Shown here piece after piece: positions 1 to 64,000 of a stretch of 64,000 nt of DNA. The stretch is from positions 62,001 through 126,000 of the forward strand of contig NZ_KE384548.1 of the NCBI RefSeq assembly GCF_000426625.1. The letters are read 5' to 3'. Each line of letters begins with the position of its first letter. Positions within the stretch are counted from its first letter, which is position 1. The DNA is from Psychrilyobacter atlanticus DSM 19335. Its GTDB lineage: Bacteria > Fusobacteriota > Fusobacteriia > Fusobacteriales > Fusobacteriaceae. The notes beneath the pieces are model-generated. The model did no database searches, had not been told where the DNA came from, and saw only the letters and a program-made list of their open reading frames with translations. Made by a program: the position numbers and the translations under genes.

Positions 1-843
1 TTGGGGGGACAGTTATCCATTATAAAAACAGATTTTATTCAATTTCTTTTTATAATTGCTGGAGTTATTCTTTGTTTTGCCTATACCTTAAAAGGTGGAG
101 GAAATATGAAGGGAATAGGAATGATCAATGAAAATTTTAATTCTTTAGACCTTTTTATCATGATCCTTACTTATTCATCCACTTTTTTAGTGGGACCGGA
201 TATATATTCTAGAATATTTTGTGCCAAAGACGAGAAGACAGCTAAACAAGCTATCAAATTATCCATTATAATCTTAATTCCATTGGGGTTTATCTTAGCA
301 GGGATAGGAGTTTATGTAAGTTCAAATTACGGTGTTGATGTAGTCAAGGGATCGGTGTTGATGTTTTTAGCAGACAAAGTATTGCCCCAGCCAATAGTAA
401 TTTTACTTTATTTTGGGCTATTATCGGCAGTTATCTCTTCCGCTGACACAACCTTACTAACTGCCTCTTCTACCTTTGCCCAGATCTTTATAAAAGATCT
501 GAGAGATGAGAATGCTATTAGATTAACCCGGGTATTTATTCTTATTTTCGGTTTATTTTCTATATTGGTGGCACTACAGTTTACCTTTATATTGCCTACA
601 CTATTACTTGCTTTAGCGGTCTATTCAGGGGCTTTTATAGTTCCGTGTTTGTCAGGAATTTTAGGATATAGATGTGAAAAAAAATATGCTCTATCAGGTA
701 TTTTAGTTGGGGGAGGTCTGGCTCTCTATGGTAAATTAATGGGAGGGAGTACAGGAAATATAATTATCATCTCTTCTTTTCTTATTAATTTGATTATATT
801 AATAATCCCAAAATTAAAAAAAAGCATAGATGCAAATAGTTAA
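1..843 (+). CDS. Sodium:solute symporter family protein (3' part)
   Basis: C-terminal part of a polytopic transporter cut by the window edge; the TTG at base 1 need not be its start. About seven hydrophobic segments are visible. The stretch LSAVISSADTTLLTASS (about residues 140-156) and GPDIYSRIFCAKDEKTA before it are typical of the SSS/SSF (PutP/PanF-like) family, which couples Na+ entry to uptake of sugars, amino acids or carboxylates. The substrate cannot be told from this part. It ends 53 bases before bioB with no clear terminator, so read-through into bioB is possible; a carrier beside biotin genes is suggestive but unproven. Confidence 0.85.
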   Translation: MGGQLSIIKTDFIQFLFIIAGVILCFAYTLKGGGNMKGIGMINENFNSLDLFIMILTYSSTFLVGPDIYSRIFCAKDEKTAKQAIKLSIIILIPLGFILAGIGVYVSSNYGVDVVKGSVLMFLADKVLPQPIVILLYFGLLSAVISSADTTLLTASSTFAQIFIKDLRDENAIRLTRVFILIFGLFSILVALQFTFILPTLLLALAVYSGAFIVPCLSGILGYRCEKKYALSGILVGGGLALYGKLMGGSTGNIIIISSFLINLIILIIPKLKKSIDANS

Positions 844-896
844 TAAGGAAAAAAATCATTTAAATTAACTATAAAATAAAAATAAAGGAGAAACAT

Positions 897-1871
897 ATGA
901 ATAAAATTAATATTAGAAGTTTTATCGATAGAGAAATAACTTTCGAAGAAGCCTTAGCTCTTACTGAAGTCAAAGGTTTTCAGCTTATAGAATTATTTGC
1001 AGTTGCTAACGAAATAAGAGAAAAATATTGTGGAAATAAAGTTCATACTTGCACTATTTCAAATGCAAAATCTGGTAAATGTGAAGAAAATTGTAAATTC
1101 TGTGCTCAATCAGCTCATTACAATACCAACGTAACTACTTATGATCTAAAAACCAAAGAAAATCTTTTAGAAGAATATATAAAAGCTGAAAAATTAGGCA
1201 GTTCAAAATTTGGACTTGTAACTTCTGGCAGGAGCATAAAAAAAGGCACTAAAGATTATTCTGATATTAAGAAATTTTTAGTAGATGCAAAATCTAAGAA
1301 AAAAAATGTAGATTTATGTTGTTCTATCGGTCTTCTTAGTAAAGATGAACTTTTAGAACTTAAAGAATCAGGAGTGACGAGATTTCATAGCAACCTTCAA
1401 ACTTCTATAGAGGGATATGAGAGTATTGTGGCTACAACTCATAAAATAGATGATCGAATTGAGACTATAAAAGCTGCCAAAGGAATTGGTCTAGAGGTTT
1501 GTAGTGGAGGGATAATCGGTATGGGTGAATCTTGGAAAGATAGAATTGATATGGCCTATACTCTAAAAAAATTAGGAGTTGATGGTATCCCTATAAATAT
1601 TCTTAATCCAATCTCTGGAACCCCTCATGGGGAAAGAGAACATCTTTCTATGGATGAAATTTTAAAAACTATTGCTATCTACAGGGTTATATTCAGAGAT
1701 AAAGTAATAAAAATAGGAGCTGGAAGAGAGAGCATATTAAAAGATTTTACAGGAATGGCTTTTTTAAGTGGCGCTAACGGAATGCTTGTTGGGGGTTACC
1801 TGACGACAAAAGGAAGAAACTTCGAAGAAGATTTTAAACTTATAAACAGTATTCAGAAATTATGGGAGTAA
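897..1871 (+). CDS. bioB: Biotin synthase
   Basis: Radical-SAM enzyme that inserts sulfur into dethiobiotin, the last step of biotin synthesis. The CxxxCxxC cluster motif CEENCKFC lies at residues 62-69, and the second-cluster ligand context (LCCSIG, then FHSNLQTS) follows. Its 324 residues match the usual 320-350. The SD aaaggag lies 6-7 bases before ATG. A Fic-like gene follows immediately and a bioC-like gene lies about 1.2 kb downstream, so this is a small biotin locus. bioA, bioD and bioF are not in the window. Confidence 0.95.
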   Translation: MNKINIRSFIDREITFEEALALTEVKGFQLIELFAVANEIREKYCGNKVHTCTISNAKSGKCEENCKFCAQSAHYNTNVTTYDLKTKENLLEEYIKAEKLGSSKFGLVTSGRSIKKGTKDYSDIKKFLVDAKSKKKNVDLCCSIGLLSKDELLELKESGVTRFHSNLQTSIEGYESIVATTHKIDDRIETIKAAKGIGLEVCSGGIIGMGESWKDRIDMAYTLKKLGVDGIPINILNPISGTPHGEREHLSMDEILKTIAIYRVIFRDKVIKIGAGRESILKDFTGMAFLSGANGMLVGGYLTTKGRNFEEDFKLINSIQKLWE

Positions 1872-1873
1872 AA

Positions 1874-2926
1874 ATGAATAATTTTTTCCCTATTAGAAAA
1901 CAAATTGAAACGACGAAAATTTTGAAACAATTAAATAAATCAAGCAGGGCTTTAGCAGAATTAAAAGTTTATTTTGAATTGATTCCTAACAAAGATATCT
2001 TAATAAACTCTTTAGTTCTCCAAGAAGCAAAAATTAGCTTAGAAATAGAAAATGTAGTAACCACTTATGATAATCTTTATAAATCTATTGTTATTCCTAA
2101 AAATATAGGTGGAGATATCAAACAAATTATTAATTATAGAAAAACTCTTTTGAAAGGAGTTAGTTTGATTCAATCAAGTAGCTGCATAGAAGCTAAGACT
2201 ATATTGCAAATACAGGAGATGCTGGAAGATGGTAAGAGCGGAATTAGAAAGATAAAAGGAAAAATTTTGAGAAGTAAAAGCAATGGAGATATAGTATATG
2301 TTCCTTCTAAAGAAATTTTTTTTATCCAAGATCTATTGAAAAATATAGAAAATTACTATAATAAACAAACAGAAATAGACTCGTTAATCAAATTAGCTGT
2401 TTCTTATGCCCAATTTGAAGGATTTTGCATATTTCATAAAGGGAATGGAACTAGTGGTCGTATTTTAAATGTATTGTATCTTCTGAAAGAAAATCTTCTA
2501 AGTTCTCCTATACTTTGCTTGAGCTCATATATTATTAAAAATAAAGAAAATTATTATGATTTCTTAAATAAAATAACTAAAGAAAATAAGTGGGAAGAAT
2601 GGATTATCTATATATTAAAAGGTATAGAATTTTCCTCTAAAAAAACTTTAGAAGTTGCTAAAAAAATAAAAAATTTGATGGATAAAACAACAATTGAAGT
2701 TAAAAAAAAATTACCAAAAATTTATAGTGAAGAACTTATAGAATTTATATTTGCTGAAGTCTATACAAAGGGATCTAACTTGGTAAAAAAAGGATTTGCA
2801 AACAGAAAAACTGTTTCAAAATATTTAAAATCTATGGAAGAAATAAATATTTTAAAAAGGGAAAAAATAGGAAGAGAAATAGTTTATATAAATATAAATC
2901 TTTTTAACTTATTAAAAAGTACATAA
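1874..2926 (+). CDS. Degenerate Fic-domain protein with C-terminal winged helix
   Basis: I start it at ATG 1874 because GGGAG, in the last codons of bioB, sits at SD distance; an upstream in-frame ATG at 1862 would overlap bioB. The N-terminal Fic_N-like region carries an inhibitory-helix motif S-x3-E-N (residues 55-60). The Fic core is recognisable by GIRKIKGKILRS and CIFHKGNGTSGR (about 185-196). Compared with the canonical HPFxDGNGRxGR loop, the catalytic His is Cys, the acidic residue is Lys and the first Arg is Thr, so AMPylation as usually described is doubtful. The last 60 residues look like a winged helix (NRKTVSKYLKSMEE). The tight coupling to bioB suggests a regulatory or biotin-related job; that is inference. 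Confidence 0.75.
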   Translation: MNNFFPIRKQIETTKILKQLNKSSRALAELKVYFELIPNKDILINSLVLQEAKISLEIENVVTTYDNLYKSIVIPKNIGGDIKQIINYRKTLLKGVSLIQSSSCIEAKTILQIQEMLEDGKSGIRKIKGKILRSKSNGDIVYVPSKEIFFIQDLLKNIENYYNKQTEIDSLIKLAVSYAQFEGFCIFHKGNGTSGRILNVLYLLKENLLSSPILCLSSYIIKNKENYYDFLNKITKENKWEEWIIYILKGIEFSSKKTLEVAKKIKNLMDKTTIEVKKKLPKIYSEELIEFIFAEVYTKGSNLVKKGFANRKTVSKYLKSMEEINILKREKIGREIVYININLFNLLKST

Positions 2927-3045
2927 AAAAGATAGATTTTTCCCTTCCAAGAGTTTGAAAATTTATTATAAGAAAACAGAATATAAACTTATAGAGGAGG
3001 AGTATTCCCTCTTTGATAAGTAGAGTAGCTAGGGAGAGGTATTGA

Positions 3046-3702
3046 ATGAATTTTGATAAGAAGTTTGACAGGTATGAAGAGAATGCTCATATTCAAAAAG
3101 TAGTAGCAAGGGAATTAATAAATTTAGTCCCTGAAAAAAAATATAATACTATTTTTGAAATCGGTGCGGGAACAGGCATCTTGACCAGAAATATAATAAA
3201 AAAAATAGAATGCAAGGGTCTAACAGTAAATGATAAATATTTTGAAAGTGAGAAATATATAAAAGATCTCCCTTCTGTAGAATTTATAGGAGGGGATATT
3301 GAAAAATTAAATATTAAAAAAAGTGATTTAATTATCTCCAGTTCGGTATTTCAATGGATAGAGGATAAAGATAAATTATTTGAAAAAATATCTACTACTT
3401 CAGATACTCTGGTATTTTCCATCTATATAAAGGAAAATTTAATGGAAATTTCAGATCATTTTGGGATCTCATTGAAATATTTGGATATGAAAGAATTAAA
3501 AACACTTCTAACTCTGTATTTTAAAAATGTTGTGGGATATAATAAGGAATTTAAGTTAGCTTTTGATACTCCTATGGAGGGATTGAAACATCTTAAAAAT
3601 ACAGGGGTAACAGGTATAGGACAAACCAATAGCCAAAAGATAAAAAGTTACTTATCAAAAGAATTAACCTATAAGGTTGGATATTTTATCTGTGAAAAAT
3701 AA
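3046..3702 (+). CDS. bioC: Malonyl-ACP O-methyltransferase-like SAM methyltransferase (BioC)
   Basis: Class I SAM methyltransferase of 218 residues. BioC hallmarks are the N-terminal KKFDRYEENAHIQKVVA, motif I FEIGAGTGILT (about residues 39-49) and SSSVFQWIEDKDKLF (about 99-113), matching the BioC S/N-x-A-x-QW region. BioC methylates malonyl-ACP to start pimelate synthesis. Its position behind bioB supports the call. The SD is weak (gggagaggtattgaATG). A 119-base gap separates it from the Fic-like gene and contains no obvious terminator. Confidence 0.8.
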   Translation: MNFDKKFDRYEENAHIQKVVARELINLVPEKKYNTIFEIGAGTGILTRNIIKKIECKGLTVNDKYFESEKYIKDLPSVEFIGGDIEKLNIKKSDLIISSSVFQWIEDKDKLFEKISTTSDTLVFSIYIKENLMEISDHFGISLKYLDMKELKTLLTLYFKNVVGYNKEFKLAFDTPMEGLKHLKNTGVTGIGQTNSQKIKSYLSKELTYKVGYFICEK

Positions 3703-3721
3703 TATGAGGGACTGTTATAAA

Positions 3722-3752
3722 TTTTGTGTAAATTTTAAAAATCAATGTAAAA
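3722..3752 (+). repeat. 31-bp direct repeat, copy 1
   Basis: Matches 4096-4126 at 30 of 31 positions. It lies just after the bioC stop. Confidence 0.8.
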
Positions 3753-3993
3753 TTTCTATAAAATGGTGAGATGTAATTTCTTTAATTACCACTTCTCTTT
3801 TTTTTTAGTTTTTAAGTTTTAATAGCGCATTTAATTAATTCTTTGAGAACTTTAGAACTTTTAATTTGATCTAAATTTTCATAAATAAATTATGTAAAAT
3901 AGATTAATTTAATAGGTTATTTAAAAATATAATCTATAAATTTAACATAATAATGATTATAAAGATTTAACTTTTCAACTCATAGGGTATAAT

Positions 3994-4044
3994 AAAGAAA
4001 ACCTCTATAAGCCTTATTTTAAAAGGTTTATAAAGGTTTTCTTT
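3994..4044. terminator. Bidirectional terminator between bioC and guaA
   Basis: AAAGAAAACCT pairs with AGGTTTTCTTT around a 29-base centre containing a smaller stem. T runs on one side and A runs on the other make it usable from both strands. Confidence 0.7.
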
Positions 4045-4095
4045 TATATACTATACTAAAAACGTACTATTTTTATTTTTATGATCTATTGCAAG

Positions 4096-4126
4096 TTTTG
4101 TGTAAATTCTAAAAATCAATGTAAAA
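4096..4126 (+). repeat. 31-bp direct repeat, copy 2
   Basis: Second copy, about 80 bases beyond the guaA stop codon. The spacing between copies is about 374 bases. Confidence 0.8.
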
Positions 4127-4203
4127 CAAATCAAAGCAATGCCCTCTAGACCAATAAAATCAATGTATCTAGGATAATTGCTTACCATAGATTATTGAAA
4201 AAT

Positions 4204-5742
4204 CTACTCCCACTCAATAGTTGCAGGTGGTTTAGAAGATATATCGTAAGTTAATCTGTTGATTCCCTTAACTTCATTTATGATTCTATTAGATACTCTT
4301 CCTAAGAATTCGTATGGAAGGTGTGACCATGTAGCAGTCATAAAGTCTATTGTATCAGCAGATCTTAATACCGCTGTATATTCATAGGTTCTTTCGTCTC
4401 CCATTACTCCTACAGATTTTACAGGTAATAATACTACGAAAGCCTGACTTACTTCTTGATATAAGTTAGCTGCTCTTAATTCTGAGATAAAGATATCGTC
4501 TGCTTCTCTTAATATATCAGCTTTTTCTTTATCTACAGCTCCTATGATTCTGATTCCTAATCCAGGTCCTGGGAATGGATGTCTGTCGATCATATGATCT
4601 GGGATACCTAATTCTCTTCCAACCTTTCTTACTTCATCTTTGAATAATTCTCTAAGTGGCTCTAATAATTTAAAATCCATCTCTTCTGGTAATCCACCTA
4701 CGTTATGGTGAGATTTGATTGTAGCAGATGGTCCCTTTACAGATTGAGATTCAATAACGTCTGGGTAGATAGTACCTTGAGCTAAGAATTCTGCATCCTT
4801 CATCTTTTGTTTTTGCTCATCGAAGATTTCGATAAATTCATGTCCAATTATCTTTCTTTTAGTTTCAGGGTCTGAAACATCCTTTAATTTATTTAAGAAT
4901 CTGTCCTCTGCTTCTACACACTCTATATTCATATGGTAGTGTTCCCCATAAGTTTTCATTACTTTCTCAGCCTCATTTTTTCTCATAAGACCTGTATCTA
5001 CGAAGAAGCAACTAAGTTGATCTCCAATAGCTTTATGAATAAGTACTGCAGCTACCGATGAATCTACCCCACCAGATAGAGCTAAGATTACTTTCTTATC
5101 TCCTACAGTTTCCTTTATGTTTTTTACTGTTTCTTCAATGTAGTTCCCCATTGACCAGTTTTTTTCACACTTACATACTTCTAATACGAAGTTTCCTAAC
5201 ATCTTAGTTCCTTCAGCTGAATGAGTTACTTCAGGATGAAATTGAACATTATAGATATTTTTTTCTGCATTATATAGTGTAGCTGTAGAAGAATCTGTAT
5301 GAGCTAATTTTTCAAATCCTGGAGCTATTTTTGTAACATGATCTCCATGTGACATCCATACTTCAGTCTCTTTTGATACCCCTTTAAAGAAAGGATTTTC
5401 TGTTCCATCAATCATTACTTTTGCTTTTCCAAACTCTTGCTTATCTGCTCTAGCTACTTCTCCACCTAATAAGTGTTGAGTAAGCTGCATCCCGTAACAG
5501 ATTCCAAGGATAGGTATATCTAAATCAAACATTGCTTTATCTATTGTAGGAGCTCCCTCTAAATAAACAGATGCAGGTCCTCCAGATAGGATAATTCCCT
5601 TTGGGTTTCTAGCTTTTATTTTCTCTAAATCTTCGAAATAAGGAACGACCTCGGCATAAACACCCATTTCCCTTACTCTTCTTGCAATCAATTGGTTATA
5701 TTGAGAACCAAAATCTAAAATAACTATACTATTCTGTTTCAT
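4204..5742 (-). CDS. guaA: GMP synthase (glutamine-hydrolysing)
   Basis: Converts XMP to GMP. The N-terminal class I amidotransferase has the Cys nucleophile in GICYGMQL and the His-Glu pair in FHPEVTHS. The ATP-pyrophosphatase PP-loop LSGGVDSSV and the dimerisation domain, ending KPPATIEWE, follow. Length is 513 residues. I choose the ATG at 5742: the SD AGGAGG abuts an earlier ATG (5748) but lies 6 bases before this one. A longer open frame starting at 5811 runs through the leader terminator and is not credible. It is controlled by the riboswitch and terminator upstream. Confidence 0.97.
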
Positions 5743-5760
5743 TTTCATCCTCCTATAATA

Positions 5761-5818
5761 AAAAAAACTCCATATAAATAAGCTCTCTGTACCTACAGTG
5801 AACCTATCCAAATGGAGT
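5761..5818 (-). terminator. Leader terminator of guaA
   Basis: On the minus strand ACTCCAT (5812-5818) pairs with ATGGAGT (5767-5773), followed by a run of seven T, just ahead of the guaA SD. With the aptamer upstream it forms the expression platform of an OFF switch. Confidence 0.7.
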
Positions 5819-5854
5819 CTATACTTTTAGAGCTTAGACTTTGGGTTAGAATTC

Positions 5855-5919
5855 ACTCATAGATACTAATTTAAGGTTAGTCGTAGATACATCGGACCGT
5901 ATTTCCGATTTATATGAGT
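5855..5919 (-). promoter_or_regulatory. Purine (guanine-type) riboswitch aptamer upstream of guaA
   Basis: Minus strand: P1 is ACTCATA/TATGAGT, P2 is CGGA/TCCG with loop AATACGG, J2-3 is ATGTATCTAC, and P3 is ACTAA/TTAGT with loop CCTTAAA. The loops can kiss through GG-CC. J3-1 ends ATCTATG, placing C at the specificity position (C74 in xpt numbering), as in guanine rather than adenine sensors. Guanine binding should favour the terminator and lower guaA expression. Confidence 0.85.
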
Positions 5920-6014
5920 TATATTAATAATAAATTTTAAAGAATATTACCACGTATTTTCACAGTTGTCAACATATTAGAATAATTTAATTTTTCTATT
6001 ATTTAAAGGTGAAA

Positions 6015-6530
6015 CTATCTTTCTATCCCGTCCCTTGCCATAACTCCGCAGTTATAATAATGTTTGATCTCTTTCATCTCTGTAACCAGATCTGCCGCTT
6101 CTATAACTTCCTTAGGAGCATACCTCCCGGTTAATACCAATTCAGTCTCCTTTGGCTTGATCTTCATCAGATATAAGACCTCATCTTTGGTTATCAGATT
6201 AAAATATGTAGATACACAGATCTCATCTAATACAACCAAATCATATTTTTTACTCAGTAAGATTTCTTCTACTTTTTTATACCCTGCCTTTGCTTTAGCT
6301 AGATCCAAATCTGTCACATGTTCAGGTGATATGACACAGTTTTCCGTCCCAAACCTTTCTATTGTTACCCCTAATTTTTCCAGAGTATTCAGTTCACCGT
6401 ATCTCTGTCCCTTCATAAACTGCCCCATGTAAACTCTTAGATCATTTCCCAAGGCTCTTATCATGAGTCCTATACTTGCGGTTGTTTTTCCCTTTCCGTT
6501 ACCAGTGTATACCTGTATATACCCCTTCAT
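6015..6530 (-). CDS. cobO: Cob(I)yrinic acid a,c-diamide / cobalamin adenosyltransferase (CobO/BtuR type)
   Basis: Transfers adenosyl from ATP to the cobalt of corrinoids. The P-loop GNGKGKTT (residues 10-17), VVLDEICVSTYFNL and TGRYAPKEVIEAADLVTEM are characteristic. Its 171 residues are family-typical. Its SD (GGGAGAAGG) lies inside the 3' end of the DUF1858 gene, and the two genes overlap by 32 bases, implying translational coupling. No other cobalamin genes are in the window. Confidence 0.92.
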   Translation of the reverse strand: MKGYIQVYTGNGKGKTTASIGLMIRALGNDLRVYMGQFMKGQRYGELNTLEKLGVTIERFGTENCVISPEHVTDLDLAKAKAGYKKVEEILLSKKYDLVVLDEICVSTYFNLITKDEVLYLMKIKPKETELVLTGRYAPKEVIEAADLVTEMKEIKHYYNCGVMARDGIER

Positions 6531-6744
6531 CTTTACCTTCTCCCTCTAAAGATTCTATTATCTCCTCAACAATTTCATTTGAAGGCAGCCCTGAACTCTG
6601 AAGAGCATCCTCTAAACTTACATTTTTAGAAAATGTACAGGAACTGCACTTTAATCCGAATTTTTCAAATATTTTAGTAACAAAGGGGTACTTTGTAAAA
6701 AGGTCTTGAATATTCATCTTTAAAAATAAATCTTTTTCCATCAT
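6499..6744 (-). CDS. DUF1858 domain protein
   Basis: Small protein of about 81 residues. The ATG at 6744 follows GGAGGG at an 8-base spacing, so I prefer it to an in-frame ATG at 6765. MNIQDLFTKYPFVTKIFEKFGLKC, SSCTF and the downstream SLEDAL pattern are typical of DUF1858, a helical unit with a conserved CxxC (here CSSC) seen as a stand-alone protein or joined to hybrid-cluster and Fe-S repair proteins. A redox or metal-binding role is likely but unproven. It overlaps cobO by 32 bases and lies downstream of the Mrp gene on the same strand. Confidence 0.75.
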   Translation of the reverse strand: MMEKDLFLKMNIQDLFTKYPFVTKIFEKFGLKCSSCTFSKNVSLEDALQSSGLPSNEIVEEIIESLEGEGKDEGVYTGIHW

Positions 6745-6789
6745 AACTATATCCCTCCAAAACATTTTGAATTTCTAAGTATTTATCTT

Positions 6790-6823
6790 AAAGAAAAACT
6801 GACCTTTAGATCAGCTTTTCTTT
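6790..6823 (-). terminator. Terminator after the Mrp gene
   Basis: On the minus strand AAAGAAAAgCTGA pairs with TCAGtTTTTCTTT around CTAAAGG. It separates mrp from the DUF1858-cobO pair. Confidence 0.65.
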
Positions 6824-6839
6824 AGTACTATTATATTTA

Positions 6840-7655
6840 TTAACCTTCTACTTTTTTTACAATCTCAGATATCACAGTGTTTAATGATTCGTATGCAGCT
6901 CCTGCTTTTTTAGAAAAGATATACGGTTTCCCCTGATCTCCTGTTTCCACCATCTCCGGAGTTAATGGTATCTTCCCTAAGAAGTCTATATTCATATCTT
7001 TGGATACCTTTTCCCCTCCTCCACTTTTAAAAATATCTATCCTTTCATCGCAATGGGGACATACAAATCCACTCATATTTTCTACTATCCCCAAAACCGG
7101 CATATTTACCAGTTTAGAAAATTTTATAGACTTTCTGGAGTCCAAAATAGCAACATCCTGAGGAGTTGTAACTATAACACTTCCATCTACCGTTCCCAAA
7201 GTCTGAGCAACAGTGAGAGATTCATCCCCTGTCCCGGGAGGCAGATCCACTACAAGATAATCTATATTTCCCCAATTTACATCTCCTAAAAGTTGTTTTA
7301 TCGCTCCTGTTTTTGCAGGTCCTCGCCAGATAATCGGATCATTGGAGTTCCCCAAATAAAAACTTAATGATACTACCTTTAAGTTTTCATTGATTTTTAA
7401 CGGTTCCCTCAATGAAGGTAACCTCTTTCCCTCTACTCCTAACATAATTGGAATATTGGGCCCGTGCAGATCTGCATCCAAAAGACCAACCTTTTTCCCG
7501 GACATTGCGAGACCATAGGCTATATTTGTAGAAAGAGTTGATTTTCCTACTCCCCCCTTCCCGCTCATTACAACTATTTTATGCTTTATTCCTTTGATAT
7601 TTTCTTGTATCCTAGCATCTTCCTCTTTGATTTTTTTCATTGTTTGTGGATCCAT
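6840..7655 (-). CDS. mrp: Mrp/NBP35-family P-loop ATPase (Fe-S carrier)
   Basis: Cytosolic ATPase of the Mrp/ApbC family that carries and transfers Fe-S clusters. The deviant Walker A SGKGGVGKST lies at about residues 31-40, then VVDLPPGTGDESLT and VENMSGFVCPHCDE, where the CxxC binds the bridging cluster. Length is 271 residues. The SD AAAAGGAG lies before ATG. The neighbouring DUF1858 Cys protein and cobalamin enzyme fit a cofactor-handling cluster. Confidence 0.9.
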   Translation of the reverse strand: MDPQTMKKIKEEDARIQENIKGIKHKIVVMSGKGGVGKSTLSTNIAYGLAMSGKKVGLLDADLHGPNIPIMLGVEGKRLPSLREPLKINENLKVVSLSFYLGNSNDPIIWRGPAKTGAIKQLLGDVNWGNIDYLVVDLPPGTGDESLTVAQTLGTVDGSVIVTTPQDVAILDSRKSIKFSKLVNMPVLGIVENMSGFVCPHCDERIDIFKSGGGEKVSKDMNIDFLGKIPLTPEMVETGDQGKPYIFSKKAGAAYESLNTVISEIVKKVEG

Positions 7656-7930
7656 TCTTAAAACATCTCCTTTTTTATTCTTAATTCTATCTTTTAAATA
7701 CCTTTATAGTTTTGTGCATATGCACAATTTGAATATACTCCTATTTAAAAAATTTGTCAATAGATAACGAATAGAAATGAGGGATTGGTTTGTAAAATGA
7801 TTAATTATATGCTAATATTAATGGTAGTTTAAAGTGGAAAAGTCTGTTATTTTAAAGGCGTCCGCTGCGATAAACGATTTAATTAATAATTTAAATAAAT
7901 AAACAAATAAAATATATGGAAGGTGGGTAA

Positions 7931-8704
7931 ATGAAGATAATTTCAATTTTAAATCAAAAAGGTGGAGTAGCTAAGACTACATCAACACAAAATATAGCCG
8001 CAGGCTTACACGCTCTAGGAAAAAAAGTTTTAGCTATCGACTTTGATCCCCAAGGAAATCTGACCTCTGGTTTTGGTCTAGACAAAAGAAATTTAGATTA
8101 TACAGTATATGATCTTCTAAAGGCTAAATCCTTTGGAGCAAGTAAATTAAATTTTGATAACATAGTTATAGAAACTTCATTTGCCGATATTCTTCCAACT
8201 AATATAAAGATGTCAAAGGTTAATTTAGAATTAGGAGGAGTTCCTGGAAAGGAAAGTTTACTCAAAGAAATTTTAAAAGATGTATACGGATATGACTATG
8301 TTCTTATTGACTGTCCCCCTAGTTTAGATACCCTTACATTTAATGCTCTTATGGCATCCCACGAAGTATATATTCCTGTTCAGACAGAATTCTATGCTCT
8401 GGAAGGAATTGTAGAACTTATGGACACTATAGATATTGTTACCCAAAGAATGAACGATGACCTTAGAATTGGCGGGATCTTTGCTACTATGGTAGATTCT
8501 AGATCAAAACTTCATATAGAAGTTGTTGGACAGCTAAAAGAATTCTTCGGAGATAACATGTTTAAAACTTTAATCAGAAGAAATGTAAAGGTTGCTGAAG
8601 CATCTTCCCATGGGCTGAGTATCTTTGATTATGCTCCTAGAAGTAATGGAGCCAAAGATTATAAAGGTCTTTGTGTTGAAATAATTGAAAGGGAGGAGAG
8701 CTAA
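7931..8704 (+). CDS. parA: ParA-family partition ATPase
   Basis: Soj/ParA-like ATPase of 257 residues. The deviant Walker A is NQKGGVAKTTST (residues 9-20), Walker A' is IDFDPQGNLTSGFG, and Walker B is YVLIDCPPSLDTLT. There is no N-terminal HTH, so it is the chromosomal/Ib type. It overlaps parB by one base (TAATG) and has the SD GGAAGGTGGG. It moves DNA carrying ParB-parS complexes. gidA, gidB and rnpA are not nearby, unlike a standard chromosomal par locus. Confidence 0.92.
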   Translation: MKIISILNQKGGVAKTTSTQNIAAGLHALGKKVLAIDFDPQGNLTSGFGLDKRNLDYTVYDLLKAKSFGASKLNFDNIVIETSFADILPTNIKMSKVNLELGGVPGKESLLKEILKDVYGYDYVLIDCPPSLDTLTFNALMASHEVYIPVQTEFYALEGIVELMDTIDIVTQRMNDDLRIGGIFATMVDSRSKLHIEVVGQLKEFFGDNMFKTLIRRNVKVAEASSHGLSIFDYAPRSNGAKDYKGLCVEIIEREES

Positions 8705-9573
8705 TGAGTAGATTAGGAAATAACCCTTTACTTAATAGGGGGCCAAAAAAAGAAACTATCGATCTCCCAAAGGAAAAAATAGTAAAACAATATGGAAGAA
8801 TGGTTCATATGCGTCACGAACTCTTGGACCAGATTGATTTTGAGGATGTTACTTTTATAAACAGACTTTCTATGGATGATTCTGAATTAAATGAACTTAA
8901 GGAAAGTATCAGTGCTATAGGACTCTTAAATATAATATATCTTCAGGAAAAGGAAGAGGGAAAATTTAGAATTATCAGTGGGCTTCGAAGATCCAGTGCT
9001 ATAAAGGAACTCTATAGAGAAGAAAAAGAAGTTAAAGCAAAGGACAGAGTAGTTATATTTGATAAAAATACTCCATACAGCCTTTTAGACAGTATCTCTA
9101 TCGATGAAAATTTAAAGAGAAAAAACTTAACTCTATTGGAGCAATCCTATAAATTTAATAAGGAAGCTGCCAGAAAAGATAAATCTATTGAAGATATAAT
9201 AACTGGCTATAATATCAGTAAAAAAACCTATTATAGGATAAAAAATGCTATTAACTACCCTATGGAGATTAGGGAAATTATAGAGGTCTTAGGAGCAGAC
9301 AAGGCTGAACTATTAAATAAGGTTGTCACTAAACTAAAAACTGAAAAGGCTACAGCTGATATTGTAAAAGAATATAAGGATTTTAACAGAGATGAATTGA
9401 GAGATCTATTAAAAAACTTAAATATCTCGGAAAAGCCAAAAAAGATATCTATAAAATATACTGCCAAGGGATTTAATTTTTCTGTAAAGAAAAAAGTCCC
9501 TCAAGAGGTTAAAGATTATTTTGAAAAAATTAAAGAGATGATGGAAAAAGAAGACTATACCTTTATAAAATAA
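8704..9573 (+). CDS. parB: ParB-family partition protein
   Basis: 289 residues. The ParB/Srx N-domain starts near residue 55 and includes the nucleotide-binding motif ISGLRRSSA (the usual GxRRxxA) and ENLKRKNLTLLEQ, followed by the HTH region around GYNISKKTYYRIKNAI. It should bind a palindromic parS. The sequence begins GCAACGTGACGTTG one base after its stop codon, and this recurs elsewhere in the window, so I propose that palindrome as its site. Confidence 0.9.
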   Translation: MSRLGNNPLLNRGPKKETIDLPKEKIVKQYGRMVHMRHELLDQIDFEDVTFINRLSMDDSELNELKESISAIGLLNIIYLQEKEEGKFRIISGLRRSSAIKELYREEKEVKAKDRVVIFDKNTPYSLLDSISIDENLKRKNLTLLEQSYKFNKEAARKDKSIEDIITGYNISKKTYYRIKNAINYPMEIREIIEVLGADKAELLNKVVTKLKTEKATADIVKEYKDFNRDELRDLLKNLNISEKPKKISIKYTAKGFNFSVKKKVPQEVKDYFEKIKEMMEKEDYTFIK

Positions 9574-9588
9574 GCAACGTGACGTTGT
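9574..9588. repeat. Candidate parS palindrome, copy 1
   Basis: GCAACGTGACGTTGT. The inner 13 bases CAACGTGACGTTG are a perfect odd palindrome. It lies directly after parB. Confidence 0.6.
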
Positions 9589-9643
9589 ATCTAATTAAAC
9601 GTAAAATAATTTTATAAAAGATTAAATAAAAGTAGGTGGTTCG

Positions 9644-9997
9644 ATGAGCAGAATAAAATTTATACCTAGAGATCCTATTAAACCTCTCTTTGCAATAAAA
9701 ATCTCTCCTACGCTGCACAAGGTTTTAAATACCTTTTTGGATGAAAAAGAAAAGCTGGATCTTTTAAAAAATGTCTTGGGAATAAATCCTAAAAGGGTAG
9801 TTGGATTAAAAAATGTATTAGATGAAGATAAAAATAATGGAACTATCATTATCATATATGATTACATCTATGAAAGGATAATGCCTAAATATGATATTCC
9901 CTGTGATGAAAATGGATTTTTTAAATTTAAGATCTACGATATGGATTTTAATACAGATATCAATATTGAAAATCTACTAAAAAAAGAGTATTCCTAA
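9644..9997 (+). CDS. Hypothetical protein in the parAB operon
   Basis: 117 residues, not recognised. It starts behind a weak SD (taggtggttcgATG) 70 bases after parB and ends in a strong terminator, so it looks like the third gene of the par operon. It is rich in Lys, Ile and Asp, with no signal peptide or membrane segment. IIIIYDYIYERIMP near residues 68-81 may be a beta-strand and helix. The candidate parS lies between parB and this gene. A role in partition is guilt by association only. Confidence 0.7.
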   Translation: MSRIKFIPRDPIKPLFAIKISPTLHKVLNTFLDEKEKLDLLKNVLGINPKRVVGLKNVLDEDKNNGTIIIIYDYIYERIMPKYDIPCDENGFFKFKIYDMDFNTDINIENLLKKEYS

Positions 9998-10016
9998 AGT
10001 GGATACTCTTTTTTTA
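9983..10016 (+). terminator. Terminator of the par operon
   Basis: GAGTATTC pairs with GGATACTC (one G-T pair), followed by eight T. It overlaps the last codons of the third gene. Confidence 0.85.
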
Positions 10017-10125
10017 GTTTATTTTGTTAATTCATTTTTTCACTTTATTTATTTTGTTAATCTTTTTGTTTTATTACTACTATAGTATTATTTATATATA
10101 ATAAAATTACGGAGGTAAAAAAATA

Positions 10126-10767
10126 ATGAAAAAAATAATATTAGGTTTAGTTGCTTTATCGGCAATTTCTATGGCAGCTCAAAATGATTCTGAATTGAAC
10201 TCCCAATCTTCTAGAACTATGAAGGGAACTTTTACTAACAGAATTGGTGTTAATTATGCTACAAAAGGTAATGAAAATTGGGATGATTCCAAATCAAATT
10301 CTGATCATAAAGTTTTTGATGATAGTTTTGGTCTTAACTATAAACTTCTCTACAATGTTACGAATAGATTTAGATTAGGGGGAGAATTAGCATACGATAA
10401 TTCTGATTTTTCTGACTATGTCTCTGAAAATACTATTGGTGATGATAACATCGGTGCTCTTATGCTTGGCGTTACTACTGAGTATGATTTTTATCAAACA
10501 AATAATTTAGCGCTATATATATCTGGTTCATTAGGAGCCGCTGCTAGTGAAACAGAAGCGAAAGACCTTTTTTCTAATCAAAAAGAAACCCTTAAATCAA
10601 ATTTATATGCTAAATTAGGTTTAGGAGCTAGATTTAATAATGGAATAGGTTTAGAAGCTGGCTCAAGAGCTATTTCATATAAGTATGACCTAAGTGGTAC
10701 TACTAATGATTACAGTGATAAAATGTATAGACAACAATTTTATTTGGAAGCAAACTATACATTCTAA
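10126..10767 (+). CDS. Small outer-membrane beta-barrel protein
   Basis: 213 residues with a signal peptide MKKIILGLVALSAISMAA ending near residue 18. Alternating polar and apolar strands follow, and the C-terminus YLEANYTF ends in Phe, as expected for BAM-assembled barrels. It resembles the 8-strand OmpA/OmpW-like porin-type proteins common in fusobacteria. The SD ggaggt precedes ATG. It has its own terminator and is monocistronic. A paralogue-like gene with nearly the same signal peptide lies at 12673. Function is unknown. Confidence 0.8.
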   Translation: MKKIILGLVALSAISMAAQNDSELNSQSSRTMKGTFTNRIGVNYATKGNENWDDSKSNSDHKVFDDSFGLNYKLLYNVTNRFRLGGELAYDNSDFSDYVSENTIGDDNIGALMLGVTTEYDFYQTNNLALYISGSLGAAASETEAKDLFSNQKETLKSNLYAKLGLGARFNNGIGLEAGSRAISYKYDLSGTTNDYSDKMYRQQFYLEANYTF

Positions 10768-10783
10768 AAAATAAAAACATTTA

Positions 10784-10817
10784 AAAGAGTATCCCTAGAC
10801 GAATACTCTTTTTTTAG
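10784..10817 (+). terminator. Terminator after the barrel gene
   Basis: AAAGAGTATcc pairs with gaATACTCTTT, then a T run. Its stem is nearly the same as that of the par terminator. Confidence 0.85.
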
Positions 10818-10949
10818 TTCAAAAATACCATCTTTCTATGATTTCACATATAAATATTAAAATAAAGTTTGAAAATAGTGCTTTTTGTTGCATATAACTT
10901 AAAAATGTACTAGAATTATATTATAATTACATTTAAAAAGGAGAACATT

Positions 10950-12461
10950 ATGACAACAAAGAAAAAACTTCAATTTCCAACAGCTTATACCATACTTTTC
11001 ATTGTGGCTGCCTTAGTAGCTATTTTAACTTGGATCATGCCGGCAGGTAAATATGATTCATTAGCTTATGACACCCATGAAAATGTATTTGTCGTTACTA
11101 CTGCCACCGGTGAAACAACTAATTATCCACCAACTCAAGAAACTCTGGATAATTTTGATATTAAAGCAAAACTTGATAAATTTGTAGGAGGAGATATCTG
11201 GAAACCTATAGGAATTCCAGGAACTTACACTAAATTAGAGTCTAATCCACAGGGAATAAAACAATTATTCCAATCTCCTATAAATGGAATGTATGGAGGA
11301 GTAGATATCATCTTCTTTATCTTAATAATTGGTGGATTTATAGGTGTAGTTAATCATACGGGAGCATTTGATTCGGGGATTTCCCATCTTGCCAAGACGT
11401 TAAACGGGAAGGAAAAATGGCTTATCATAATCATTACTTCACTGATTGCACTAGGCGGGACATCTTTTGGATTAGCAGAAGAAACTATTGCATTTTATCC
11501 CATCCTGGTACCTGTATTTTTAGCAGTAGGTTATGACGCTATGGTAGCAGTAGCTGCAATCTATGTAGGATCATCTATTGGTACTATGGCTTCTACTGTA
11601 AACCCATTTGCTACTATTATGGCTTCTAATGCTGCCGGTATTAACTGGACATCTGGAATAATAGGAAGAGGAGTTATGCTGGTAGTCGGAACAGCTATCT
11701 GTATAGTATATATCATCAAATATGCTGAAAAAGTAAAAAAAGATCCCAGTAAATCTCTTATTTTTTCACAAAAAGCTGAGATCGAAGAGAGATTTTTACA
11801 CTCAAATACAGACAAAGAAGCTAAAGCTTTTGATGTCAGAACTAAATTAATCTTATCTATATTTGCACTCTCATTTATAGTTATGATCTACGGTGTTTCA
11901 AAACTTGACTGGTGGTTCTTAGAGATGACTACATTATTCTTTGTAGCTTCTATAGTTGTAGCTATTATAGAAAAAATAGATGAAAAAATTTATGTGGCTG
12001 AATTTTTAAACGGTGCTAGAGATCTTTTAGGAGTTGCTCTAATCGTTGGTATTGCTAGAGGTGTTACAATGATCATGGATAACGGATTGATCAGTGACAC
12101 TATGCTATATTACACTTCTAATATAGTTGATGGTATGGGTAAGGGTTTATTTATCAATGTTATGATGATCTTATTTGCGGGACTTTCATTCTTTGTTCCA
12201 TCATCTTCTGGATTGGCTGTTTTATCTATGCCTATCATGGCTCCCCTTGCAGATGTTGTTGGTATCCCTCGTGAATCAATTGTCAGTGCTTACCAATACG
12301 GAATGGGAATGATGGCATTTATCACTCCTACAGGTTTGGTTTTAGCCTCTCTAATGATGGTTAATGTTACTTTAGATAAGTGGTTCAAATTTATTATGCC
12401 TCTATTAGGAATTTTATTGGCGTTTACTTCAGGATTACTTCTTGTAGGAGTTTATTTCTAA
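10950..12461 (+). CDS. YfcC-family carrier (DcuC/ArcD-like)
   Basis: 503-residue membrane protein with about 12 segments. The first (about residues 12-34) is followed by a roughly 90-residue soluble insert and then HTGAFDSGISHLAKTLNGKE, LGGTSFGLAEETIAFYPILVPVF and VNPFATIMASNAAGI, typical of the YfcC/DUF1576 branch of the UIT/ArcD-like superfamily. Members are annotated as C4-dicarboxylate or basic amino-acid carriers, but substrates are seldom proven. SPSSSGLAVLSMPIMAPLAD near the end is the second conserved re-entrant-like loop. It is monocistronic with its own SD (aaaaggag) and terminator. Confidence 0.85.
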   Translation: MTTKKKLQFPTAYTILFIVAALVAILTWIMPAGKYDSLAYDTHENVFVVTTATGETTNYPPTQETLDNFDIKAKLDKFVGGDIWKPIGIPGTYTKLESNPQGIKQLFQSPINGMYGGVDIIFFILIIGGFIGVVNHTGAFDSGISHLAKTLNGKEKWLIIIITSLIALGGTSFGLAEETIAFYPILVPVFLAVGYDAMVAVAAIYVGSSIGTMASTVNPFATIMASNAAGINWTSGIIGRGVMLVVGTAICIVYIIKYAEKVKKDPSKSLIFSQKAEIEERFLHSNTDKEAKAFDVRTKLILSIFALSFIVMIYGVSKLDWWFLEMTTLFFVASIVVAIIEKIDEKIYVAEFLNGARDLLGVALIVGIARGVTMIMDNGLISDTMLYYTSNIVDGMGKGLFINVMMILFAGLSFFVPSSSGLAVLSMPIMAPLADVVGIPRESIVSAYQYGMGMMAFITPTGLVLASLMMVNVTLDKWFKFIMPLLGILLAFTSGLLLVGVYF

Positions 12462-12493
12462 ATTCTAAAAAATAAATTGTAGTTCTAAAATAA

Positions 12494-12525
12494 AAATCTC
12501 CTGTATTTTAACAGGGGATTTTTTT
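12494..12525 (+). terminator. Terminator after the YfcC gene
   Basis: AATCTCCTGT pairs with ACAGGGGATT, followed by a T run. Confidence 0.85.
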
Positions 12526-12638
12526 AATTCAACTATGAAAACTACCTTTTAAATAGCACTAAAGTATTAAAAAACAACAACAAAACTTGACTTTTTTTAA
12601 CATATATATTATAATTCAAAAGGTTTTTGGTTAAATTA

Positions 12639-12650
12639 AAATCGCGATTA
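12639..12650. repeat. AATCGCGATT palindrome, copy 1
   Basis: A CpG-containing 10-bp palindrome in very AT-rich DNA, 22 bases before the second barrel gene. A second copy at 34348 lies upstream of the Nfn gene. It may be an operator. Confidence 0.4.
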
Positions 12651-12672
12651 CCAGTACTAGGGAGGAAAAAAT

Positions 12673-13344
12673 ATGAAAAAAATATTATTAGGGTTAGCAG
12701 CACTATCGGCAATATCATTTGGTGCTCAAGGAGATACATATTTAAATGCAAGATTCGGGGGAGATTTAGGAGCTGAATATACTAAAATTTCCGTTAAAGA
12801 TGATACAAGTGATGTTCCTGTCTTAAGTAATGAGACAAAGGGATTTGGTGGAGAGATAGCCATCGAGGGATATAGAGGTTTAACAGATAATTTTGACCTG
12901 GGTTTAGGTTTAGCCTACCAATTCCATGCAGATAGAGAAGAAAAATCTAACGGAGTTATAATTGACGGTAACTATGGACAGCTAGATTCTAAAGGTGGAG
13001 AGTATAATTCGGTACCTGTATATTTAATTGCTAAATATAATTTTAACTTAAATTCAGAAGTTAAACCATATTTAAAGGCTAACTTAGGTTATTCATTTAA
13101 CTTTGGATCTGAAGATCTAGAATTATCGTCTACAGATATAAATGAAAGTGGAAAAGCAGAGACAGAAGTTGAAAATGGTCTTTACTGGGCTGTTGGTGGA
13201 GGAATGGAATACCATAATTTCACAGTAGAACTAATGTATGCACTTAATAAGGCTGAATCAAAACTTAAAGATTTTGACGAGGAAAAAACAGACAATGACT
13301 ATGGAAGAGTTGTTCTTTCTGCCGGTTATAGATTCAATTTATAA
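12673..13344 (+). CDS. Outer-membrane beta-barrel protein
   Basis: 223 residues. The signal peptide MKKILLGLAALSAISFGAQ is almost the same as that of the barrel at 10126. The mature part has alternating strand patterns (FGGEIAIEGYRG, YWAVGGGMEYHNFTVEL) and ends SAGYRFNL. It probably forms an 8-strand OmpX/OmpA-N-like barrel. SD gggagg is 7 bases before ATG. It ends in its own terminator before the guaB riboswitch. Specific role unknown. Confidence 0.8.
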   Translation: MKKILLGLAALSAISFGAQGDTYLNARFGGDLGAEYTKISVKDDTSDVPVLSNETKGFGGEIAIEGYRGLTDNFDLGLGLAYQFHADREEKSNGVIIDGNYGQLDSKGGEYNSVPVYLIAKYNFNLNSEVKPYLKANLGYSFNFGSEDLELSSTDINESGKAETEVENGLYWAVGGGMEYHNFTVELMYALNKAESKLKDFDEEKTDNDYGRVVLSAGYRFNL

Positions 13345-13353
13345 GTTAAGACT

Positions 13354-13384
13354 AAAAGATCGAAAATTTTCGGTCTTTTTTTTT
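13354..13384 (+). terminator. Terminator after the second barrel gene
   Basis: AGATCGAAAATTTTCGGTCT stem followed by nine T. Confidence 0.85.
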
Positions 13385-13503
13385 ATGTTTTCTTCCAAAA
13401 TTATAAAAGAAATCTCTACTTTTTTATTTTTTCCTCATATTTTTGTTATTGACAACAATATTATATTTATGTTATGATTATTGAAATTTATAACAATAAT
13501 CAA

Positions 13504-13572
13504 TAACTCATATAAGCTAGAAATATGGTCTAGTGTCTCTACGGTTAACCTTTAATTAACCTCTATGGGTGA
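13504..13572 (+). promoter_or_regulatory. Purine (guanine-type) riboswitch upstream of guaB
   Basis: P1 is ACTCATA/TATGGGT, then TAAGCTAGAAATATGGTCTAG for P2/L2, the diagnostic GTCTCTAC for J2-3, and GGTTAACCTTTAATTAACC for P3/L3. J3-1 reads TCTATGGGT with C at the specificity position, so guanine or hypoxanthine is the expected ligand. The 160 bases downstream contain CTATGggTGAA/TTCACacATAG pairing and a T run (13634-13641), which could form the switching structure. Low guanine should allow guaB expression. Confidence 0.9.
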
Positions 13573-13719
13573 AAAGTAAAGGCATAAGTCTATACTCTTC
13601 ACACATAGTTTTTGTAGAGGGTGGACTACGGTCTTTTTTTTATACCTTTTTTTAGATGTAATTAAAAACACAGTATGATCATAATAATTTAGTTTTTTAT
13701 CATTTTAATTTCAATATAA

Positions 13720-15192
<1,473 letters not shown>

Positions 15193-15210
15193 GATGAAAA
15201 TATAAGATAA

Positions 15211-15239
15211 AAGCCAAGCTTAAAGCTTGGCTTTTTTTT
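15211..15239 (+). terminator. guaB terminator
   Basis: AAGCCAAGCT/AGCTTGGCTT perfect stem with TAA loop and T run. Confidence 0.9.
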
Positions 15240-15299
15240 ACAGTAAACAGTAATTACTTTCTTATGTTAAAATTATATTTTTTCGTAATCACTAACTTT

Positions 15300-15695
15300 C
15301 TATCCCTTATACCATACATAAAATGATCCAAATTCTACAAGATATTCAATAATTCCCTGGTCTTCGATAGATTCCAGCATATCTATCACCTCTTCGGGGT
15401 CCGTTTTTAAATTTTCCATGATATTATCCACTAGATCCGGCTGGGTCATATTAAAGAAATACTCTAAAAATTCCAAGGGACCGTCAAAGGTATCCAGGTT
15501 ATTCGCTATTTCTTTTAATTTAATTTCATCTAGATCAGGTGTCTTCTCAACTATATAGATAATCATTTTTGAAAGACACTCCATTTGATCCTCGTCTATC
15601 TTATCTGATATTTCCTCTAAAAAATTAGCAGCTCTTTCCTCATTCCAAAGTTTTTTTAATTCAACCTTTAAGTTTTCGTAATTATTTTTTTCCAT
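15300..15695 (-). CDS. Hypothetical acidic helical protein
   Basis: About 131 residues, not recognised. I start at ATG 15695 because GGAGG, which overlaps an earlier in-frame ATG (15707), lies at SD distance. It is strongly acidic and helical, with three or four repeated helix pairs (DEDQMECLSKMIIYIVEKTP, LDTFDGPLEFLEYFF, DPEEVIDMLESIEDQ). There is no signal peptide or membrane segment. It is a single gene facing the end of guaB. Function unknown. Confidence 0.7.
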   Translation of the reverse strand: MEKNNYENLKVELKKLWNEERAANFLEEISDKIDEDQMECLSKMIIYIVEKTPDLDEIKLKEIANNLDTFDGPLEFLEYFFNMTQPDLVDNIMENLKTDPEEVIDMLESIEDQGIIEYLVEFGSFYVWYKG

Positions 15696-15910
15696 CTTTT
15701 CCTCCATAATTTATTCTTTTTCTTATTTTATCATAAATTTTTCTAAAAATTATATATATTTAATAAAACTCATCTCCCTTATTAAAATCAAGACTTTTGT
15801 AACAAAAAATTAAAAAACAGAAATTAAATTTAATTATTTTTTGACATACCTTTATAAAAATGTTATTGTTGTATCAATAAAAAAAACAAATAAAAAACGG
15901 AGGTCAAAAT

Positions 15911-16012
15911 ATGAGATCAATAATTAATATTTCTATTGTCATTATAATACTTATAATTATAAACATAGTCAATAATATTAGTTGCGATCTTTATAGTACG
16001 AATTCCGCCTAG
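15911..16012 (+). CDS. Ile-rich leader peptide of the ilv operon
   Basis: 33-codon reading frame behind a strong SD (acggaggtcaaaatATG). Codons 4-23 contain 12 Ile, 2 Val and 1 Leu (MRSIINISIVIIILIII opens it). The last codons overlap AATAATATTAGTTGC (15971-15985), whose ATTAGTTGC is the same as the 3' arm of the downstream terminator and complementary to its 5' arm (GCAACTAAT). A ribosome stalled at Ile codons would expose this segment and disrupt the terminator: classical attenuation. Ile codons ATA and ATT dominate. Confidence 0.85.
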   Translation: MRSIINISIVIIILIIINIVNNISCDLYSTNSA

Positions 16013-16067
16013 TTTTTTTAAAATGATAGTTTTTTAATAAGATTAATTACTTAGGGAAGAGTGGTAT

Positions 16068-16106
16068 AGAAGCAACTAATAATATTATTAGTTGCTTCTT
16101 TTTTTA
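16068..16106 (+). terminator. Attenuator terminator of the ilv operon
   Basis: A 32-base self-complementary stem (AGAAGCAACTAATAAT/ATTATTAGTTGCTTCT) followed by a T run, 55 bases after the leader stop codon and 33 bases before ilvE. Confidence 0.9.
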
Positions 16107-16138
16107 TAAAAAAATAATCAATTCAGGAGGTTATAGAG

Positions 16139-17056
16139 ATGATAAATACTAAAAAAATATGGATGAATGGTGAGATGATCGATCATGACAATGCTAAGGT
16201 TCACGTTTTATCCCATGTAATGCACTATGGAACCAGCTTTTTTGAAGGAATAAGAGCTTATAAAACAGAGGAAGGAACAGCCATCTTCAGACTAGATGAA
16301 CATATCGATAGATTATATAACTCTTGTAAAATATATAGAACTGAGATCCCATATTCTAAAGAGGAGATAAAAAAAGCTATATTTGATACTATCAAAATCA
16401 ACGGTATTAAAACTGCCTATATCAGACCCTTAGTATACAGAGGATATGAATCTTTAGGAGTAAATCCATCTAATTGTCCCATTGAAACCATGATAGCTGC
16501 CTGGGAATGGGGAGCGTACCTAGGAGAAGAAGCCTTGACTAAGGGAGTAGATGTTTGTGTATCTTCTTGGAGACGGTTAGCACCAAATACAATGCCTACA
16601 GCTGCCAAGGCCGGCGGAAACTATCTGAGTTCCCAGCTTATAAAGATGGAAGCATTAGAAAATGGTTACGATGAGGGAATTGCCTTAGATTACTCAGGAA
16701 ATGTCAGTGAAGGAAGTGGGGAAAATTTATTTGTAGTTTCGGGTGGAAAGATCTTTTCTCCTCAATCAGGATCTTCTGCACTTATTGGTATCACCCGGGA
16801 TTCTGTAATAACAATAGCCCGTGACCTAGGTTATGAAGTTGTAGAAGAAACGATTTCTAGGGAATCTCTTTATACAGCTGACGAGATGTTTTTTAGCGGA
16901 ACTGCTGCTGAGATAACACCAATAGCCAGTGTTGACAAGATTAAAGTTGGAATTGGTAAAAGAGGTCCTGTCACAAATGCAATACAAAAAGCCTTCTTTG
17001 AGATGACAGAAGGGAAAAAACCTGAGTATAATTCTTGGTTAACTTATGTAAAATAA
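16139..17056 (+). CDS. ilvE: Branched-chain amino-acid aminotransferase
   Basis: Class IV PLP aminotransferase, 305 residues, final step of Ile/Val/Leu synthesis. [21 protein letters not shown] (split as [18 protein letters not shown]), the PLP Lys in [12 protein letters not shown] and [13 protein letters not shown] with [12 protein letters not shown] are diagnostic. SD caggaggtt. First structural gene of ilvE-D-B-N-C, controlled by the leader attenuator. A candidate parS palindrome begins at the base after its stop. Confidence 0.95.
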
Positions 17057-17071
17057 GCAACGTGACGTTGA
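17057..17071. repeat. Candidate parS palindrome, copy 2
   Basis: GCAACGTGACGTTGA; the 13-base core CAACGTGACGTTG is perfect. It sits in the short gap between ilvE and ilvD, inside an operon. Confidence 0.6.
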
Positions 17072-17118
17072 GATAAGTATGGTTGAAATAATAAAAAATT
17101 GAAATTAGGAGACTAACT

Positions 17119-18783
17119 ATGAGAAGTGATGAATTAAAAAAAGGGAGCCAGAGAGCTCCCCATAGATCTCTACTAAAAGCTCTAGGGCTAGTAGATGAGG
17201 AAATTAAAAGACCAATTATAGGAATAGCCGGGTCTTATAATGAAATAGTTCCAGGACACACACATTTAAACCAAATAATTGATGCAGTTAAAACCGGAGT
17301 CAGGTTAGCTGGAGGAGTTCCGCTGGAATTTAGTACAATAGCTGTTTGTGATGGCTTGGCTATGAATCATAATGGGATGAGCTTTTCCCTTCCAAGCAGG
17401 GAGATTATAGCTGATTCTGCAGAGATTAGTGCTACAGCAATGCCATTTGATGCAATGGTATTTATTCCAAACTGTGATAAAGTAGTTCCCGGAATGCTCA
17501 TGGCAGCAGCCAGATTAAATATCCCATCTATTTTTATCAGCGGAGGACCTATGTTGGCCGGTGTATTTAAAGGCAAAAAAATTGGCTTAAGCAATGTTTT
17601 TGAATATGTCGGTGAATATGAAAATGGAACTATGAGCTGTGAGGACTTAACAGAGGCTGAAAATTCTGCCTGTCCAACATGTGGATCTTGTTCTGGTATG
17701 TATACTGCTAACACCATGAATTGCCTTACAGAAGCTCTTGGAATGTCACTATCTGGTAACGGAACTATTCCAGCTGTATTTTCAGAAAGGATCAGACTGG
17801 CTAAAACAGCTGGAATGCAGGTTTTAAAATTATTGGAAGCAGATTTAAAACCTAAAGATATCATGACAAAAGATGCTTTTTATAATGCTATAGCTCTTGA
17901 TATGGCTCTGGGAGGATCTACAAATTCAAGCTTACACCTTCCTGCTATTGCCAACGAATGTGGAATAGAACTAACTTTAAAGGAGTTTGACAATGTTTCC
18001 AAGGAAGTTCTACAGATATGTAAATTATCTCCTTCAGGGAAATATTTTATAGAGGATCTTCATATGGCAGGAGGAATTTCTGCTGTTATGAATGTTTTAC
18101 ATCAAAATGATTGTTTGAAAGAAACTCCTACTGTGATGCTAAAATCCCAGCTGGAAATAGCGGTAGGAAGTAAGGTATTAGATAAAGATATTATTAGAAA
18201 TTTTGAAAATGCCTATTATAAAAGTGGTGGATTAGCCACTCTCTACGGCAATTTAGCAGCTGATGGAGCCATTGTAAAAGCTGGAGCAGTAGATAAAACA
18301 ATGATTAAACATTGTGGCCCTGCCAGAGTTTTTGAAAATGAAGAAGATTCAGTAAAAGCTATCTTAGGAGGACTGATAAAAAAAGGCGATGTAGTTGTCA
18401 TCCGATATGAAGGACCAAAGGGTGGACCTGGAATGAGGGAGATGTTAGCTCCTACTGCCACTCTCGCTGGAATGGGACTGGATAAATATTGTGCTCTTAT
18501 CACAGACGGTAGATTTTCTGGAGCCAGTCGTGGAGCAGCAATTGGCCATGTATCTCCAGAAGCAGCCGATGGAGGAATTATTGGTCTTGTAAAAGAAGGA
18601 GATCTTATAGAGATCGACATCACTAATAGATCTATCTCTTTAAAAGTAGATGATAGCGAACTAGAAAATAGAAAAACTAACTTTAAACCTCTAATAAAGC
18701 AGGTAGAAAGTAGTTACCTCAGAAGGTATCAACAAATTGTTAGTTCAGCCAGCAAGGGTGCTATCGTTTTAAAAAATTATTAA
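17119..18783 (+). CDS. ilvD: Dihydroxy-acid dehydratase
   Basis: Fe-S dehydratase of Ile/Val synthesis, 554 residues. Cluster ligands appear in [10 protein letters not shown] and [46 protein letters not shown] and [23 protein letters not shown] are family signatures. Full length with an SD (taggagactaactATG). The gap to ilvB is 38 bases. Confidence 0.96.
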
Positions 18784-18821
18784 TTTAAAAAACAAATATT
18801 GTTTAAGAAGGGAGTATTCTA

Positions 18822-20531
18822 ATGAAAAATATCAATGGAGCTAGAATAATTTTAGAAATTTTATATAGACATGATTTAAATACAGTCTTTGGTTATCCTG
18901 GTGGAGCAGTAATTCCTCTCTATGATGCTCTCTATGACTATAAAGAAAAGATCAAACATATTTTTACAAGGCATGAACAGGGGGCTACCCACGCAGCAGA
19001 CGGATATGCCAGAATCAGTAAAAAAACAGGAGTTTCAATAGCAACTTCGGGACCTGGAGCTACCAATACAGTTACCGGAATAATGACTGCTTATATGGAC
19101 TCGACTCCCCTGCTGGTTATTACAGGACAGGTTCCCAGTACAAATCTAGGCAGCGACGCTTTTCAGGAATCTGATATTACAGGAATTTCCCTACCAATAA
19201 CTAAGCATACATATCTTGTGAGAACCATTGAGGATCTTCCCAGAATCTTAAAGGAAGCTATCTACCTCACGAATATAGGAAGACCTGGACCTGTACTGGT
19301 GGATATCCCTAAAAATATCCAGCTGGAAGAGATCTCCTATGAAAAGTTTGAACAACTTTATAGAGATGAAAATAACCCGACTTCTACATACCATCACCTA
19401 TACGATGATTTAAAGAATAAATCTATAGATCTCATGATAGATATGATTAAGGAGAGCAAAAGACCTATTATCCTTTCAGGAAATGGAATTGTTAAATCAC
19501 AAGCCCAGGAAACCTTAAAAAAAGTTATTAAAAAATTTGATATTCCAATGACATCTACCCTCTTGGGATTAGGAACCCTGCCACACCATGATGTCCATAA
19601 CCTTCATATGCTGGGAATGCATGGGACACCCTATGCTAACTATGCTGTAGATGAAGCTGATCTTGTGATAGCTTTGGGGATGAGGTTTGACGACAGAGTT
19701 ACTGGGGATGTTCAAAGGTTTTGTAAAAATGCAAAAATCATACATGTAGATATTGATGAAGCTGAAATAAACAAGATAAAGGAAGTCGATCTGCATATTG
19801 TTGGGGATTTAAACTGTGTACTAAAAAAACTTTTAGAATCAGATTATGAAAAACAGAATCATCAGTGGATAGACAGGATATCAAAGTTAAAAAATAAATT
19901 TCCCCTCTCAAAAGACTTTCCTGTAGATGAGATCAGCCCTCAACACCTAATCTCTAAAATAAGTGAAGTAACTAAGGGAGAAGCTATTGTCTGTACAGAT
20001 GTTGGGCAGCACCAGATGTGGACAGCTCAGTATTATGAATTTAATAAAATCAATAGTATTGTGACTTCTGGAGGGGCAGGAACCATGGGATTCGGATTAC
20101 CTGCTGCCATAGGAGCCAAACTTGCTAATCCAGATAGAGAAGTTGTTGCCATTGTAGGGGACGGCGGATTCCAGATGAACTCCCAGGAGCTTATGACCAT
20201 TTCACAATACAATTTAGATATCAAGATCATCATCGTAAATAATTCATTCCTTGGGATGGTCAGACAATGGCAGGAAATGTTTCACGATAAAAGATATTCA
20301 TTTGTTGATCTAGAAGTGAATCCTGATTTTGTAACTTTAGGAAAAGCTTATAGAATTGATTCATATAGGGTAGAAAATATAACCCTTCTCGATGATATTC
20401 TAAAAAAAGCTTTTGAAGTAAATAAACCAGTATTGATAGATGCCGTTGTTACAAGGGAAGAAAATATATTTCCTATGATTCCACCTGGGAAATCTGTACA
20501 TGAGATGATTTTATCAAAGGAGGATAGATGA
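18822..20531 (+). CDS. ilvB: Acetolactate synthase, large subunit
   Basis: ThDP-dependent catalytic subunit (569 residues). The activating Glu lies in [49 protein letters not shown] and the ThDP motif [13 protein letters not shown]...[13 protein letters not shown] support AHAS rather than the catabolic ALS form. The following small subunit gene overlaps by four bases (ATGA), giving coupled translation. Confidence 0.96.
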
Positions 20532-21013
20532 GAGAATACCAAGTTTTAGTGATTATGAAAGATATTCCGGGGGTATTGTCTAAAATTTCTGGATTGTTTT
20601 CTAAAAGAGGTTTTAATATCAATGGAATTACTTCTGGTGTCAGTGAAAGAGATGGTTTTTTCAGGATGACCATCTCTGTTATAGGAAATAAAAAGATTAT
20701 AGAACAGATAAAAAAACAGGTTGGAAAACTTGTGGATGTAGTAGAAGTACAGATTTTTGACAAAACAAGAACTATCAAAAGGGAATTAATTTTAGTCAAA
20801 ATAAAAACTGACTTTAAAACCCGCAGTGAACTTATTGAAGTTGCTGATATATTTAAAGGAAAAATTATTGATATTGCCCACGAATCATTGATTATAGAGT
20901 TAATTGGAGATCTGGATAAGATCGATGGATTTTTAAAATTAGTCCAAAAATTTGAGGTTTTAGAGATCTCAAGAACTGGAATAACAGCTATGCATAGAGG
21001 AGAAAAACAATAA
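20528..21013 (+). CDS. ilvN: Acetolactate synthase, small (regulatory) subunit
   Basis: 161 residues with an N-terminal ACT domain ([28 protein letters not shown]) and a C-terminal ALS_ss_C domain ([14 protein letters not shown]). It binds branched-chain amino acids for feedback control. SD AAGGAGG lies in the last codons of ilvB. ilvH is the equivalent name in some annotations. Confidence 0.95.
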
Positions 21014-21044
21014 ATAAAAATTACATTCGAAGGAGTTTATATAT

Positions 21045-22004
21045 ATGAAGGAATTAAAAGTTTTAGAAGGGAAAAAATTAACTGTAATAGGATATGGAAG
21101 TCAGGGTCATGCCCATGCACTTAACTTAAAAGATCTAGGAATGGATATGACAGTAGGATTAAGGGAAGGATCTAAATCTTGGGAACAGGCAGAAAAAACA
21201 GGAGTCAAAGTAAAAAAAATATCAGAAGCTGTAAAAGATGCCGATGTAGTTATGTTTTTAACTCCAGATGAAGCCCAGCCTGAAGTATATGAAAAGGATA
21301 TAAAGGATAATATAAAGGAGGGAGCATATCTAGGTTTTGCCCATGGATTTAATATCCATTATAAAAAAATCATTCCTACTGAAAAAGTTAATGTATTTAT
21401 GGTAGCTCCTAAAGGACCCGGGCATATGGTCAGAGAGATATTTGAAAAAGGACATGGAGTTCCTTGTTTAACAGCGGTATATCAAGATCTAAGCGGCGAT
21501 ACTAAAGAAGTCGCTGATGCATGGGGAAATGGTGTAGGAAGAAAGGTTGGTATAATTGAAACTACCTTTAAAGAGGAAACTGAAACAGATCTATTTGGAG
21601 AACAGGCTGTACTATGCGGGGGAGTTACAGAGCTTATGCAGGCTGGGTTTGATACCCTGGTAGAAGCCGGGTACAATCCTGAAGTGGCATATTTTGAATG
21701 TGTTCATGAGATGAAATTAATAATCGATATGGTATATGAAAAAGGATTTGCTAAGATGAGAGATTCTATATCAAATACTGCTGAATATGGTGATTATGTT
21801 ACTGGTAAAAAAATTATCACAGATAAAACTCGTGAAACTATGAAAGAAGTTTTAGGAGATATTCAAAATGGTAAATTTGCAAAGGAGTTTATAGATGAAA
21901 CAGAAACTGGATATAAATTTATGAACGGGGAAAGATCTAAATATTCTGATTCTAAAATTGAAGAAGTTGGATCAAAGATGAGAAAGATGGTTTTTAAAAA
22001 ATAA
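21045..22004 (+). CDS. ilvC: Ketol-acid reductoisomerase
   Basis: NADP-dependent enzyme of Ile/Val synthesis, class I, 319 residues. The Rossmann motif VIGYGSQGHAHALNL (about residues 16-30), GLREGSKSW for cofactor phosphate and VAPKGPGHMVR are present, as are the Mg ligands in ETETDLFGEQAVLCGG. The N-terminus is about 10 residues shorter than usual: it begins MKELKVLEGKKL, lacking the YYD.D strand. Last gene of the operon. Confidence 0.96.
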   Translation: MKELKVLEGKKLTVIGYGSQGHAHALNLKDLGMDMTVGLREGSKSWEQAEKTGVKVKKISEAVKDADVVMFLTPDEAQPEVYEKDIKDNIKEGAYLGFAHGFNIHYKKIIPTEKVNVFMVAPKGPGHMVREIFEKGHGVPCLTAVYQDLSGDTKEVADAWGNGVGRKVGIIETTFKEETETDLFGEQAVLCGGVTELMQAGFDTLVEAGYNPEVAYFECVHEMKLIIDMVYEKGFAKMRDSISNTAEYGDYVTGKKIITDKTRETMKEVLGDIQNGKFAKEFIDETETGYKFMNGERSKYSDSKIEEVGSKMRKMVFKK

Positions 22005-22049
22005 ATATATAAAATAAAATACAAACCTTAAACTAATTATTAAGACTTC

Positions 22050-22087
22050 ATAAAACTTCCATATTTAATGGGAGTTTTATTTTTTTA
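22050..22087 (+). terminator. ilv operon terminator
   Basis: ATAAAACTTCC pairs with GGGAGTTTTAT (one G-T pair), then a T run. Confidence 0.85.
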
Positions 22088-22118
22088 TTGAGATTCTAGA
22101 AAAATTTAAAATTATGAC

Positions 22119-22157
22119 TTATAGGTGATTATAAAAAAAGTTATCATCACTTATAAA
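22119..22157. repeat. Iteron-like inverted pair
   Basis: CTTATAGGTGATTATAAA faces TTATCATCACTTATAAA. Both match the origin iteron core (TTATAN(4-8)RTGATNATAA). Confidence 0.6.
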
Positions 22158-22194
22158 ATATAAATTTTAATATCTATTCATTTATCTGTCTCTC

Positions 22195-22213
22195 AATGTA
22201 AATCTAATGTAAA
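22195..22213 (+). promoter_or_regulatory. Pho-box-like tandem repeat
   Basis: AATGTAAAtctAATGTAAA: two 8-mers in an 11-base period, the geometry bound by OmpR/PhoB-family regulators. Upstream of a PhoB-like gene it suggests autoregulation (inference). Confidence 0.4.
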
Positions 22214-22306
22214 CAAATAAGAAAAAGTTTGAAATAGAGTAAAAAAAATTGTATTCTAAGTATAGAATATAATTTTATAAATAATAAGGGATGAGGTGAT
22301 TATTAA

Positions 22307-22987
22307 TTGAAAGTATTAATTGTAGAAGATGACATAGATATCAGAGAATTAATTAGTTTTTTTATGGAGAAAGAGGGATATGAAGTCCTTGAGGCTGGTG
22401 ATGGGATGGCAGGATTAAAATTAGCCAAAACTTATCATCCTCATATTATTATACTTGATCTCATGCTTCCTCATTTGGATGGAAAGAGTCTGGCACAAAT
22501 GATTAAAAAGTCAGAAGAAAAATACGGTAACCCTAAGATAATCATGCTTACAGCCAAAACTGATATAGAGGATGTATTGTCAGGTCTCGAGGTAGGAGCA
22601 GATGATTATATGAAAAAACCATTTGATCCCAGAGAGCTTGTTTTACGAGTAAAGAAGCTTTTAAGTCGTGAAACAAAAGTAAATACCAAGAAATATACGT
22701 TTAAAAATATAACTATCGATACCGATAAACACTTAATTTTAGAGGACAAAAATGAGATTCCCATGTCTAAAAAAGAATATGACCTTTTACTCCTTCTTAT
22801 AAAAAATAAAGGATTAGTATTAACTAGAGATAAAATACTAGATAAGGTATGGCAGAGTAACTATTATACAGGTGATCGTACTGTAGATATGTATATCTCA
22901 AAAATTAGGGATAAGGTAAAAAGTATCTCAAAAGACATTAAGACGATCAAGGGGGTTGGATACAAATTAGAAGAAAAGATTTTATAA
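22307..22987 (+). CDS. OmpR/PhoB-family response regulator
   Basis: 226 residues starting at TTG behind GAGGTGAT. The receiver domain has acidic residues at 8-9 and phospho-acceptor Asp51 (IILDLMLPHLDGK), with TAKTD and YMKKPFDP switch residues. The C-terminal winged helix has KEYDLLLLLIKNKG and GDRTVDMYISKIRDK. With the PhoR-like kinase that overlaps it, this looks like a phosphate-type two-component system; the signal is not proven. Its translation-initiation region is built from an iteron-like sequence. Confidence 0.93.
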   Translation: MKVLIVEDDIDIRELISFFMEKEGYEVLEAGDGMAGLKLAKTYHPHIIILDLMLPHLDGKSLAQMIKKSEEKYGNPKIIMLTAKTDIEDVLSGLEVGADDYMKKPFDPRELVLRVKKLLSRETKVNTKKYTFKNITIDTDKHLILEDKNEIPMSKKEYDLLLLLIKNKGLVLTRDKILDKVWQSNYYTGDRTVDMYISKIRDKVKSISKDIKTIKGVGYKLEEKIL

Positions 22988-24639
22988 TAATAATTTTTAT
23001 CCTCCTAATAGAGGTCCTCTATGTAAGATGGAATACCGATAAATTATCGGAGATCAGCATAATTAATGTAGAAAACTCCCTTAGAAATGATGCTTATTTA
23101 ATCAAAAATATTATCCTTCAAAATCCATCTGAAAATTATGGGGATCTCTTTAAAAAAACACAAAAAAGATTTACAATTATAGATTTAGATGGAAAAGTTT
23201 TATTTGATAGTATGGAAGATAAATCTATTGACTCCATAGAAAATCACCATAATCGACCTGAAATTTTAAGTGCACTAAAAGATGATGAAGGTCTTTCTAC
23301 ACGGAAAAGTGAAACTACTAAAAAAGAGATGATATATTTTGCTCTGAAATTAAATTCATCTCAAATTATTCGTGTTTCTGTAGTATCTAACAATGCTCTT
23401 AAACATATAAAACTAAGTACTTATGTACATATTATCTTATTCTCACTGTTAAACCTCTTCGCACTTATAAGTTATCGGTTTTATTTAAAACGCTACCTTT
23501 TTGACAGAATCGACCAAATAAAAAAGATGTTAGAAGACGGTAATGAGATAAAAGAAGTTGTTTCAAAAGATGATAGATGGCTGTTTAAATTTTGGGAAGT
23601 TATTAAGGAATGGCAGGACAACAACCTAAAAAATATAGAAAAATTAAAATTAGAAAAAATTAAATTAAATAACATCATCTCATCTGTAGATATGGGAATT
23701 ATATTAGTGGATACTGAAAAAAAAATCAAATTAAAAAATGATGCCATTAATTTTATTTACGTAAAGGAAAATATTAATAATTATAAAAAAGATATCAAAT
23801 ATCCAGAAGTTATTAAATTTATAGATCGATTAATCTCAAAAAAAGAAAACAATATCTCTGAAATCTATTTAGATGATATTCAAAAATATATCTTACTCAG
23901 AGGAAAATATATGAAATCCCGGGAAGAATACCTTTTTACCATAAAGGATATCACCAGAAACAGGGAAACCTTAGAGGTACAAAAGAATTTTATTACCAAT
24001 GTAGGACATGAATTAAAAACTCCTCTCACCAATATTATGGGATATTTGATTGCCTTGAGGGGGGAGGAAGATTCCAATAAAAGAGATAAATTTATTAGTA
24101 CCATAGAGAGAAATGCAGGCAAATTAGATAATATTTTGATGGATTTTTTAAACCTTTCCAAGATAGAAAGCAGTAAGGTCGTAAATTTAGCTCCTATTCA
24201 TGTTAATCTTTTAAAGGATGAGATCAACAGATCTCTTGAAAATCAAATTGAATCAAAAAAAGTTGATCTATCCTATAAATTAGATCTGCAAACTGACTAT
24301 ATCAGGATAGATTTTGAAAAAACTACCATGATTTTAAAAAATCTCATAGAGAATGCCATTATTTATAATATTAATACTCCTAAAATAAAAGTTACTATGG
24401 AGGAAAAATTCGATAAATATAAAATTTCTGTCAGGGATAACGGTATTGGGATGAATAAATCCGATACATATAAGATATTCGACAGATTTTACAGGGTCGA
24501 TAAAGCAAGAACCAGTAATGTAGCCGGTACAGGGTTGGGACTGTCTATAGTTTATGAGTTAGTCCACCTGTGCGGCGGAGATATAGATGTCAAATCAAAT
24601 AAAAATGGAACTTCGTTTACTTTTACCATGATAAAATAA
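22966..24639 (+). CDS. PhoR-like sensor histidine kinase with non-canonical start
   Basis: The frame is open from 22942, just after an in-frame stop at 22939, but has no ATG, GTG or TTG until 23212. Starting there would delete a first membrane segment (IIIIFILLIEVLYV) and most of a sensor domain (SLRNDAYLIKNIILQNPSEN, TIIDLDGKVLFDS). Initiation at ATT 22966, 10 bases after GGGGG, or at ATA 22960 is therefore likely, overlapping the regulator gene by about 22 bases. Two membrane segments flank an extracytoplasmic sensor, then come the H-box (VGHELKTPLTN), N-box (NLIENAIIYN), DNGIGM and GTGLGLSI. It autophosphorylates and passes phosphate to the partner regulator. Confidence 0.85.
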   Translation: MRRKDFIIIIFILLIEVLYVRWNTDKLSEISIINVENSLRNDAYLIKNIILQNPSENYGDLFKKTQKRFTIIDLDGKVLFDSMEDKSIDSIENHHNRPEILSALKDDEGLSTRKSETTKKEMIYFALKLNSSQIIRVSVVSNNALKHIKLSTYVHIILFSLLNLFALISYRFYLKRYLFDRIDQIKKMLEDGNEIKEVVSKDDRWLFKFWEVIKEWQDNNLKNIEKLKLEKIKLNNIISSVDMGIILVDTEKKIKLKNDAINFIYVKENINNYKKDIKYPEVIKFIDRLISKKENNISEIYLDDIQKYILLRGKYMKSREEYLFTIKDITRNRETLEVQKNFITNVGHELKTPLTNIMGYLIALRGEEDSNKRDKFISTIERNAGKLDNILMDFLNLSKIESSKVVNLAPIHVNLLKDEINRSLENQIESKKVDLSYKLDLQTDYIRIDFEKTTMILKNLIENAIIYNINTPKIKVTMEEKFDKYKISVRDNGIGMNKSDTYKIFDRFYRVDKARTSNVAGTGLGLSIVYELVHLCGGDIDVKSNKNGTSFTFTMIK

Positions 24640-24657
24640 GTGACTCTGTTAATAAAA

Positions 24658-24693
24658 AAAATGGAAAGTGTACCCATACACTTTCCATTTTTT
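24658..24693 (+). terminator. Terminator after the kinase gene
   Basis: AAAATGGAAAGTGTA/TACACTTTCCATTTT, perfect stem with loop CCCA and T run. Confidence 0.9.
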
Positions 24694-24709
24694 AAATTGA
24701 ACTAATTCT

Positions 24710-24725
24710 ATGATACAAGTATCAT
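24710..24725. promoter_or_regulatory. Candidate operator upstream of the BMP gene
   Basis: ATGATACaaGTATCAT, a perfect 7+7 dyad 46 bases before the next start codon, between a terminator and the gene. The binder is unknown. Confidence 0.45.
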
Positions 24726-24771
24726 ATTATCAGAGTTATAAAAAATTAGAAAATAAAAAATGGGGGAAAAA

Positions 24772-25737
24772 ATGAAAAAATTATTTATGTTAATTTTCTT
24801 ATTATTGAGTTTAGCAGCTTATAGTAAGGATAAAATCAATGTAGGAGTAGTCCTCTCAAGTGGTGGATTAGGTACAGGATTTAATCAAATGGCTTATGAC
24901 GGTTTAAAGAAAGCGGAAGATGAAGGTCTTATTACTTTTAAATATGTAGAACCTTCTAATATAACAGAAGATTTAGTATTTTTAAGAGATTTTTCAAGGG
25001 AAGGCGACTATGATCTTGTAATCGGAATGGGTAGTGTTGTAGCGGAATCTATAAAAAAAGTAGCCACTGAATTTCCAGATCAAAAATATGCCATTGTAGG
25101 AGGTACAATTAGCGTACCTAATACCGTTACTATCGATTTTGCTGAACAAGAGATGAGTTTTTTAGCAGGTGCATTAGCTACTATGATGAGTGACAGCAAT
25201 AAAATCGGTGTTCTATTGGGAATGGATAATAAATCTTTCAATAGATTTAAACATGGATTTACCCAGGGTGCAAAATATGTAGATTCAGATGTGATGGTTA
25301 TCACATCTTATATGCCTACAACTAGCAGCAACCCTTTTAATGATCCTGTTACAGGAAAAAATATCTCTAATCTTATGATATCCAGGGGAACTGATGTTAT
25401 TTTACAAGTTGCTGAAGGTACTGGACAAGGAGTTTTTGAAGCAGCAAAAGAAAAGAAGATTTATGCTATCGGGTCTGATATAGATCAAGATGGAGAAGTT
25501 CCAGGTACTATTTTAACTTCTGTTAGAGTTAGAATTGACAATGCAGTTTATAATCTAACTAAGGAAGTAAGAGAAGACAGATTTAAAGCTGGTTATAGAC
25601 AAGCTGGATTAGCTGATAATGGTGTTTCTTTAACTGACTTTAACCATACTAAAAAACTTATTGGTTCTAATAAATTAGCTAAATTAGATCAGATGAAACA
25701 AGATATTATCTCTGGAAAGATTATAGTTTCAGAATAA
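24772..25737 (+). CDS. BMP-family substrate-binding protein
   Basis: Periplasmic binding protein of the BMP/PnrA family, usually binding purine nucleosides for an ABC transporter. I start at ATG 24772 because GGGGG lies at SD distance; an ATG at 24760 is less likely. The signal peptide MKKLFMLIFLLLSLAAYS is cut near residue 18; no lipobox Cys is present. GGLGTGFNQMAYDGLKKAEDE, VIGMGSVVAESIKKVA, FAEQEMSFLAGALA and YAIGSDIDQDGEVPGTILTS are BMP features. About 321 residues. No permease or ATPase gene follows. Confidence 0.88.
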   Translation: MKKLFMLIFLLLSLAAYSKDKINVGVVLSSGGLGTGFNQMAYDGLKKAEDEGLITFKYVEPSNITEDLVFLRDFSREGDYDLVIGMGSVVAESIKKVATEFPDQKYAIVGGTISVPNTVTIDFAEQEMSFLAGALATMMSDSNKIGVLLGMDNKSFNRFKHGFTQGAKYVDSDVMVITSYMPTTSSNPFNDPVTGKNISNLMISRGTDVILQVAEGTGQGVFEAAKEKKIYAIGSDIDQDGEVPGTILTSVRVRIDNAVYNLTKEVREDRFKAGYRQAGLADNGVSLTDFNHTKKLIGSNKLAKLDQMKQDIISGKIIVSE

Positions 25738-26183
25738 ATTTTTTTAAATAATAATTAAAATTTTATCTAAGGGAGGCAACTTAATTATATATTGAGTTGT
25801 CTTTTTATTTTTAAAAATTATATTTATTAAGGGATGATAAAAAGCAACGTGACGTTGCATCCGAATAAAACAATTCAAATTTTTATAATTTATTAGATCT
25901 TTTAAAAAGATATCATCACTTATAAAATATAAGTTTTATTTTGAGAGTTAGTCACAAACTTATAATCCCTTATTAATTATATTTTAAATAAAAAAGTTCT
26001 TTTCCCCCTCTTTACTAAGCAAACTCTTTAAATTTTTTTGAAAATATTTTTTACACAAGTCTAGTTATAAATAAATTTTCTAAATTCTTAGATAATAAAA
26101 AATATATTTTTGCATGAACCTTATTATAATGTTAAAATGTAAAGTATTATAATTTATAAGTGATGAATTAGGAGGAATATATT
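25738..26183. other. Intergenic region with iteron-like repeats and candidate parS
   Basis: No gene. It holds iteron-like sequences at 25821-25840 (+), 25911-25926 (-), 25958-25981 (-) and 26151-26168 (+), plus the most perfect candidate parS (25844-25858). The roughly 40 bases after that palindrome resemble those after the degenerate copy at 43006 (both contain CAATTCAAATTT and TATAATTT). Confidence 0.65.
25844..25858. repeat. Candidate parS palindrome, copy 3 (perfect)
   Basis: GCAACGTGACGTTGC, perfect 15-base odd palindrome. Confidence 0.65.
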
Positions 26184-27335
26184 ATGACGTATACATTGAT
26201 AGCTACGGCCACTATGGGAGTAGAAAGTATATTAGCACAAGAAATAAAAGATTTAGGGTTTAAAAATGTTGTTACTCACAACGGAAGAGTTGAATTTGAT
26301 GGTGGCATAGAAGATATAATCAAAGCTAACATTTGGCTTAGAACGGCTGATAGAGTTTACTTAAAGATGGGAGAATTTAAAGCTTTCACTTGGGATGAAT
26401 ATTTTGAAAAAGTTAAAAAATTGGACTGGATTAGTGTCTTACCAATCAATGCAGAATTTCCAATTTCATGGGTTAGTTCTGTAAAATGTAAACTTTTTTC
26501 AAAATCTGATATGCAGAGGATGGCTAAAAAAGCTATTGTTGAAAAATTAAAACTTCAGTATAAACATGATTATTTTAGTGAAGATGGAGCTCTTTATAGA
26601 GTAAAAATTATTGGAAATAAAGATAATTTTGTAGTAATGATTGATACTTCTGGTACTCCTTTGCATAAAAGAGGATATAGAGCTCATTTAAACGAAGCTC
26701 CCATGAAGGAAACTTTAGCAGCAGCACTTGTTAAATTATCTAAATGGAATGGCGGAGAACGTCCTCTTGTTGATCCTATGTGTGGTACAGGAACTATCTT
26801 GATAGAAGCTGCTATGATAGCTAGAAATATCGCTCCTGGGGTAAATAGAAGGTTTGCTTCTGAAGATTGGCATATTATCGATGAACAACTTTGGTTAGAT
26901 GCTAGAGATGAAGCTTTTACCCATGAAGATTATGAAAAAGAAGTTAGAATATATGGATCGGACTTAAATGGTGAAACTATTGAGACTGCTATAGAAAATG
27001 CTAAATTAGCTGGTGTAGAAAATGACATATTATTCGAACAAAAACATCTATTAGAATTTGAATCTATGGCTGAGTATGGATCACTTATTACTAATCCACC
27101 TTATGGAGAACGTTTATCTGATTTAGATCAAGTTGAAAAGTTATATAGAACATTAGGAGATATTTGTAGAATGAGATGTAAAAAATGGTCTTATTATGTA
27201 ATTACTTCTCATGATGGGTTTGAAAAATTATTTGATAAAAGAGCAGATAAAAATAGAAAATTATATAATGGTAATTTAAAATGTAGATATTATCAATATT
27301 ATGGTCAAAGACCACCAAGATTAAAAAAAGATTAA
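26184..27335 (+). CDS. THUMP-domain class I RNA methyltransferase (RlmL-like)
   Basis: 383 residues. The N-terminal THUMP region (about residues 1-155) includes VESILAQEIKDLGF and FPISWVSSVKCKLFSKSD. The SAM-binding core has VDPMCGTGTILIEAAMIARN (about 195-214) and the N6/N2-type catalytic motif TNPPYGERL (about 305-313). The family methylates 23S rRNA guanine (RlmL, G2445) or similar positions. SD taggagg. An iteron-like sequence lies immediately upstream of the SD, and the replication origin region lies downstream. Confidence 0.9.
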   Translation: MTYTLIATATMGVESILAQEIKDLGFKNVVTHNGRVEFDGGIEDIIKANIWLRTADRVYLKMGEFKAFTWDEYFEKVKKLDWISVLPINAEFPISWVSSVKCKLFSKSDMQRMAKKAIVEKLKLQYKHDYFSEDGALYRVKIIGNKDNFVVMIDTSGTPLHKRGYRAHLNEAPMKETLAAALVKLSKWNGGERPLVDPMCGTGTILIEAAMIARNIAPGVNRRFASEDWHIIDEQLWLDARDEAFTHEDYEKEVRIYGSDLNGETIETAIENAKLAGVENDILFEQKHLLEFESMAEYGSLITNPPYGERLSDLDQVEKLYRTLGDICRMRCKKWSYYVITSHDGFEKLFDKRADKNRKLYNGNLKCRYYQYYGQRPPRLKKD

Positions 27336-27342
27336 TTATTTT

Positions 27343-27376
27343 AAAGGATAAGATGTATGCTATCTTATCCTTTTTT
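27343..27376 (+). terminator. Terminator after the RlmL-like gene
   Basis: AAAGGATAAGAT/ATCTTATCCTTT stem with T run. Confidence 0.85.
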
Positions 27377-27722
27377 ATTCCCTAAGTAATTCTAATAGAG
27401 GTTTATATTAAAATAATATTGAGTTTAAAAGATCTATTTTTAATTTTAAGAGATCAATATAAATTGTATTTCTTTAGATTTGTGAAACTTATAAAAGTTT
27501 ATACTATATTTATTTTAATGATTATATTAAGTATAGATTTGTTTTATAAGATTTTGATTTTTTAGAAAAAAATAAGTTTAAACAGACAAAACGATCTTTA
27601 ATTATTTATAGTTGTTTTATGTATTATTGTTTTATGTATTATGTAGAGCTTTTTATAACAAGGATTAGATTCTCTAGAGATCAATAAATATAGGTTATTA
27701 AATAGAAATGAATTTATTTACT

Positions 27723-28461
27723 TATAATAAATAAAGGATTGTATAATTAAACGTATAAATAAAGGAACTTTTTATTATGTGTAATAAAGGATTATAAAAA
27801 AGCCTTGATTTTATTGATTTAAAAGAAAGCGATAAAAAAAATAGATTATAATAAATGAAGGATTATAATTCTAGACTATATTTTACTAACTTCAAATATT
27901 TTAGATTGATTAGAACCCTTTAAAAATAATGTGTGGATAAAAATTATAATTATAATAAATAGATGATTATAATTGTTTTATGGTTATATTTTATCAGTGA
28001 TTATAAAATAGAGTAGTAAAATTAAGATAGAAAGAAAAGAGTTGAGGATTTTAAGAGAAAGAAAAAAAATATAATAAATAGATGATTATAAAAATACTCC
28101 TAATTTTACTAAAGATAATCAATAAAAAAAATATAATAAATAAAGGATTATATTATTAACCCCATATTTATTGTATTTTAATGAAGTTAATAATATAGTG
28201 ATGATAAAGAAACCTTGAATTATCAAGGTAAGTGAGGAGTAGAAAGATAGAAACTAATTATAAATAATAAGGGATGAATAAAAAAATCCCAAAATTATTG
28301 AGGTTAATAACTTATACTAAATAAAGGATTATAATAGGAGCTAATAAAACAAAAGTTGGATGGTTTTATTAGAAAAAGTTCAATTATAAATAATGAGTGA
28401 TGATAAAATAAAACTTGAAAAAACCTTGAAAAAATGTTATAACCTGTAAAGGATGATAAAA
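27723..28461 (+). repeat. Iteron array upstream of rep
   Basis: Units begin near 27723, 27775, 27847, 27951, 27993 (partial), 28069, 28131, 28192 (partial), 28259, 28312, 28383 and 28437. Core forms are AATAAATAAAGGATTATAA, AATAAATAGATGATTATAA and ATAATGAGTGATGATAAAA. All read in the same direction. Sequences between units are unrelated, which argues against CRISPR. Confidence 0.8.
27932..27940 (-). promoter_or_regulatory. DnaA box in the origin region
   Basis: TGTGGATAA, the perfect reverse complement of the TTATCCACA DnaA box. Confidence 0.6.
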
Positions 28462-28496
28462 TTATAAATTGAAAATGATGATAAGGTGGGATAGAA

Positions 28497-30227
28497 ATGT
28501 CTGAAAAAAAACAAGGATCTTTATTAGAAATATTAGAGATAGGGAACAAAAATGACCTTAGTGTGAACATTAAAAGTTATAAACCTAAAACAATCCCAAC
28601 TAAAACTGTGTCTTTATATTTAGAGGATATGGATATAAGAGATACGATTAATCAACCTTTTTTATTCATAATTTTACCATTTTTTACATCTAAAAGGCAG
28701 AGAAATGTAAATTTGGTATACGAAATAGCTAATGCAGGAATTAAATTTGGTTCCTCTCTAAGTACAGATAATTTTGAAGGGATAAGAAATCAACAACCTT
28801 CAGATTTTGAAAAAAATGTATTTTATTTTATTTTGTATAAATTTCAAGAAATTTTGGTTGATGATCCTACAAAGGAATATATAACTTTTAATATTGAGGA
28901 AGTTATAGATTATTTAGGTTTAAAATTTTCTATGAAATATTATAGAAAGATGGAAGAAACACTATATAACCTACAGGCAACGACATATAAAATAATGATT
29001 AGAAATAAAAAAGCGGCAGGGAATATAATCAGAGAGGTCTATAAAGAACCCCTTAATTTAGTCAAATATGAAAAATTTAAGGAAAAAAATATAAAAACAA
29101 ATAAGATGAAAGTTTATTATAAGGTGAGGTTAGATCATAGAATTATAGAGGAATTAAGGATAAAGCATTACTCTATTTTTGATAGACATCAGCTAAATAT
29201 TTTAAGAAAATCTGATAGAGCAGCAGAAAAAATCTATCAATTTTTAAGTATGAAAAGATTTGCAACTACTGAAGGTGAATTTAAAATAGAAACTCTGGCA
29301 ACTATAATTCCACTAACTCTAAAAAGTAGGATAAGAAAGGTCCTAAAGACTGGAGAAACTAAGGAATATGAGGTTAGTAAGATGAAGCAGGTAATGAAAA
29401 GGATAAACAAATCTTTTGATACTTTAGTGGAAAAAGGTTATCTTTTGAGTTATGAAGTTCATCCTTTGAAGGCAGAGAAAAGTTATGTTTACAAGTTTAA
29501 GTACAATGTAGACAAAGATGGAGAATGTCATATTTCAGATTATATTTTGAAGGGTAAAAAGAAAAAAGCCCTTAAAAATGGAACACAGCAACAAATTAAA
29601 CTAGAGATGCCTAATGAAATAGAACAGGTAGTAGTTAAAGATATTAATCAGATATCAGAAGCTACTACAAAAGCTGTATCTAAGGCAAAAAGGAATATAT
29701 TTGTTTCTAAAAATTGGAATAAAAGAGCAGAAAATAAGATTATAAAGCTATATAATGAAGAGGGTGAAAATGTCACTACACATATTTTAGATATCTTATA
29801 TTCAAACTTAAAAACTGATATCTCTAAAACTTTGGTGGCTTATATCAATGGGATATTGAAAAATGTAAAAGGTGATAAAGATCTATTAGAAGAGATAAAA
29901 ATGACGAAAAAGAAAGAAAAAATTAAAGTACCTAAGGTGACAAAGGAAAAACGATCTAATCTAGAAATAATAGATGCTGAGATAGTTGAACCAAAGAAAT
30001 CAAAGGTAGATGAAGAGGTTGATTTAAATAATCCAATCTATAAAGTTTTATTAGAACTATATGAAAAGATGGAAAAAAAGGAGAAGGAAGAATTATTGGT
30101 AAAAGCCAAAAAAATGTTTGAGATAGATTCAAATATAGAAAAATTCATGCCAATTCACCAACAAATATTTAAATCCATAGAAAAAATTTATATATTGAAG
30201 ATACTAAAGAAAGAAAAAGGATTATAA
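28497..30227 (+). CDS. Plasmid-type replication initiator protein
   Basis: 576 residues. The central part (about residues 75-330) looks like the paired winged-helix fold of Rep initiators: NQQPSDFEKNVFYFILYKFQEIL, then YRKMEETLYNLQATTYKIMIRNK, then RQLNILRKSDRAAEKIYQFL-type spacing (written LNILRKSDRAAEKIYQFLS) and MKQVMKRINKSFDTLVEKGYL. The C-terminal 200 residues are charged and linker-like, ending in helices. The iterons upstream and the SD inside the last unit support an iteron-binding initiator. The exact Rep family (Rep_3, RepA_N or other) cannot be fixed by eye. Confidence 0.75.
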   Translation: MSEKKQGSLLEILEIGNKNDLSVNIKSYKPKTIPTKTVSLYLEDMDIRDTINQPFLFIILPFFTSKRQRNVNLVYEIANAGIKFGSSLSTDNFEGIRNQQPSDFEKNVFYFILYKFQEILVDDPTKEYITFNIEEVIDYLGLKFSMKYYRKMEETLYNLQATTYKIMIRNKKAAGNIIREVYKEPLNLVKYEKFKEKNIKTNKMKVYYKVRLDHRIIEELRIKHYSIFDRHQLNILRKSDRAAEKIYQFLSMKRFATTEGEFKIETLATIIPLTLKSRIRKVLKTGETKEYEVSKMKQVMKRINKSFDTLVEKGYLLSYEVHPLKAEKSYVYKFKYNVDKDGECHISDYILKGKKKKALKNGTQQQIKLEMPNEIEQVVVKDINQISEATTKAVSKAKRNIFVSKNWNKRAENKIIKLYNEEGENVTTHILDILYSNLKTDISKTLVAYINGILKNVKGDKDLLEEIKMTKKKEKIKVPKVTKEKRSNLEIIDAEIVEPKKSKVDEEVDLNNPIYKVLLELYEKMEKKEKEELLVKAKKMFEIDSNIEKFMPIHQQIFKSIEKIYILKILKKEKGL

Positions 30228-30263
30228 TTTATAAGTGATTAAAAATAACCATCATTGATATTT
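30228..30263. repeat. Iteron-like sequence after rep
   Basis: TTTATAAGTGATTAAAA followed by a looser inverted copy (ATCATTGATATTTTATAA) in the rep-udk gap. Confidence 0.5.
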
Positions 30264-30312
30264 TATAAGAGATAGGGTATAATAATCAAAGCTATATTTA
30301 AAGGAGGGTACC

Positions 30313-30945
30313 ATGAATAACTGTATATTTGTAGGAGTAGCAGGGGGAAGTGGATCTGGAAAAACAACAGTTGCTCATAACCTGATAAAAGCATTTAAGT
30401 CAGAAGACGCAGTACTAGTTGAACAAGATGCATATTATAAAGAATTAAAGGACTTATCTATAGAGGAAAGAGCAAAAGTCAATTTTGATCATCCTAAGTC
30501 TATAGAATTTGAACTTATAAAGAAACATTTGATGGATTTAAAAAATGGAAAGTCTATAGACAGACCTATATATGATTTTAAAACTCATTCAAGAAAAGAA
30601 AAGATGGTAAGGATAAATCCATCTAAAATAATTGTTATAGAAGGGATTTTAATCCTATCTATTCCAGAGATAAGGGATATGTTAGATGTGAAGATCTTTG
30701 TCGATACTGACGCAGATGAGATGCTTTTAAGAAGGATCGAAAGAGACATCAATGAAAGAGGAAGAACTTTTGATTCAGTAAAAAAACAATATTTACAAAC
30801 TGTAAAGCCAATGTATTTAGAGTTTTGTGAACCATCTAAAAGGTATGCTGATGTTATAATACCTAGGGGTGGAGAGAATAAAATAGCTATAAACATGATT
30901 ATAGCTAAATTAAAGAGATATCTTGACAAAGGGAGTTTAAGTTAA
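30313..30945 (+). CDS. udk: Uridine kinase
   Basis: Phosphorylates uridine and cytidine with a nucleoside triphosphate. The P-loop GVAGGSGSGKTT lies at residues 8-19, followed by EQDAYYKEL, NFDHPKSIEFELI, DRPIYDFKTHSR, VIEGILIL and RRIERDINERGR. 210 residues, SD aaggagggt. It overlaps the following exonuclease gene by one base (TAATG), so udk, exoIII and the DUF4325 gene form an operon. Confidence 0.95.
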   Translation: MNNCIFVGVAGGSGSGKTTVAHNLIKAFKSEDAVLVEQDAYYKELKDLSIEERAKVNFDHPKSIEFELIKKHLMDLKNGKSIDRPIYDFKTHSRKEKMVRINPSKIIVIEGILILSIPEIRDMLDVKIFVDTDADEMLLRRIERDINERGRTFDSVKKQYLQTVKPMYLEFCEPSKRYADVIIPRGGENKIAINMIIAKLKRYLDKGSLS

Positions 30946-31709
30946 TGAATATCTATTCTTGGAATGTCAATGGGATAAGAGCAATTCAAAAAAAAGGTTT
31001 TGTGGAATGGATTTCAAAAGAAAGTCCGGATATTCTATGTATTCAAGAAACAAAGGCACAAATAGAACAATTAGAGGAAAAATTAACTCAGATAGATGGA
31101 TATAAATCTTATTTTTTTTCAGCTGAAAAAAAAGGATATTCAGGAGTTGCGGTATATACAAAAGTAGAGCCTTTGAATGTCAGAAATATGGATATTGAAG
31201 AATTTGATTTTGAAGGTAGATACATAGAATTAGAATATAAAAATTTTAATTTAATTAACTGTTATTTTCCTAACAGTCAGAGTGAGGGGAAACGATTAGA
31301 TTATAAATTAAGGTTTAACAAAGCCATAATGAAAAGGTGTAATGAACTAGTTGATCTAGGGAAAAATATAATTTTATGTGGTGATTTAAATGTAGCACAT
31401 AGGGAAATTGACTTAACTAACCCTAAAAGAAATGAAAAAAATCCAGGATACCTGCCTGAAGAAAGAGATTGGATGACTGAGTTTTTAGAATCTGGTTATA
31501 TAGATACTTTTAGATATATTCAACCTGAAGAAACTAAATATTCGTGGTGGTCTTATAGGTTTAAAAGTAGGGAAAAAAACACTGGCTGGAGAATAGATTA
31601 TCATATTGTTAATGAATCATTTGTAAATAATATAGAGGATGCCATTATATTAAATGATGTAATGGGATCTGATCATTGCCCTGTTGTATTAAGGGTATCA
31701 GTAAAATAG
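30945..31709 (+). CDS. xth: Exodeoxyribonuclease III (AP endonuclease)
   Basis: Mg-dependent EEP-family nuclease of base-excision repair, 254 residues. Motifs: WNVNGIRAIQKKG (residues 6-18), IQETKAQ, GYSGVAVYTK, GDLNVAHREIDL, TFRYIQPEETKYSWWSYRF and GSDHCPVVL. The start overlaps the udk stop. Full length. Confidence 0.95.
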   Translation: MNIYSWNVNGIRAIQKKGFVEWISKESPDILCIQETKAQIEQLEEKLTQIDGYKSYFFSAEKKGYSGVAVYTKVEPLNVRNMDIEEFDFEGRYIELEYKNFNLINCYFPNSQSEGKRLDYKLRFNKAIMKRCNELVDLGKNIILCGDLNVAHREIDLTNPKRNEKNPGYLPEERDWMTEFLESGYIDTFRYIQPEETKYSWWSYRFKSREKNTGWRIDYHIVNESFVNNIEDAIILNDVMGSDHCPVVLRVSVK

Positions 31710-31721
31710 GAGTGATGTGAG

Positions 31722-31988
31722 ATGGTAATAGTCGTTAAAAATTTTATGGACCAAGATGCAGAAGTACTTTACTTAAATATTATGAACAACTTAAAAAGAG
31801 ATGTAAAAATAACATTAGATTTTAAAGGAATTGAAAAAACTACTTATGATTTTTTAGAAAAAACGGTAGGAAGAGTAGTTGAACAAAAAGGATTTGAATC
31901 AATTCAAAATAACATTAGATTTAGAAATGTAGATACAGGTATAAAAGAGATGTTATCAAAATTAATTAAAGATATGAATAAAAAATAA
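31722..31988 (+). CDS. STAS-like DUF4325 protein
   Basis: 88 residues. The pattern VKITLDFKGIEKTTYDFLEKTVGRVVEQKG with a final amphipathic helix matches the DUF4325 STAS-like family, a small regulatory fold sometimes found with anti-sigma-like partners; none is adjacent. It lies 12 bases after exoIII and ends before a strong terminator. Molecular role unknown. Confidence 0.7.
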   Translation: MVIVVKNFMDQDAEVLYLNIMNNLKRDVKITLDFKGIEKTTYDFLEKTVGRVVEQKGFESIQNNIRFRNVDTGIKEMLSKLIKDMNKK

Positions 31989-32018
31989 AGTCTAGGATCT
32001 CCTAGACTTGTTTTTTTG
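31988..32018 (+). terminator. Terminator of the udk operon
   Basis: AAGTCTAGG/CCTAGACTT with loop ATCT and T run. Confidence 0.9.
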
Positions 32019-32028
32019 GAAAATAAAT

Positions 32029-32050
32029 TATAATAAACAGGTGATGATAA
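32029..32050 (+). repeat. Iteron-like sequence in the trmN6-type gene leader
   Basis: TATAATAAACAGGTGATGATAA. GGTGAT inside it is the only SD candidate for the gene starting at 32054. Confidence 0.65.
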
Positions 32051-32053
32051 AGT

Positions 32054-32833
32054 ATGACAGCAAAAGATGGGGAAAAAAATAAAGAAATAAGTAAAAGCCA
32101 TGAAAATGAAGTTATTATAGATTTTTTAAATTATAGTGATATGAAAATAATTCAAAGAAATGACTACCTTAACTTCTCTATAGATTCAGTATTAATATCT
32201 AATTTTTTGACTATAAATAAAGGAAGAAAGAATATAATGGATTTAGGGACAGGAAATGGTGTAATTCCAATGCTTCTGTCAAAGAGAACTAATGCTAAGG
32301 TTGTAGGGATAGAAATCCAGGATACCTCAGTAGATCTGGCCTGTAGGAATATCATCCTTAATAAATTAGAATCACAGGTAAAGATCGTAAAAGGTGATAT
32401 AAAAAATATACAATCACAATTTATAGATCAGAGTTTTGATGCAGTGATAACTAATCCACCTTTTTTTAAATTTACTGGAGATAAAAATCAATTGAATGAT
32501 TTAGATCAATTGACTTATGCAAGGCATGAAATTTTAATTAATTTAGAAGATATAATAAAAGCTGGGAGTTATCTATTAAAATTCAGGGGAAACTTTACGA
32601 TGGTCCATAGAGCAGACAGATTGATAGATATCTTAGAACTTATGAAGAAATATAAGATAGAGCCTAAGAGAATAAGATTTTGTCATACAACAAGAAATAA
32701 GGCTGCCAAAATAATATTAATTGAAGGAATGAAAGGTGCTGAAGCAGGTTTAGTAATCCAGCCACCTCTTTATATTAATAATGATGACGGTTCTTACACA
32801 GAAGAGATTTTGAAGATGTTTGGAAAAATATAA
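32054..32833 (+). CDS. tRNA1(Val) A37 N6-methyltransferase-like (TrmN6/YfiC)
   Basis: 259-residue SAM methyltransferase. Motif I is MDLGTGNGVIPMLLSKR (about residues 59-75) and the N6-adenine catalytic motif is ITNPPFF (about 136-142). RQDYLNFSIDSVLISNFL-like spacing (NDYLNFSIDSVLI) at the N-terminus is characteristic. It likely modifies A37 of tRNA-Val. The ribosome-binding region is an iteron-like sequence, so Rep binding could affect its expression (inference). Confidence 0.85.
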   Translation: MTAKDGEKNKEISKSHENEVIIDFLNYSDMKIIQRNDYLNFSIDSVLISNFLTINKGRKNIMDLGTGNGVIPMLLSKRTNAKVVGIEIQDTSVDLACRNIILNKLESQVKIVKGDIKNIQSQFIDQSFDAVITNPPFFKFTGDKNQLNDLDQLTYARHEILINLEDIIKAGSYLLKFRGNFTMVHRADRLIDILELMKKYKIEPKRIRFCHTTRNKAAKIILIEGMKGAEAGLVIQPPLYINNDDGSYTEEILKMFGKI

Positions 32834-32880
32834 CAAATAAGGGATGATAAGTTTTAACTTATCATCCCTTATTTGTTATA
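32829..32880. repeat. Perfect 25-bp iteron palindrome
   Basis: Two iteron-like arms in inverted orientation, TATAACAAATAAGGGATGAT then AAGTT, separated by two bases from the exact reverse complement. It overlaps the stop codon of the methyltransferase gene. It could fold as a terminator stem, but the arm is the same as an origin iteron. Confidence 0.8.
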
Positions 32881-32959
32881 TTTTTATTTTTAAAAAAATT
32901 AAATGATTTTGAGTTTTATATTTTTACAGAGTATACTATAAAAAAGGAGGGAGATACTA

Positions 32960-33706
32960 ATGATTGAATTTGATAAATTAGATGAGTTTTTTAAAAGTAA
33001 AATTATATTAGATGGACAGTATGATGGCGTTTACTATGACCTGCACTTACATACGAAAGCTTCAGATGGGTTTTTAGATATAAAATTTTTAAAAAGTTTT
33101 TTAAAAGAAAAAAATCATTTGATATCTATAACAGACCACAATGAGATTAGAAAAAGTATTAAATCTTTTGAAGTGGAAAATATAAATTCAATTCCTGGAA
33201 TAGAGATAGGCTGTGAAGATGGTATGGAAATATTAGCTTATTTTGAAAACCCTAAGGAATTGGAGGAATTTTATAAAGTTTATTTAGAACCTTATAAAAA
33301 TAGGTATAGGATGGCCAAATCCTATAAATCTTGGGAATACTATATAGAAGTTTTAAAAAAATATAAAACGCATACTTCCCTTCCTCATTTAAATGGATAT
33401 GCACAGAAAAACTATATAAGAAATAAAAAATATCTAGAAGAAATAATAAAAAGTGTGGATTCTATAGAAACATACAATCATACTTTAGATAAGGTTAGAA
33501 ACTTAAGAGCCAGAGATCTAAGGGAAAAATATGATTTAAAAGCTACCTTTGGAAGTGATGCACACACTAGGTTTGATATGAAATCCTATGCAAAACTTGA
33601 AAAAAATGAAATGTATGAAGAATTAAAAATTATAGAGGGGGCAAAAAAACTTTATTCAATTATTGGATTAGGAGGAAAGCATCTTAAATATATATTTAAA
33701 AAATAA
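32960..33706 (+). CDS. PHP-domain metal-dependent phosphoesterase-like protein
   Basis: 248 residues. PHP metal-ligand motifs: YDLHLHTKASDG (about residues 26-37), SITDHNEI (about 55-62), HLNGY and FGSDAHTRFD. Such proteins hydrolyse phosphoesters (nucleotides, histidinol-phosphate or others); the substrate is not evident. SD aaaggagg. Single gene with a terminator 50 bases downstream. Confidence 0.82.
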   Translation: MIEFDKLDEFFKSKIILDGQYDGVYYDLHLHTKASDGFLDIKFLKSFLKEKNHLISITDHNEIRKSIKSFEVENINSIPGIEIGCEDGMEILAYFENPKELEEFYKVYLEPYKNRYRMAKSYKSWEYYIEVLKKYKTHTSLPHLNGYAQKNYIRNKKYLEEIIKSVDSIETYNHTLDKVRNLRARDLREKYDLKATFGSDAHTRFDMKSYAKLEKNEMYEELKIIEGAKKLYSIIGLGGKHLKYIFKK

Positions 33707-33756
33707 GCATAGCGATAAAAAACACTAATAATGGATCAATGAAATGTTTAAATTAG

Positions 33757-33792
33757 AAAAAGCTCCCTAGAAGAATTCTAAGGAGCTTTTTT
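33757..33792 (+). terminator. Terminator after the PHP gene
   Basis: AAAAGCTCC..TAGAA/TTCTA.GGAGCTTTT stem with T run. Confidence 0.85.
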
Positions 33793-33849
33793 ATAATTGT
33801 ATTTTGTTTGATAGTTTAGGAAATAAAAAATAAATAAAGTATTGTAGAT

Positions 33850-34044
33850 CTATTTAAAAAAATAAAGAAGGGACACTACAACACTGTAAAGCAAGATAAG
33901 TATCTTTAATATTGTTGATTTACTTCTTTTTAATTTATTTATGTGTTTAGCCAAAAAAAGGATAAATTTGATTTTTTTCATCTCAAAGGGAACCTTATTT
34001 AGGGATTTAATAATTTGTTTTTCATATTGTTCTTGAGTTTTCAT
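33850..34044 (-). CDS. Possible small membrane protein
   Basis: 64 residues from an ATG (34042-34044) behind a TAGGTG SD. The N-terminal half is charged (MKTQEQYEKQIIKSLNK). The C-terminus is a hydrophobic segment (TILKILILLYSVVVSLLYF) that could span the membrane. It is isolated, with no homologue recognised, and could be spurious. Confidence 0.4.
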   Translation of the reverse strand: MKTQEQYEKQIIKSLNKVPFEMKKIKFILFLAKHINKLKRSKSTILKILILLYSVVVSLLYFFK

Positions 34045-34260
34045 ATATAACACCTACTTTTATTTTTAAATTTTTAGAATACAAAAAGAAGAAAATTCCT
34101 TGAAAGTATTGGTAATATAGTAACATAATTAATGATTGTTGGAAAGAAAATTTCTGACGTGAAATAAATTGCTTTGAGATTAAGAAACTTTATGAGTATA
34201 ATGTTAGGAAGATAAAAAATATGGCAATTTTTTTTAATAAATAAGGATTAATATAGGTGT

Positions 34261-34294
34261 TTTTTATAAAAAACGAACTGATTTTATAAAAAAC
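34261..34294 (+). repeat. Tandem TTTTATAAAAAACG repeat upstream of nfn
   Basis: Two copies with about 20-base period, two helical turns apart, on one face of DNA; a possible regulator site. Confidence 0.45.
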
Positions 34295-34347
34295 GTTTGG
34301 AATTCAATGCGAAATGTGCTATTATCAAAATGTGAAATATTTTTTAA

Positions 34348-34359
34348 TAATCGCGATTA
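34348..34359. repeat. AATCGCGATT palindrome, copy 2
   Basis: TAATCGCGATTA, a 12-bp perfect palindrome sharing its core with 12639-12650. Confidence 0.4.
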
Positions 34360-34487
34360 GAATTTAAGGAATTGTGAAAATATTAGAGAGCCCAGCAAAA
34401 CAAGCTTAAAAACGACTTAGAATCAAATTAAATTAGATGAAAAAATTAAATAAAGGTATTTTTTAATAATAAATTTGGAGGTAAATC

Positions 34488-36728
34488 ATGTTTGAAATAA
34501 TGAAAAAAGAGTATTTGTCAGAAAATATTGTACTTATGGATATTAAAGCTCCTAAGTTAGCTAAAAAAGCTATGCCAGGAGAATTTTTAATAGTAAAGGT
34601 AGATGAATTCGGTGAAAGAATTCCTTTAACTGTATGTGATTATGATAGAAAATATGAAACTATAACTATAATCTATCAAATAGTTGGAAAGAGTACTGAA
34701 GATATGGCAGCTCTTGAAGTGGGAGATCATTTTCAAGATGTAGTTGGACCTTTGGGACAAATGAGTGAATTTGTTCATGAAGATATAGAAGAATTAAAAA
34801 AACAAAAGATCGTTTTTATAGCTGGAGGAGTTGGAACAGCACCAGTATACCCACAGGTTAAATGGTTTGCAGAACAAGGAATAGAAGTAGATGTTATAAT
34901 TGGAGCTAGAAACAAAGATTATGTTATCTTAGAAAATGAATTTAGAGCTTTAACACCAAATGTATATGTTTGTACAGATGATGGTTCTCAAGGACTTCAT
35001 GGTAGAGTAACAGATATGCTTTCTAAATTAGTAGCTGAAGATAAAAAATATGATCATGTAGTAGCTATCGGACCTATGATCATGATGAAATTTGTAGCAC
35101 TATTAACTAAAGAATTAAATATACCAACTACAGTAAGTTTAAACCCATTAATGGTAGATGGAACAGGAATGTGTGGAGCTTGTAGAGTTGTTATCGATGG
35201 TGAAGTAAAGTTCGCCTGTGTAGACGGTCCTGAATTTGACGGTCATAAAGTAGACTACGATGAAGCACAAAATAGACTTAGAATGAAAAAAGAAAATAAA
35301 TTAGAGCATGGTGAAAATAAAAATTGTCCTATTGACCATGAAGAAGTAATTGATCCAAAGAAAAGAGCTAATCCAAGAATGTTAGAGGCAGCAGCTAGAA
35401 GTAAGTGTTTTGAGGAAGTTAATTTAGGTCTTACTTTAGATGAAGCAGTAAGAGAATCTAAAAGATGTTTAGAGTGTAAAAACCCTAGATGTGTATCTGC
35501 ATGTCCTGTAGGAATTGATATTCCAGGATTTATTGGAGAATTAAAGAATGTAGAAGTTGGAAAATCAGCTGAAGTTTTAGCTAAATATACAAAATTAGCA
35601 TCTGTATGTGGAAGAGTATGTCCTCAAGAGAAGCAATGTGAAGGATCTTGTATAGTTGGTATAAAGAGTGAACCAGTAGCAATCGGACTTTTAGAAAGAT
35701 TTGTTGGAGACTGGAGCTTAAAGCATCTTGAAGTAACTTCTACACCTAAAAATGGTAAAAAAGTAGGAGTAATCGGAAGTGGACCTGCAGGATTAGCAGC
35801 AGCAGCAGAATTAGCTACTTTAGGATATGACATAGATGTATTTGAATCATTACATAAATTAGGTGGAGTATTAACATATGGTATTCCAGGATTTAGATTA
35901 CCAAAAGACATCGTAAATGGTGAAATTGGAAGAATCGAAAAATTAGGAGTAGATTTCCATACAAATGTAGTAGTAGGAAAGACAACTACTGTAGATGAAT
36001 TATTAGATGAAGGATACGATGCAGTATTTATCGGAAGTGGAGCAGGATTACCTAGATTCATGGGAATTCCAGGAGAAAACTCAGTAGGAGTTTTATCAGC
36101 TAACGAATTTTTAACTAGAGTAAACTTAATGGGTGGAAATAAAGAAGGTTACCATACTCCAACAACTATCGGTAAAAAAGTAGCTGTAGTAGGAGCAGGA
36201 AACGTATCTATGGACGCGGCTAGAGTTGCTAAGAGATTAGGAGCAGATTCTCGTATCGTTTATAGAAGAAGTGAGGAAGAAATTCCTGCTAGACATGAAG
36301 AAGTAGAACATGCAATGGAAGAGGGAATTGAATTCAACTTATTAACTAACCCTATTGCAGTAATCGCAGATGAAACTGGACAAGTAACTGGATTAAAATG
36401 TGTTAAGATGGAATTAGGAGAAGCTGATGAAAGTGGAAGAAGAAGACCACAAACAATAGAGGGATCTGAATTCGTTATCGAAGCTGACACAGTTATCATG
36501 TCAATTGGAACTATGCCAAACGACCTAGTAACAGGAACAACTAAGGATCTTGAGTTAACTAGATGGAACACAATCCAAACTATGGAAAATAAGGAAACAG
36601 CAACTTCTAGAGAAGGAGTTTTCGCTGGAGGAGACATCGTAACAGGTGCTGCTACAGTAATCTTGGCTATGGGAGCAGGAAAAGATGCTGCCCATGAAAT
36701 ACATGAATATATTAAAGGAAAAAATTAA
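34488..36728 (+). CDS. Fused NfnAB-type NADH-dependent ferredoxin:NADP oxidoreductase / glutamate synthase-like protein
   Basis: 746 residues joining two proteins. Residues 1-250 resemble dihydroorotate dehydrogenase electron-transfer subunits (PyrK/NfnA): an FAD/NAD domain (FIAGGVGTAPVYPQVKWF) and [2Fe-2S] cysteines in MCGACRVVIDGEVKFAC. Residues about 290-746 resemble the GltD/NfnB subunit: cluster motifs CLECKNPRCVSACPVG and CGRVCPQEKQCEGSC, FAD motif GSGPAGLAAAAEL and NADP motif GAGNVSMDAARVAKRLGA. No glutamate synthase large subunit is nearby, so electron bifurcation between NADH, ferredoxin and NADP is the better reading. Monocistronic. Confidence 0.88.
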   Translation: MFEIMKKEYLSENIVLMDIKAPKLAKKAMPGEFLIVKVDEFGERIPLTVCDYDRKYETITIIYQIVGKSTEDMAALEVGDHFQDVVGPLGQMSEFVHEDIEELKKQKIVFIAGGVGTAPVYPQVKWFAEQGIEVDVIIGARNKDYVILENEFRALTPNVYVCTDDGSQGLHGRVTDMLSKLVAEDKKYDHVVAIGPMIMMKFVALLTKELNIPTTVSLNPLMVDGTGMCGACRVVIDGEVKFACVDGPEFDGHKVDYDEAQNRLRMKKENKLEHGENKNCPIDHEEVIDPKKRANPRMLEAAARSKCFEEVNLGLTLDEAVRESKRCLECKNPRCVSACPVGIDIPGFIGELKNVEVGKSAEVLAKYTKLASVCGRVCPQEKQCEGSCIVGIKSEPVAIGLLERFVGDWSLKHLEVTSTPKNGKKVGVIGSGPAGLAAAAELATLGYDIDVFESLHKLGGVLTYGIPGFRLPKDIVNGEIGRIEKLGVDFHTNVVVGKTTTVDELLDEGYDAVFIGSGAGLPRFMGIPGENSVGVLSANEFLTRVNLMGGNKEGYHTPTTIGKKVAVVGAGNVSMDAARVAKRLGADSRIVYRRSEEEIPARHEEVEHAMEEGIEFNLLTNPIAVIADETGQVTGLKCVKMELGEADESGRRRPQTIEGSEFVIEADTVIMSIGTMPNDLVTGTTKDLELTRWNTIQTMENKETATSREGVFAGGDIVTGAATVILAMGAGKDAAHEIHEYIKGKN

Positions 36729-36753
36729 TTCTTTAGAATAAATTATAGTACAA

Positions 36754-36788
36754 AAAAGAAGTCAGTTTCTATAAACTGGCTTCTTTTG
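36754..36788 (+). terminator. Terminator after nfn
   Basis: AAAAGAAGtCAGTTT/AAACTGgCTTCTTTT. Confidence 0.85.
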
Positions 36789-36819
36789 TATAAACTGTTA
36801 AAAAATTGGGAGGCAGAAT

Positions 36820-38901
36820 ATGGACCTAAGAAAATTTTTATATAAAGGTGATGATTTAGGAGTTACTTTTAAAGAAGATGGAACCACAAAAATAAAGGTT
36901 TGGGCTCCTAATGTAAAAAACATTATTTTAAATTTATACTCTAAATATGATTCACAGAGACTTATTTTTTCTAAAAATATGACTAAACTAGAGGAAGATG
37001 TCTGGAGTATTATTTTAAAGGAGAGGGAAACAGGTTATTTAAATCTGGATAAATTTTTTTATGATTTTAAAGTGAAACATTTTGACGGCACTGAAAAATA
37101 TGCTTTGGACCCCTATGCTAAGTCCATGGCAAGTTTTTCACCAGACGAAGACATAGATAATATAGGGAGAGGGGCCATAATATCTATGGACTCAGAAGAA
37201 GCAGGAAAGAAGCCAACTAGTATTGGAATATCTAACCTGGGGTCCCCTACAGATATGGTAGCCTATGAGATCCATATAAGAGATTTTACCATAGGTATAA
37301 ACATGAAAGATGCAGGTACCTTTAAGGCTTTTTATGAATATGACAAAGGGATAGAACACTTAAAGGAGTTAGGAGTTACCCATGTTCAGTTTTTACCTAT
37401 ACAAAATTATTTTACCGTAGATGAAGGAAATAAAAAATATAATGAGTTGGGATCATCATATAATTGGGGATATGATCCCCATAATTACTTTACACCTGAA
37501 GGCTGGTTAGCTGCAGATGCTGAAAATCCATATGGCCGAATCAAAGAGCTGCGAAATTTAGTGAATAAACTCCATGAAAATGGAATTGGAGTTATCATGG
37601 ATGTAGTTTATAATCATACCTATAATTGGGATATATTTGAAAACTTAACACCGGGATCTTATTATCGTATGTTTGGTGAAAGTATCTCTGGAGGAACAGG
37701 AGCAGGACCTACTTTAGAAAGTCGAAACCCCATGGTAAGAAAATTAATTATTGATTCAATAAGATTTTTTATAGATGAATATGGGATAGACGGATTTAGA
37801 TTTGACCTTATGGGATTTATAGATATAGAGACTATGATAGAGATAAGGAAAGCTGTAGGAGATAATATAATATTACAAGGAGAAGCTTGGAATTTCACCG
37901 ATCTTCCTATCAATGAAGCTCCTGTAAAGGGGCATATAGCCAATTACCCCCACAGGATAAATTTAGCTGTCTTCAATGATAGTACCAGAGATTCCTACTT
38001 AGGGAAAATTCATGAAAAAGGGTTTGTTCAGGGTAATTATGATTTTCCAATTACAGATATATGCAGAGCTGGAATTATAGGAAATATAATAGATTATTAC
38101 AATAAATCAGTAAGTATAGATCTTTACCATAGATTTGCCTATTCTCCCAATGAAACTTTGCAGTATCTTTCAATTCACGATGGTTTCACCCTTTGGGATA
38201 AGATTAATCTATCCTATGATGGAACTATGATAGAAAGAGCTCGTCTTGTAAAATTTAGTTTAGGTATGCTCTTTACCTCTCAAGGAAAGGTAATCATCCA
38301 GGGTGGAACAGAGATCGGTCTTACAAAGCCCCTAGGAGACAGACAGCAGCCAAAAGATCCAGAATCAGATAGAGCTCATACATCGGAATTTATCAATTTT
38401 GATGATGATATTGGAAATATAACCCACTACCATGAAAATAGTTACTCCTCCTCTGATTTTGTCAATAAAATAAGGTGGAGAAGGAAGGAAAATGCTTTAT
38501 TTAAAGGAATAAATGATTATTGCAGTGGTTTAATAAAATTAAGAAGGTGTGCTAATGCCTTTAGGTATTCAACTTCAGAAAATATTAAAAAAGGATTGAA
38601 ATTTATATTGGTTGATGATTTTAATGCTTACAGGGTAATAGCTTATACTTTGGATAATACTATAGAATATAATTATGGAGCTGGGATAGAGAGAATTCCA
38701 TACAGTAAATTTTTGGTTGTACACAACGCTTCCTTTGAAACTTTAAATTTAAAAGATGAAGAGTTTTTGGAAGGTATGGATATTTTAGTAGACTCAGGAA
38801 ATGCAGGTATAACTCCAATAAAAGATACAGAGATAGTGGTAAAGGATGGCTCGTTAGCAATTACAGGAAATACAACGGTAGTTTTAGGAGTTAGGGAATA
38901 G
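36820..38901 (+). CDS. pulA: Type I pullulanase (GH13)
   Basis: 693 residues. The N-terminal CBM48 (VTFKEDGTTKIKVWAPNVKNIIL) precedes a GH13 barrel. YNWGYDPHNYFTPEGW is the pullulanase signature; DVVYNHTY, DGFRFDLMGF (nucleophile Asp), LQGEAW (acid Glu) and SIHDGFTLWD follow. It hydrolyses alpha-1,6 branches in glycogen or pullulan. There is no signal peptide, so it acts in the cytosol, probably on stored glycogen or imported dextrins. SD gggaggcag. Confidence 0.93.
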   Translation: MDLRKFLYKGDDLGVTFKEDGTTKIKVWAPNVKNIILNLYSKYDSQRLIFSKNMTKLEEDVWSIILKERETGYLNLDKFFYDFKVKHFDGTEKYALDPYAKSMASFSPDEDIDNIGRGAIISMDSEEAGKKPTSIGISNLGSPTDMVAYEIHIRDFTIGINMKDAGTFKAFYEYDKGIEHLKELGVTHVQFLPIQNYFTVDEGNKKYNELGSSYNWGYDPHNYFTPEGWLAADAENPYGRIKELRNLVNKLHENGIGVIMDVVYNHTYNWDIFENLTPGSYYRMFGESISGGTGAGPTLESRNPMVRKLIIDSIRFFIDEYGIDGFRFDLMGFIDIETMIEIRKAVGDNIILQGEAWNFTDLPINEAPVKGHIANYPHRINLAVFNDSTRDSYLGKIHEKGFVQGNYDFPITDICRAGIIGNIIDYYNKSVSIDLYHRFAYSPNETLQYLSIHDGFTLWDKINLSYDGTMIERARLVKFSLGMLFTSQGKVIIQGGTEIGLTKPLGDRQQPKDPESDRAHTSEFINFDDDIGNITHYHENSYSSSDFVNKIRWRRKENALFKGINDYCSGLIKLRRCANAFRYSTSENIKKGLKFILVDDFNAYRVIAYTLDNTIEYNYGAGIERIPYSKFLVVHNASFETLNLKDEEFLEGMDILVDSGNAGITPIKDTEIVVKDGSLAITGNTTVVLGVRE

Positions 38902-38941
38902 AAATCAAAAAGGAGCTGTAATTACAGCTCCTTTTTGATTT
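38902..38941. terminator. Bidirectional terminator between pulA and the transpeptidase gene
   Basis: Perfect 40-base palindrome with AGGAGCTGTAATTACAGCTC at the centre, flanked by A and T runs. Confidence 0.9.
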
Positions 38942-38962
38942 AATATGTAATTTTGTATAAAT

Positions 38963-39604
38963 TTAGAAGTTCATATAGAACTTTGTTTTTTTCTGATAAT
39001 TGTTTAAATCCCCATTGATATAAACAATGCTTCCACCTTTAATACTATTGATCAAATCTTTACTGAGATCTAGAGGAACAGCTGGACATCCCCAGCTTCT
39101 ACCCAATCTTCCATTTTTATTTATAAATGATTCTGTAGCATATTTTGCCCCATGAATAACTATATTTCTTTCCCTGGCCTTGTCATTGATGCCTTTTTCT
39201 AACCCATCTAATCTCATAGAATATCCATTAGACCCCATATAGGTATTAGAAGTTTTAAAAAATCCAACTGAACTTTGAAGAGAATCTATATTGTTTGAAA
39301 AATTTTTAGCAAATTCCCCTCCAGTATTTTTACCGTGGGAAACATAGGTATCAAAAATAATTTTTTCTTTTTTTAGGTCGATAACAAACAACCTTTTTTC
39401 ATTGGCTGATTTTGTATAGTCAATGATGGTTAGAACTTCTTTATTTTTTGTATCAATCTCAGATAGCCCTTCAAGAGCCCTGTTTAAAACTTTTTTATCC
39501 AACCTTGGTGTATCTAATTTTTTATATAGGTTCTTATCGATAAGAGTACTGAAACTCAGACTATAAACGAGAAAAATAGATATAAATAATATTAATTTTT
39601 TCAT
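38963..39604 (-). CDS. L,D-transpeptidase catalytic-domain protein
   Basis: 213 residues with a signal peptide MKKLILFISIFLVYSLSFS. The catalytic part HGAKYATESFINKNGRLGRS followed by WGCPAVPLD carries the conserved His and the Cys nucleophile of the YkuD_2 (murein L,D-transpeptidase catalytic domain) family. It likely acts in the periplasm on peptidoglycan cross-links or lipoprotein attachment. Monocistronic, convergent with pulA. Confidence 0.85.
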   Translation of the reverse strand: MKKLILFISIFLVYSLSFSTLIDKNLYKKLDTPRLDKKVLNRALEGLSEIDTKNKEVLTIIDYTKSANEKRLFVIDLKKEKIIFDTYVSHGKNTGGEFAKNFSNNIDSLQSSVGFFKTSNTYMGSNGYSMRLDGLEKGINDKARERNIVIHGAKYATESFINKNGRLGRSWGCPAVPLDLSKDLINSIKGGSIVYINGDLNNYQKKTKFYMNF

Positions 39605-39740
39605 CTTGCCTCCCAGTGTTAAATTAAATTATATGGTTATTAATTATACCACAAAAATAACATAAATGATAGAAATCGATTTTTGTTAAACTTACATTTT
39701 CATGTTATACTGAAAAAAATAGATTTAATAGGAGGAAAAT

Positions 39741-40229
39741 ATGACATTTAAAGAACTTTTTGAGGTAGGACAAACATTTGAAAACTATATAGAAATGGCT
39801 ACTCAGAGTGAAAGGAATAGAATTCCTAAAAATTATTCCAGAATAGAACTGCCGGTAGATCTAATTGATGAAATCAACGAGATTCAAGAAGAGGTCTATA
39901 TCTTGGCTAGTGGTGAGATGTGGTGCCCGGATTGCCAATTAAATATAACTGTGGCTAAAAAATTAACTGAAATCAATGACAATATCAAACTTTCTATAAT
40001 ATCTATGGGAAGAGGTAGAAAATATTTAATGCCTCTGCTTAATTTAGAGGAATTTAAAATACCTACAATGGTTATTTTAGATAAAAATTTTAATCAGTTA
40101 GGATTATTTTTAGAACAGCCTAAAAATGCAAAAAAATTAGAAGAAAATGCCGAAAATAAATTATTTTATCTTAAGGGAAACTTCCTAACTGACACTGCTA
40201 GAGAATTGATCTTATCGATGAAGGGATAA
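39741..40229 (+). CDS. Thioredoxin-fold protein with WCPDC motif
   Basis: 162 residues, no signal peptide, so cytosolic. YILASGEMWCPDCQLNITVAKKL (about residues 54-76) carries the redox-active CPDC pair at the N-end of helix 1, as in the thioredoxin_9-like family. IPTMVILDKNFNQLG contains the cis-Pro. It may reduce disulfides or transfer thiol; partners unknown. It lies 3 bases ahead of a lipoprotein gene, so the two are co-transcribed. Confidence 0.82.
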   Translation: MTFKELFEVGQTFENYIEMATQSERNRIPKNYSRIELPVDLIDEINEIQEEVYILASGEMWCPDCQLNITVAKKLTEINDNIKLSIISMGRGRKYLMPLLNLEEFKIPTMVILDKNFNQLGLFLEQPKNAKKLEENAENKLFYLKGNFLTDTARELILSMKG

Positions 40230-40232
40230 ACT

Positions 40233-40898
40233 ATGAAAAATTTAATATTTATGGTTTTAATAAGTTTATCTATTCTCTCCTGTAACCTTATAGAAAACAA
40301 GAAAGAAACAACCTATCAAGAAAAAAGCAATATCTATGAGATTAATTGGGTAGTTCCGAAAACATCATACCCAGAAATAAATAAAGAGATAAGAAGATCA
40401 CTGAAAGAATCCCAGGCAGACATCATAAAAACCGCTAAAGAGTTTCATGAAGAATTACTAAAAAATAACGAGACTTCATCCCTTCTTCCCTATGAATTGA
40501 AAGGGAGTTATGAAGTTATAGAAAATGATTTGGATATCTACTCACTTATCTATAAAACCTATTTTTATACAGGGGGAGCCCATGGAATAGAAGGATACAC
40601 TGTATATAATATATCTAAAGATACCAATAAACCTGTTAAATTAGAGGAGCTGATAGGTAAAGATTATAAGAAAAAGATAATAGGAAAAATAAATAAAGTA
40701 ATAGATGAAAATAATCTTTTAAAAGATGAAAATCCAAAAAAAATTAGTTATTTTGTAGATAAAATAACTAATTTAGAGGGAACAAGCTTTTATTTCCAAG
40801 GGAAAAATCTGGTTATTTTATTTCCAGAATATGTAATCACTCCATATTCAAGTGGAAAAATCACCTTTAAATTTCCCTTATATAAAATTTTAGATTAA
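40233..40898 (+). CDS. Lipoprotein with DUF3298/PdaC-like domain
   Basis: 221 residues. The signal sequence MKNLIFMVLISLSILSC has a lipobox with Cys17. The following domain has IYEINWVVPKTSYPEINKEI and YKTYFYTGGAHGIEGYTVYNI, the GGAHG stretch being typical of DUF3298/DUF4163 domains (also in RsiV and PdaC). These are extracytoplasmic domains of uncertain ligand. It is co-transcribed with the thioredoxin-like gene. Confidence 0.78.
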   Translation: MKNLIFMVLISLSILSCNLIENKKETTYQEKSNIYEINWVVPKTSYPEINKEIRRSLKESQADIIKTAKEFHEELLKNNETSSLLPYELKGSYEVIENDLDIYSLIYKTYFYTGGAHGIEGYTVYNISKDTNKPVKLEELIGKDYKKKIIGKINKVIDENNLLKDENPKKISYFVDKITNLEGTSFYFQGKNLVILFPEYVITPYSSGKITFKFPLYKILD

Positions 40899-41036
40899 AA
40901 CATTAATTTTTTCTTAGATATATGGTAAAATAGAACCTCATAATTTAATTATTTCTTGAAAACCTTAGTATAATATGTTATATTTAATTGTAGATAACAT
41001 CTAACTTTTTTGAAAGATAGTTATGGAGGGGTACAC

Positions 41037-41093
41037 ATGATCTCATGGATTAAAAGAATTTTAAAAATAAAAATAAAAATAAAAAAAATATAA
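41037..41093 (+). CDS. 18-residue cationic amphipathic peptide
   Basis: A short gene with an excellent SD (GGAGGGG, 5 bases before ATG), followed 20 bases later by a strong hairpin terminator. The product is MISWIKRILKIKIKIKKI: net charge about +8, alternating Lys/Ile at the end and an N-terminal Trp, like short membrane-active peptides or type I toxins. It fills an otherwise empty 250-base gap. Translation is not proven; the A-rich coding part could be a chance frame. Confidence 0.5.
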   Translation: MISWIKRILKIKIKIKKI

Positions 41094-41112
41094 ATAGCTT
41101 GTAAAAAAAATT

Positions 41113-41142
41113 AAGAGAGAGGGTTTTCCCCTCTCATTTTTT
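41113..41142. terminator. Terminator between the small peptide gene and the D-amino-acid enzyme gene
   Basis: GAGAGAGGG/CCCCTCTC stem with a T run (and A run opposite); serves both convergent genes. Confidence 0.8.
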
Positions 41143-41149
41143 AGTTAAA

Positions 41150-42271
41150 TTAATATATTTTTGGCTTTTTAGAGTTCCCTCTGATATCTACCTCTATTAA
41201 ACGTTCTATCTTTTTGTCTCGATAACCAATCATATAGCTGGTCATATTTGCAGCAGAACAGCTATGATTAGGGATTATCTCTATTTTTGAGCCTATCTTT
41301 AGATTTGTTTGCCCGTTAATTTTAACTTTAGCAACTTCCTCTGAAAGACCGGTAATTAGAAGCTCTGGATGACCCTTTACAGTCCCAAATCCCTCGATAA
41401 GTGAACTACCGTGTGCTCCTTTATCTAAACCTAAACATTTACTTCCACAATCTAAAATAAACAAATTTTCAGTTGGATGGGAAACAATAGTAGCCATAAC
41501 CGTAAGGGAGCACTCCTCCACTGTAGCTGCTCCTAATGCTACTTGTATAGCATCACAGAATACATAATTTCCAGGTCTAGAGGCTGTTATATATGGTGAC
41601 TTTATAGCTTCAGAGAATGTAGGTGTGGTTCCTGTGGCTACAATATCACATTGGTAGTTTGATTTTTTTAGATTTTCAACTGCCATCTCAGTGGAACTAA
41701 CCTCCATCTCGATTATAGAACCTACTTCTTCCTTTCCTAAAACTCCATAAACCTGGCCTGTATGTGTACAAATACCTGAAAATTTTAAATTTTTATAACT
41801 ATCTATTATTTTTACTGCTGAAACTACGTTATCAGCTTCTACTCCAAACCTTCCTAACCCTGAATCTAAGATGAGAAGGTACTTTATTTCATCACTACCT
41901 AAAGCTTGTGAGATCTCTCTAGCTCCCTCTTTTCCATCAAGGGCAATGTAGACCTCAGCTTTCTTTTTTAATTGAATTATCCTCTCTATATTGGCCTTCC
42001 CTAAAACCGGATAAGCTAACATTACTTTTTTTACACCGGATTTTTCAACTACAGCTTCTGCTTCATCGATGGTTCCTGTGAGTACACCGGTAGCTCCTGC
42101 TTCTACCTGCATTCTGGTTATCTCTGTACTTTTATGAGTTTTGAGCATAGGCCATAACTGTGTTTCAGCTTCATCGGCTAATCTTTGAAAATTTTTAATA
42201 TTTCCTTCTAAAATATCTAAATTCAGTAAAAAACAAGGTGTCGTTAAACTGTTTATGTTCATAATTTTCAT
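41150..42271 (-). CDS. Alanine-racemase-fold PLP enzyme (D-threonine aldolase / D-serine dehydratase type)
   Basis: 373 residues of fold-type III. The PLP lysine lies in WPMLKTHKSTEI (about residues 42-53), then LDSGLGRFGVEA and RPGNYVFCDA. The C-terminal IIPNHSCSAANM carries the His and Cys that bind the metal in the eukaryotic-type D-serine dehydratase and D-threonine aldolase. It likely degrades a D-hydroxy-amino acid. A divergently transcribed HTH-cupin gene with an intervening dyad suggests local control. Confidence 0.85.
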   Translation of the reverse strand: MKIMNINSLTTPCFLLNLDILEGNIKNFQRLADEAETQLWPMLKTHKSTEITRMQVEAGATGVLTGTIDEAEAVVEKSGVKKVMLAYPVLGKANIERIIQLKKKAEVYIALDGKEGAREISQALGSDEIKYLLILDSGLGRFGVEADNVVSAVKIIDSYKNLKFSGICTHTGQVYGVLGKEEVGSIIEMEVSSTEMAVENLKKSNYQCDIVATGTTPTFSEAIKSPYITASRPGNYVFCDAIQVALGAATVEECSLTVMATIVSHPTENLFILDCGSKCLGLDKGAHGSSLIEGFGTVKGHPELLITGLSEEVAKVKINGQTNLKIGSKIEIIPNHSCSAANMTSYMIGYRDKKIERLIEVDIRGNSKKPKIY

Positions 42272-42288
42272 CTCCCAAATTAAATGTG

Positions 42289-42324
42289 ATTAAATATAAT
42301 GTAATTAGTTTAATTATATTTAAT
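42289..42324. promoter_or_regulatory. Dyad operator between the divergent genes
   Basis: ATTAAATATAA (42289-42299) is an exact inverted copy of TTATATTTAAT (42314-42324), 14 bases apart, in the gap between the enzyme and regulator genes. Confidence 0.5.
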
Positions 42325-42436
42325 GAATTATAGTCTAAAAGATGTTTTTTTACAACTATCTTTTAAATTTAATTTTCATTGTTGAGTATATTTTTATGAT
42401 ATAATATTTTATAGATGGTTATATTTGGAGGGGAAA

Positions 42437-42991
42437 GTGAGCGGTATAAATATTGGGAATAAGATAAAAGAATTTAGAAATTTAAGGGGAATGAGCTTAA
42501 AATCACTGGCAGAGGTAACGGAAGTTTCGTCATCTCTTCTGAGTCAGATAGAAAAAGGGAGTGCTAATCCATCGATCAATACAATAAAAAATATATCGGA
42601 AAAATTAGATATTCCTCTATTTTTATTTTTTAAGGAGGATGCTCCGAAAGATGATTTTATAGTAAGAAAGGATAGCAGAAAAAGGATGACATTTTCAAAA
42701 GAAGAGGGAATATCCTATGAACTTCTCACTTCTGACCTTTCAGGAAGTATTGAGTTTATGATCCTTACCCTGACTTCGGGGATGGAGTCCTCTGAAAAAA
42801 GAAGGGAACACAAGGGGGAAGAGGTAGCGTATATATTGGAAGGAGAAGTCTCCTTAGATTTAGAAGGGGATAATTTTACACTGTTCCAAGGAGATAGCGC
42901 CAAGATAAATTCATATATGAAACATAGATGGAAAAATAACGGGGAAAAAACCGTTAAGATAATTTTTGCTATCAACCCTCCGTGTTTTTAA
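42437..42991 (+). CDS. XRE-type HTH-cupin transcriptional regulator
   Basis: About 184 residues. I prefer the GTG start at 42437, 5 bases after GGAGGGG, over a TTG at 42425 that overlaps this SD. The HTH is IGNKIKEFRNLRGMSLKSLAE followed by SSSLLSQIEKGSANPSINT. The C-terminal cupin has HKGEEVAYILEGEVSLDL and GDSAKINSYMKHRWKNNG. Such MerR-unrelated cupin regulators (PuuR/SutR type) usually control a neighbouring catabolic gene, here the PLP enzyme. Confidence 0.88.
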   Translation: MSGINIGNKIKEFRNLRGMSLKSLAEVTEVSSSLLSQIEKGSANPSINTIKNISEKLDIPLFLFFKEDAPKDDFIVRKDSRKRMTFSKEEGISYELLTSDLSGSIEFMILTLTSGMESSEKRREHKGEEVAYILEGEVSLDLEGDNFTLFQGDSAKINSYMKHRWKNNGEKTVKIIFAINPPCF

Positions 42992-43005
42992 AGTTAGATA
43001 AAAAA

Positions 43006-43020
43006 GCAATGTGATGTTGC
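43006..43020. repeat. Degenerate candidate parS
   Basis: GCAATGTGATGTTGC: the consensus with both C of the two CG steps changed to T. The flanking CATCTATGAACACAATTCAA resembles the flank of copy 3. Confidence 0.45.
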
Positions 43021-43068
43021 ATCTATGAACACAATTCAAATTTTATAATTTTTTAGATTATAAGAATA

Positions 43069-43107
43069 AAAGCCCCCTATAACTTAATTAAGTTATAGGA
43101 GGCTTTT
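43069..43107. terminator. Bidirectional terminator
   Basis: AAAGCCcCCTATAACTTAATT is paired with its inverted copy; serves the HTH-cupin gene and the convergent methyltransferase gene. Confidence 0.85.
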
Positions 43108-43110
43108 GTT

Positions 43111-44058
43111 TTATTCACAAACTAAGATATATCTTTTGAAGCTTCCCTTGGTAACAGCACATCTGTCAACTATCTTAAAACCTGATTTTTCGACCATATA
43201 ATCTAGGTCTTCAAAGGTGATAAGGATCATTTTTTTAGAGATTCGTCTAGCAGTATCTATTATATCCTGCTGTTGGTCTTTTGTAATATGACTGAATAAT
43301 CCATAGGGGATGTCTACTATAGAACTATCATAATTTTCTTTTATTGTATGCATATCCTGGTGGGTAACTCTGGGATCGAGATTAAAAAATCCTAAGTTTC
43401 TTTTGGCATTATTGGTATTTTTTTCACTGATTTCAGTACCCCAAATTTCATAGCCCATAGATAATCCCTCTACAATTGTAGTTCCCACACCACAGCAAGG
43501 ATCAATAATCTTTGTATTTTTATTCCCATTAGCTGCTATATTTACGACACTCTTGGCAACTCTTACACTGAGAGAATTAGAGTAACTGCAAGGTTTTTTT
43601 TCATGGGTAATCCATACGTTATCATTTTTTTCATGGATACCAAAGAACCACTTTTCATTATATTTACCTAAGGCTAAAACTAGTTTAGGAGATTTAATAT
43701 CTGGGATTCCCATAATCCTGTCTCCAATTTCACTTAGATATCGAAATCGTTCATTATAAGGTACATCTGCTTTTAAGGCTTTTATGAATTCCAATCTAAA
43801 ATCATCTAATGTTATTGTATCTTTTTCTAATTTGTTTAAAATATCTTCAAAATCTTCCTCTTCATGAAGAATTTCCAATCGACTTTTAATAAAGGTACTA
43901 TAAGAGGGGTTAAAATCTATATCAGATATTAAAACTTTATCCCTTGGCTCGGTATTAAAAATAGATCTCATCTCTAACATACAAAGTTCTTCTTCAAATG
44001 TAGGATAGTTAATTATATATATAAATTTTTTTGGTTCTTTCATTCTGTTCAACTCCAT
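43111..44058 (-). CDS. TRM11-like SAM-dependent methyltransferase
   Basis: 315 residues. SVRVAKSVVNIAANGNKNTK leads into motif I IIDPCCGVGTTIVEGLSMGYEIWGTE, and DIPYGLFSH is the DPPY-type catalytic motif with Ile at the second position. The family resembles Trm11/THUMP tRNA guanine-N2 methylases, but no clear THUMP domain is seen; the N-terminal 130 residues are divergent. RNA is the likely substrate. Confidence 0.75.
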   Translation of the reverse strand: MELNRMKEPKKFIYIINYPTFEEELCMLEMRSIFNTEPRDKVLISDIDFNPSYSTFIKSRLEILHEEEDFEDILNKLEKDTITLDDFRLEFIKALKADVPYNERFRYLSEIGDRIMGIPDIKSPKLVLALGKYNEKWFFGIHEKNDNVWITHEKKPCSYSNSLSVRVAKSVVNIAANGNKNTKIIDPCCGVGTTIVEGLSMGYEIWGTEISEKNTNNAKRNLGFFNLDPRVTHQDMHTIKENYDSSIVDIPYGLFSHITKDQQQDIIDTARRISKKMILITFEDLDYMVEKSGFKIVDRCAVTKGSFKRYILVCE

Positions 44059-44116
44059 TTGGGTTAATGTCCCATCGCTTTTTATTTGTATAGTATTATA
44101 TCATAGAAATAAAAAA

Positions 44117-44140
44117 AGAGCTTTTAATAAAAAAGCTCTA
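44117..44140 (-). terminator. Terminator after the alarmone synthetase gene
   Basis: Minus strand AGAGCTTTT/AAAAGCTCT followed by seven T. Confidence 0.8.
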
Positions 44141-44156
44141 ATCTATAAAATATATC

Positions 44157-44936
44157 TTATTTAAATTTTAGGTCAAGTTCCCTTCTACCGCTGTTTCCCA
44201 CTTCAGATTTTAATTTTTTTATAAACATTCCCATCTCATCAGCACTTCCGGCAATTCTGTTAAAAATAGCAAGGTATTCAGTGAGGATAGGATTATCTGT
44301 ATCATAGGGATATCTGATGATATGATCTATCTCACTCCAAGCCTCTTCAAATACTGTTCTGGCTTGGATTTCTATAAAGGTTTCTTTAGATTTTGAGATA
44401 TGGGCTCCAATGAGGTAGTGCACAGATCTATAACCGTACTCTCTTATGATAACTTCACAGTCGATATCTTTTAATTGATCCTCTAAATTTTCCATGTTGT
44501 AATCACCACGTCTCACATTTAGCTGTGGGATCTCTTTGGTTTCCCAAATATCCGTGATATTTTTATGTAAATTTATCCAGTCGTCTTTGAATAGGTGTAA
44601 AACTCTTATACCGATTAAATCGGTAACTATTTTTATATAGTTAGTTACGTTGATATTTAGGTCATTATACTTTTTACCTTTTCTAATAATTTTTTCAACT
44701 AGATGGCTGGGTTCTTTGACCCTTCTTCTCACAGAATGAACTAAAGGTACATCTATTAATTTAGAAACTATATGTTCGGCTTCTTTTTCTAATAGCGGCA
44801 CAATTTTGCAATAATCAGCATAGATTTCATTTAAATTATCCCACTCCAATCCTGTAGAGGTAAAATATTCATCTGAAATCTCAAAAGTTTTAAAAAACTC
44901 TTCTTTATTTAATTTATGTATTTTTACTTTTTTCAT
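44157..44936 (-). CDS. Small alarmone (ppGpp) synthetase, RelA/SpoT domain
   Basis: 259 residues with only the synthetase domain. HSVRRRVKEPSHLVEKIIRKGKK is the substrate-binding helix, DLIGIRVLHLF carries the catalytic Asp, GYRSVHYLIGAHISKSK is the G-loop and FIEIQARTVFEEAWSEIDH is the closing signature. No HD hydrolase, TGS or ACT domain. It makes (p)ppGpp or pppApp-like nucleotides from GTP/GDP, a stress response role. Divergent from selC. Confidence 0.9.
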   Translation of the reverse strand: MKKVKIHKLNKEEFFKTFEISDEYFTSTGLEWDNLNEIYADYCKIVPLLEKEAEHIVSKLIDVPLVHSVRRRVKEPSHLVEKIIRKGKKYNDLNINVTNYIKIVTDLIGIRVLHLFKDDWINLHKNITDIWETKEIPQLNVRRGDYNMENLEDQLKDIDCEVIIREYGYRSVHYLIGAHISKSKETFIEIQARTVFEEAWSEIDHIIRYPYDTDNPILTEYLAIFNRIAGSADEMGMFIKKLKSEVGNSGRRELDLKFK

Positions 44937-45096
44937 TGTTTTTCACCCCATAATAACTTTTTTTAAATTTATTTGAAGCTAGCCACCCCTTGTTTTATCT
45001 AGCTTTCAGCTTGATGAAACGTCAACTTACAACTAAAGTATAGCATAAATCAAAAAAAAGGGTGCATTTATTTAGATTATGTAGTATAATCTTTTT

Positions 45097-45193
45097 GGAA
45101 GTAGATAGGTAACTGGTGTGCCTACCGGTCTTCAAAACCGAGTTTTGGCGTTTAGTCGTCATGGGTGGGTTCGATTCCCACATACTTCCGCCA
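45097..45193 (+). tRNA. selC: tRNA-Sec (anticodon UCA)
   Basis: 97 bases including encoded CCA. The acceptor is GGAAGTA/TACTTCC. The anticodon stem CGGT/ACCG holds loop CTTCAAA with anticodon TCA. A long variable arm TGGCG/CGTCA follows, then a T arm GTGGG-TTCGATT-CCCAC. The long extra arm, UCA anticodon and extended acceptor/T domain identify Sec tRNA. It shows that the organism can read UGA as selenocysteine. Confidence 0.95.
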
Positions 45194-45210
45194 AATAAAA
45201 TTCCAAACAT

Positions 45211-45300
45211 CCTAAGGGATGTTTTTTTTTTCAAAAAAGTCCCTAAATATTTTTTAGGGACTTTTTCTATAAAATTTATTTTAAATAGATTTTATTTGAA
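45211..45300 (+). repeat. Terminator-bearing repeat, copy 1
   Basis: CCAAACATCCTAAGGGATG, then AAAAGTCCCTAAATATTTTT and TAGGGACTTTTTCTATAAAA. Related to 45915-45995 and 46880-46945. The stem AAGTCCCTAAA/TTTAGGGACTT is a terminator after selC. Confidence 0.75.
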
Positions 45301-45440
45301 AAAAATGAGGTAAAACATTAGATCTATTATTATTATATACACTTGATTTTTTTACCTTTTTAAAGTACTATTTTAAGGAATTATTAAGAATCTTTAAGTT
45401 TTTTAATTTTTAAAAATGATTTATTACATAAGGAGGGTAT

Positions 45441-45884
45441 ATGATTTTTTTAGTAAAAAATGGAGGAACAAAAGAAATTCCAACAGGCTTTTCATGGACA
45501 ACATTCTTTTTTGCTTTTTTACCTGCACTTATAAGAGGTGATATTAAATGGGGACTTGTAATGCTGGTAGGGTCTGTATTTACCAGTGGAATAAGTTCCC
45601 TTGTATTTCCCTTTATCTATAATAAGCTCTATATTAAAAACTTGATAGAAAATGGTTACATACCAAAAACTGAAGAAGATATTGACTTATTAAACCAAAT
45701 GGATATAAGATATCCAAAAGAGGGGAAACAAAAATCAGAAGCTTCTATTATAAATTCGGGAAAAGAAAATAATACAATCCATAGTGCTGATGAACTAAAA
45801 AAATGGATGGAACTTCTTAAAGATGGCAGTATAACTAAAGATGAGTATGAGTCAATAAAAGCAAAAATTCTTCAAAATAATTAG
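45441..45884 (+). CDS. Membrane protein with C-terminal SHOCT domain
   Basis: 147 residues. The N-terminal half has two hydrophobic segments (GFSWTTFFFAFLPALIRGD and WGLVMLVGSVFTSGISSLVF) resembling DUF2628-type small membrane domains. After a linker, ELKKWMELLKDGSITKDEYE followed by SIKAKIL is a SHOCT oligomerisation motif. Function unknown. SD aaggaggg. It lies between two copies of a terminator-bearing repeat. Confidence 0.75.
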   Translation: MIFLVKNGGTKEIPTGFSWTTFFFAFLPALIRGDIKWGLVMLVGSVFTSGISSLVFPFIYNKLYIKNLIENGYIPKTEEDIDLLNQMDIRYPKEGKQKSEASIINSGKENNTIHSADELKKWMELLKDGSITKDEYESIKAKILQNN

Positions 45885-45914
45885 ACATTATGACTAGGAA
45901 AGATTCTACAAAAT

Positions 45915-45995
45915 AAAATTCTAAACATCCTATATGGATGTGAAAAAAAGTCCCTAAATATTTTTTAGGGGCTTTTTTTATAAGGTTTATTTTAC
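45915..45995 (+). repeat. Terminator-bearing repeat, copy 2
   Basis: AATTCTAAACATCCTATATG, AAAGTCCCTAAATATTTTTT and ATAAGGTTTATTTTACTATT match copy 1 with few changes. It runs into the 3' end of the convergent MerR gene. Confidence 0.7.
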
Positions 45996-46799
45996 TATTT
46001 CTATCTGAAGTTCAGTGATATATTCTTCTTCAGGAATATCTAACCAAGAACCTTTATGATAAATTTCCCTTAAAGCTCCTTTAGGTTTGTATTCGTTTTC
46101 ATTTATCCATTTTTCTAAAATATTATATGTTTCAAAGATACTTCCGTATCCACCTTTATGAACTATACATGCCATATTTTCAACTTCTGGTAGCTCCTCA
46201 CATATAAATTTTTCTGTACTTTGAATAAGAGCAGAAACTCCTTCTACTATGGCTAAATCGTACTTATCTTCTACTTTTCCAAAGTAATTATTATATAAAA
46301 TAGTCATACAAGGTGCAGAAGGTTCTCCACCCTTCTCTGAGATGTAATTAAGTAGTGGCTGCCAATAATCATTTAACCCTGTTACGTCATCGGTTTTATC
46401 CCGATAATATGCTACTAGAATAGGTTTAACATTTTTTACAGTTACAAGTTTTTCCATAGGGATACCTCCATTTTTTATTAAAAACATGTTTGTTTCAAGC
46501 TGTCTTAATGTTTCTTGTAGACTGGATATTTTATTTTTAATTTTTTTAGTATTTTCTATTAAAATTTCCAACATCTCTTTGTCTTCTAAAGTTATAAGAG
46601 TTGCTATTTCTTTGAGTGAGAGACCCACACTCTGCAAAGTTAAAATATTATAGACCTTAATTATTTGTGAAGGGTCATAATATCTATAACCATTTTCATG
46701 ATTCTTTTTAAAAGGTATAAGAATCCCCACCTTTTCCCAATGATGTAATAGTGCGATGCTAACACCACATATTCTAGAAAAATCTCCTATTCTATACAT
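45987..46799 (-). CDS. MerR-family regulator with GyrI-like effector domain
   Basis: 270 residues. The N-terminal MerR HTH is MYRIGDFSRICGVSIALLHHWEK plus YRYYDPSQIIKVYNILTLQ, and a dimerisation helix spans about 75-105. The C-terminal 150 residues (VTVKNVKPILVAYYRDKTDD, CIVHKGGYGSIFETYNILEKW) are a GyrI/Bac_rhamnosid-like ligand-binding domain as in BmrR-type multidrug sensors. Its own promoter has the 19-base spacer typical of MerR control. Confidence 0.88.
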   Translation of the reverse strand: MYRIGDFSRICGVSIALLHHWEKVGILIPFKKNHENGYRYYDPSQIIKVYNILTLQSVGLSLKEIATLITLEDKEMLEILIENTKKIKNKISSLQETLRQLETNMFLIKNGGIPMEKLVTVKNVKPILVAYYRDKTDDVTGLNDYWQPLLNYISEKGGEPSAPCMTILYNNYFGKVEDKYDLAIVEGVSALIQSTEKFICEELPEVENMACIVHKGGYGSIFETYNILEKWINENEYKPKGALREIYHKGSWLDIPEEEYITELQIEIVK

Positions 46800-46824
46800 T
46801 TTATCTCCTCCTCTTGTTATTAAT

Positions 46825-46855
46825 AGTATAGACTCTCATGTAAGATAAGAGTCAA
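46825..46855 (-). promoter_or_regulatory. MerR-type promoter with 19-bp spacer
   Basis: Minus strand: TTGACT, a 19-base spacer and TATACT. The spacer and -35 contain the dyad GACTCTTATC...GAGAGTC. The elongated spacer with a central dyad is the hallmark of MerR-activated promoters. Confidence 0.7.
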
Positions 46856-46879
46856 ATTATATTTTATTTTTTTATTATT

Positions 46880-46945
46880 AAATCATAAAAAAGTCCCTAA
46901 ATAATATTTAGGGACTTTTTCTATAAGTTTATTTCACTATTTTTT
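46880..46945 (+). repeat. Terminator-bearing repeat, copy 3
   Basis: AAAAAAGTCCCTAAATAATA, TTTAGGGACTTTTTCTATAA and GTTTATTTCACTATTTTTTT, matching copies 1 and 2 in the 3' part. Confidence 0.7.
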
Positions 46946-47500
46946 TTGTAAAATTATATATATTGAATCTTTATCTTCTTCTTCAGAATAGTAATCTATT
47001 TCAATTATATTAAATAAATTTTGAAATAAATTTATTAGTTCATCTTTTTCATAATAAACAAATCTCAGTCCATTATATATTTCTTCTAAGTCACCTCTCC
47101 AAAAAGTATGAAATAGGAGTCCGTCATCATAAAGGACTTCCCACTGTCTTGCTGCGGATTGATTAAGCTGATTCTTTGTTAAATGCTGCAATACCTTATT
47201 AGAGTATATACAGTCAAACTTTTTTTCGGTATTTATTGTTACTGCATCCAAAAGGAGTAATTGAGTATCTTTGTTATTTTCTGCATATACATTTAAAAAT
47301 TCTTGTGAGTTATCAGAACCAATGGCATTATAGTATTTTTTAAGTATATTTAAATCTTTCCCCGGCCCCATCCCAAGTTCTAAAATTGTAGATTTTTCTT
47401 TCAAGTGTTTTTTTAAAACATCTATTAATTTTTTACCATCCATATCTTCACACATCTCTATATATTCCTGAACTTTCTGTCTATCATTAAAATAAGTCAT
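46937..47500 (-). CDS. Class I SAM-dependent methyltransferase
   Basis: 187 residues. Motif I is ILELGMGPGKDLNILKKYY (about residues 37-55), an acidic LLLLDAVTINTEKKFDC follows, and IYSNKVLQHLTKNQLNQS is motif post-I/II. It resembles small-molecule (Tellurite_res/UbiE-like) methyltransferases. Substrate unknown. SD ggaggag. It is 17 kb from the selenium locus; no link is claimed. Confidence 0.8.
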   Translation of the reverse strand: MTYFNDRQKVQEYIEMCEDMDGKKLIDVLKKHLKEKSTILELGMGPGKDLNILKKYYNAIGSDNSQEFLNVYAENNKDTQLLLLDAVTINTEKKFDCIYSNKVLQHLTKNQLNQSAARQWEVLYDDGLLFHTFWRGDLEEIYNGLRFVYYEKDELINLFQNLFNIIEIDYYSEEEDKDSIYIILQKK

Positions 47501-47530
47501 AAAACATTCTCCTCCAATGTATAATAGATT

Positions 47531-48448
47531 TTATTTTTTACTTTTCAAAGTTATAATTACCCCTGATATGATCATAAACCCTGCTAAAACCTTAGGCAGG
47601 GTAATAATCTCTCCTAAGATAAAGTATGCCATTATCATGGAAAACAGAGGGACTAAGTTAACATACAGAGAGGTCTTGGCAGGACCTATCCTTTTTACTG
47701 ATACCTGCTGAATCAGATATGCTATAACTGAAGCAAAGATCGACATATATATTAGACTGCTCCACCCCGTCCAAGTAGTACTAGGTAAGAAACTCATTGG
47801 ATTTTCATATATTACCATTGGGATCAAAAGGATTACACAAAATAAAAATACATAAGAAGTAAGTTTTATAGGTGCTACACGTCCTACGATCCCTTTTAAA
47901 ACTATAAAGTACAGGGAAAAAGAAAGGACAGCTAGGAGCATATAGATATCCCCTATATTAAAATTCATATTTTTAATTACATCGATAGAACCATTGGTAA
48001 CTATCATAGCTACTCCTAAAAATGAGATAAGTATTCCCCCGACTGCTTTTTTAGGAAACTTTTCCTTTAAAAATAAAGACGCCATAATGGTAGTCATAAT
48101 TGGATTCGTAGCTGCTATAAGAGATGTGTTCACACTGCTGGTATACTTTAACGCTGTAAAAAAGAATACATGGTAGCCTACCATACCAAGGAGGGATAGG
48201 AGTAGTATTCTGGGGATATCTGCTTTTTCCAGAGTTAAATCTTCTCCTTTTTTCCACATGATTAAAAATAAAACTACAGCTGCTATTAAAAATCTGAAAA
48301 ATGTCAGAGAATATACCGGAAATTCCGCTATGGAAAATTTACCTGCTATAAAAGCTCCTGAAAAAAATAGAGTAGCAATGACCATTAAATTCTTATCTAT
48401 CAACTCTTTCATCTTGTTTTTGTTTAAACTTATAACCTCGTTTTTCAT
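47531..48448 (-). CDS. EamA/DMT-family transporter
   Basis: 305 residues with ten hydrophobic segments in two EamA repeats (FFSGAFIAGKFSIAEFPVYS and LSFSLYFIVLKGIVGRVAPI open the repeats). Typical export of amino acids or metabolites; the substrate is unknown. It is divergent from a MarR gene with MarR-type dyads in the shared gap, so it is probably part of that regulon. Confidence 0.88.
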   Translation of the reverse strand: MKNEVISLNKNKMKELIDKNLMVIATLFFSGAFIAGKFSIAEFPVYSLTFFRFLIAAVVLFLIMWKKGEDLTLEKADIPRILLLSLLGMVGYHVFFFTALKYTSSVNTSLIAATNPIMTTIMASLFLKEKFPKKAVGGILISFLGVAMIVTNGSIDVIKNMNFNIGDIYMLLAVLSFSLYFIVLKGIVGRVAPIKLTSYVFLFCVILLIPMVIYENPMSFLPSTTWTGWSSLIYMSIFASVIAYLIQQVSVKRIGPAKTSLYVNLVPLFSMIMAYFILGEIITLPKVLAGFMIISGVIITLKSKK

Positions 48449-48528
48449 CTCACTCCCCCTTGGATTTATTATAATTAGATATATTCTAGCAATAATAATT
48501 TTTTTTTACAATAGTCTTTAAAATTAAT

Positions 48529-48548
48529 ATAGTTGACTTACCAACTAT
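48529..48548. promoter_or_regulatory. MarR-type operator dyad 1
   Basis: ATAGTTGACTTACCAACTAT, in the gap between the divergent DMT and MarR genes. Confidence 0.6.
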
Positions 48549-48575
48549 ATCGTGATATTATACTCGAATGAATAA

Positions 48576-48591
48576 AGTTGGTTAGCCAACT
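48576..48591. promoter_or_regulatory. MarR-type operator dyad 2
   Basis: AGTTGGTTAGCCAACT, 18 bases before the marR start. It shares TTGG/CCAA half-sites with dyad 1; binding here would repress the marR-MATE operon. Confidence 0.65.
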
Positions 48592-48608
48592 ATTTTAGGA
48601 GGAGAGAG

Positions 48609-49046
48609 ATGAAAAAACTACTAGGAAAAGAGATAAATGAATTGGCAAGAGATGTAAAAAAGTTTCTTCACTACCATTTAGACGGACATTCTTTAGGAGA
48701 TGGACAGTTTGGAATATTATATGATGTTTTCCATAGTCCGGGAATCTCCCAGGAAAAACTGAGTAAAACAAGAAATGTAGATAAAACAACCATAGCCAAG
48801 GCTGTAAAAAAATTAATAAACAATGGATATATTCAGCGGGAAAAAGATAAGGTGGATAAAAGAGTTTACTGCCTTCTATGTACTGAAAAAGCCATTGAAT
48901 TAATGCCGGAGATAGAAAGGGTTATAAAGTTAGAAAATGAAGTATTAACCGAAGATCTTTCTGAAGATGAAGTGAAAATTTTCAGAAAAATGATGGGAAA
49001 GATGACAAAGAGTATAGATAGGTATTTAAAGAGAATGGAGGAATAA
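48609..49046 (+). CDS. MarR-family transcriptional regulator
   Basis: 145 residues. Winged helix QEKLSKTRNVDKTTIAKAVKKLINNG (about residues 55-80) and the wing GYIQREKDKVDKRVY, with an RxDKR-type motif. The stop is 2 bases before the MATE start, so they are coupled. It likely represses itself, the MATE pump and perhaps the DMT exporter through the dyads upstream. Confidence 0.92.
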   Translation: MKKLLGKEINELARDVKKFLHYHLDGHSLGDGQFGILYDVFHSPGISQEKLSKTRNVDKTTIAKAVKKLINNGYIQREKDKVDKRVYCLLCTEKAIELMPEIERVIKLENEVLTEDLSEDEVKIFRKMMGKMTKSIDRYLKRMEE

Positions 49047-49048
49047 TT

Positions 49049-50410
49049 ATGGATGCTTTAAGAAGATTGGAAACAGAGAAAATCTCAAAACTTTTAATGG
49101 AATTTTCTATTCCTGCCATAGTGGGAAGTCTTGTATTCGCTCTATATAATATTGTAGACAGGATCTTTATTGGAAAGGGAATAGGAGCATATGCTATGAC
49201 AGGGCTCAGTATTACCTTTCCGATATTTACACTTTATATTGCTATAGGTATGCTTATCGGCCAGGGGGGAGGAAGTATTGTATCCTTGAGACTGGGGGAA
49301 GGAAAAAAAGATAAGGCTGACAAAGCCTTGGGTAATACAGTTACATTATTTACTGTGTCTAGTATCCTCCTTATGATCTTAGGCAGGATATTTTTAGATG
49401 ACTTGCTTCTTTTGTTTGGAGCTACAGAAAATACCTTGGGTTATGCCAGAGATTATATGAGTATAATAAATTTACTTGTATTTTTTAATTTTATGGCAAT
49501 GGGAATGAATAACCTTATGAGGTCAGAAGGCTGTTCTAAACTGGCTATGAAATATATGGTTGCAGGAGCGGTTATGAATATTGTTCTAGACCCTATTTTG
49601 ATATTCTGGTTTGACATGGGGATAAAAGGGGCTGCCATAGCTACAGCATTTTCAAATGTTGCTGTGACAATAGCTGTGTTTTATCACTTTATATATAGTA
49701 AAAACAGTCATATAAAATTAAAAAAAGAAAACCTTATCTTAGATAGTGAAACTGTTAAAGAGATATTTAAAATAGGGGTATCTCCATTTACCCTGCAGGT
49801 TACTACAAGTTTAGTGGCAGTGGCGTGTAATAAAACTCTCCTTGCATATGGAGGAGATCTGGCAGTAGGAGCAATGGGGATCGTTAACAGTATATATATG
49901 TTTATGTCTATGATTATTTCTGGGATCAGGGCAGGCAGTCAGCCTATTATTGGTTATAATTATGGTGCCGGTAAATTTGATAGGGTAGTTGAAACACTAA
50001 AAATCTCTTTGGTGGGATCTATGCTTATAGCTGCATTTATTACCCTGCTTGCATTTTTTAGAGGAGATGTTTTAATCAATTTATTTAATGATGGAAATGA
50101 AGAGATCCTTCGTATAGGAGAAAGAGGATTAAAGATATGCCTGTCTATGGGAGTTCTTAATGCCTTCTATATAATAGGAGCAAATTATTTTCAGTCCATA
50201 GACCAGGCTGTAAAATCTGTTGTTTTAAACCTCATAAGACAGGTCGTGCTTTTTGTCCCACTATTTATAATTTTACCAAAATATTATGGGATTGATGGAA
50301 TCTGGTTGATCTGGCCGATCAGTGATATTGTTGTATTTTTCTTTACAGGGTATTTTATAAGAAAAAATATTACAGAGCTGAAAGCGAGGCAGGTAGGGAT
50401 AGTTTATTAA
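49049..50410 (+). CDS. MATE-family multidrug/Na+ antiporter
   Basis: 453 residues, twelve hydrophobic segments in two halves. LMEFSIPAIVGSLVFALYNIVDRIFIGKGIG opens the N-half; GQGGGSIVSLRLGEGKKDKAD and GSQPIIGYNYGAGKFDRV are MATE signatures in each half. It exports drugs or cationic metabolites using Na+ or H+. Second gene of the marR operon. Confidence 0.92.
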   Translation: MDALRRLETEKISKLLMEFSIPAIVGSLVFALYNIVDRIFIGKGIGAYAMTGLSITFPIFTLYIAIGMLIGQGGGSIVSLRLGEGKKDKADKALGNTVTLFTVSSILLMILGRIFLDDLLLLFGATENTLGYARDYMSIINLLVFFNFMAMGMNNLMRSEGCSKLAMKYMVAGAVMNIVLDPILIFWFDMGIKGAAIATAFSNVAVTIAVFYHFIYSKNSHIKLKKENLILDSETVKEIFKIGVSPFTLQVTTSLVAVACNKTLLAYGGDLAVGAMGIVNSIYMFMSMIISGIRAGSQPIIGYNYGAGKFDRVVETLKISLVGSMLIAAFITLLAFFRGDVLINLFNDGNEEILRIGERGLKICLSMGVLNAFYIIGANYFQSIDQAVKSVVLNLIRQVVLFVPLFIILPKYYGIDGIWLIWPISDIVVFFFTGYFIRKNITELKARQVGIVY

Positions 50411-50469
50411 TTTTCTAGAATTCTATTGATATAGTTGAATTGTATTGTATTTTACTAACGGATATGTTA

Positions 50470-50582
50470 ATATTCTAGGACGGTATGAAGGGCCGTAATT
50501 TCCTAATCGATTTTGGAAGATGTTTGGGAATAAAAACATCTTCCTTTTTTATATTAGGAATATAATTAAGGAGTGTGGTAGT
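50470..50582 (+). promoter_or_regulatory. Structured leader with terminator upstream of the AGCS gene
   Basis: CTAGGACGGTATGAAGGGCC forms ACGGt/gCCGT, followed by ATTTCCTAATCG and then a strong terminator (50515-50549, GGAAGATGTTT/AAACATCTTCC plus seven T), all between the MATE gene and the AGCS start. A terminator this close to the SD suggests leader control. I do not recognise a known aptamer, and the hairpin may simply end the MATE operon. Confidence 0.5.
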
Positions 50583-51932
50583 GTGGAAATGTTGAAGAGA
50601 GTAATTGATAGTCTCAATGGTTTTTTATGGGGGACTAATTTACTAGTTGTAATGTTGTTAGGTGTAGGGATCTACTTTACAGTAAAGACTAGGTTTGTGC
50701 AATTTAGGTTGTTTAAACACATGGTTAAACTGTTGGTAGACAAAAGTGAAAAAACTACAGGAGGAATTTCATCCTTTCAGGCTTTTTGTATAAGTACAGC
50801 CTCTAGGGTAGGAACGGGAAATTTAGCAGGAGTAGTGGCGGCGATCTCCGTAGGAGGGCCGGGAGCTATATTCTGGATGTGGATAGTTGGGATGCTAGGA
50901 GCTTCTACAGGTTTTGCAGAGGCAACTTTAGCTCAGCTATATAGAACAAGGAAAAAAAATGGAGATTTAACAGGGGGATCAGCATACTATGTTGAAAAAG
51001 CCTTAGGAAACAGAAAATTTGGGATATTGTTTGTGTTAGCTGCAATTTTTTGTTTTTCAGGAGTGAGTGCAATTACAGCTAATTCTGTGACCGTATCTTT
51101 TAACAATGCTTTTGGAATAGATAAAACTGTCATGAGTTTTTTACTGATAGTATTTACTGGGATACTTACCTTTGGTAAAGCCAGTAAAATTCCTAAGATT
51201 TTGGAAAAATTGGTACCTATAATGGCTGCAATCTATCTATTATTGGTATTTGTGATAATGTTTAAAAATATAGAGATTATACCTAGAGTTTTAGGAGAGA
51301 TTGTAAAAGGAGCTTTTGGCTTTAAACAAGCTGTCGGTGGAGGAATAGGTGCAATAGTTATGGCTGGTGTAAAGAGGGGATTATTCTCCAATGAGGCAGG
51401 GCTTGGAACAGCTACAGCAGTAGCGGCTACAGCAGAGGTAAGTCACCCGGTAAAGCAGGGATTGACCCAGGGCTTAGGGGTTTTTGTGGATACCTTGGTA
51501 ATCTGTACTTCTACAGCTATGATCATGCTATTAGCTGACAAGGGAGCTGTAGAGGGTTTAACTGGAATGGAGCTTTTACAGGGAGCTATGAATTATCACT
51601 TTGGAGCTTTTGGGGTAAATTTTATAGCCTTAATCTTATTTTTATTCTCATTTAGTACGATTTTGGGGATTGGATATTATGCTCAGACAAATTTGAACTA
51701 TATCAGTGATAAAAACTATCTGAAGACAGGGTATAAAGTTTTAGTTTTAATAATGATCTTATTTGGAGGAGTAAGCCAAAGTGCTATAGTATGGTCTTTA
51801 GCTGATTTAGGATTAGGGTTTATGGGTGTTATTAACTTAACCGCTTTATTTATCTTGAGAAAACAATGTTTGGAATCTTTAGAAGATTATGATCTAAATG
51901 TATTATCTAAGAAAAAATGGGTAGTGAACTAA
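50583..51932 (+). CDS. Alanine/glycine:cation symporter (AGCS family)
   Basis: 450 residues from GTG 50583, 9 bases after AAGGAG. A longer open frame starting at 50520 would lie inside the leader terminator and is unlikely. TGGISSFQAFCISTASRVGTGNLAGVVAAI is the AGCS signature; GVKRGLFSNEAGLGTATAVA follows. About eleven membrane segments. It imports alanine or glycine with Na+ or H+. Confidence 0.92.
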   Translation: MEMLKRVIDSLNGFLWGTNLLVVMLLGVGIYFTVKTRFVQFRLFKHMVKLLVDKSEKTTGGISSFQAFCISTASRVGTGNLAGVVAAISVGGPGAIFWMWIVGMLGASTGFAEATLAQLYRTRKKNGDLTGGSAYYVEKALGNRKFGILFVLAAIFCFSGVSAITANSVTVSFNNAFGIDKTVMSFLLIVFTGILTFGKASKIPKILEKLVPIMAAIYLLLVFVIMFKNIEIIPRVLGEIVKGAFGFKQAVGGGIGAIVMAGVKRGLFSNEAGLGTATAVAATAEVSHPVKQGLTQGLGVFVDTLVICTSTAMIMLLADKGAVEGLTGMELLQGAMNYHFGAFGVNFIALILFLFSFSTILGIGYYAQTNLNYISDKNYLKTGYKVLVLIMILFGGVSQSAIVWSLADLGLGFMGVINLTALFILRKQCLESLEDYDLNVLSKKKWVVN

Positions 51933-51951
51933 AAGGTCGCGGCGACACTTT

Positions 51952-51982
51952 TAAAGGCAGAGAAATTTTCTCTGCCTTTTTT
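51952..51982 (+). terminator. AGCS gene terminator
   Basis: AAAGGCAGAGAAATTTTCTC then TGCCTTT; strong stem and T run. Confidence 0.9.
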
Positions 51983-52054
51983 ATATCTGGAAAATCAAAA
52001 AAATTATTGAAAAAAATAAAAGTTGTATGAAAATTTTGATAATGATTAATTGAA

Positions 52055-52069
52055 TGTAACGTCACTTTG
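52055..52069. repeat. Weak parS-like match
   Basis: Minus strand ACAAAGTGACGTTAC: two mismatches in the 13-base core CAACGTGACGTTG. Next to an iteron palindrome, like copy 3. Confidence 0.3.
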
Positions 52070-52081
52070 TATCATTATAAA

Positions 52082-52134
52082 TATAACAAATAAAGGATGA
52101 TATAATTTAATTATATCATCCCTTATTTATTATA
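52082..52134. repeat. Iteron palindrome between AGCS and YaiI-type genes
   Basis: TATAACAAATAAAGGATGAT and ATAA face an inverted near-identical arm (TTATATCATCCCTTATTTAT) five bases away. It overlaps the stop codon of the minus-strand gene. Confidence 0.75.
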
Positions 52135-52567
52135 AATTTTGAAGAAGGTTAATAAGTGTTTCTCTAAATTCTGCATCATTGTTGGCTTTTCTTTTTTTAG
52201 GACCCTTGGTTCTTCCCCCAGAAGCTCTGACCTTTGCACTCATATGCCTAGAGAACATCAATGAATCTATATTGAATTTATTGTAGATAAACCCATTGGG
52301 ATGGATAACACTATGAGTTTTTTCTAAGATAATAGTGGCTAACCCATAATCCTGAGTAACAACTATATCTTCTTTTGTGGAAATTCTCATAATTTCGAGG
52401 TCTACAGAATCATCTCCTTTTTCAACTTGGATAACTTTAAAGTCACCTTTTAATTCATGAGCTGTATCTACGACCATGATTAATTCTAAATTATATTTTT
52501 TAGATAACTCTATACATATGGATTTTACGCCTTTTGGACAGGCATCAGCATCTATTACTATTCTCAA
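52130..52567 (-). CDS. YaiI/YqxD family protein (DUF188)
   Basis: 145 residues. MRIVIDADACPKGVKSICIE at the start and SRHMSAKVRASGGRTKGPKK near the end are diagnostic of the UPF0178/DUF188 family, a PIN-like fold with acidic residues (IDADAC, VVTQDYGLA). A nuclease role is predicted from the fold but not shown. Single gene. Confidence 0.9.
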   Translation of the reverse strand: MRIVIDADACPKGVKSICIELSKKYNLELIMVVDTAHELKGDFKVIQVEKGDDSVDLEIMRISTKEDIVVTQDYGLATIILEKTHSVIHPNGFIYNKFNIDSLMFSRHMSAKVRASGGRTKGPKKRKANNDAEFRETLINLLQNL

Positions 52568-53145
52568 TTTTTTTCCTCCTACATCAATATTATCTATCTA
52601 AATAATATCATATTATAGAAAATAGTCAAAAGGCTGGTAAAATGTCACTTACTTTATCATCACTTATTAACTATAAGATTGAAATTATATAGATATCAAT
52701 CTTATTTTTATTTTTGAATTATAGATATATAGAAAAAGTTATTTTGAGATAAGGGAAGTTTAGTTTTAAATTTTGTCGGAAGTTTTTGATTGTAGATCTC
52801 GTATGAAAACAGATAAATTTTAACAGGGAAAAAAAGTATGACTATTTTTTCTGTTAAAAATTAACCACATAAAAGTTAAAAATTTCTCATACTTTGATCG
52901 TTGTAGTTTATCTGAAATATAGTTCAAAAAATGAATGAAAAATAAAAAAAATTTTTTAAAAATGTTTTTGTGTTTCGATTATGTCCAATAATTTTAGTTG
53001 TTGTATCTAATGTTCGGATTTGATATAAAATTCACATAGCTATTAAGTGGGTTACGGAGAATTGTTAGAAGAGTCATTTGACATAAAAAAAAGGAGTTGC
53101 TATACTCAACCCATGAGAAAAAAATAACTAACTCGGAGGATTTTT
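52568..53145. other. Intergenic region and long adhE leader
   Basis: No gene. It contains an inverted iteron-like sequence (52654-52675), a hairpin TTTTAACAG..AAAAAA/TTTTTT..CTGTTAAAA (52818-52859), AAAGTATGA facing TCATACTTT (about 52833-52890) and a strong SD for adhE. The long AT-rich leader suggests regulated expression; a redox regulator is plausible but no exact Rex site was found. Confidence 0.55.
52818..52859 (+). promoter_or_regulatory. Inverted repeat in the adhE upstream region
   Basis: TTTTAACAG and CTGTTAAAA, with an inner A6/T6 pair, about 290 bases before adhE. Could be an operator pair or RNA hairpin. Confidence 0.4.
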
Positions 53146-55803
53146 ATGAAGATAACAAACGTAAAAGAATTACAAGATTATTTAAAAATTATGAAGAAAG
53201 CTCAAGAGGAATTTGCTACATTTTCACAAGAAAAAGTAGATTTTATATTTAGAGAAGCTGCACTAGCTGCAAATAGAGCAAGAATAGAGTTATCTAAGTT
53301 AGCAGTAGAAGAAACTAGAATGGGAATAGTTGAAGATAAAGTAATAAAAAATCACTTTGCTTCAGAAATTATATATAATAAATACAAAGATACAAAAACT
53401 TGCGGCGTAATGGAAAAAAATGACGCATTTGGAATTGAAAAAATAGCTGAGCCTATCGGAATTGTAGGAGCAATAATACCAACTACTAACCCTACATCTA
53501 CAGCGATATTTAAGGCATTAATATCTTTAAAAACTAGAAATGCTATCATATTCTCACCACATCCAAGAGCATTAAAATGCACTGGAAGAGCTGCTGAGAT
53601 AATCATGGAAGCTGCAGTAAAAGCTGGAGCCCCTGAAGGAATAGTAGGATGGATCACTAAGCCATCTATGGAGTTATCTACTACATTGATGCAAAGTGTA
53701 AACATAATATTAGCTACAGGTGGGCCAGGAATGGTTAAAGCTGCTTATTCTTCTGGAGTACCTGCAATCGGAGTAGGAGCTGGAAACACTCCTGTAGTTA
53801 TCGATGAAAGTGCTCATATCAAGATGGCTGTAAACTCAATATTAATGTCTAAGACATTTGATAATGGAGTTATCTGTGCATCTGAGCAAGCAGTATTAGC
53901 ACCTGCTTCAATTTATGAAACAGTTAAAAAAGAATTTGCTGATAGAGGAGCATACTTCTTAAAAGGAGATGAATTAGATAAAGTAAGAAAGACTATCGTT
54001 ATAGATGGACATTTAAATGCAGATATCGTAGGTCAAAGTGCTTATACAATCGCTAAATTAGCAGGAGTAGATGTAGACCCTAAGACAAAAGTTATTATTG
54101 GTGAAGTTGAGTCTACGGAATTATCTGAACCATTCTCACATGAAAAATTATCTCCAGTATTAGCTTTCTATAAGACAACTGGATTTGAAGAATCTTTAGA
54201 AAAAGCAGATAGATTAATTCAATTAGGTGGAATGGGACATACTTCTATTCTGTATGCTAATGAATTAGAATCTGTAGATAAGATCAATAAATTTAGTAAA
54301 ACTATGAAAACAGGTAGAACTCTTATAAATATGCCGGCTGCTCAAGGTGCCGTAGGAGATTTATTTAACTTTAAATTAGCTCCTTCATTAACACTTGGTT
54401 GCGGATCATGGGGAGGAAATGCAGTTTCTGAAAACGTAGGAGTAAAACATCTTTTAAACATAAAAACTGTTGCAAAAAGGAGAGAAAACATGCTTTGGTT
54501 TAGAATTCCAGAAAAAGTATATTTCAAATTTGGTTCATTACCTGTAGCTTTAGAAGAATTAAAAGGAACTAAGAAAAAAGTAGTAATAGTTACTGACTCG
54601 GTACTAGCTTCATTAGGTTATACAAACCATATCACAGATGTTTTAGATGAAATCGGTGTAGATTATAGAATATTCTCTGATGTACAAGCTGACCCTACAT
54701 TAGCTACAGTAAGAAAAGGTGCAGAAATGATGAAATCATACCAACCAGATGCTATCTTAGCGTTAGGTGGAGGATCACCAATGGACGCGGCTAAGATCAT
54801 GTGGGTTATGTATGAGCATCCAGAAGTAGTATTTGAAGATCTTGCGATGACATTTATGGACATCAGAAAAAGAATCGTAAAATTCCCTAAGATGGGTAAA
54901 AAGGCTGATTTCTGGGCTATCGCTACATCAGCAGGAACAGGATCTGAAGTTACTCCATTCGCAGTAATCACAGATGAAAAAACAGGAACAAAGTATCCAT
55001 TAGCTGACTACGAATTAACTCCAAATGTAGCTGTCGTAGATCCTCAATTAATGTTAACAATGCCAGCTTCATTAACAGCTGCATCAGGATATGACGTATT
55101 AACTCATGCATTAGAAGCATATGCATCAGTGTTAGCATCAGATTATACAAATCCACTAGCTTTAGAAGCTACAAGATTAGTATTTAAATACTTACCTCAA
55201 TCAGTAGATGGAGGAGCTACAGCATTAAAAGCTAAAGAGAAAATGGCCAATGCATCTTGTATGGCAGGAATGGCGTTCTCAAATGCATTCTTAGGTGTTT
55301 GTCATTCAATGGCACATAAATTAGGAGCAGCTTTCCATATTCCACACGGAACGGCTAATGCACTTCTAATGGAAGAAGTTATTAGATTTAATGCTACAGA
55401 CAGACCTCTTAAGATGGCAGGATTCGCTCAATACAAGTATCCAAATGCTAAAGAAAGATATGCTAAAGTTGCAGATTTCTTAGGGTTATGTAAAGGAAAT
55501 GAAACTCCAGAAGAAAAAGTTAAATTACTTAGAAAACATTGTGTAGAATTAAGAGAAAAAGTTGGATTAAAACATACAATTGCTGACTATGGAGTAACTG
55601 AAACTGAATTCTTAGGAAAATTAGATCAAATGGTAGAGGAAGCTTTTGATGACCAATGTACAGGAGCTAACCCAAGATATCCATTGATGAAAGAATTAAA
55701 AGAGATGTACTTAAGAGCATACTATGGCGCAGAAAAATATATAAGCATGCAAAAAGCTGAAACAACTAAAAAGACAAAAGAAGTTAAAGAAAAGAAAAAT
55801 TAA
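53146..55803 (+). CDS. adhE: Bifunctional aldehyde-alcohol dehydrogenase
   Basis: 885 residues. The N-terminal CoA-acylating aldehyde dehydrogenase (about 1-440) has its catalytic Cys in NGVICASEQ (near 246). The C-terminal iron alcohol dehydrogenase (about 455-870) has GGGSPMDAAKIMWVMYEHP, SAGTGSEVTPFAVI and metal ligands in AFLGVCHSMAHKLGAAFHIPH. It reduces acetyl-CoA to ethanol, regenerating NAD+. It assembles into spirosomes. Lys-rich tail. Monocistronic, probably highly expressed: codon use is unusually uniform (GTA, GCT, TTA). Confidence 0.97.
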   Translation: MKITNVKELQDYLKIMKKAQEEFATFSQEKVDFIFREAALAANRARIELSKLAVEETRMGIVEDKVIKNHFASEIIYNKYKDTKTCGVMEKNDAFGIEKIAEPIGIVGAIIPTTNPTSTAIFKALISLKTRNAIIFSPHPRALKCTGRAAEIIMEAAVKAGAPEGIVGWITKPSMELSTTLMQSVNIILATGGPGMVKAAYSSGVPAIGVGAGNTPVVIDESAHIKMAVNSILMSKTFDNGVICASEQAVLAPASIYETVKKEFADRGAYFLKGDELDKVRKTIVIDGHLNADIVGQSAYTIAKLAGVDVDPKTKVIIGEVESTELSEPFSHEKLSPVLAFYKTTGFEESLEKADRLIQLGGMGHTSILYANELESVDKINKFSKTMKTGRTLINMPAAQGAVGDLFNFKLAPSLTLGCGSWGGNAVSENVGVKHLLNIKTVAKRRENMLWFRIPEKVYFKFGSLPVALEELKGTKKKVVIVTDSVLASLGYTNHITDVLDEIGVDYRIFSDVQADPTLATVRKGAEMMKSYQPDAILALGGGSPMDAAKIMWVMYEHPEVVFEDLAMTFMDIRKRIVKFPKMGKKADFWAIATSAGTGSEVTPFAVITDEKTGTKYPLADYELTPNVAVVDPQLMLTMPASLTAASGYDVLTHALEAYASVLASDYTNPLALEATRLVFKYLPQSVDGGATALKAKEKMANASCMAGMAFSNAFLGVCHSMAHKLGAAFHIPHGTANALLMEEVIRFNATDRPLKMAGFAQYKYPNAKERYAKVADFLGLCKGNETPEEKVKLLRKHCVELREKVGLKHTIADYGVTETEFLGKLDQMVEEAFDDQCTGANPRYPLMKELKEMYLRAYYGAEKYISMQKAETTKKTKEVKEKKN

Positions 55804-55829
55804 TAGGACTTATGATTAATAGTCTATAA

Positions 55830-55858
55830 AAAACTGGGAAAATTTCCCAGTTTTTTTA
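55830..55858 (+). terminator. adhE terminator
   Basis: AAAACTGGGAAAATTTCCCA then GTTTTTTT. Confidence 0.9.
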
Positions 55859-55898
55859 TATTTAGATCTGATTATGCTATATACTGAGATAAATTTTA

Positions 55899-56273
55899 TT
55901 ATAAAAATCTGCCTAATTCCGATCCAGCCAATGCCATTGCCATCCCCAGAATATTGTTTAGAAGAATATTCAATACACCTTCTTTTATTTTTCCTTTTTC
56001 AAATAATTGAAATGTATGGAGAGCATAACTAGAAAAAGTAGTCAGAGCTCCTAAAAATCCGATTACAATAAAATGTTTTAATTCTTCAGCTACTATATGA
56101 TGTTCAAAAATTCTGTAGGAGAAACCAATTATAAATAATCCCAGAAGGTTTACTCCTAAAGTTCCAAAAGGTATATTGTGCTTTATTATACCTGAAATTC
56201 CTTTGTCGATCTTATATCTAGAGATAGCTCCGATACTCCCACCAACAGCTACCAAAACAATATTTAAAATCAT
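55899..56273 (-). CDS. crcB: Fluoride channel CrcB/Fluc, subunit 2
   Basis: 124 residues, four hydrophobic segments. VGGSIGAISRYKIDKG, FGTLGVNLLGLFIIGF and FIVIGFLGALTTFSSYALHTF are Fluc signatures (the last with the pore Phe/Thr-Ser region). It is 2 bases after the first crcB, a pair expected to form a heterodimeric exporter of F-. No fluoride riboswitch is visible upstream. Confidence 0.92.
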   Translation of the reverse strand: MILNIVLVAVGGSIGAISRYKIDKGISGIIKHNIPFGTLGVNLLGLFIIGFSYRIFEHHIVAEELKHFIVIGFLGALTTFSSYALHTFQLFEKGKIKEGVLNILLNNILGMAMALAGSELGRFL

Positions 56274-56275
56274 AG

Positions 56276-56686
56276 CTATTCATCTCCTTTAAATTTGTGG
56301 TTGAAATGTTTTTTGACAATAAAATCAGTGATCTTAGCTCCTAAAAATGCAAATAAGATACCCAAAACATTGTTTGCCAATAAATTAGAGCCTGCCAAGA
56401 GATATTTTCCTTTTTCAAGGAGGATAAGGGTTGTATAGGCATAACTAGAAAAGGTAGTTAATGCCCCTAAAAACCCTGTAATAATAAAAGGATTGAATTT
56501 AGTATGGACGATCTCATGATAAAATATTTTAAATGCAACTCCAATGATGAAACACCCAATAAGGTTAACAGTTAGTGTTCCCAATGGGAAATGCATAGGA
56601 TAGTATTTGGTAATAGTAAAATCAATAAGATATCTAGAGAGAGCCCCTATGGCTCCACCTGTTCCGATAAAAATTAGTCGTGACAT
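56276..56686 (-). CDS. crcB: Fluoride channel CrcB/Fluc, subunit 1
   Basis: 136 residues. GTGGAIGALSRYLIDF, LGTLTVNLIGCFIIGV and FIITGFLGALTTFSSYAYTTL match the neighbour's motifs; C-terminal tail is basic (KKHFNHKFKGDE). First gene of the pair; SD taggagg. Confidence 0.92.
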   Translation of the reverse strand: MSRLIFIGTGGAIGALSRYLIDFTITKYYPMHFPLGTLTVNLIGCFIIGVAFKIFYHEIVHTKFNPFIITGFLGALTTFSSYAYTTLILLEKGKYLLAGSNLLANNVLGILFAFLGAKITDFIVKKHFNHKFKGDE

Positions 56687-56883
56687 AAGACCTCCTAAAA
56701 ACTATAATTTTTATGATATAATATATTCTACCAAATAATGAGGAGAAGTGTATTATAAATCCGATAAAAAATTTGACAGTTAGTATTCGAAGTGTTATGT
56801 TTTGTGAATAAATAAGCAGGTGAAAATATAAATAAAAATCAAGAATTGAAGATATTATAACTAGGATAAAGAAGGTGAAAATT

Positions 56884-58020
56884 ATGATTTCAAAAGAGAT
56901 AAAAGAAAAGATGGAAGAAATAATAGATGGGTGTTTAGAATGTAAATCTAAACCCTGTATGAAAAATTGTGTTATGTTAAATGATTTTGGAGAGGATCCT
57001 AAATCAATTTTTAAGGAGTGTATAGAAAAAAATAAAATATTGGATAAATTATCATATTCATGTAATATGTGCAGTCAATGTACAATTGCTTGTCCAAAAG
57101 ATTATAAGATACAGGATATATTTATGGAAAGCAGGAAGCTGAAGGTAGAAAAAAATAATGGAAGATCACCTATGAGAGGTCATGGAGTAGTTGAGGCTCA
57201 TCAATATTTAGGGAACTCTAATTTTTTTAAAACTTCTAATAAAGCTTTAGGAGATAAAAAAACTGTGAGGGTATTTCTTCCAGGGTGTTCCCTGTCATCG
57301 TATAATCCTGGAGCTATAGGAAATATATTGGACTACCTGCAGGAAAAATATGATGGAGAAGTAGGTTCTGTCTTAAAATGCTGCGGGAAACCAACCAAGG
57401 ATTTGGGACAGGAGGATAAATTTAAGAAAAGATATGCTTCAGTCCAGAGATCGATGGATGAATTAGGTGCAGAGGAGATCATCGTAGCGTGCCAGTCATG
57501 TTACGAGGTTTTTAGAGAAAATAGTCCTAATCAAAGGGTAAAATCTCTATGGGAGGTCTTGCCGGAATTGGGTCTACCTAGACATGCCAAAGGAATAGGA
57601 AAGGATTCAGATGTAATATTTGGTATCCATGATTCATGTCCTACTAGATATAATAAGAAGATTCAAGACGGGATCAGATGGATCTTAGATCAAATGGAAT
57701 ATGAAACTGAAGAGCCGCTACATACAAAGGAGAATACAAGGTGTTGTGGATTTGGGGGGATGGTCGGGCCAGCTAATCCTAAAATGACTCAAACAATTAG
57801 AAATAAGAGAGCAGCTGAATATAACACAGATCATATAGTAAGTTATTGTGCTGGATGCAGAGGAGCTATGGAAAGTGCAGGAAAAGATTCAGTACATATT
57901 TTAGATCTGATATTTGGAAAGAGGTATACTAAAAGTTCTGCGACTAAAAGAACTCAAGGGACAAGTGTACAATGGGTGAATAGATTTAAATCTAAAAAAG
58001 AATTGAATAAAAGGAAATAA
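56884..58020 (+). CDS. CCG-domain Fe-S protein (heterodisulfide-reductase D / GlpC-like)
   Basis: About 378 residues from ATG 56884, chosen because AAGGTG lies at SD distance; a GTG at 56875 is the SD itself. The N-terminal part has CLECKSKPCMKNC and CNMCSQCTIACPKDY, two ferredoxin-like cluster motifs. Two CCG domains follow: VFLPGCSLSSYNPG...CCGKPTKDLG and HDSCPTRYNKK...CCGFGGMVGP...CAGCRGAME. Such proteins pass electrons in heterodisulfide reductases, lactate or glycerol-phosphate oxidases. No partner oxidoreductase gene is adjacent; the next gene is the rhodanese-TVP38 fusion. Confidence 0.85.
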   Translation: MISKEIKEKMEEIIDGCLECKSKPCMKNCVMLNDFGEDPKSIFKECIEKNKILDKLSYSCNMCSQCTIACPKDYKIQDIFMESRKLKVEKNNGRSPMRGHGVVEAHQYLGNSNFFKTSNKALGDKKTVRVFLPGCSLSSYNPGAIGNILDYLQEKYDGEVGSVLKCCGKPTKDLGQEDKFKKRYASVQRSMDELGAEEIIVACQSCYEVFRENSPNQRVKSLWEVLPELGLPRHAKGIGKDSDVIFGIHDSCPTRYNKKIQDGIRWILDQMEYETEEPLHTKENTRCCGFGGMVGPANPKMTQTIRNKRAAEYNTDHIVSYCAGCRGAMESAGKDSVHILDLIFGKRYTKSSATKRTQGTSVQWVNRFKSKKELNKRK

Positions 58021-58144
58021 TAGAATATAGCATATATTTACTGTGACTATAATAAATTAATTTTATAAAGATTATATAGGAATGAAAAATAATGTTAAAG
58101 AGTGAAGATTTCTACTTCCTCTAGATCTAAAAAGGGAGAATATA

Positions 58145-59668
58145 ATGAAAAAACTGCTAATTGTTGTAATGTTTATGGCTATTTTTATGATTGGAATGGC
58201 TAGTTCTCCAATATCAAAAGATTACTCCGTATATGCAGGCAGTACCTTAGTAAATCCAGAAATAGCAAGCAAGATGATGGAGTCTGAAAAGGATTTAGTA
58301 ATTTTAGATGTAAGAAAACAAGGGGAGTTTGAAAAGGAACATGTAGAAGGATCCTATCAAATTTGGAGATCTGATTTTTCTGCAGATGAGGGGGAGTATA
58401 AATATAGTGGAATGAGAGCTGCTCCTCAAAAGATAGCTGGAATATTGGGTTCATATGGAGTTACTAGTAATACCCACATCTTGTTATTAGGGGAAGGTGA
58501 AGCTGGTGAAGCATATAGATTATGGTGGATATTGGATATGTATGGACATAGGAATATATCGGTGATCGACGGTGGGATAGAAGGATGGAAGTCAGCTGGA
58601 CTAAAGGTGGTAGAGGGGACAGTGGCAAAACCAATAGTTCCAACAATATATATATTTACGAATCCAGAAAATTTGTCTAAGTCGGCGGATTTAGAAGATG
58701 TTAGATCTGCCATAGCAGATGATTTGGTGATATTAGATACAAGAGCCTACCTTGAATCTGATGGATTCACTCAAGAGGAGAAAAAAATTGCGGTGGGAAG
58801 AATCCCAGGTTCGTATAACATTCCGTGGAATCTGATGATAGATAAGGATAAAACATTTAAATCATCTAAAAAGATAAAAGGAATTTTTGATGAACAGGGA
58901 ATTACAAAAGATATGCCGATTATTTTATATTCTCAATCAGGAGTAGAATCTGCCCATATGACATTTGTATTAAGAGAGTTGTTGGGATATAAAGATGTTA
59001 GAAATTATGATGGTTCATGGATTCAGTGGTCCTACGAATCGTCCCAGGGAAATGTTGAAGTTGAGAAAGATAATATTTTTAAAGTTTTATTCAGCTACCT
59101 TACAAAGAGGGAAAAGTTAGAAAGTGTAATTACAATGCTGGGAGTATGGGGTCCTCTCGCTTATATATTGATATATATCTTTGTAACCCTTACAATTTCA
59201 CCTGCTTTACCGATTACAATAGCTAGTGGAATAATTTTTGGGCCAGTAATGGGGGTTGTCTATACAGCCATTGGAGCAGGGATAGGGCTTTCCTTATCTT
59301 TCTTGATAGCGAGATATATTGCAAGGGAAGCTATTGAAAGAAAGTTTGGAAATACAGCAATCTTTAAAAAAATAGATGAAGGAGTGAAAAAGGAGGGATG
59401 GTTTATTTTAGCTATAACCAGATTAATACCTATCTTTCCCTTTGGAATCCAAAATTATGTATATGGATTAACTTCTATTGGGTTTATAAAATATGTTGTA
59501 TTATCTACAATATTTATCCTCCCAGGAAGCTCTGTATATGTTATGTTGGCAGGAGCCTTTACATCTGGGGATAAGGCTATAGTTTTAAGGTACTCAATCA
59601 CAGCTTCGCTTATATTTATGGGTCTCATGGTGGTAACTAAGATTATCAAAAAAAAGTGGAATTTATAA
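58145..59668 (+). CDS. Rhodanese-rhodanese-TVP38 fusion membrane protein
   Basis: 507 residues. A signal sequence (MKKLLIVVMFMAIFMIGMAS) precedes two rhodanese domains (about 30-170 and 180-305), followed by a TVP38/TMEM64 (SNARE-associated, DedA-related) membrane domain with five or six segments (LAYILIYIFVTLTISPALPI, GIIFGPVMGVVYTAIGAGIG, RLIPIFPFGIQNYVYGLTSI). The first rhodanese loop (LGEGEAGEAYR) lacks Cys and the second has Ser263 (YSQSGVESAH) where Cys is catalytic, so both look inactive for sulfur transfer. The partner rhodanese 2.8 kb on keeps the active residue as Sec. Confidence 0.88.
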   Translation: MKKLLIVVMFMAIFMIGMASSPISKDYSVYAGSTLVNPEIASKMMESEKDLVILDVRKQGEFEKEHVEGSYQIWRSDFSADEGEYKYSGMRAAPQKIAGILGSYGVTSNTHILLLGEGEAGEAYRLWWILDMYGHRNISVIDGGIEGWKSAGLKVVEGTVAKPIVPTIYIFTNPENLSKSADLEDVRSAIADDLVILDTRAYLESDGFTQEEKKIAVGRIPGSYNIPWNLMIDKDKTFKSSKKIKGIFDEQGITKDMPIILYSQSGVESAHMTFVLRELLGYKDVRNYDGSWIQWSYESSQGNVEVEKDNIFKVLFSYLTKREKLESVITMLGVWGPLAYILIYIFVTLTISPALPITIASGIIFGPVMGVVYTAIGAGIGLSLSFLIARYIAREAIERKFGNTAIFKKIDEGVKKEGWFILAITRLIPIFPFGIQNYVYGLTSIGFIKYVVLSTIFILPGSSVYVMLAGAFTSGDKAIVLRYSITASLIFMGLMVVTKIIKKKWNL

Positions 59669-59724
59669 AAGTAAAAGAATAACTAACTAAACTTTTTAGG
59701 TATTGTATCTATTTAAAGTTAAGA

Positions 59725-59753
59725 AAATTGCCTGCTTTTAGCGGGCAATTTTT
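59725..59753 (+). terminator. Terminator after the fusion gene
   Basis: AAATTGCCTGC/GCGGGCAATTT, T run follows. Confidence 0.85.
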
Positions 59754-59796
59754 ATTTTAAATTAGTATAAAACACCATTTATAAAATTCGTTTTTA

Positions 59797-59825
59797 TTGA
59801 AAAATTGCTTAAAAAATGGTATAAA
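59797..59825 (+). promoter_or_regulatory. Sigma70-type promoter of the mini-selenoprotein gene
   Basis: TTGAAA, exactly 17 bases, TATAAA, 32 bases before the start codon. The spacing is ideal. Confidence 0.6.
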
Positions 59826-59857
59826 TTATGTAAATAAATTTTTAAAGGAGAGGAATT

Positions 59858-59956
59858 ATGTTTAAATTAAGATTTAATTGAGCCTGAATAGCTGATAAAC
59901 TTCTGGATGAAGTTATAATGGAACTTTTAGAATCTGAAAAAGGATATATTATGTAG
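59858..59956 (+). CDS. Candidate UxU mini-selenoprotein (32 residues, two in-frame UGA)
   Basis: Strong SD (aaaggagagg) 7 bases before ATG. The frame reads MFKLRFNUAUIADKLL and then DEVIMELLESEKGYIM, with UGA at 59879 and 59885 (residues 8 and 10). A 6-bp hairpin AACTTC-TGGAT-GAAGTT (59898-59914) puts its loop 22 and 16 bases after the two UGAs, where bacterial SECIS loops lie. The part after UxU is an amphipathic helix. It stands between rhodanese/TVP38 genes, one of which is also UGA-containing. I recognise no family. Alternatives: a decayed gene or a chance frame; without Sec it would be a 7-residue peptide. Confidence 0.6.
59898..59914 (+). promoter_or_regulatory. SECIS-like hairpin in the mini-selenoprotein gene
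   Basis: AACTTC/GAAGTT, six perfect pairs, loop TGGAT, inside the coding sequence just after the second UGA. Confidence 0.5.
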
Positions 59957-60268
59957 TTTTGACTACTTCAATATTATAAACATTTATTCCAATTCACTCT
60001 TTAACTTCCAACTCATTTTAAAAATTATGATGGATATAAATAAATATATTAACGAGATGTTTTGACCTTAATATTTTATCTACTCCTAAATAATTACTTT
60101 CGGAACTGTTCTGTTCCAATTAATAATCATTGTAAAAATCAAGAAAATAAAAAATTTAATCTTAATATATAACTATAATCTTCTTGATAAAGCAGGGAGT
60201 TATTTGTGGTGTGTTAAATTTAAATTGATATATAATAAAAATTATACGAGTATATGGAGGTTAATTAA

Positions 60269-60973
60269 TTGAAGTATAAAAAAGAAAAAGGAATAAAAAT
60301 AGGCATTTTAATAGTCGTAATAGGGCTATATTTATTCGTACCAGTAGTTAAAATAAACATCAATCAAGCTATTTTTATTCTTAAAAATGTAGATGTTGAT
60401 TTGGCAAGAGGTTATATCTTAGGATTTGGAATGTGGGCACCAGTTGTATCATTTTTATTGATGATCCTTCAATCCATAGCAGCTCCTCTCCCTGCTTTCA
60501 TAATAACTTTTGCAAACGCGGGTTTATTTGGATGGGTAAAAGGGGCCATTCTTTCTTGGACAAGTTCTATGGCAGGAGCAGCTCTTTGCTTCTTTATTGC
60601 AAGATTTTATGGTAGAACAGTTGTAACAAAATTAACTGGTAAATATGCACTGGATAGTGTGGATGATTTTTTTGATAGATATGGGAAATATACAATATTG
60701 ATAGCACGTTTATTACCATTTATTTCTTTTGATATTGTCAGTTATGCTGCCGGGTTAACTTCTATGAGTTTTTTCAGCTTTTTTGTTGCAACGGGGATAG
60801 GACAGCTTCCAGCAACGATAGTTTATTCATATATTGGAAGTATGTTAACAGGGACAACCAAAACAATAGTAGTGGGATTACTTATGTTATTTGCAATAAG
60901 TACATTAATCTTTTTACTTAAAAAAGTTTGGAATGATAAGAAAGAAGCAAAAGATATAATAGATCTAAATTAA
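60269..60973 (+). CDS. TVP38/TMEM64-family membrane protein
   Basis: 234 residues starting TTG behind TGGAGG. Hydrophobic segments near 10-28, 52-75, 80-100, 148-170, 175-195 and 205-225. FITFANAGLFGWVKGAILSW and FFIARFYGR, then ARLLPFISFDIVSYAAGLTSMSFFSFF, are the SNARE_assoc/DedA-like signature. E. coli YdjX and YdjZ belong here. The function is not established. The Sec-rhodanese lipoprotein gene starts 12 bases later, so the two are coupled. Confidence 0.9.
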   Translation: MKYKKEKGIKIGILIVVIGLYLFVPVVKININQAIFILKNVDVDLARGYILGFGMWAPVVSFLLMILQSIAAPLPAFIITFANAGLFGWVKGAILSWTSSMAGAALCFFIARFYGRTVVTKLTGKYALDSVDDFFDRYGKYTILIARLLPFISFDIVSYAAGLTSMSFFSFFVATGIGQLPATIVYSYIGSMLTGTTKTIVVGLLMLFAISTLIFLLKKVWNDKKEAKDIIDLN

Positions 60974-60985
60974 AAGGGGGAAGAA

Positions 60986-61933
60986 ATGAAGAAAAATCAC
61001 ATCAAATTTGGACTACTTATTTTATGTACGTTAGCATTTACTTTATTTACTAGTTGTAATAAACAGTCAGCTGAGAAAGCAAAAGAAATAGATCTATCGA
61101 TATATGAAAAAGGAGATTACTTTATCAGTCCACAAGAGCTCAAGTCATTGTTGGGATCAGAAAATTTAATATTATTAGATTGTAATAATCCAAAAATATA
61201 TGCTAAAGAGCACATTAAAGGAGCAATTGGAATTGGGTTCCATGCTTTTTCAGAAAAAGTTGGGAAACCAGGAGACCCAGGTTGGGGGACTATAAAATCA
61301 AAGGAGGAGTTGATTAAAAAACTTATTTCATTGGGAATAGATAATGAAAAAATAGTGGTACTTTACTCCGATCTATTTAAAGGTCCTGGTGCAGATGGCC
61401 GTGCAGCCTGGCAGTTAAGGTTAGCAGGAATGAATAACGTTAAAATCCTTCATGGAGGATCTACTTATTGGAAAGAACTTGGCTATGAAATGACAAAGGA
61501 TATTACAATGAAACCAAATCCTAGTTCAAGTATAACTTTAAAAGATTATGATAAAAGTTTTATGATAACAAAGGATGAGCTTTTTGAAAATTTGGATAAA
61601 AAAATAGTTGTTGATGTAAGAACTAAAAAAGAATTTGATGGATCTCAAAATGCAGGAGAACCTAGAGGTGGTCATATAAAAGGAGCAAAACATCTTGTTT
61701 GGACCGATCTATTAAATAAAAATGGAACTTTAAAGACACCAAAAGAAATAGAAGAGATAATGGGTAAAATGGGAATCTCTAAAAAAGATGATTTTACACT
61801 TTACTGAACTATGGGAATAAGATCGGGTTATGCAACTATGATCCTCAGAGCCGGTGGCTTTGAAAATGCGAAAAACTATGAAGGTTCTATCTATGAATGG
61901 AGTGGCGATAAAACTATGCCAATGGAAAAATAG
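60986..61933 (+). CDS. Rhodanese-family lipoprotein with active-site selenocysteine (UGA)
   Basis: 315 codons read through UGA at 61805-61807 (residue 274) to TAG 61931. The lipoprotein signal ends FTSC. The first rhodanese domain (about 45-170) has LYSDLFKGPGADGRAAWQLR with no Cys. The second (about 190-305) has VVDVRTKKEFDG, GHIKGAKHLVW and then TLYUTMGIRSGYATMILRAG, where U sits exactly at the catalytic Cys of the CxxGxRS loop. It ends NYEGSIYEWSGD, a normal rhodanese C-terminus, so this is not random sequence after a stop. A SECIS-like hairpin follows the UGA, and selC is in the window. It likely transfers sulfur or selenium in the periplasm. Confidence 0.85.
61821..61843 (+). promoter_or_regulatory. 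SECIS-like hairpin after the rhodanese UGA
   Basis: GATC...GATC outer pairs and GGTT/AACT inner pairs (one G-T) with loop ATGC, the loop lying 23-26 bases after UGA. The stem is modest; folding needs checking. Confidence 0.5.
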
Positions 61934-61961
61934 AATTTAATAAGCTACTTTTAGTATTTTG

Positions 61962-61990
61962 AGCTGTAGATATATTTCTACAGCTTTTTT
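61962..61990 (+). terminator. Terminator after the Sec-rhodanese gene
   Basis: AGCTGTAGatatatttCTACAGCT plus T run, 29 bases after TAG and 155 bases after UGA, consistent with the longer gene. Confidence 0.85.
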
Positions 61991-62191
61991 CTAACTTATG
62001 TCTAATAATTAGAAGAATTTATTAGATATAAAATTAAAGTATCTAAAAAATAGGGAAAAAATTATTAATAAATATTATGTACTGATGGTAATCTAAATGT
62101 TTATTTAAAAGGGAATAAACACTCAGAATAGAAGGTATAATTATGGTATAATAGTGGAAAGAGCACAATTATTTAAAGGGGGAGAAGAGGA

Positions 62192-63313
62192 ATGAAAAAA
62201 TTAATGTTTCTATTAATATTAGTGAGTTTTTTATTGATAGGTTGTGGGAAAAAAGCAGAAAAATCTAAAAAAGCTGTTTTGGACATGAGTTGGGAAGAGA
62301 TTGAAAAAAATGCTGATGGGCAGAGTGTTTCTATAACAATGTGGGGAGGAAGCAAGGAGATCAATAAATATTATGATGAATTTATAGCTCCTAATTTGAA
62401 AAAAGAATATAACATAACTTTAAAGAGGGTACCGGTTACAGATATCAGACAGCCTCTGAATAAACTGGTTATCGAGAAAGAAGCTAATAAAATAAATGGT
62501 AGTACAGATGTTATCTGGCTCAATGGAGAAAATTTTAAATTTGCTAAAACTAATGGAATTTTATTGGGAGATATCAACTCTAAGATGCCAAATATAGAAG
62601 GTGTAGATCCAAATGCTCTTAGGAGTGATTTTGGTGAGCCGGTAGATGGATTAGAAGCACCTCTAGGACAGGCTAACTTTATAATGATAACAGAGGTTAA
62701 GAATCCTCCTAAGACAGCAGCAGAACTTCGATCATGGGTAATGAAAAATCCAGGAAGGTTTACTTATTCCAACCCCAATGACTTTGTGGGAAATGCCTTT
62801 ATAAGGACGTTGGCTGTAGATATATTAGGAAGAGATGATTTTACAGTGGAAGAGATGGGGCCAGTATGGGACTACTTAAATGAAATAAAACCTTATCTAT
62901 GGAGGGAAGGAAAAACATATCCTGAATCTTCAGAAAGAAATCACGAATTGTTTGCTAATGGAGAGGTTGATTTTTCTATCAGTTACACTCCTAGTATTGT
63001 AGAAAATAAAGTGACTTTAGGTGAGTTTCCTAAAGATACATATCCATATGTAATGAGTGTAGGAAGTTTTACAAACAATCACTATCTAACTATAGCTAAA
63101 AATACACAAAACCCAGAAGCAGCTTTGGTTTTTATAAACTATATGATCTCAAATGATCCTCAAGAGGAAAAGATGAAGTCTTCAGTCTGGGGAGACGGAG
63201 CAGTTACTAAAAAATTAAAGGAAGAGTTGTTTACACCTCAATTGGAGGAGTTATCACCAGAGGTAACAGAAGGGATAAAAGATGAATGGTATGAAAAAGT
63301 GGCAAAAGCTTAA
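62192..63313 (+). CDS. YnjB-like ABC transporter substrate-binding lipoprotein
   Basis: 373 residues. The lipobox LLIGC (Cys about 18) follows a hydrophobic signal. SVSITMWGGSKEINKYYDEF, NGSTDVIWLNGENFKFAKTN, APLGQANFIMITE and RFTYSNPNDFVGNAFIRT resemble E. coli YnjB, a member of the extracellular solute-binding family 1. SD AAAGGGGGAG. The permease gene overlaps by 23 bases. The ligand is unknown; the setting next to selenium/sulfur genes suggests a sulfur- or selenium-containing solute. Confidence 0.85.
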   Translation: MKKLMFLLILVSFLLIGCGKKAEKSKKAVLDMSWEEIEKNADGQSVSITMWGGSKEINKYYDEFIAPNLKKEYNITLKRVPVTDIRQPLNKLVIEKEANKINGSTDVIWLNGENFKFAKTNGILLGDINSKMPNIEGVDPNALRSDFGEPVDGLEAPLGQANFIMITEVKNPPKTAAELRSWVMKNPGRFTYSNPNDFVGNAFIRTLAVDILGRDDFTVEEMGPVWDYLNEIKPYLWREGKTYPESSERNHELFANGEVDFSISYTPSIVENKVTLGEFPKDTYPYVMSVGSFTNNHYLTIAKNTQNPEAALVFINYMISNDPQEEKMKSSVWGDGAVTKKLKEELFTPQLEELSPEVTEGIKDEWYEKVAKA

Positions 63314-64000
63314 GAATCACCTGGGAATCCTGCCCAGCATCATTGTGATGTTGCTATTATTTTGGAGTGGAATATTGAAATCTTTTCAGCAGATATTTGA
63401 TTATAAATTACTGGAAAAAGTAATAAATAAGGGAGAATTTTTAAATTCTTTGGTTTATACAGCCAAATTAAGTCTGTGCTCTATAATTTTAGTGGGGCTA
63501 ATATCCCTTTTGGGAATATATGTTCTCTACCTTCTCAGTACAGAGGTCGATCTGATAAAATTAAACGGGATAAAGATGTTTTTTTTGTCACCTATGTATA
63601 TTCCCTATCTTTTGGGAGGATATATGATCTCGAACCTGATTGGCCAGAGTGGTATTATCTCTACTCTATGTTATAGGTTGGGATGTATTCATAAGATGGA
63701 TCAATTCCCGATTTTGGTCAATGAGAGTCATGGATATTCAATTATATTGACCTATGGATGGAAGGCCAGCCCCTTTGTCGTTCTCATGGTCTATTCAACG
63801 ATGATAAAAATAAATAATGAATGGCTGGATGTGGCTAAAGTCTATGGGGTAAATAGGTATCATTTTTTTAAAGAGGTGGTATTTCCAATAATATTTCCTA
63901 TTTATTTGAGTTCATTGTTTGTAGTTTTTGCTCATATATTTGCTTCATTTGAGGTTCCCTATCTTTTGGGAGTAACCTATCCTAGGACTCTACCAGTTTT
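63291..64000 (+). CDS. YnjC-like ABC transporter permease (5' part)
   Basis: Starts ATG 63291 within the 3' end of the binding-protein gene and is open to the window end (236 codons seen). Membrane segments: LGILPSIIVMLLLFWSGIL, SLCSIILVGLISLLGIYVLY, FFLSPMYIPYLLGGYMI and ILTYGWKASPFVVLMVYS. The cytoplasmic EAA-type loop is EWLDVAKVYGVNRYHFFKEV. E. coli YnjC is a double-length permease, so a second half and an ATPase (YnjD-like) may follow outside the window. Confidence 0.85.
   Translation, partial: MKKWQKLKNHLGILPSIIVMLLLFWSGILKSFQQIFDYKLLEKVINKGEFLNSLVYTAKLSLCSIILVGLISLLGIYVLYLLSTEVDLIKLNGIKMFFLSPMYIPYLLGGYMISNLIGQSGIISTLCYRLGCIHKMDQFPILVNESHGYSIILTYGWKASPFVVLMVYSTMIKINNEWLDVAKVYGVNRYHFFKEVVFPIIFPIYLSSLFVVFAHIFASFEVPYLLGVTYPRTLPV

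Follow-up and report, generated by a model that had tools for sequence, protein, structure and literature searches.

The locus examined here raises a simple question: how is an ilv operon of a fusobacterium switched in response to its amino-acid supply? The window (the whole stretch of DNA that was analysed, 64,000 nucleotides of Psychrilyobacter atlanticus DSM 19335) holds ilvE, ilvD, ilvB, ilvN and ilvC in a row, each scoring above its own NCBIfam equivalog cut-off (Table 1). Between these genes and the preceding one lies an intergenic region with a short ORF crowded with isoleucine codons, followed by an intrinsic terminator. We are highly confident that this region is a classical ribosome-mediated transcription attenuator that senses charged tRNA-Ile ahead of ilvEDBNC. 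The surroundings hold other RNA elements as well, namely two purine riboswitches (5840-5937 on the minus strand and 13488-13585 on the plus strand, the latter upstream of an IMP dehydrogenase gene at 13735-15192) and a tRNA-Sec gene (45097-45193, plus strand), which suggests selenoprotein synthesis.

Table 1. Coordinates of the ilv leader, the ilv operon and the Met-run elements (positions are those of the window unless a contig is named).
Feature	Position	Strand	Description	Basis
Sigma-70-like promoter (putative)	15841-15869	+	TTGACA-17-TATTGT with TG extension	consensus scan
Shine-Dalgarno GGAGG	15899-15903	+	7 nt 5' of leader ATG (-12 to -8)	sequence
Leader ORF	15911-16012	+	MRSIINISIVIIILIIINIVNNISCDLYSTNSA; 33 codons, ATG...TAG, 12 Ile	sequence, shuffle test, relatives
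Segment 1 (5' side of the protector, at the ORF start)	15913-15931	+	pairs with 15974-15991	MFE of whole leader
Segment 2, antiterminator 5' arm	15976-15985	+	TATTAGTTGC; pairs with 16072-16081	folding, alignment
Inner antiterminator 5' strands	15988-16006	+	TCT, ATA, TAC, TTCC; pair with 16054-16070	
Leader stop codon	16010-16012	+	inside antiterminator loop; ribosome there covers about 15992-16024 (assumed footprint)	
Antiterminator 3' strand	16054-16081	+	16072-16081 is segment 3, part of terminator 5' arm	
Intrinsic terminator	16068-16106	+	14 bp, 4-nt loop (16068-16099), then U tract	terminator search, folding
ilvE	16139-17056	+	branched-chain aminotransferase, first operon gene	TIGR01122, 444.9 bits
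ilvD	17119-18783	+	dihydroxy-acid dehydratase	TIGR00110, 756.2 bits
ilvB	18822-20531	+	acetolactate synthase large subunit	TIGR00118, 743.6 bits
ilvN	20528-21013	+	acetolactate synthase small subunit	TIGR00119, 170.7 bits
ilvC	21045-22004	+	ketol-acid reductoisomerase	TIGR00465, 432.8 bits
Met-run elements	G000:C2:394856-394945, 1393681-1393784, 1799272-1799412	-, -, +	loci L168-L182	

A leader ORF with a run of isoleucine codons

A first-pass annotation of this DNA had claimed a 33-residue leader with 12 Ile codons within 20 positions, preceded by a strong Shine-Dalgarno sequence. Both are present, and the run of Ile codons is not chance. All 12 fall inside codons 4-23. Among the window's 433 ORFs that are 20-60 codons long, this density of 12 Ile per 20 codons is the top value, and when the 431-nt intergenic region was dinucleotide-shuffled 20,000 times, no shuffle exceeded 11. 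The codons used are six ATA, six ATT and no ATC, as against 123 ATC among the 389 Ile codons in ten long ORFs of the window. An SD-like motif stands ahead of all 14 homologous fusobacterial ilvE leaders. Further upstream, a promoter-like site is placed such that the leader would be transcribed. Such sites are not rarer in shuffles (5 found, 9.8 expected), which makes the consensus match weak alone; its TTGACA and the stretch AAAAATGTTATTGTTGTATCAAT around the -10 region are invariant in all five loci of the genus.

Comparison within the genus shows how the ORF has changed. Indels among the five relatives are multiples of three in the alignment, and the leader ORFs of the four closest differ at 4, 2 and 7 sites in codon positions 1, 2 and 3, respectively, with four of the variable codons synonymous and five non-synonymous. 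These counts indicate that the leader peptide is not tightly conserved, as is expected of a leader, and between genera its length and sequence vary freely. Relative to the four closest, the stop codon of the window's leader is shifted two to three codons earlier.

Mutually exclusive terminator and antiterminator

Downstream of the ORF, the 16-bp terminator stem proposed earlier proved slightly too long, with 14 bp found. The stretch ATTAGTTGC at 15977-15985, put forward as the antiterminator, is present; it repeats the terminator 3' arm exactly and complements the 5' arm. Instead of a single 9-nt match, the antiterminator proves to be a composite hairpin spanning about 106 nt (15976-16081). 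RNA that spans segment 2 and the terminator 5' arm, with the 3' arm left off, folds into one long hairpin in all five genus loci, at -21.1 to -26.6 kcal/mol. Of 60 alignment cells in the outer helix 59 are paired, as are 63 of 65 for the 13 inner pairs, and in the covariation alignment helices 2 and 3 have 98.6% and 95.0% of cells paired. Among the relatives in the genus we looked for loci that lack the antiterminator and found none: in five out of five the leader ORF holds a complement of the terminator 5' arm, and an antiterminator that excludes the terminator is kept in all five ilvE-first loci found in the genus. Segment 2 has a second potential partner, in that the start of the ORF pairs with it and with its 3' neighbour (the 1:2 protector).

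Sequence variation in these stems is sparse. One relative (G057) carries a double change, A to C in segment 2 and U to G in its partner; the changed partner base sits in that species' terminator loop, so that the antiterminator alone explains the double change. Covariation is not significant in this set of only five close sequences, where the one double change in 38 pairs is reached by 302 of 500 shuffles. One terminator pair also varies: the window and G057 have A-U there, two relatives have G-C and G061 has an A/C mismatch.

Predicted folding with and without a ribosome

The alternative structures were compared in a folding model in which the ribosome was assumed to keep the RNA unpaired from 18 nt before to 14 nt after the first base of the A-site codon. 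With no ribosome, the probability of the antiterminator pairing, P(2:3), is 0.00-0.12 in all five genus loci. With a ribosome stalled at Ile codons 4-12, it is 0.87-1.0 in four of them, window included, and for the window's own sequence it is also 0.66-0.98 for stalls up to codon 19. In G057 the values are 0.65-1.0 for stalls at codons 10-21 and 0.09 for one at Ile codon 5. P(2:3) is near 0 for stalls at codons 13-16 in L003 and L005 and 14-16 in L004 when pairing across the ribosome is allowed, which may come about because the ORF start can pair around the ribosome. Treating the ribosome as a wall removes these exceptions: stalls up to codon 17 or 18 then give 0.98-1.0 in the four loci other than G057, which is still low for stalls before codon 9.

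With the ribosome at the stop codon of a truncated transcript, and pairing across it allowed, P(2:3) is 0.00-0.01 in the four other loci and 0.89 in the window. As modelled, the ribosome-at-stop state of the window's exact sequence would thus not clearly exclude the antiterminator. In the full transcript at equilibrium the terminator is mostly preferred (the exception is G061), which implies that the antiterminator must win kinetically. An antiterminator that is a kinetic product is what known attenuators have.

Proposed mechanism

The first-pass annotation had proposed attenuation of the enterobacterial ilv/leu type, and the recurrence of leader, terminator and antiterminator in all five genus loci supports it. 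From these parts we infer transcription start, translation, stalling and a response to isoleucine, in the following order. Transcription would start upstream of the leader. When charged tRNA-Ile is short, a translating ribosome would stall in the Ile run (codons 4-17) and mask segment 1 in the ORF start, leaving segment 2 free. Segment 2 and the neighbouring TATAGTAC/TTCC stretch could then fold with 16054-16081, putting the antiterminator in place while the terminator 3' arm has yet to be transcribed, and RNA polymerase would read into ilvEDBNC. When Ile-tRNA is sufficient, the ribosome would pass segment 2 and reach the stop codon within the antiterminator loop; when there is no translation, the ORF start would pair with segment 2. 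In either of these two states the hairpin at 16068-16099 is expected to form and transcription to end.

Distribution in Fusobacteriota and a second architecture

An IlvE search of 98 fusobacterial genomes gave 26 matches better than E 1e-100, and the 450 nt upstream of all 26 ilvE copies (L002-L023, L097-L100) were inspected under one rule, which asked for an ORF of 12-60 codons that follows an SD and has seven or more Ile, Leu or Val in 12, and for five T preceded by a hairpin with an energy of -8 kcal/mol or better. The two features always occur together. Fourteen copies have both, namely five in the window's genus (g1), eight in Cetobacterium-like genomes (g3) and one in G054, and the other 12 have neither. 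These negative copies include four that stand behind leuB (judged by eye) within a leu operon.

The eight Cetobacterium-like loci and G054 follow a different design. Their leaders (for example MNTKLKFGFLLALIIIILSSSV, and MINVVNRYVLISIIISGRLEE in G054) end ahead of most RNA structures, and their RNA can be read as a relay of five segments with the successive pairings 1:2, 2:B, B:C and C:D, folded here from the RNA downstream of the ribosome only. A stall at Ile codons 14-16 gives the pairing B:C a probability of 0.62-0.82 in eight out of eight Cetobacterium-like loci. In G054, the corresponding values are 0.98-1.0 for stalls at codons 10-13, 0.51 at codon 14 and 0.03 at codon 15. A ribosome at the stop codon brings B:C to 0.10 or less in all nine relay loci, and C:D is at least 0.88 in the full transcript. 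For three of the eight Cetobacterium-like loci, the truncated transcript with the ribosome at stop forms mainly 2:C (0.74-0.81) and not 2:B. A covariance model built on the ilv leader (R1) gave no match to the Cetobacterium-like leaders, whose pairing logic differs. Sister genera thus place two RNA architectures, of four and five segments, ahead of the same ilvE operon, which makes the sensor logic comparable with the controlled genes held constant.

The codon content of the leaders also varies. The earlier description of a leader that counts almost only Ile fits this species and three relatives but neither G057, which alternates Ile and Leu, nor the Cetobacterium-like leaders, which combine Leu and Ile. 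As a separate observation, the Cetobacterium-like genomes (G004-G015) give no strong LeuA match (best E 6.1e-10), and their ilvE leaders have Leu codons beside the Ile run.

Leucine, tryptophan and methionine runs in the same genome

The ilv leader has counterparts ahead of other operons of this genome. Upstream of leuA (identified by family search) lies a leader with ten Leu codons, MILTNILSINLLLLLLLLLLPLGCKQLNRLQMILGKLYTFEHPVLK, followed by two terminators (L131, G000:C2). Across the phylum, 30 leuA loci were taken from 41 LeuA matches better than E 1e-140: a Leu-run ORF with a terminator is present in 11 of them (five in g1, three in g9, two in g8 and one in G054; L131, L133-L143), one (L161) has a Leu-containing ORF without a terminator, and 18 have neither. 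By the rule used, tandem terminators occur in four of the five leuA leaders of the window's genus. Upstream of trpE (also by family search; L164:1194-1452, G000:C2), an ORF with three Trp codons, MIRFTWWWKSDNSTNKIALTRGPGLGNKSIY, is followed by two hairpins that look terminator-like by eye, and this element is likely a Trp leader.

That the ilv and leu attenuators share an ancestor was considered as well, suggested by their layout and by the stretch GGGAAGAGT, which stands ahead of the terminator in both leaders of this genome. R1 matched no leu leader in 98 genomes (E 0.1, strict filters), which leaves such an ancestry undemonstrated.

A further leader, MVNSRIGQLNMLMMMLW, carries a run of Met codons upstream of hom-metY, and a related Met-run element lies ahead of metG and of metN (MetN match 380 bits, below the curated cut-off of 499.7). 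The element is strongly conserved in the window's genus. It has a short ORF whose last residues are RQLNMMMMLWKGL or GQLNMLMMMLW, together with a terminator and a hairpin in which paired changes occur. A DNA search returned 15 matches in eight of the 98 genomes, 13 of the 15 in g1 genomes. The core motif is present in 12 of these 13, one of which (L182) is cut short and lacks the terminator. In Rfam, the element has sub-threshold matches to RF04312 (37.1 and 35.9 bits, cut-off 59). We consider it likely that the elements ahead of hom-metY, metG and metN form a Met-codon attenuator regulon; no description of one was recognised in the titles and abstract openings of the literature searched. HisG gave no match in this genome, which leaves no his operon leader to compare.

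These parallel leaders bear on how the Ile run itself should be read. One might suppose that the terminator controls the operon, that translation matters only generally, through coupling or polarity, and that an AT-rich, hydrophobic peptide has acquired its Ile run as a by-product: the genome is AT-rich (the window has 31% GC), the peptide is hydrophobic, and Leu and Ile are mixed in the Cetobacterium-like leaders. The run nevertheless exceeds what shuffles produce, and within one genome the codon runs fit their operons one by one, with Ile ahead of ilv, Leu ahead of leuA, Trp ahead of trpE and Met ahead of hom-metY, metG and metN, and we regard a by-product as very unlikely.

T-boxes and other readings of the locus

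T-boxes might have been expected here, as the first-pass annotation remarked, an expectation that is only partly borne out. They do occur in the phylum: the T-box model (RF00230) finds 27 places in 20 of the 98 genomes, in two genomes above the family cut-off. Of the genes behind them, family searches of four identified trpE, asnB, aspS and asnS, and the other downstream ORFs, judged by their first residues only, include none that is ilv- or leu-like. The sole match of this genome lies ahead of asnS (G000:C3:1020955-1021128, L001). For comparison, an earlier study (PMC2494555) counts no T-box in two Fusobacteria/Thermotogae genomes.

That the ilv leader itself is a T-box riboswitch or its remnant, reading uncharged tRNA-Ile directly, is a thought invited by these matches in the phylum and in this genome, and by the stretch AGAGTGGTA ahead of the terminator, which by eye looks like a T-box tail and resembles the T-box UGGN stretch. 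We judge it extremely improbable, since RF00230 matches nowhere in the window at its gathering score and, with E relaxed to 5, nowhere in 15700-16150, none of the 98 genomes has a T-box match at this leader, and the suggestive stretch reads GTAG instead of GTGG in four of five loci and is accounted for by pairing inside the antiterminator hairpin. Other Rfam families gave only chance-level matches at the leader, and no Rfam ilv motif matched. The least credible reading, a small expressed membrane peptide gene that has a good SD, a conserved ORF and its own ordinary terminator but no link to ilv control, founders on the complementarity of the terminator 5' arm to the ORF in all five loci, on the lack of ORF and terminator at the four ilvE copies that follow leuB, and on a peptide so variable between genera.

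Discussion

The attenuator ahead of ilvEDBNC is an ordinary mechanism, convincingly present, with good internal controls, in a phylum for which we found no description of it. Leader-peptide attenuation is best known from Proteobacteria and Actinobacteria. A 2010 survey (PMC2965389) states that to its authors' knowledge none had been shown outside these two phyla before their own Firmicutes case. In the literature searched, represented in part by excerpts, no description for Fusobacteriota was found; two papers (PMC8632094, PMC4833913), in the passages seen, name Fusobacteriota in other contexts. A likely source, Lopatovskaya 2010, is known to us only through its citation in PMC10272879, and we do not claim priority.

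Of greater interest than the ilv attenuator is the pattern across the genome, and most of all the Met-run element. Tentatively, and with somewhat less than even confidence, we propose that attenuation is a major amino-acid sensing strategy of this deep-branching lineage, in which Ile, Leu, Trp and Met would each be read by a ribosome-based sensor of its own: the attenuators of ilv and leu may be duplicates retuned to Ile and Leu, the Met regulon may have spread to three operons, and the T-box may have been kept for asnS. With Ile, Leu, Trp and Met runs side by side in a single genome, specificity can be tested directly.

Several known systems offer points of comparison. To our knowledge, T-boxes use no leader peptide. 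They also sense tRNA charging through a choice between terminator and antiterminator, but the T-box covariance model (RF00230) has no match at this leader. The six-segment his attenuator of Salmonella and E. coli works by the same logic as the ilv relay of the Cetobacterium-like genomes and G054, with Leu and Ile in place of His, whereas the window's genus has a simpler four-segment logic. The present leader resembles in layout the enterobacterial ilvGMEDA, ilvBN and leuABCD attenuators, with which it shares a leader peptide rich in codons for the product, protector, antiterminator and terminator segments, and an operon of the same pathway. It differs in containing almost only Ile, whereas Ile is joined by Val and Leu in the E. 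coli ilv leader, and in a composite 106-nt antiterminator that encloses the leader stop codon; it also belongs to another phylum, and the likeness is one of layout, with no sequence similarity claimed. Finally, the Corynebacterium ilvB-II, ilvB-OMG and Leptospira ilvB motifs, as described in PMC10272879, lie in other phyla, have ilvB as their first gene and give no Rfam match here, but they share with the leader described in this study a uORF with branched-chain codons before ilv genes, a terminator with its antiterminator, and attenuation as the proposed mode of control.

Follow-up and report, generated by a model that had tools for sequence, protein, structure and literature searches.

We found that a short frame with two in-frame UGA codons, at 59858-59956 on the forward strand of the window (the whole 64,000-nt stretch of Psychrilyobacter atlanticus DSM 19335 DNA analysed here), belongs to a conserved unit that is rather probably a cis-acting leader RNA. 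The tandem UGAs of its short ORF would sense the supply of Sec-tRNA for the operon that follows. Eighteen such units were found in two genera, and all of them combine UGA-NNN-UGA with a Shine-Dalgarno (SD) sequence and fixed hairpin spacing, which argues for this reading. With a shade less confidence, we also consider it probable that the units represent a class of Sec-sensing leaders ('Sec attenuators'), in which tandem UGAs and an internal SECIS control a selenium-acquisition regulon.

When UGA is read as Sec, the frame gives MFKLRFNUAUIADKLLDEVIMELLESEKGYIM (32 codons) and ends with a TAG stop at 59954-59956. The two UGAs, at 59879-59881 and 59885-59887, are the presumed control codons, and both are invariant in 18/18 units. 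Upstream, the sequence points to a sigma-70-type promoter, TTGAAA-17-TATAAA (59797-59825), with a -10 region that is kept in 11 copies. The SD of the frame, AAAGGAGAGG (59844-59853, with AAAGGAG at 59844-59850), is predicted to pair with 59977-60002. An intrinsic terminator at 59723-59753 closes the upstream operon of a rhodanese-TVP38 fusion, and therefore the leader unit begins its own transcript. The first gene 3' of the leader encodes a DedA/TVP38 (VTT domain) protein with a TTG start (60269-60973), followed by a two-domain rhodanese selenoprotein (60986-61933, Sec UGA at 61805-61807). All of these features are on the forward strand. The first-pass annotation had described the promoter with its 17-base spacer, the strong SD, the ATG, the two UGAs and the flanking rhodanese/TVP38 fusion, TVP38 (DedA-type) and Sec-rhodanese genes, and all of them are present as described. 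The 99-nt extent that it gave holds for the frame, but the conserved unit is larger, about 340 nt from the promoter to ~60139. The leader peptide has no NCBIfam match at E 0.1 and no Pfam family, and the leaders match no Rfam family.

The gene for tRNA-Sec (selC) is positioned within the window (45097-45189, forward strand), and UGA is thus read as Sec in this genome. SelB has its gene outside the window (C3:151636) and is present in 7 of the 8 genomes of the genus, which also has several glycine/betaine-reductase-type selenoproteins. The presence of SelB and selC supports the cis-leader reading. We infer selenocysteine insertion at the leader UGAs, co-transcription of the leader with the operon, and the regulation including its sign and step.

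A stop-read-through search covered 61 genomes of relatives. All four near-complete genomes of the window's genus contain the frame, with 11 homologous copies, three per genome and two in G006, and all of them keep UGA-GCC-UGA. The first-pass annotation had proposed looking for homologues with UxU or CxC; UxU relatives proved numerous and the CxC form was not found. The copies occur before DedA and the Sec-rhodanese (context W), before carbohydrate-type ABC transporter, GNAT and GH123 genes (context a), or after CobW and before genes for a corrinoid protein, UroD/MtaA-like methyltransferases and a RACo-type activase (context b). Among the genes between a and b in G002 and G007 are SaoX, SaoB, SaoP, SaoA and SaoL, and SaoB and SaoL are selenoproteins.

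All visible copies are located upstream of an operon on the same strand, which counts for a cis-leader. The distance from leader to first gene is variable, ~300 to 1070 nt, and this counts against it. Its variability makes it less likely that the gene's own start site is masked directly, and favours an effect on transcript elongation or stability. In G006 the DedA start is ~306 nt past the leader AUG, and no terminator separates the two. A strong terminator between leader and gene was not found in the window, where there is a weak match only, and this also weighs against a cis-leader. A terminator-like hairpin is weakly seen in one a-type copy. The DedA/Sec-rhodanese operons of G005 and G020, which are 85-92% identical and have no leader, also count against a cis-leader. 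These leaderless operons seem to be transcribed from a promoter of their own. Just 5' of DedA there is a palindromic TATAATAAAAATTATA (60232-60250), which is also present in G002, in G007 and in G020, where the leader is missing. It is possibly the operon's own promoter or operator, which would weigh in the same direction.

The two UGAs are followed by a SECIS-like hairpin, AACUUC-UGGAU-GAAGUU (59898-59914, forward strand), and its loop starts 22 and 16 nt past them. This confirms the 6-bp hairpin of the first-pass annotation, which had placed its loop 16 and 22 bases after the UGAs and suggested its conservation as a check. The 17-nt hairpin AAACTTCTGGATGAAGT is invariant across the 11 copies in the genus, and its core is common to 18 units. 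It is the longest invariant run of the unit, and a run of at least 17 was obtained in 2.2% of column shuffles. Folding alone was unremarkable for the window's hairpin (z -1.6), so it is conservation, not fold energy, that indicates that the leader is not a chance occurrence. Two base pairs of the hairpin are altered on both sides (A-U to U-A and A-U to G-C), the A-U to G-C change being a compensatory one in a single unit. These double-sided changes support the cis-leader reading. We also looked for a lower stem that the SECIS elements would have in common, and it was not supported.

The rules for bacterial SECIS elements (bSECIS) ask for an apical loop of 3-9 nt, an upper stem of 4-16 bp, a G within the first two loop positions, a UGA-to-loop distance of 16-37 nt and an MFE <= -7.5 kcal/mol (PMC13188914). 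The window's hairpin has a 6-bp stem and a 5-nt loop, and the 18 units range over 5-8 bp and 3-5 nt, all within these limits. The loops UGGAU, GGA, GGG and GGU have the required G. The spacing is constant within each genus and agrees with the rule in both (22/16 nt in the window's genus, 24/18 nt in the second). The MFE of the 11 copies is -4.2 to -8.0 when folded in 42 nt and -7.5 or lower for all of them in 60 nt; for comparison, the SECIS of the window's confirmed Sec-rhodanese reaches just -6.9 in 45 nt. That all copies come below the MFE limit only when folded in the longer stretch counts against the cis-leader reading. In contrast to the bSECIS of ordinary selenoprotein genes, the leader hairpin serves two UGAs in a frame of 23-32 codons. 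The leader loop core common to the 18 units is absent from the SaoB, SaoL and rhodanese SECIS of the same genomes.

The first units of the second genus came from a scan of loci for frames that have an SD and two UGAs close together, in which the hairpin was no criterion. The scan gave MFFRV-U-L-U-SVNLTSGRSKYPLEL twice in G011, around the SAO cluster, and the same hairpin core appeared afterwards. With a pattern search and a covariance model the total in G011 came to seven units. The second-genus family comes from this one genome, which has 8% estimated contamination, and this counts against the cis-leader reading. Each of the 18 units of the two genera has an SD, the first UGA at codon 4-8, UGA-NNN-UGA and a GGA, GGG or GGU loop. 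All seven G011 units have a second hairpin just past the stop, in which GAUARAURAGUG-UUUUUAUC or a near variant of it is conserved, and a third one whose sequence covaries; in several of them terminator-like U-runs come next. The terminator-like hairpins between leader and gene in several of these units count for a cis-leader, and by their sequence they are candidate terminators.

To separate RNA from peptide constraint, we compared the aligned copies. Conservation spans from the promoter to ~285 nt past the ATG despite the differing contexts, and includes ~200 nt of non-coding RNA 3' of the frame that is conserved solely alongside the frame and was never found away from it. Between G000 and G002 the ORF is 98% and the 3' RNA 94% identical, compared with 65% at four-fold sites of the adjacent genes. 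This identity of the unit and the constant company of ORF and 3' RNA speak for the cis-leader reading. The idea of a widespread repeat was rejected, since each genome has exactly three copies, or two in the case of G006, and no copy lacks the ORF. In the window's genus, substitutions in the ORF fall on codon positions 1/2/3 as 8, 11 and 8, and those in DedA and the rhodanese as 110, 51 and 285. The third-position share is 8/27 (30%) in the leader versus 285/446 (64%) in DedA/rhodanese (Fisher p = 0.0007). Judged by these patterns, the peptide looks unconstrained in this genus and the RNA constrained. Since selection on the peptide is absent here and codons 1-27 have no indels, translation of the leader seems to matter more than its product. 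The four closest second-genus copies show synonymous-type change (pN/pS 0.056/0.281), which persists in the portion after the UGAs (pS 0.28, pN 0.03). This is the best evidence for ribosomes passing the UGAs, and it is compatible with a selected peptide as well. The coding-type substitutions that the first-pass annotation had named as a test are thus missing in the window's genus and present in these four copies.

We consider it unlikely, and less likely than a cis-leader, that the frame encodes a functional mini-selenoprotein, whose UxU peptide would be a diselenol carrying selenium, sulfur or a metal for rhodaneses, SAO proteins or transporters. The UxU motif is invariant in 18/18 units, but beyond it almost nothing is common to both genera, and no Cys form of the frame exists among the 18 units. 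The SECIS stem core CUUC/GAAG is shared by both genera but read in different frames, giving KLLDE in one and TSGRS in the other. Synonymous-type change in second-genus copies 1-4, including after the UGAs, is what a selected peptide would leave; however, the third-position bias is absent in the window's genus and the C-terminus is free to change frame there (GYIR versus RIY). A selenol ligand would suit SAO and rhodanese chemistry, and rhodanese genes are found near several units in both genera, but the conserved 3' RNA is left unexplained. The first-pass annotation had proposed a tiny diselenide peptide working with the rhodaneses. The neighbourhood of rhodanese genes stands, while a working diselenide peptide with an important sequence is not favoured because of the non-coding type of substitution, the long conserved RNA and the frame-shifted SECIS core.

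For the RNA 3' of the frame, RNAalifold on the 11 copies predicted a hairpin with the stop codon in its 5' arm (59946-59974; two pairs with double-sided changes) and a segment at 59977-60002 that would pair with the leader SD/AUG as an alternative anti-SD. These are followed by a long AU-rich conserved hairpin with an invariant loop region, AUAUUAACGAGA (60023-60095), and by a GGAAC-GUUCC hairpin (60102-60117) not far from where the unit ends, as conservation fades by ~60139; all are on the forward strand. In the consensus fold the leader SD and AUG pair with the segment past the stop codon, and the stop is inside the 5' arm of its hairpin. Support for this fold is modest: for its 76 pairs there are five double-sided changes, and the covariation term is close to zero. 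The b-type SD pairs well only with the b-type segment. A possible second frame 3' of the stop, MMDINKYINEIFU, was discarded, as several copies have lost the start codon and one has CGA in place of the UGA. For the same reasons the ATG frame within the conserved 3' RNA, MMDINKYINEIF-UGA-P-stop (60028-60066), is probably not a gene.

It is improbable that the unit is an independent dual-function small RNA, with a 3' RNA acting in trans and ORF UGAs that tune its stability or release by selenium supply. The unit does have its own promoter following a terminator, and its segment UUCACUCUUUAACUUCC is pyrimidine-rich and anti-SD-like. The conserved 3' part ends at a fixed point in three different contexts, but the window copy has no terminator at this end. 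The location, always on the sense strand and upstream of an operon, argues against it, and so does an orthologous operon that retains a UxU leader in the other genus though the leader RNA has diverged. That the UGAs are ordinary stops, ending a 7-codon leader peptide MFKLRFN before a hairpin of unrelated function, would account for post-UGA conservation that is mostly RNA-level in the window's genus but is very improbable, as the hairpin fits the bacterial SECIS loop, stem and spacing rules (PMC13188914) in 18/18 units, codons 1-27 are without indels, synonymous-type changes occur past the UGAs in the second genus, and neither UGA is replaced by UAA or UAG in any copy of the 18 units.

Some further RNA features were observed. 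In contexts W and a, the leader is followed by another conserved RNA element. It consists of an outer stem UUAAUGCA/UGYRUUAA, an internal loop AAAAUAUAAU / GUCACUUGUGA and an inner stem CUCUCUGG/CCAGRGGG with compensatory changes, and then the conserved sequence CCUCAGUUGAUUCUAGAAGGAUGU. The element has no Rfam match. In the window it is at 60170-60220, where it is truncated, and in context a of G002 it is in tandem. It is positioned ~300-470 nt past the leader ATG in L017/L022 and ~350-740 nt past it in L016/L018/L023. At ~720-830 nt the latter three loci have a long near-perfect hairpin, CUUAUUACCUGUUUG...CAAACAGGUAAUGAGAAAAGGAG, with an SD at its end; a start-stop or tiny frame (ATG TAA; MYKKK) comes next, ahead of the ABC operon. 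The window also contains two purine riboswitches above the gathering score, at 5840-5937 (reverse strand) and 13488-13585 (forward strand).

The cis-leader reading is further supported by selenium-themed contexts, which include a TIGR04553 substrate-binding protein (SBP), SAO genes with SaoB/SaoL, SdmABC-like genes and DedA. In Cupriavidus, DedA was linked to selenite uptake (PMC8679861). SdmABC consists of a corrinoid protein and UroD-type methyltransferases; it releases selenium from methyl selenides and is strongly up in selenium-starved Methanococcus (PMC11097638). The b operon resembles SdmABC, and from its composition a role on methyl selenides may be assigned to it; past the b leader, at L015:5304-10271 and in the counterparts L019 and L024, are the corrinoid protein, the UroD/MtaA-like methyltransferases and the RACo activase. 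In G011, the leaders precede a double-cubane reductase with SaoE and SAO genes, an AEP/Fe-type ABC transporter, a methionine gamma-lyase with a rhodanese, elsewhere another two rhodaneses, and a putative selenate ABC transporter, whose SBP matches TIGR04553 with 324 bits (cut-off 250). The TIGR04553 operon (L202, G011:C19) is headed by MFYUNUSWAKASGGS... with the SECIS AGCUUCC-GGU-GGAAGCU. The SAO cluster (L109), with the double-cubane reductase and SaoE first, has UxU leaders on both sides and a third 4.5 kb on. Another leader of G011 is followed by an activase, a double-cubane reductase and a rhodanese, and then by an ABC/GNAT/GH123 operon. The ABC binding protein of this operon is 86% identical to its context a counterpart, so in each of the two genera a UxU leader stands before the same ABC/GNAT/GH123 operon although the leaders have diverged, which argues for the cis-leader reading. 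The selenium role of the carbohydrate-type ABC/GH123 genes is not obvious, and this counts against it.

The first-pass annotation had also recommended a comparison with the Sao cluster and its small Cys-Cys member. SAO (Sec-assisted organometallic) genes are indeed linked to leaders in both genera, in the operons behind them, but the frames are not SaoC and have no NF040734 match. SaoC (NF040734) has a C-terminal Cys-Cys/CU motif, whereas in the UxU frames U-x-U is near the N-terminus. The Tso selenoproteins (TsoA with LULAxC, TsoB a rhodanese/DsbD) are likewise small or rhodanese-linked and clustered; in contrast, the UxU peptide matches no NCBIfam model, and the window's rhodanese matches TsoB weakly, with 25.5 bits (cut-off 805).

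In the mechanism that we propose, the SECIS hairpin would let the ribosome decode both UGAs as long as the cell has SelB and Sec-tRNA to spare. The ribosome would then continue to the UAG, in or just before the next hairpin, and park there. If Sec-tRNA is short, it would be released or stalled at the first UGA and the 3' RNA would fold otherwise. These alternative RNA states would set the expression of the following operon, typically one for selenium/sulfur acquisition. Expression induced by starvation would fit uptake genes, while expression induced by supply would fit the Sec-rhodanese.

Attenuators of the trpL, hisL and pheL type are amino-acid-sensing leader peptides. The UxU leaders resemble them in having a short ORF with a strong SD and repeated control codons (two Sec in 23-32 codons, in 18/18 units), a stop beside a hairpin, conserved RNA, and downstream an operon that may serve biosynthesis or uptake. 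A link to the sensed compound is suggested by the putative selenate ABC, SdmABC-like, DedA/rhodanese and SAO genes, and some operons have no clear selenium role. The UxU leader differs in that its control codon is UGA read as Sec, which needs SelB and a SECIS inside the leader. The classical attenuators have mutually exclusive terminator and antiterminator structures, whereas here there are at most candidate terminators, least of all in the window copy. The E. coli selAB leader has a SECIS-like element bound by SelB, and to our knowledge it has neither a UGA control codon nor a leader ORF. Both use SelB and SECIS for gene regulation rather than enzyme synthesis, but the UxU unit has two in-frame UGAs, an SD and a start codon. 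We found no Sec-coded leader peptide described in the searchable literature, subscription journals being outside its scope.

The distribution outside Fusobacteriota was covered by the exact hairpin core alone. A scan of 84,980 GTDB species for the exact hairpin gave 18 matches, two of them in UBA2433; the other 16 look like chance, as the hairpin words there belong to ordinary coding regions and no short frame with an SD goes with them. Viral contigs gave no match, and plasmids gave only short chance-level matches covering <=15% of the query. Weak R1, R2 and R3 matches in other genera (E 0.02-1) were taken as chance, and the UxU frame was absent from the two R3 matches that were inspected (L193, L194).

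How environmental selenium is sensed has been called unknown even in Methanococcus (PMC11097638), and comparative work on selenium regulation proposes only a LysR-type regulator (PMC5322559). If the cis-leader reading is true, the leader would sense selenium directly, by counting the UGAs that are decoded. Control by leader peptides would then extend to the 21st amino acid, with UGA as its regulatory control codon. Short UGA-containing frames are skipped by normal gene finders and can be found systematically, and unknown genes behind such leaders would be marked as probable selenium genes.
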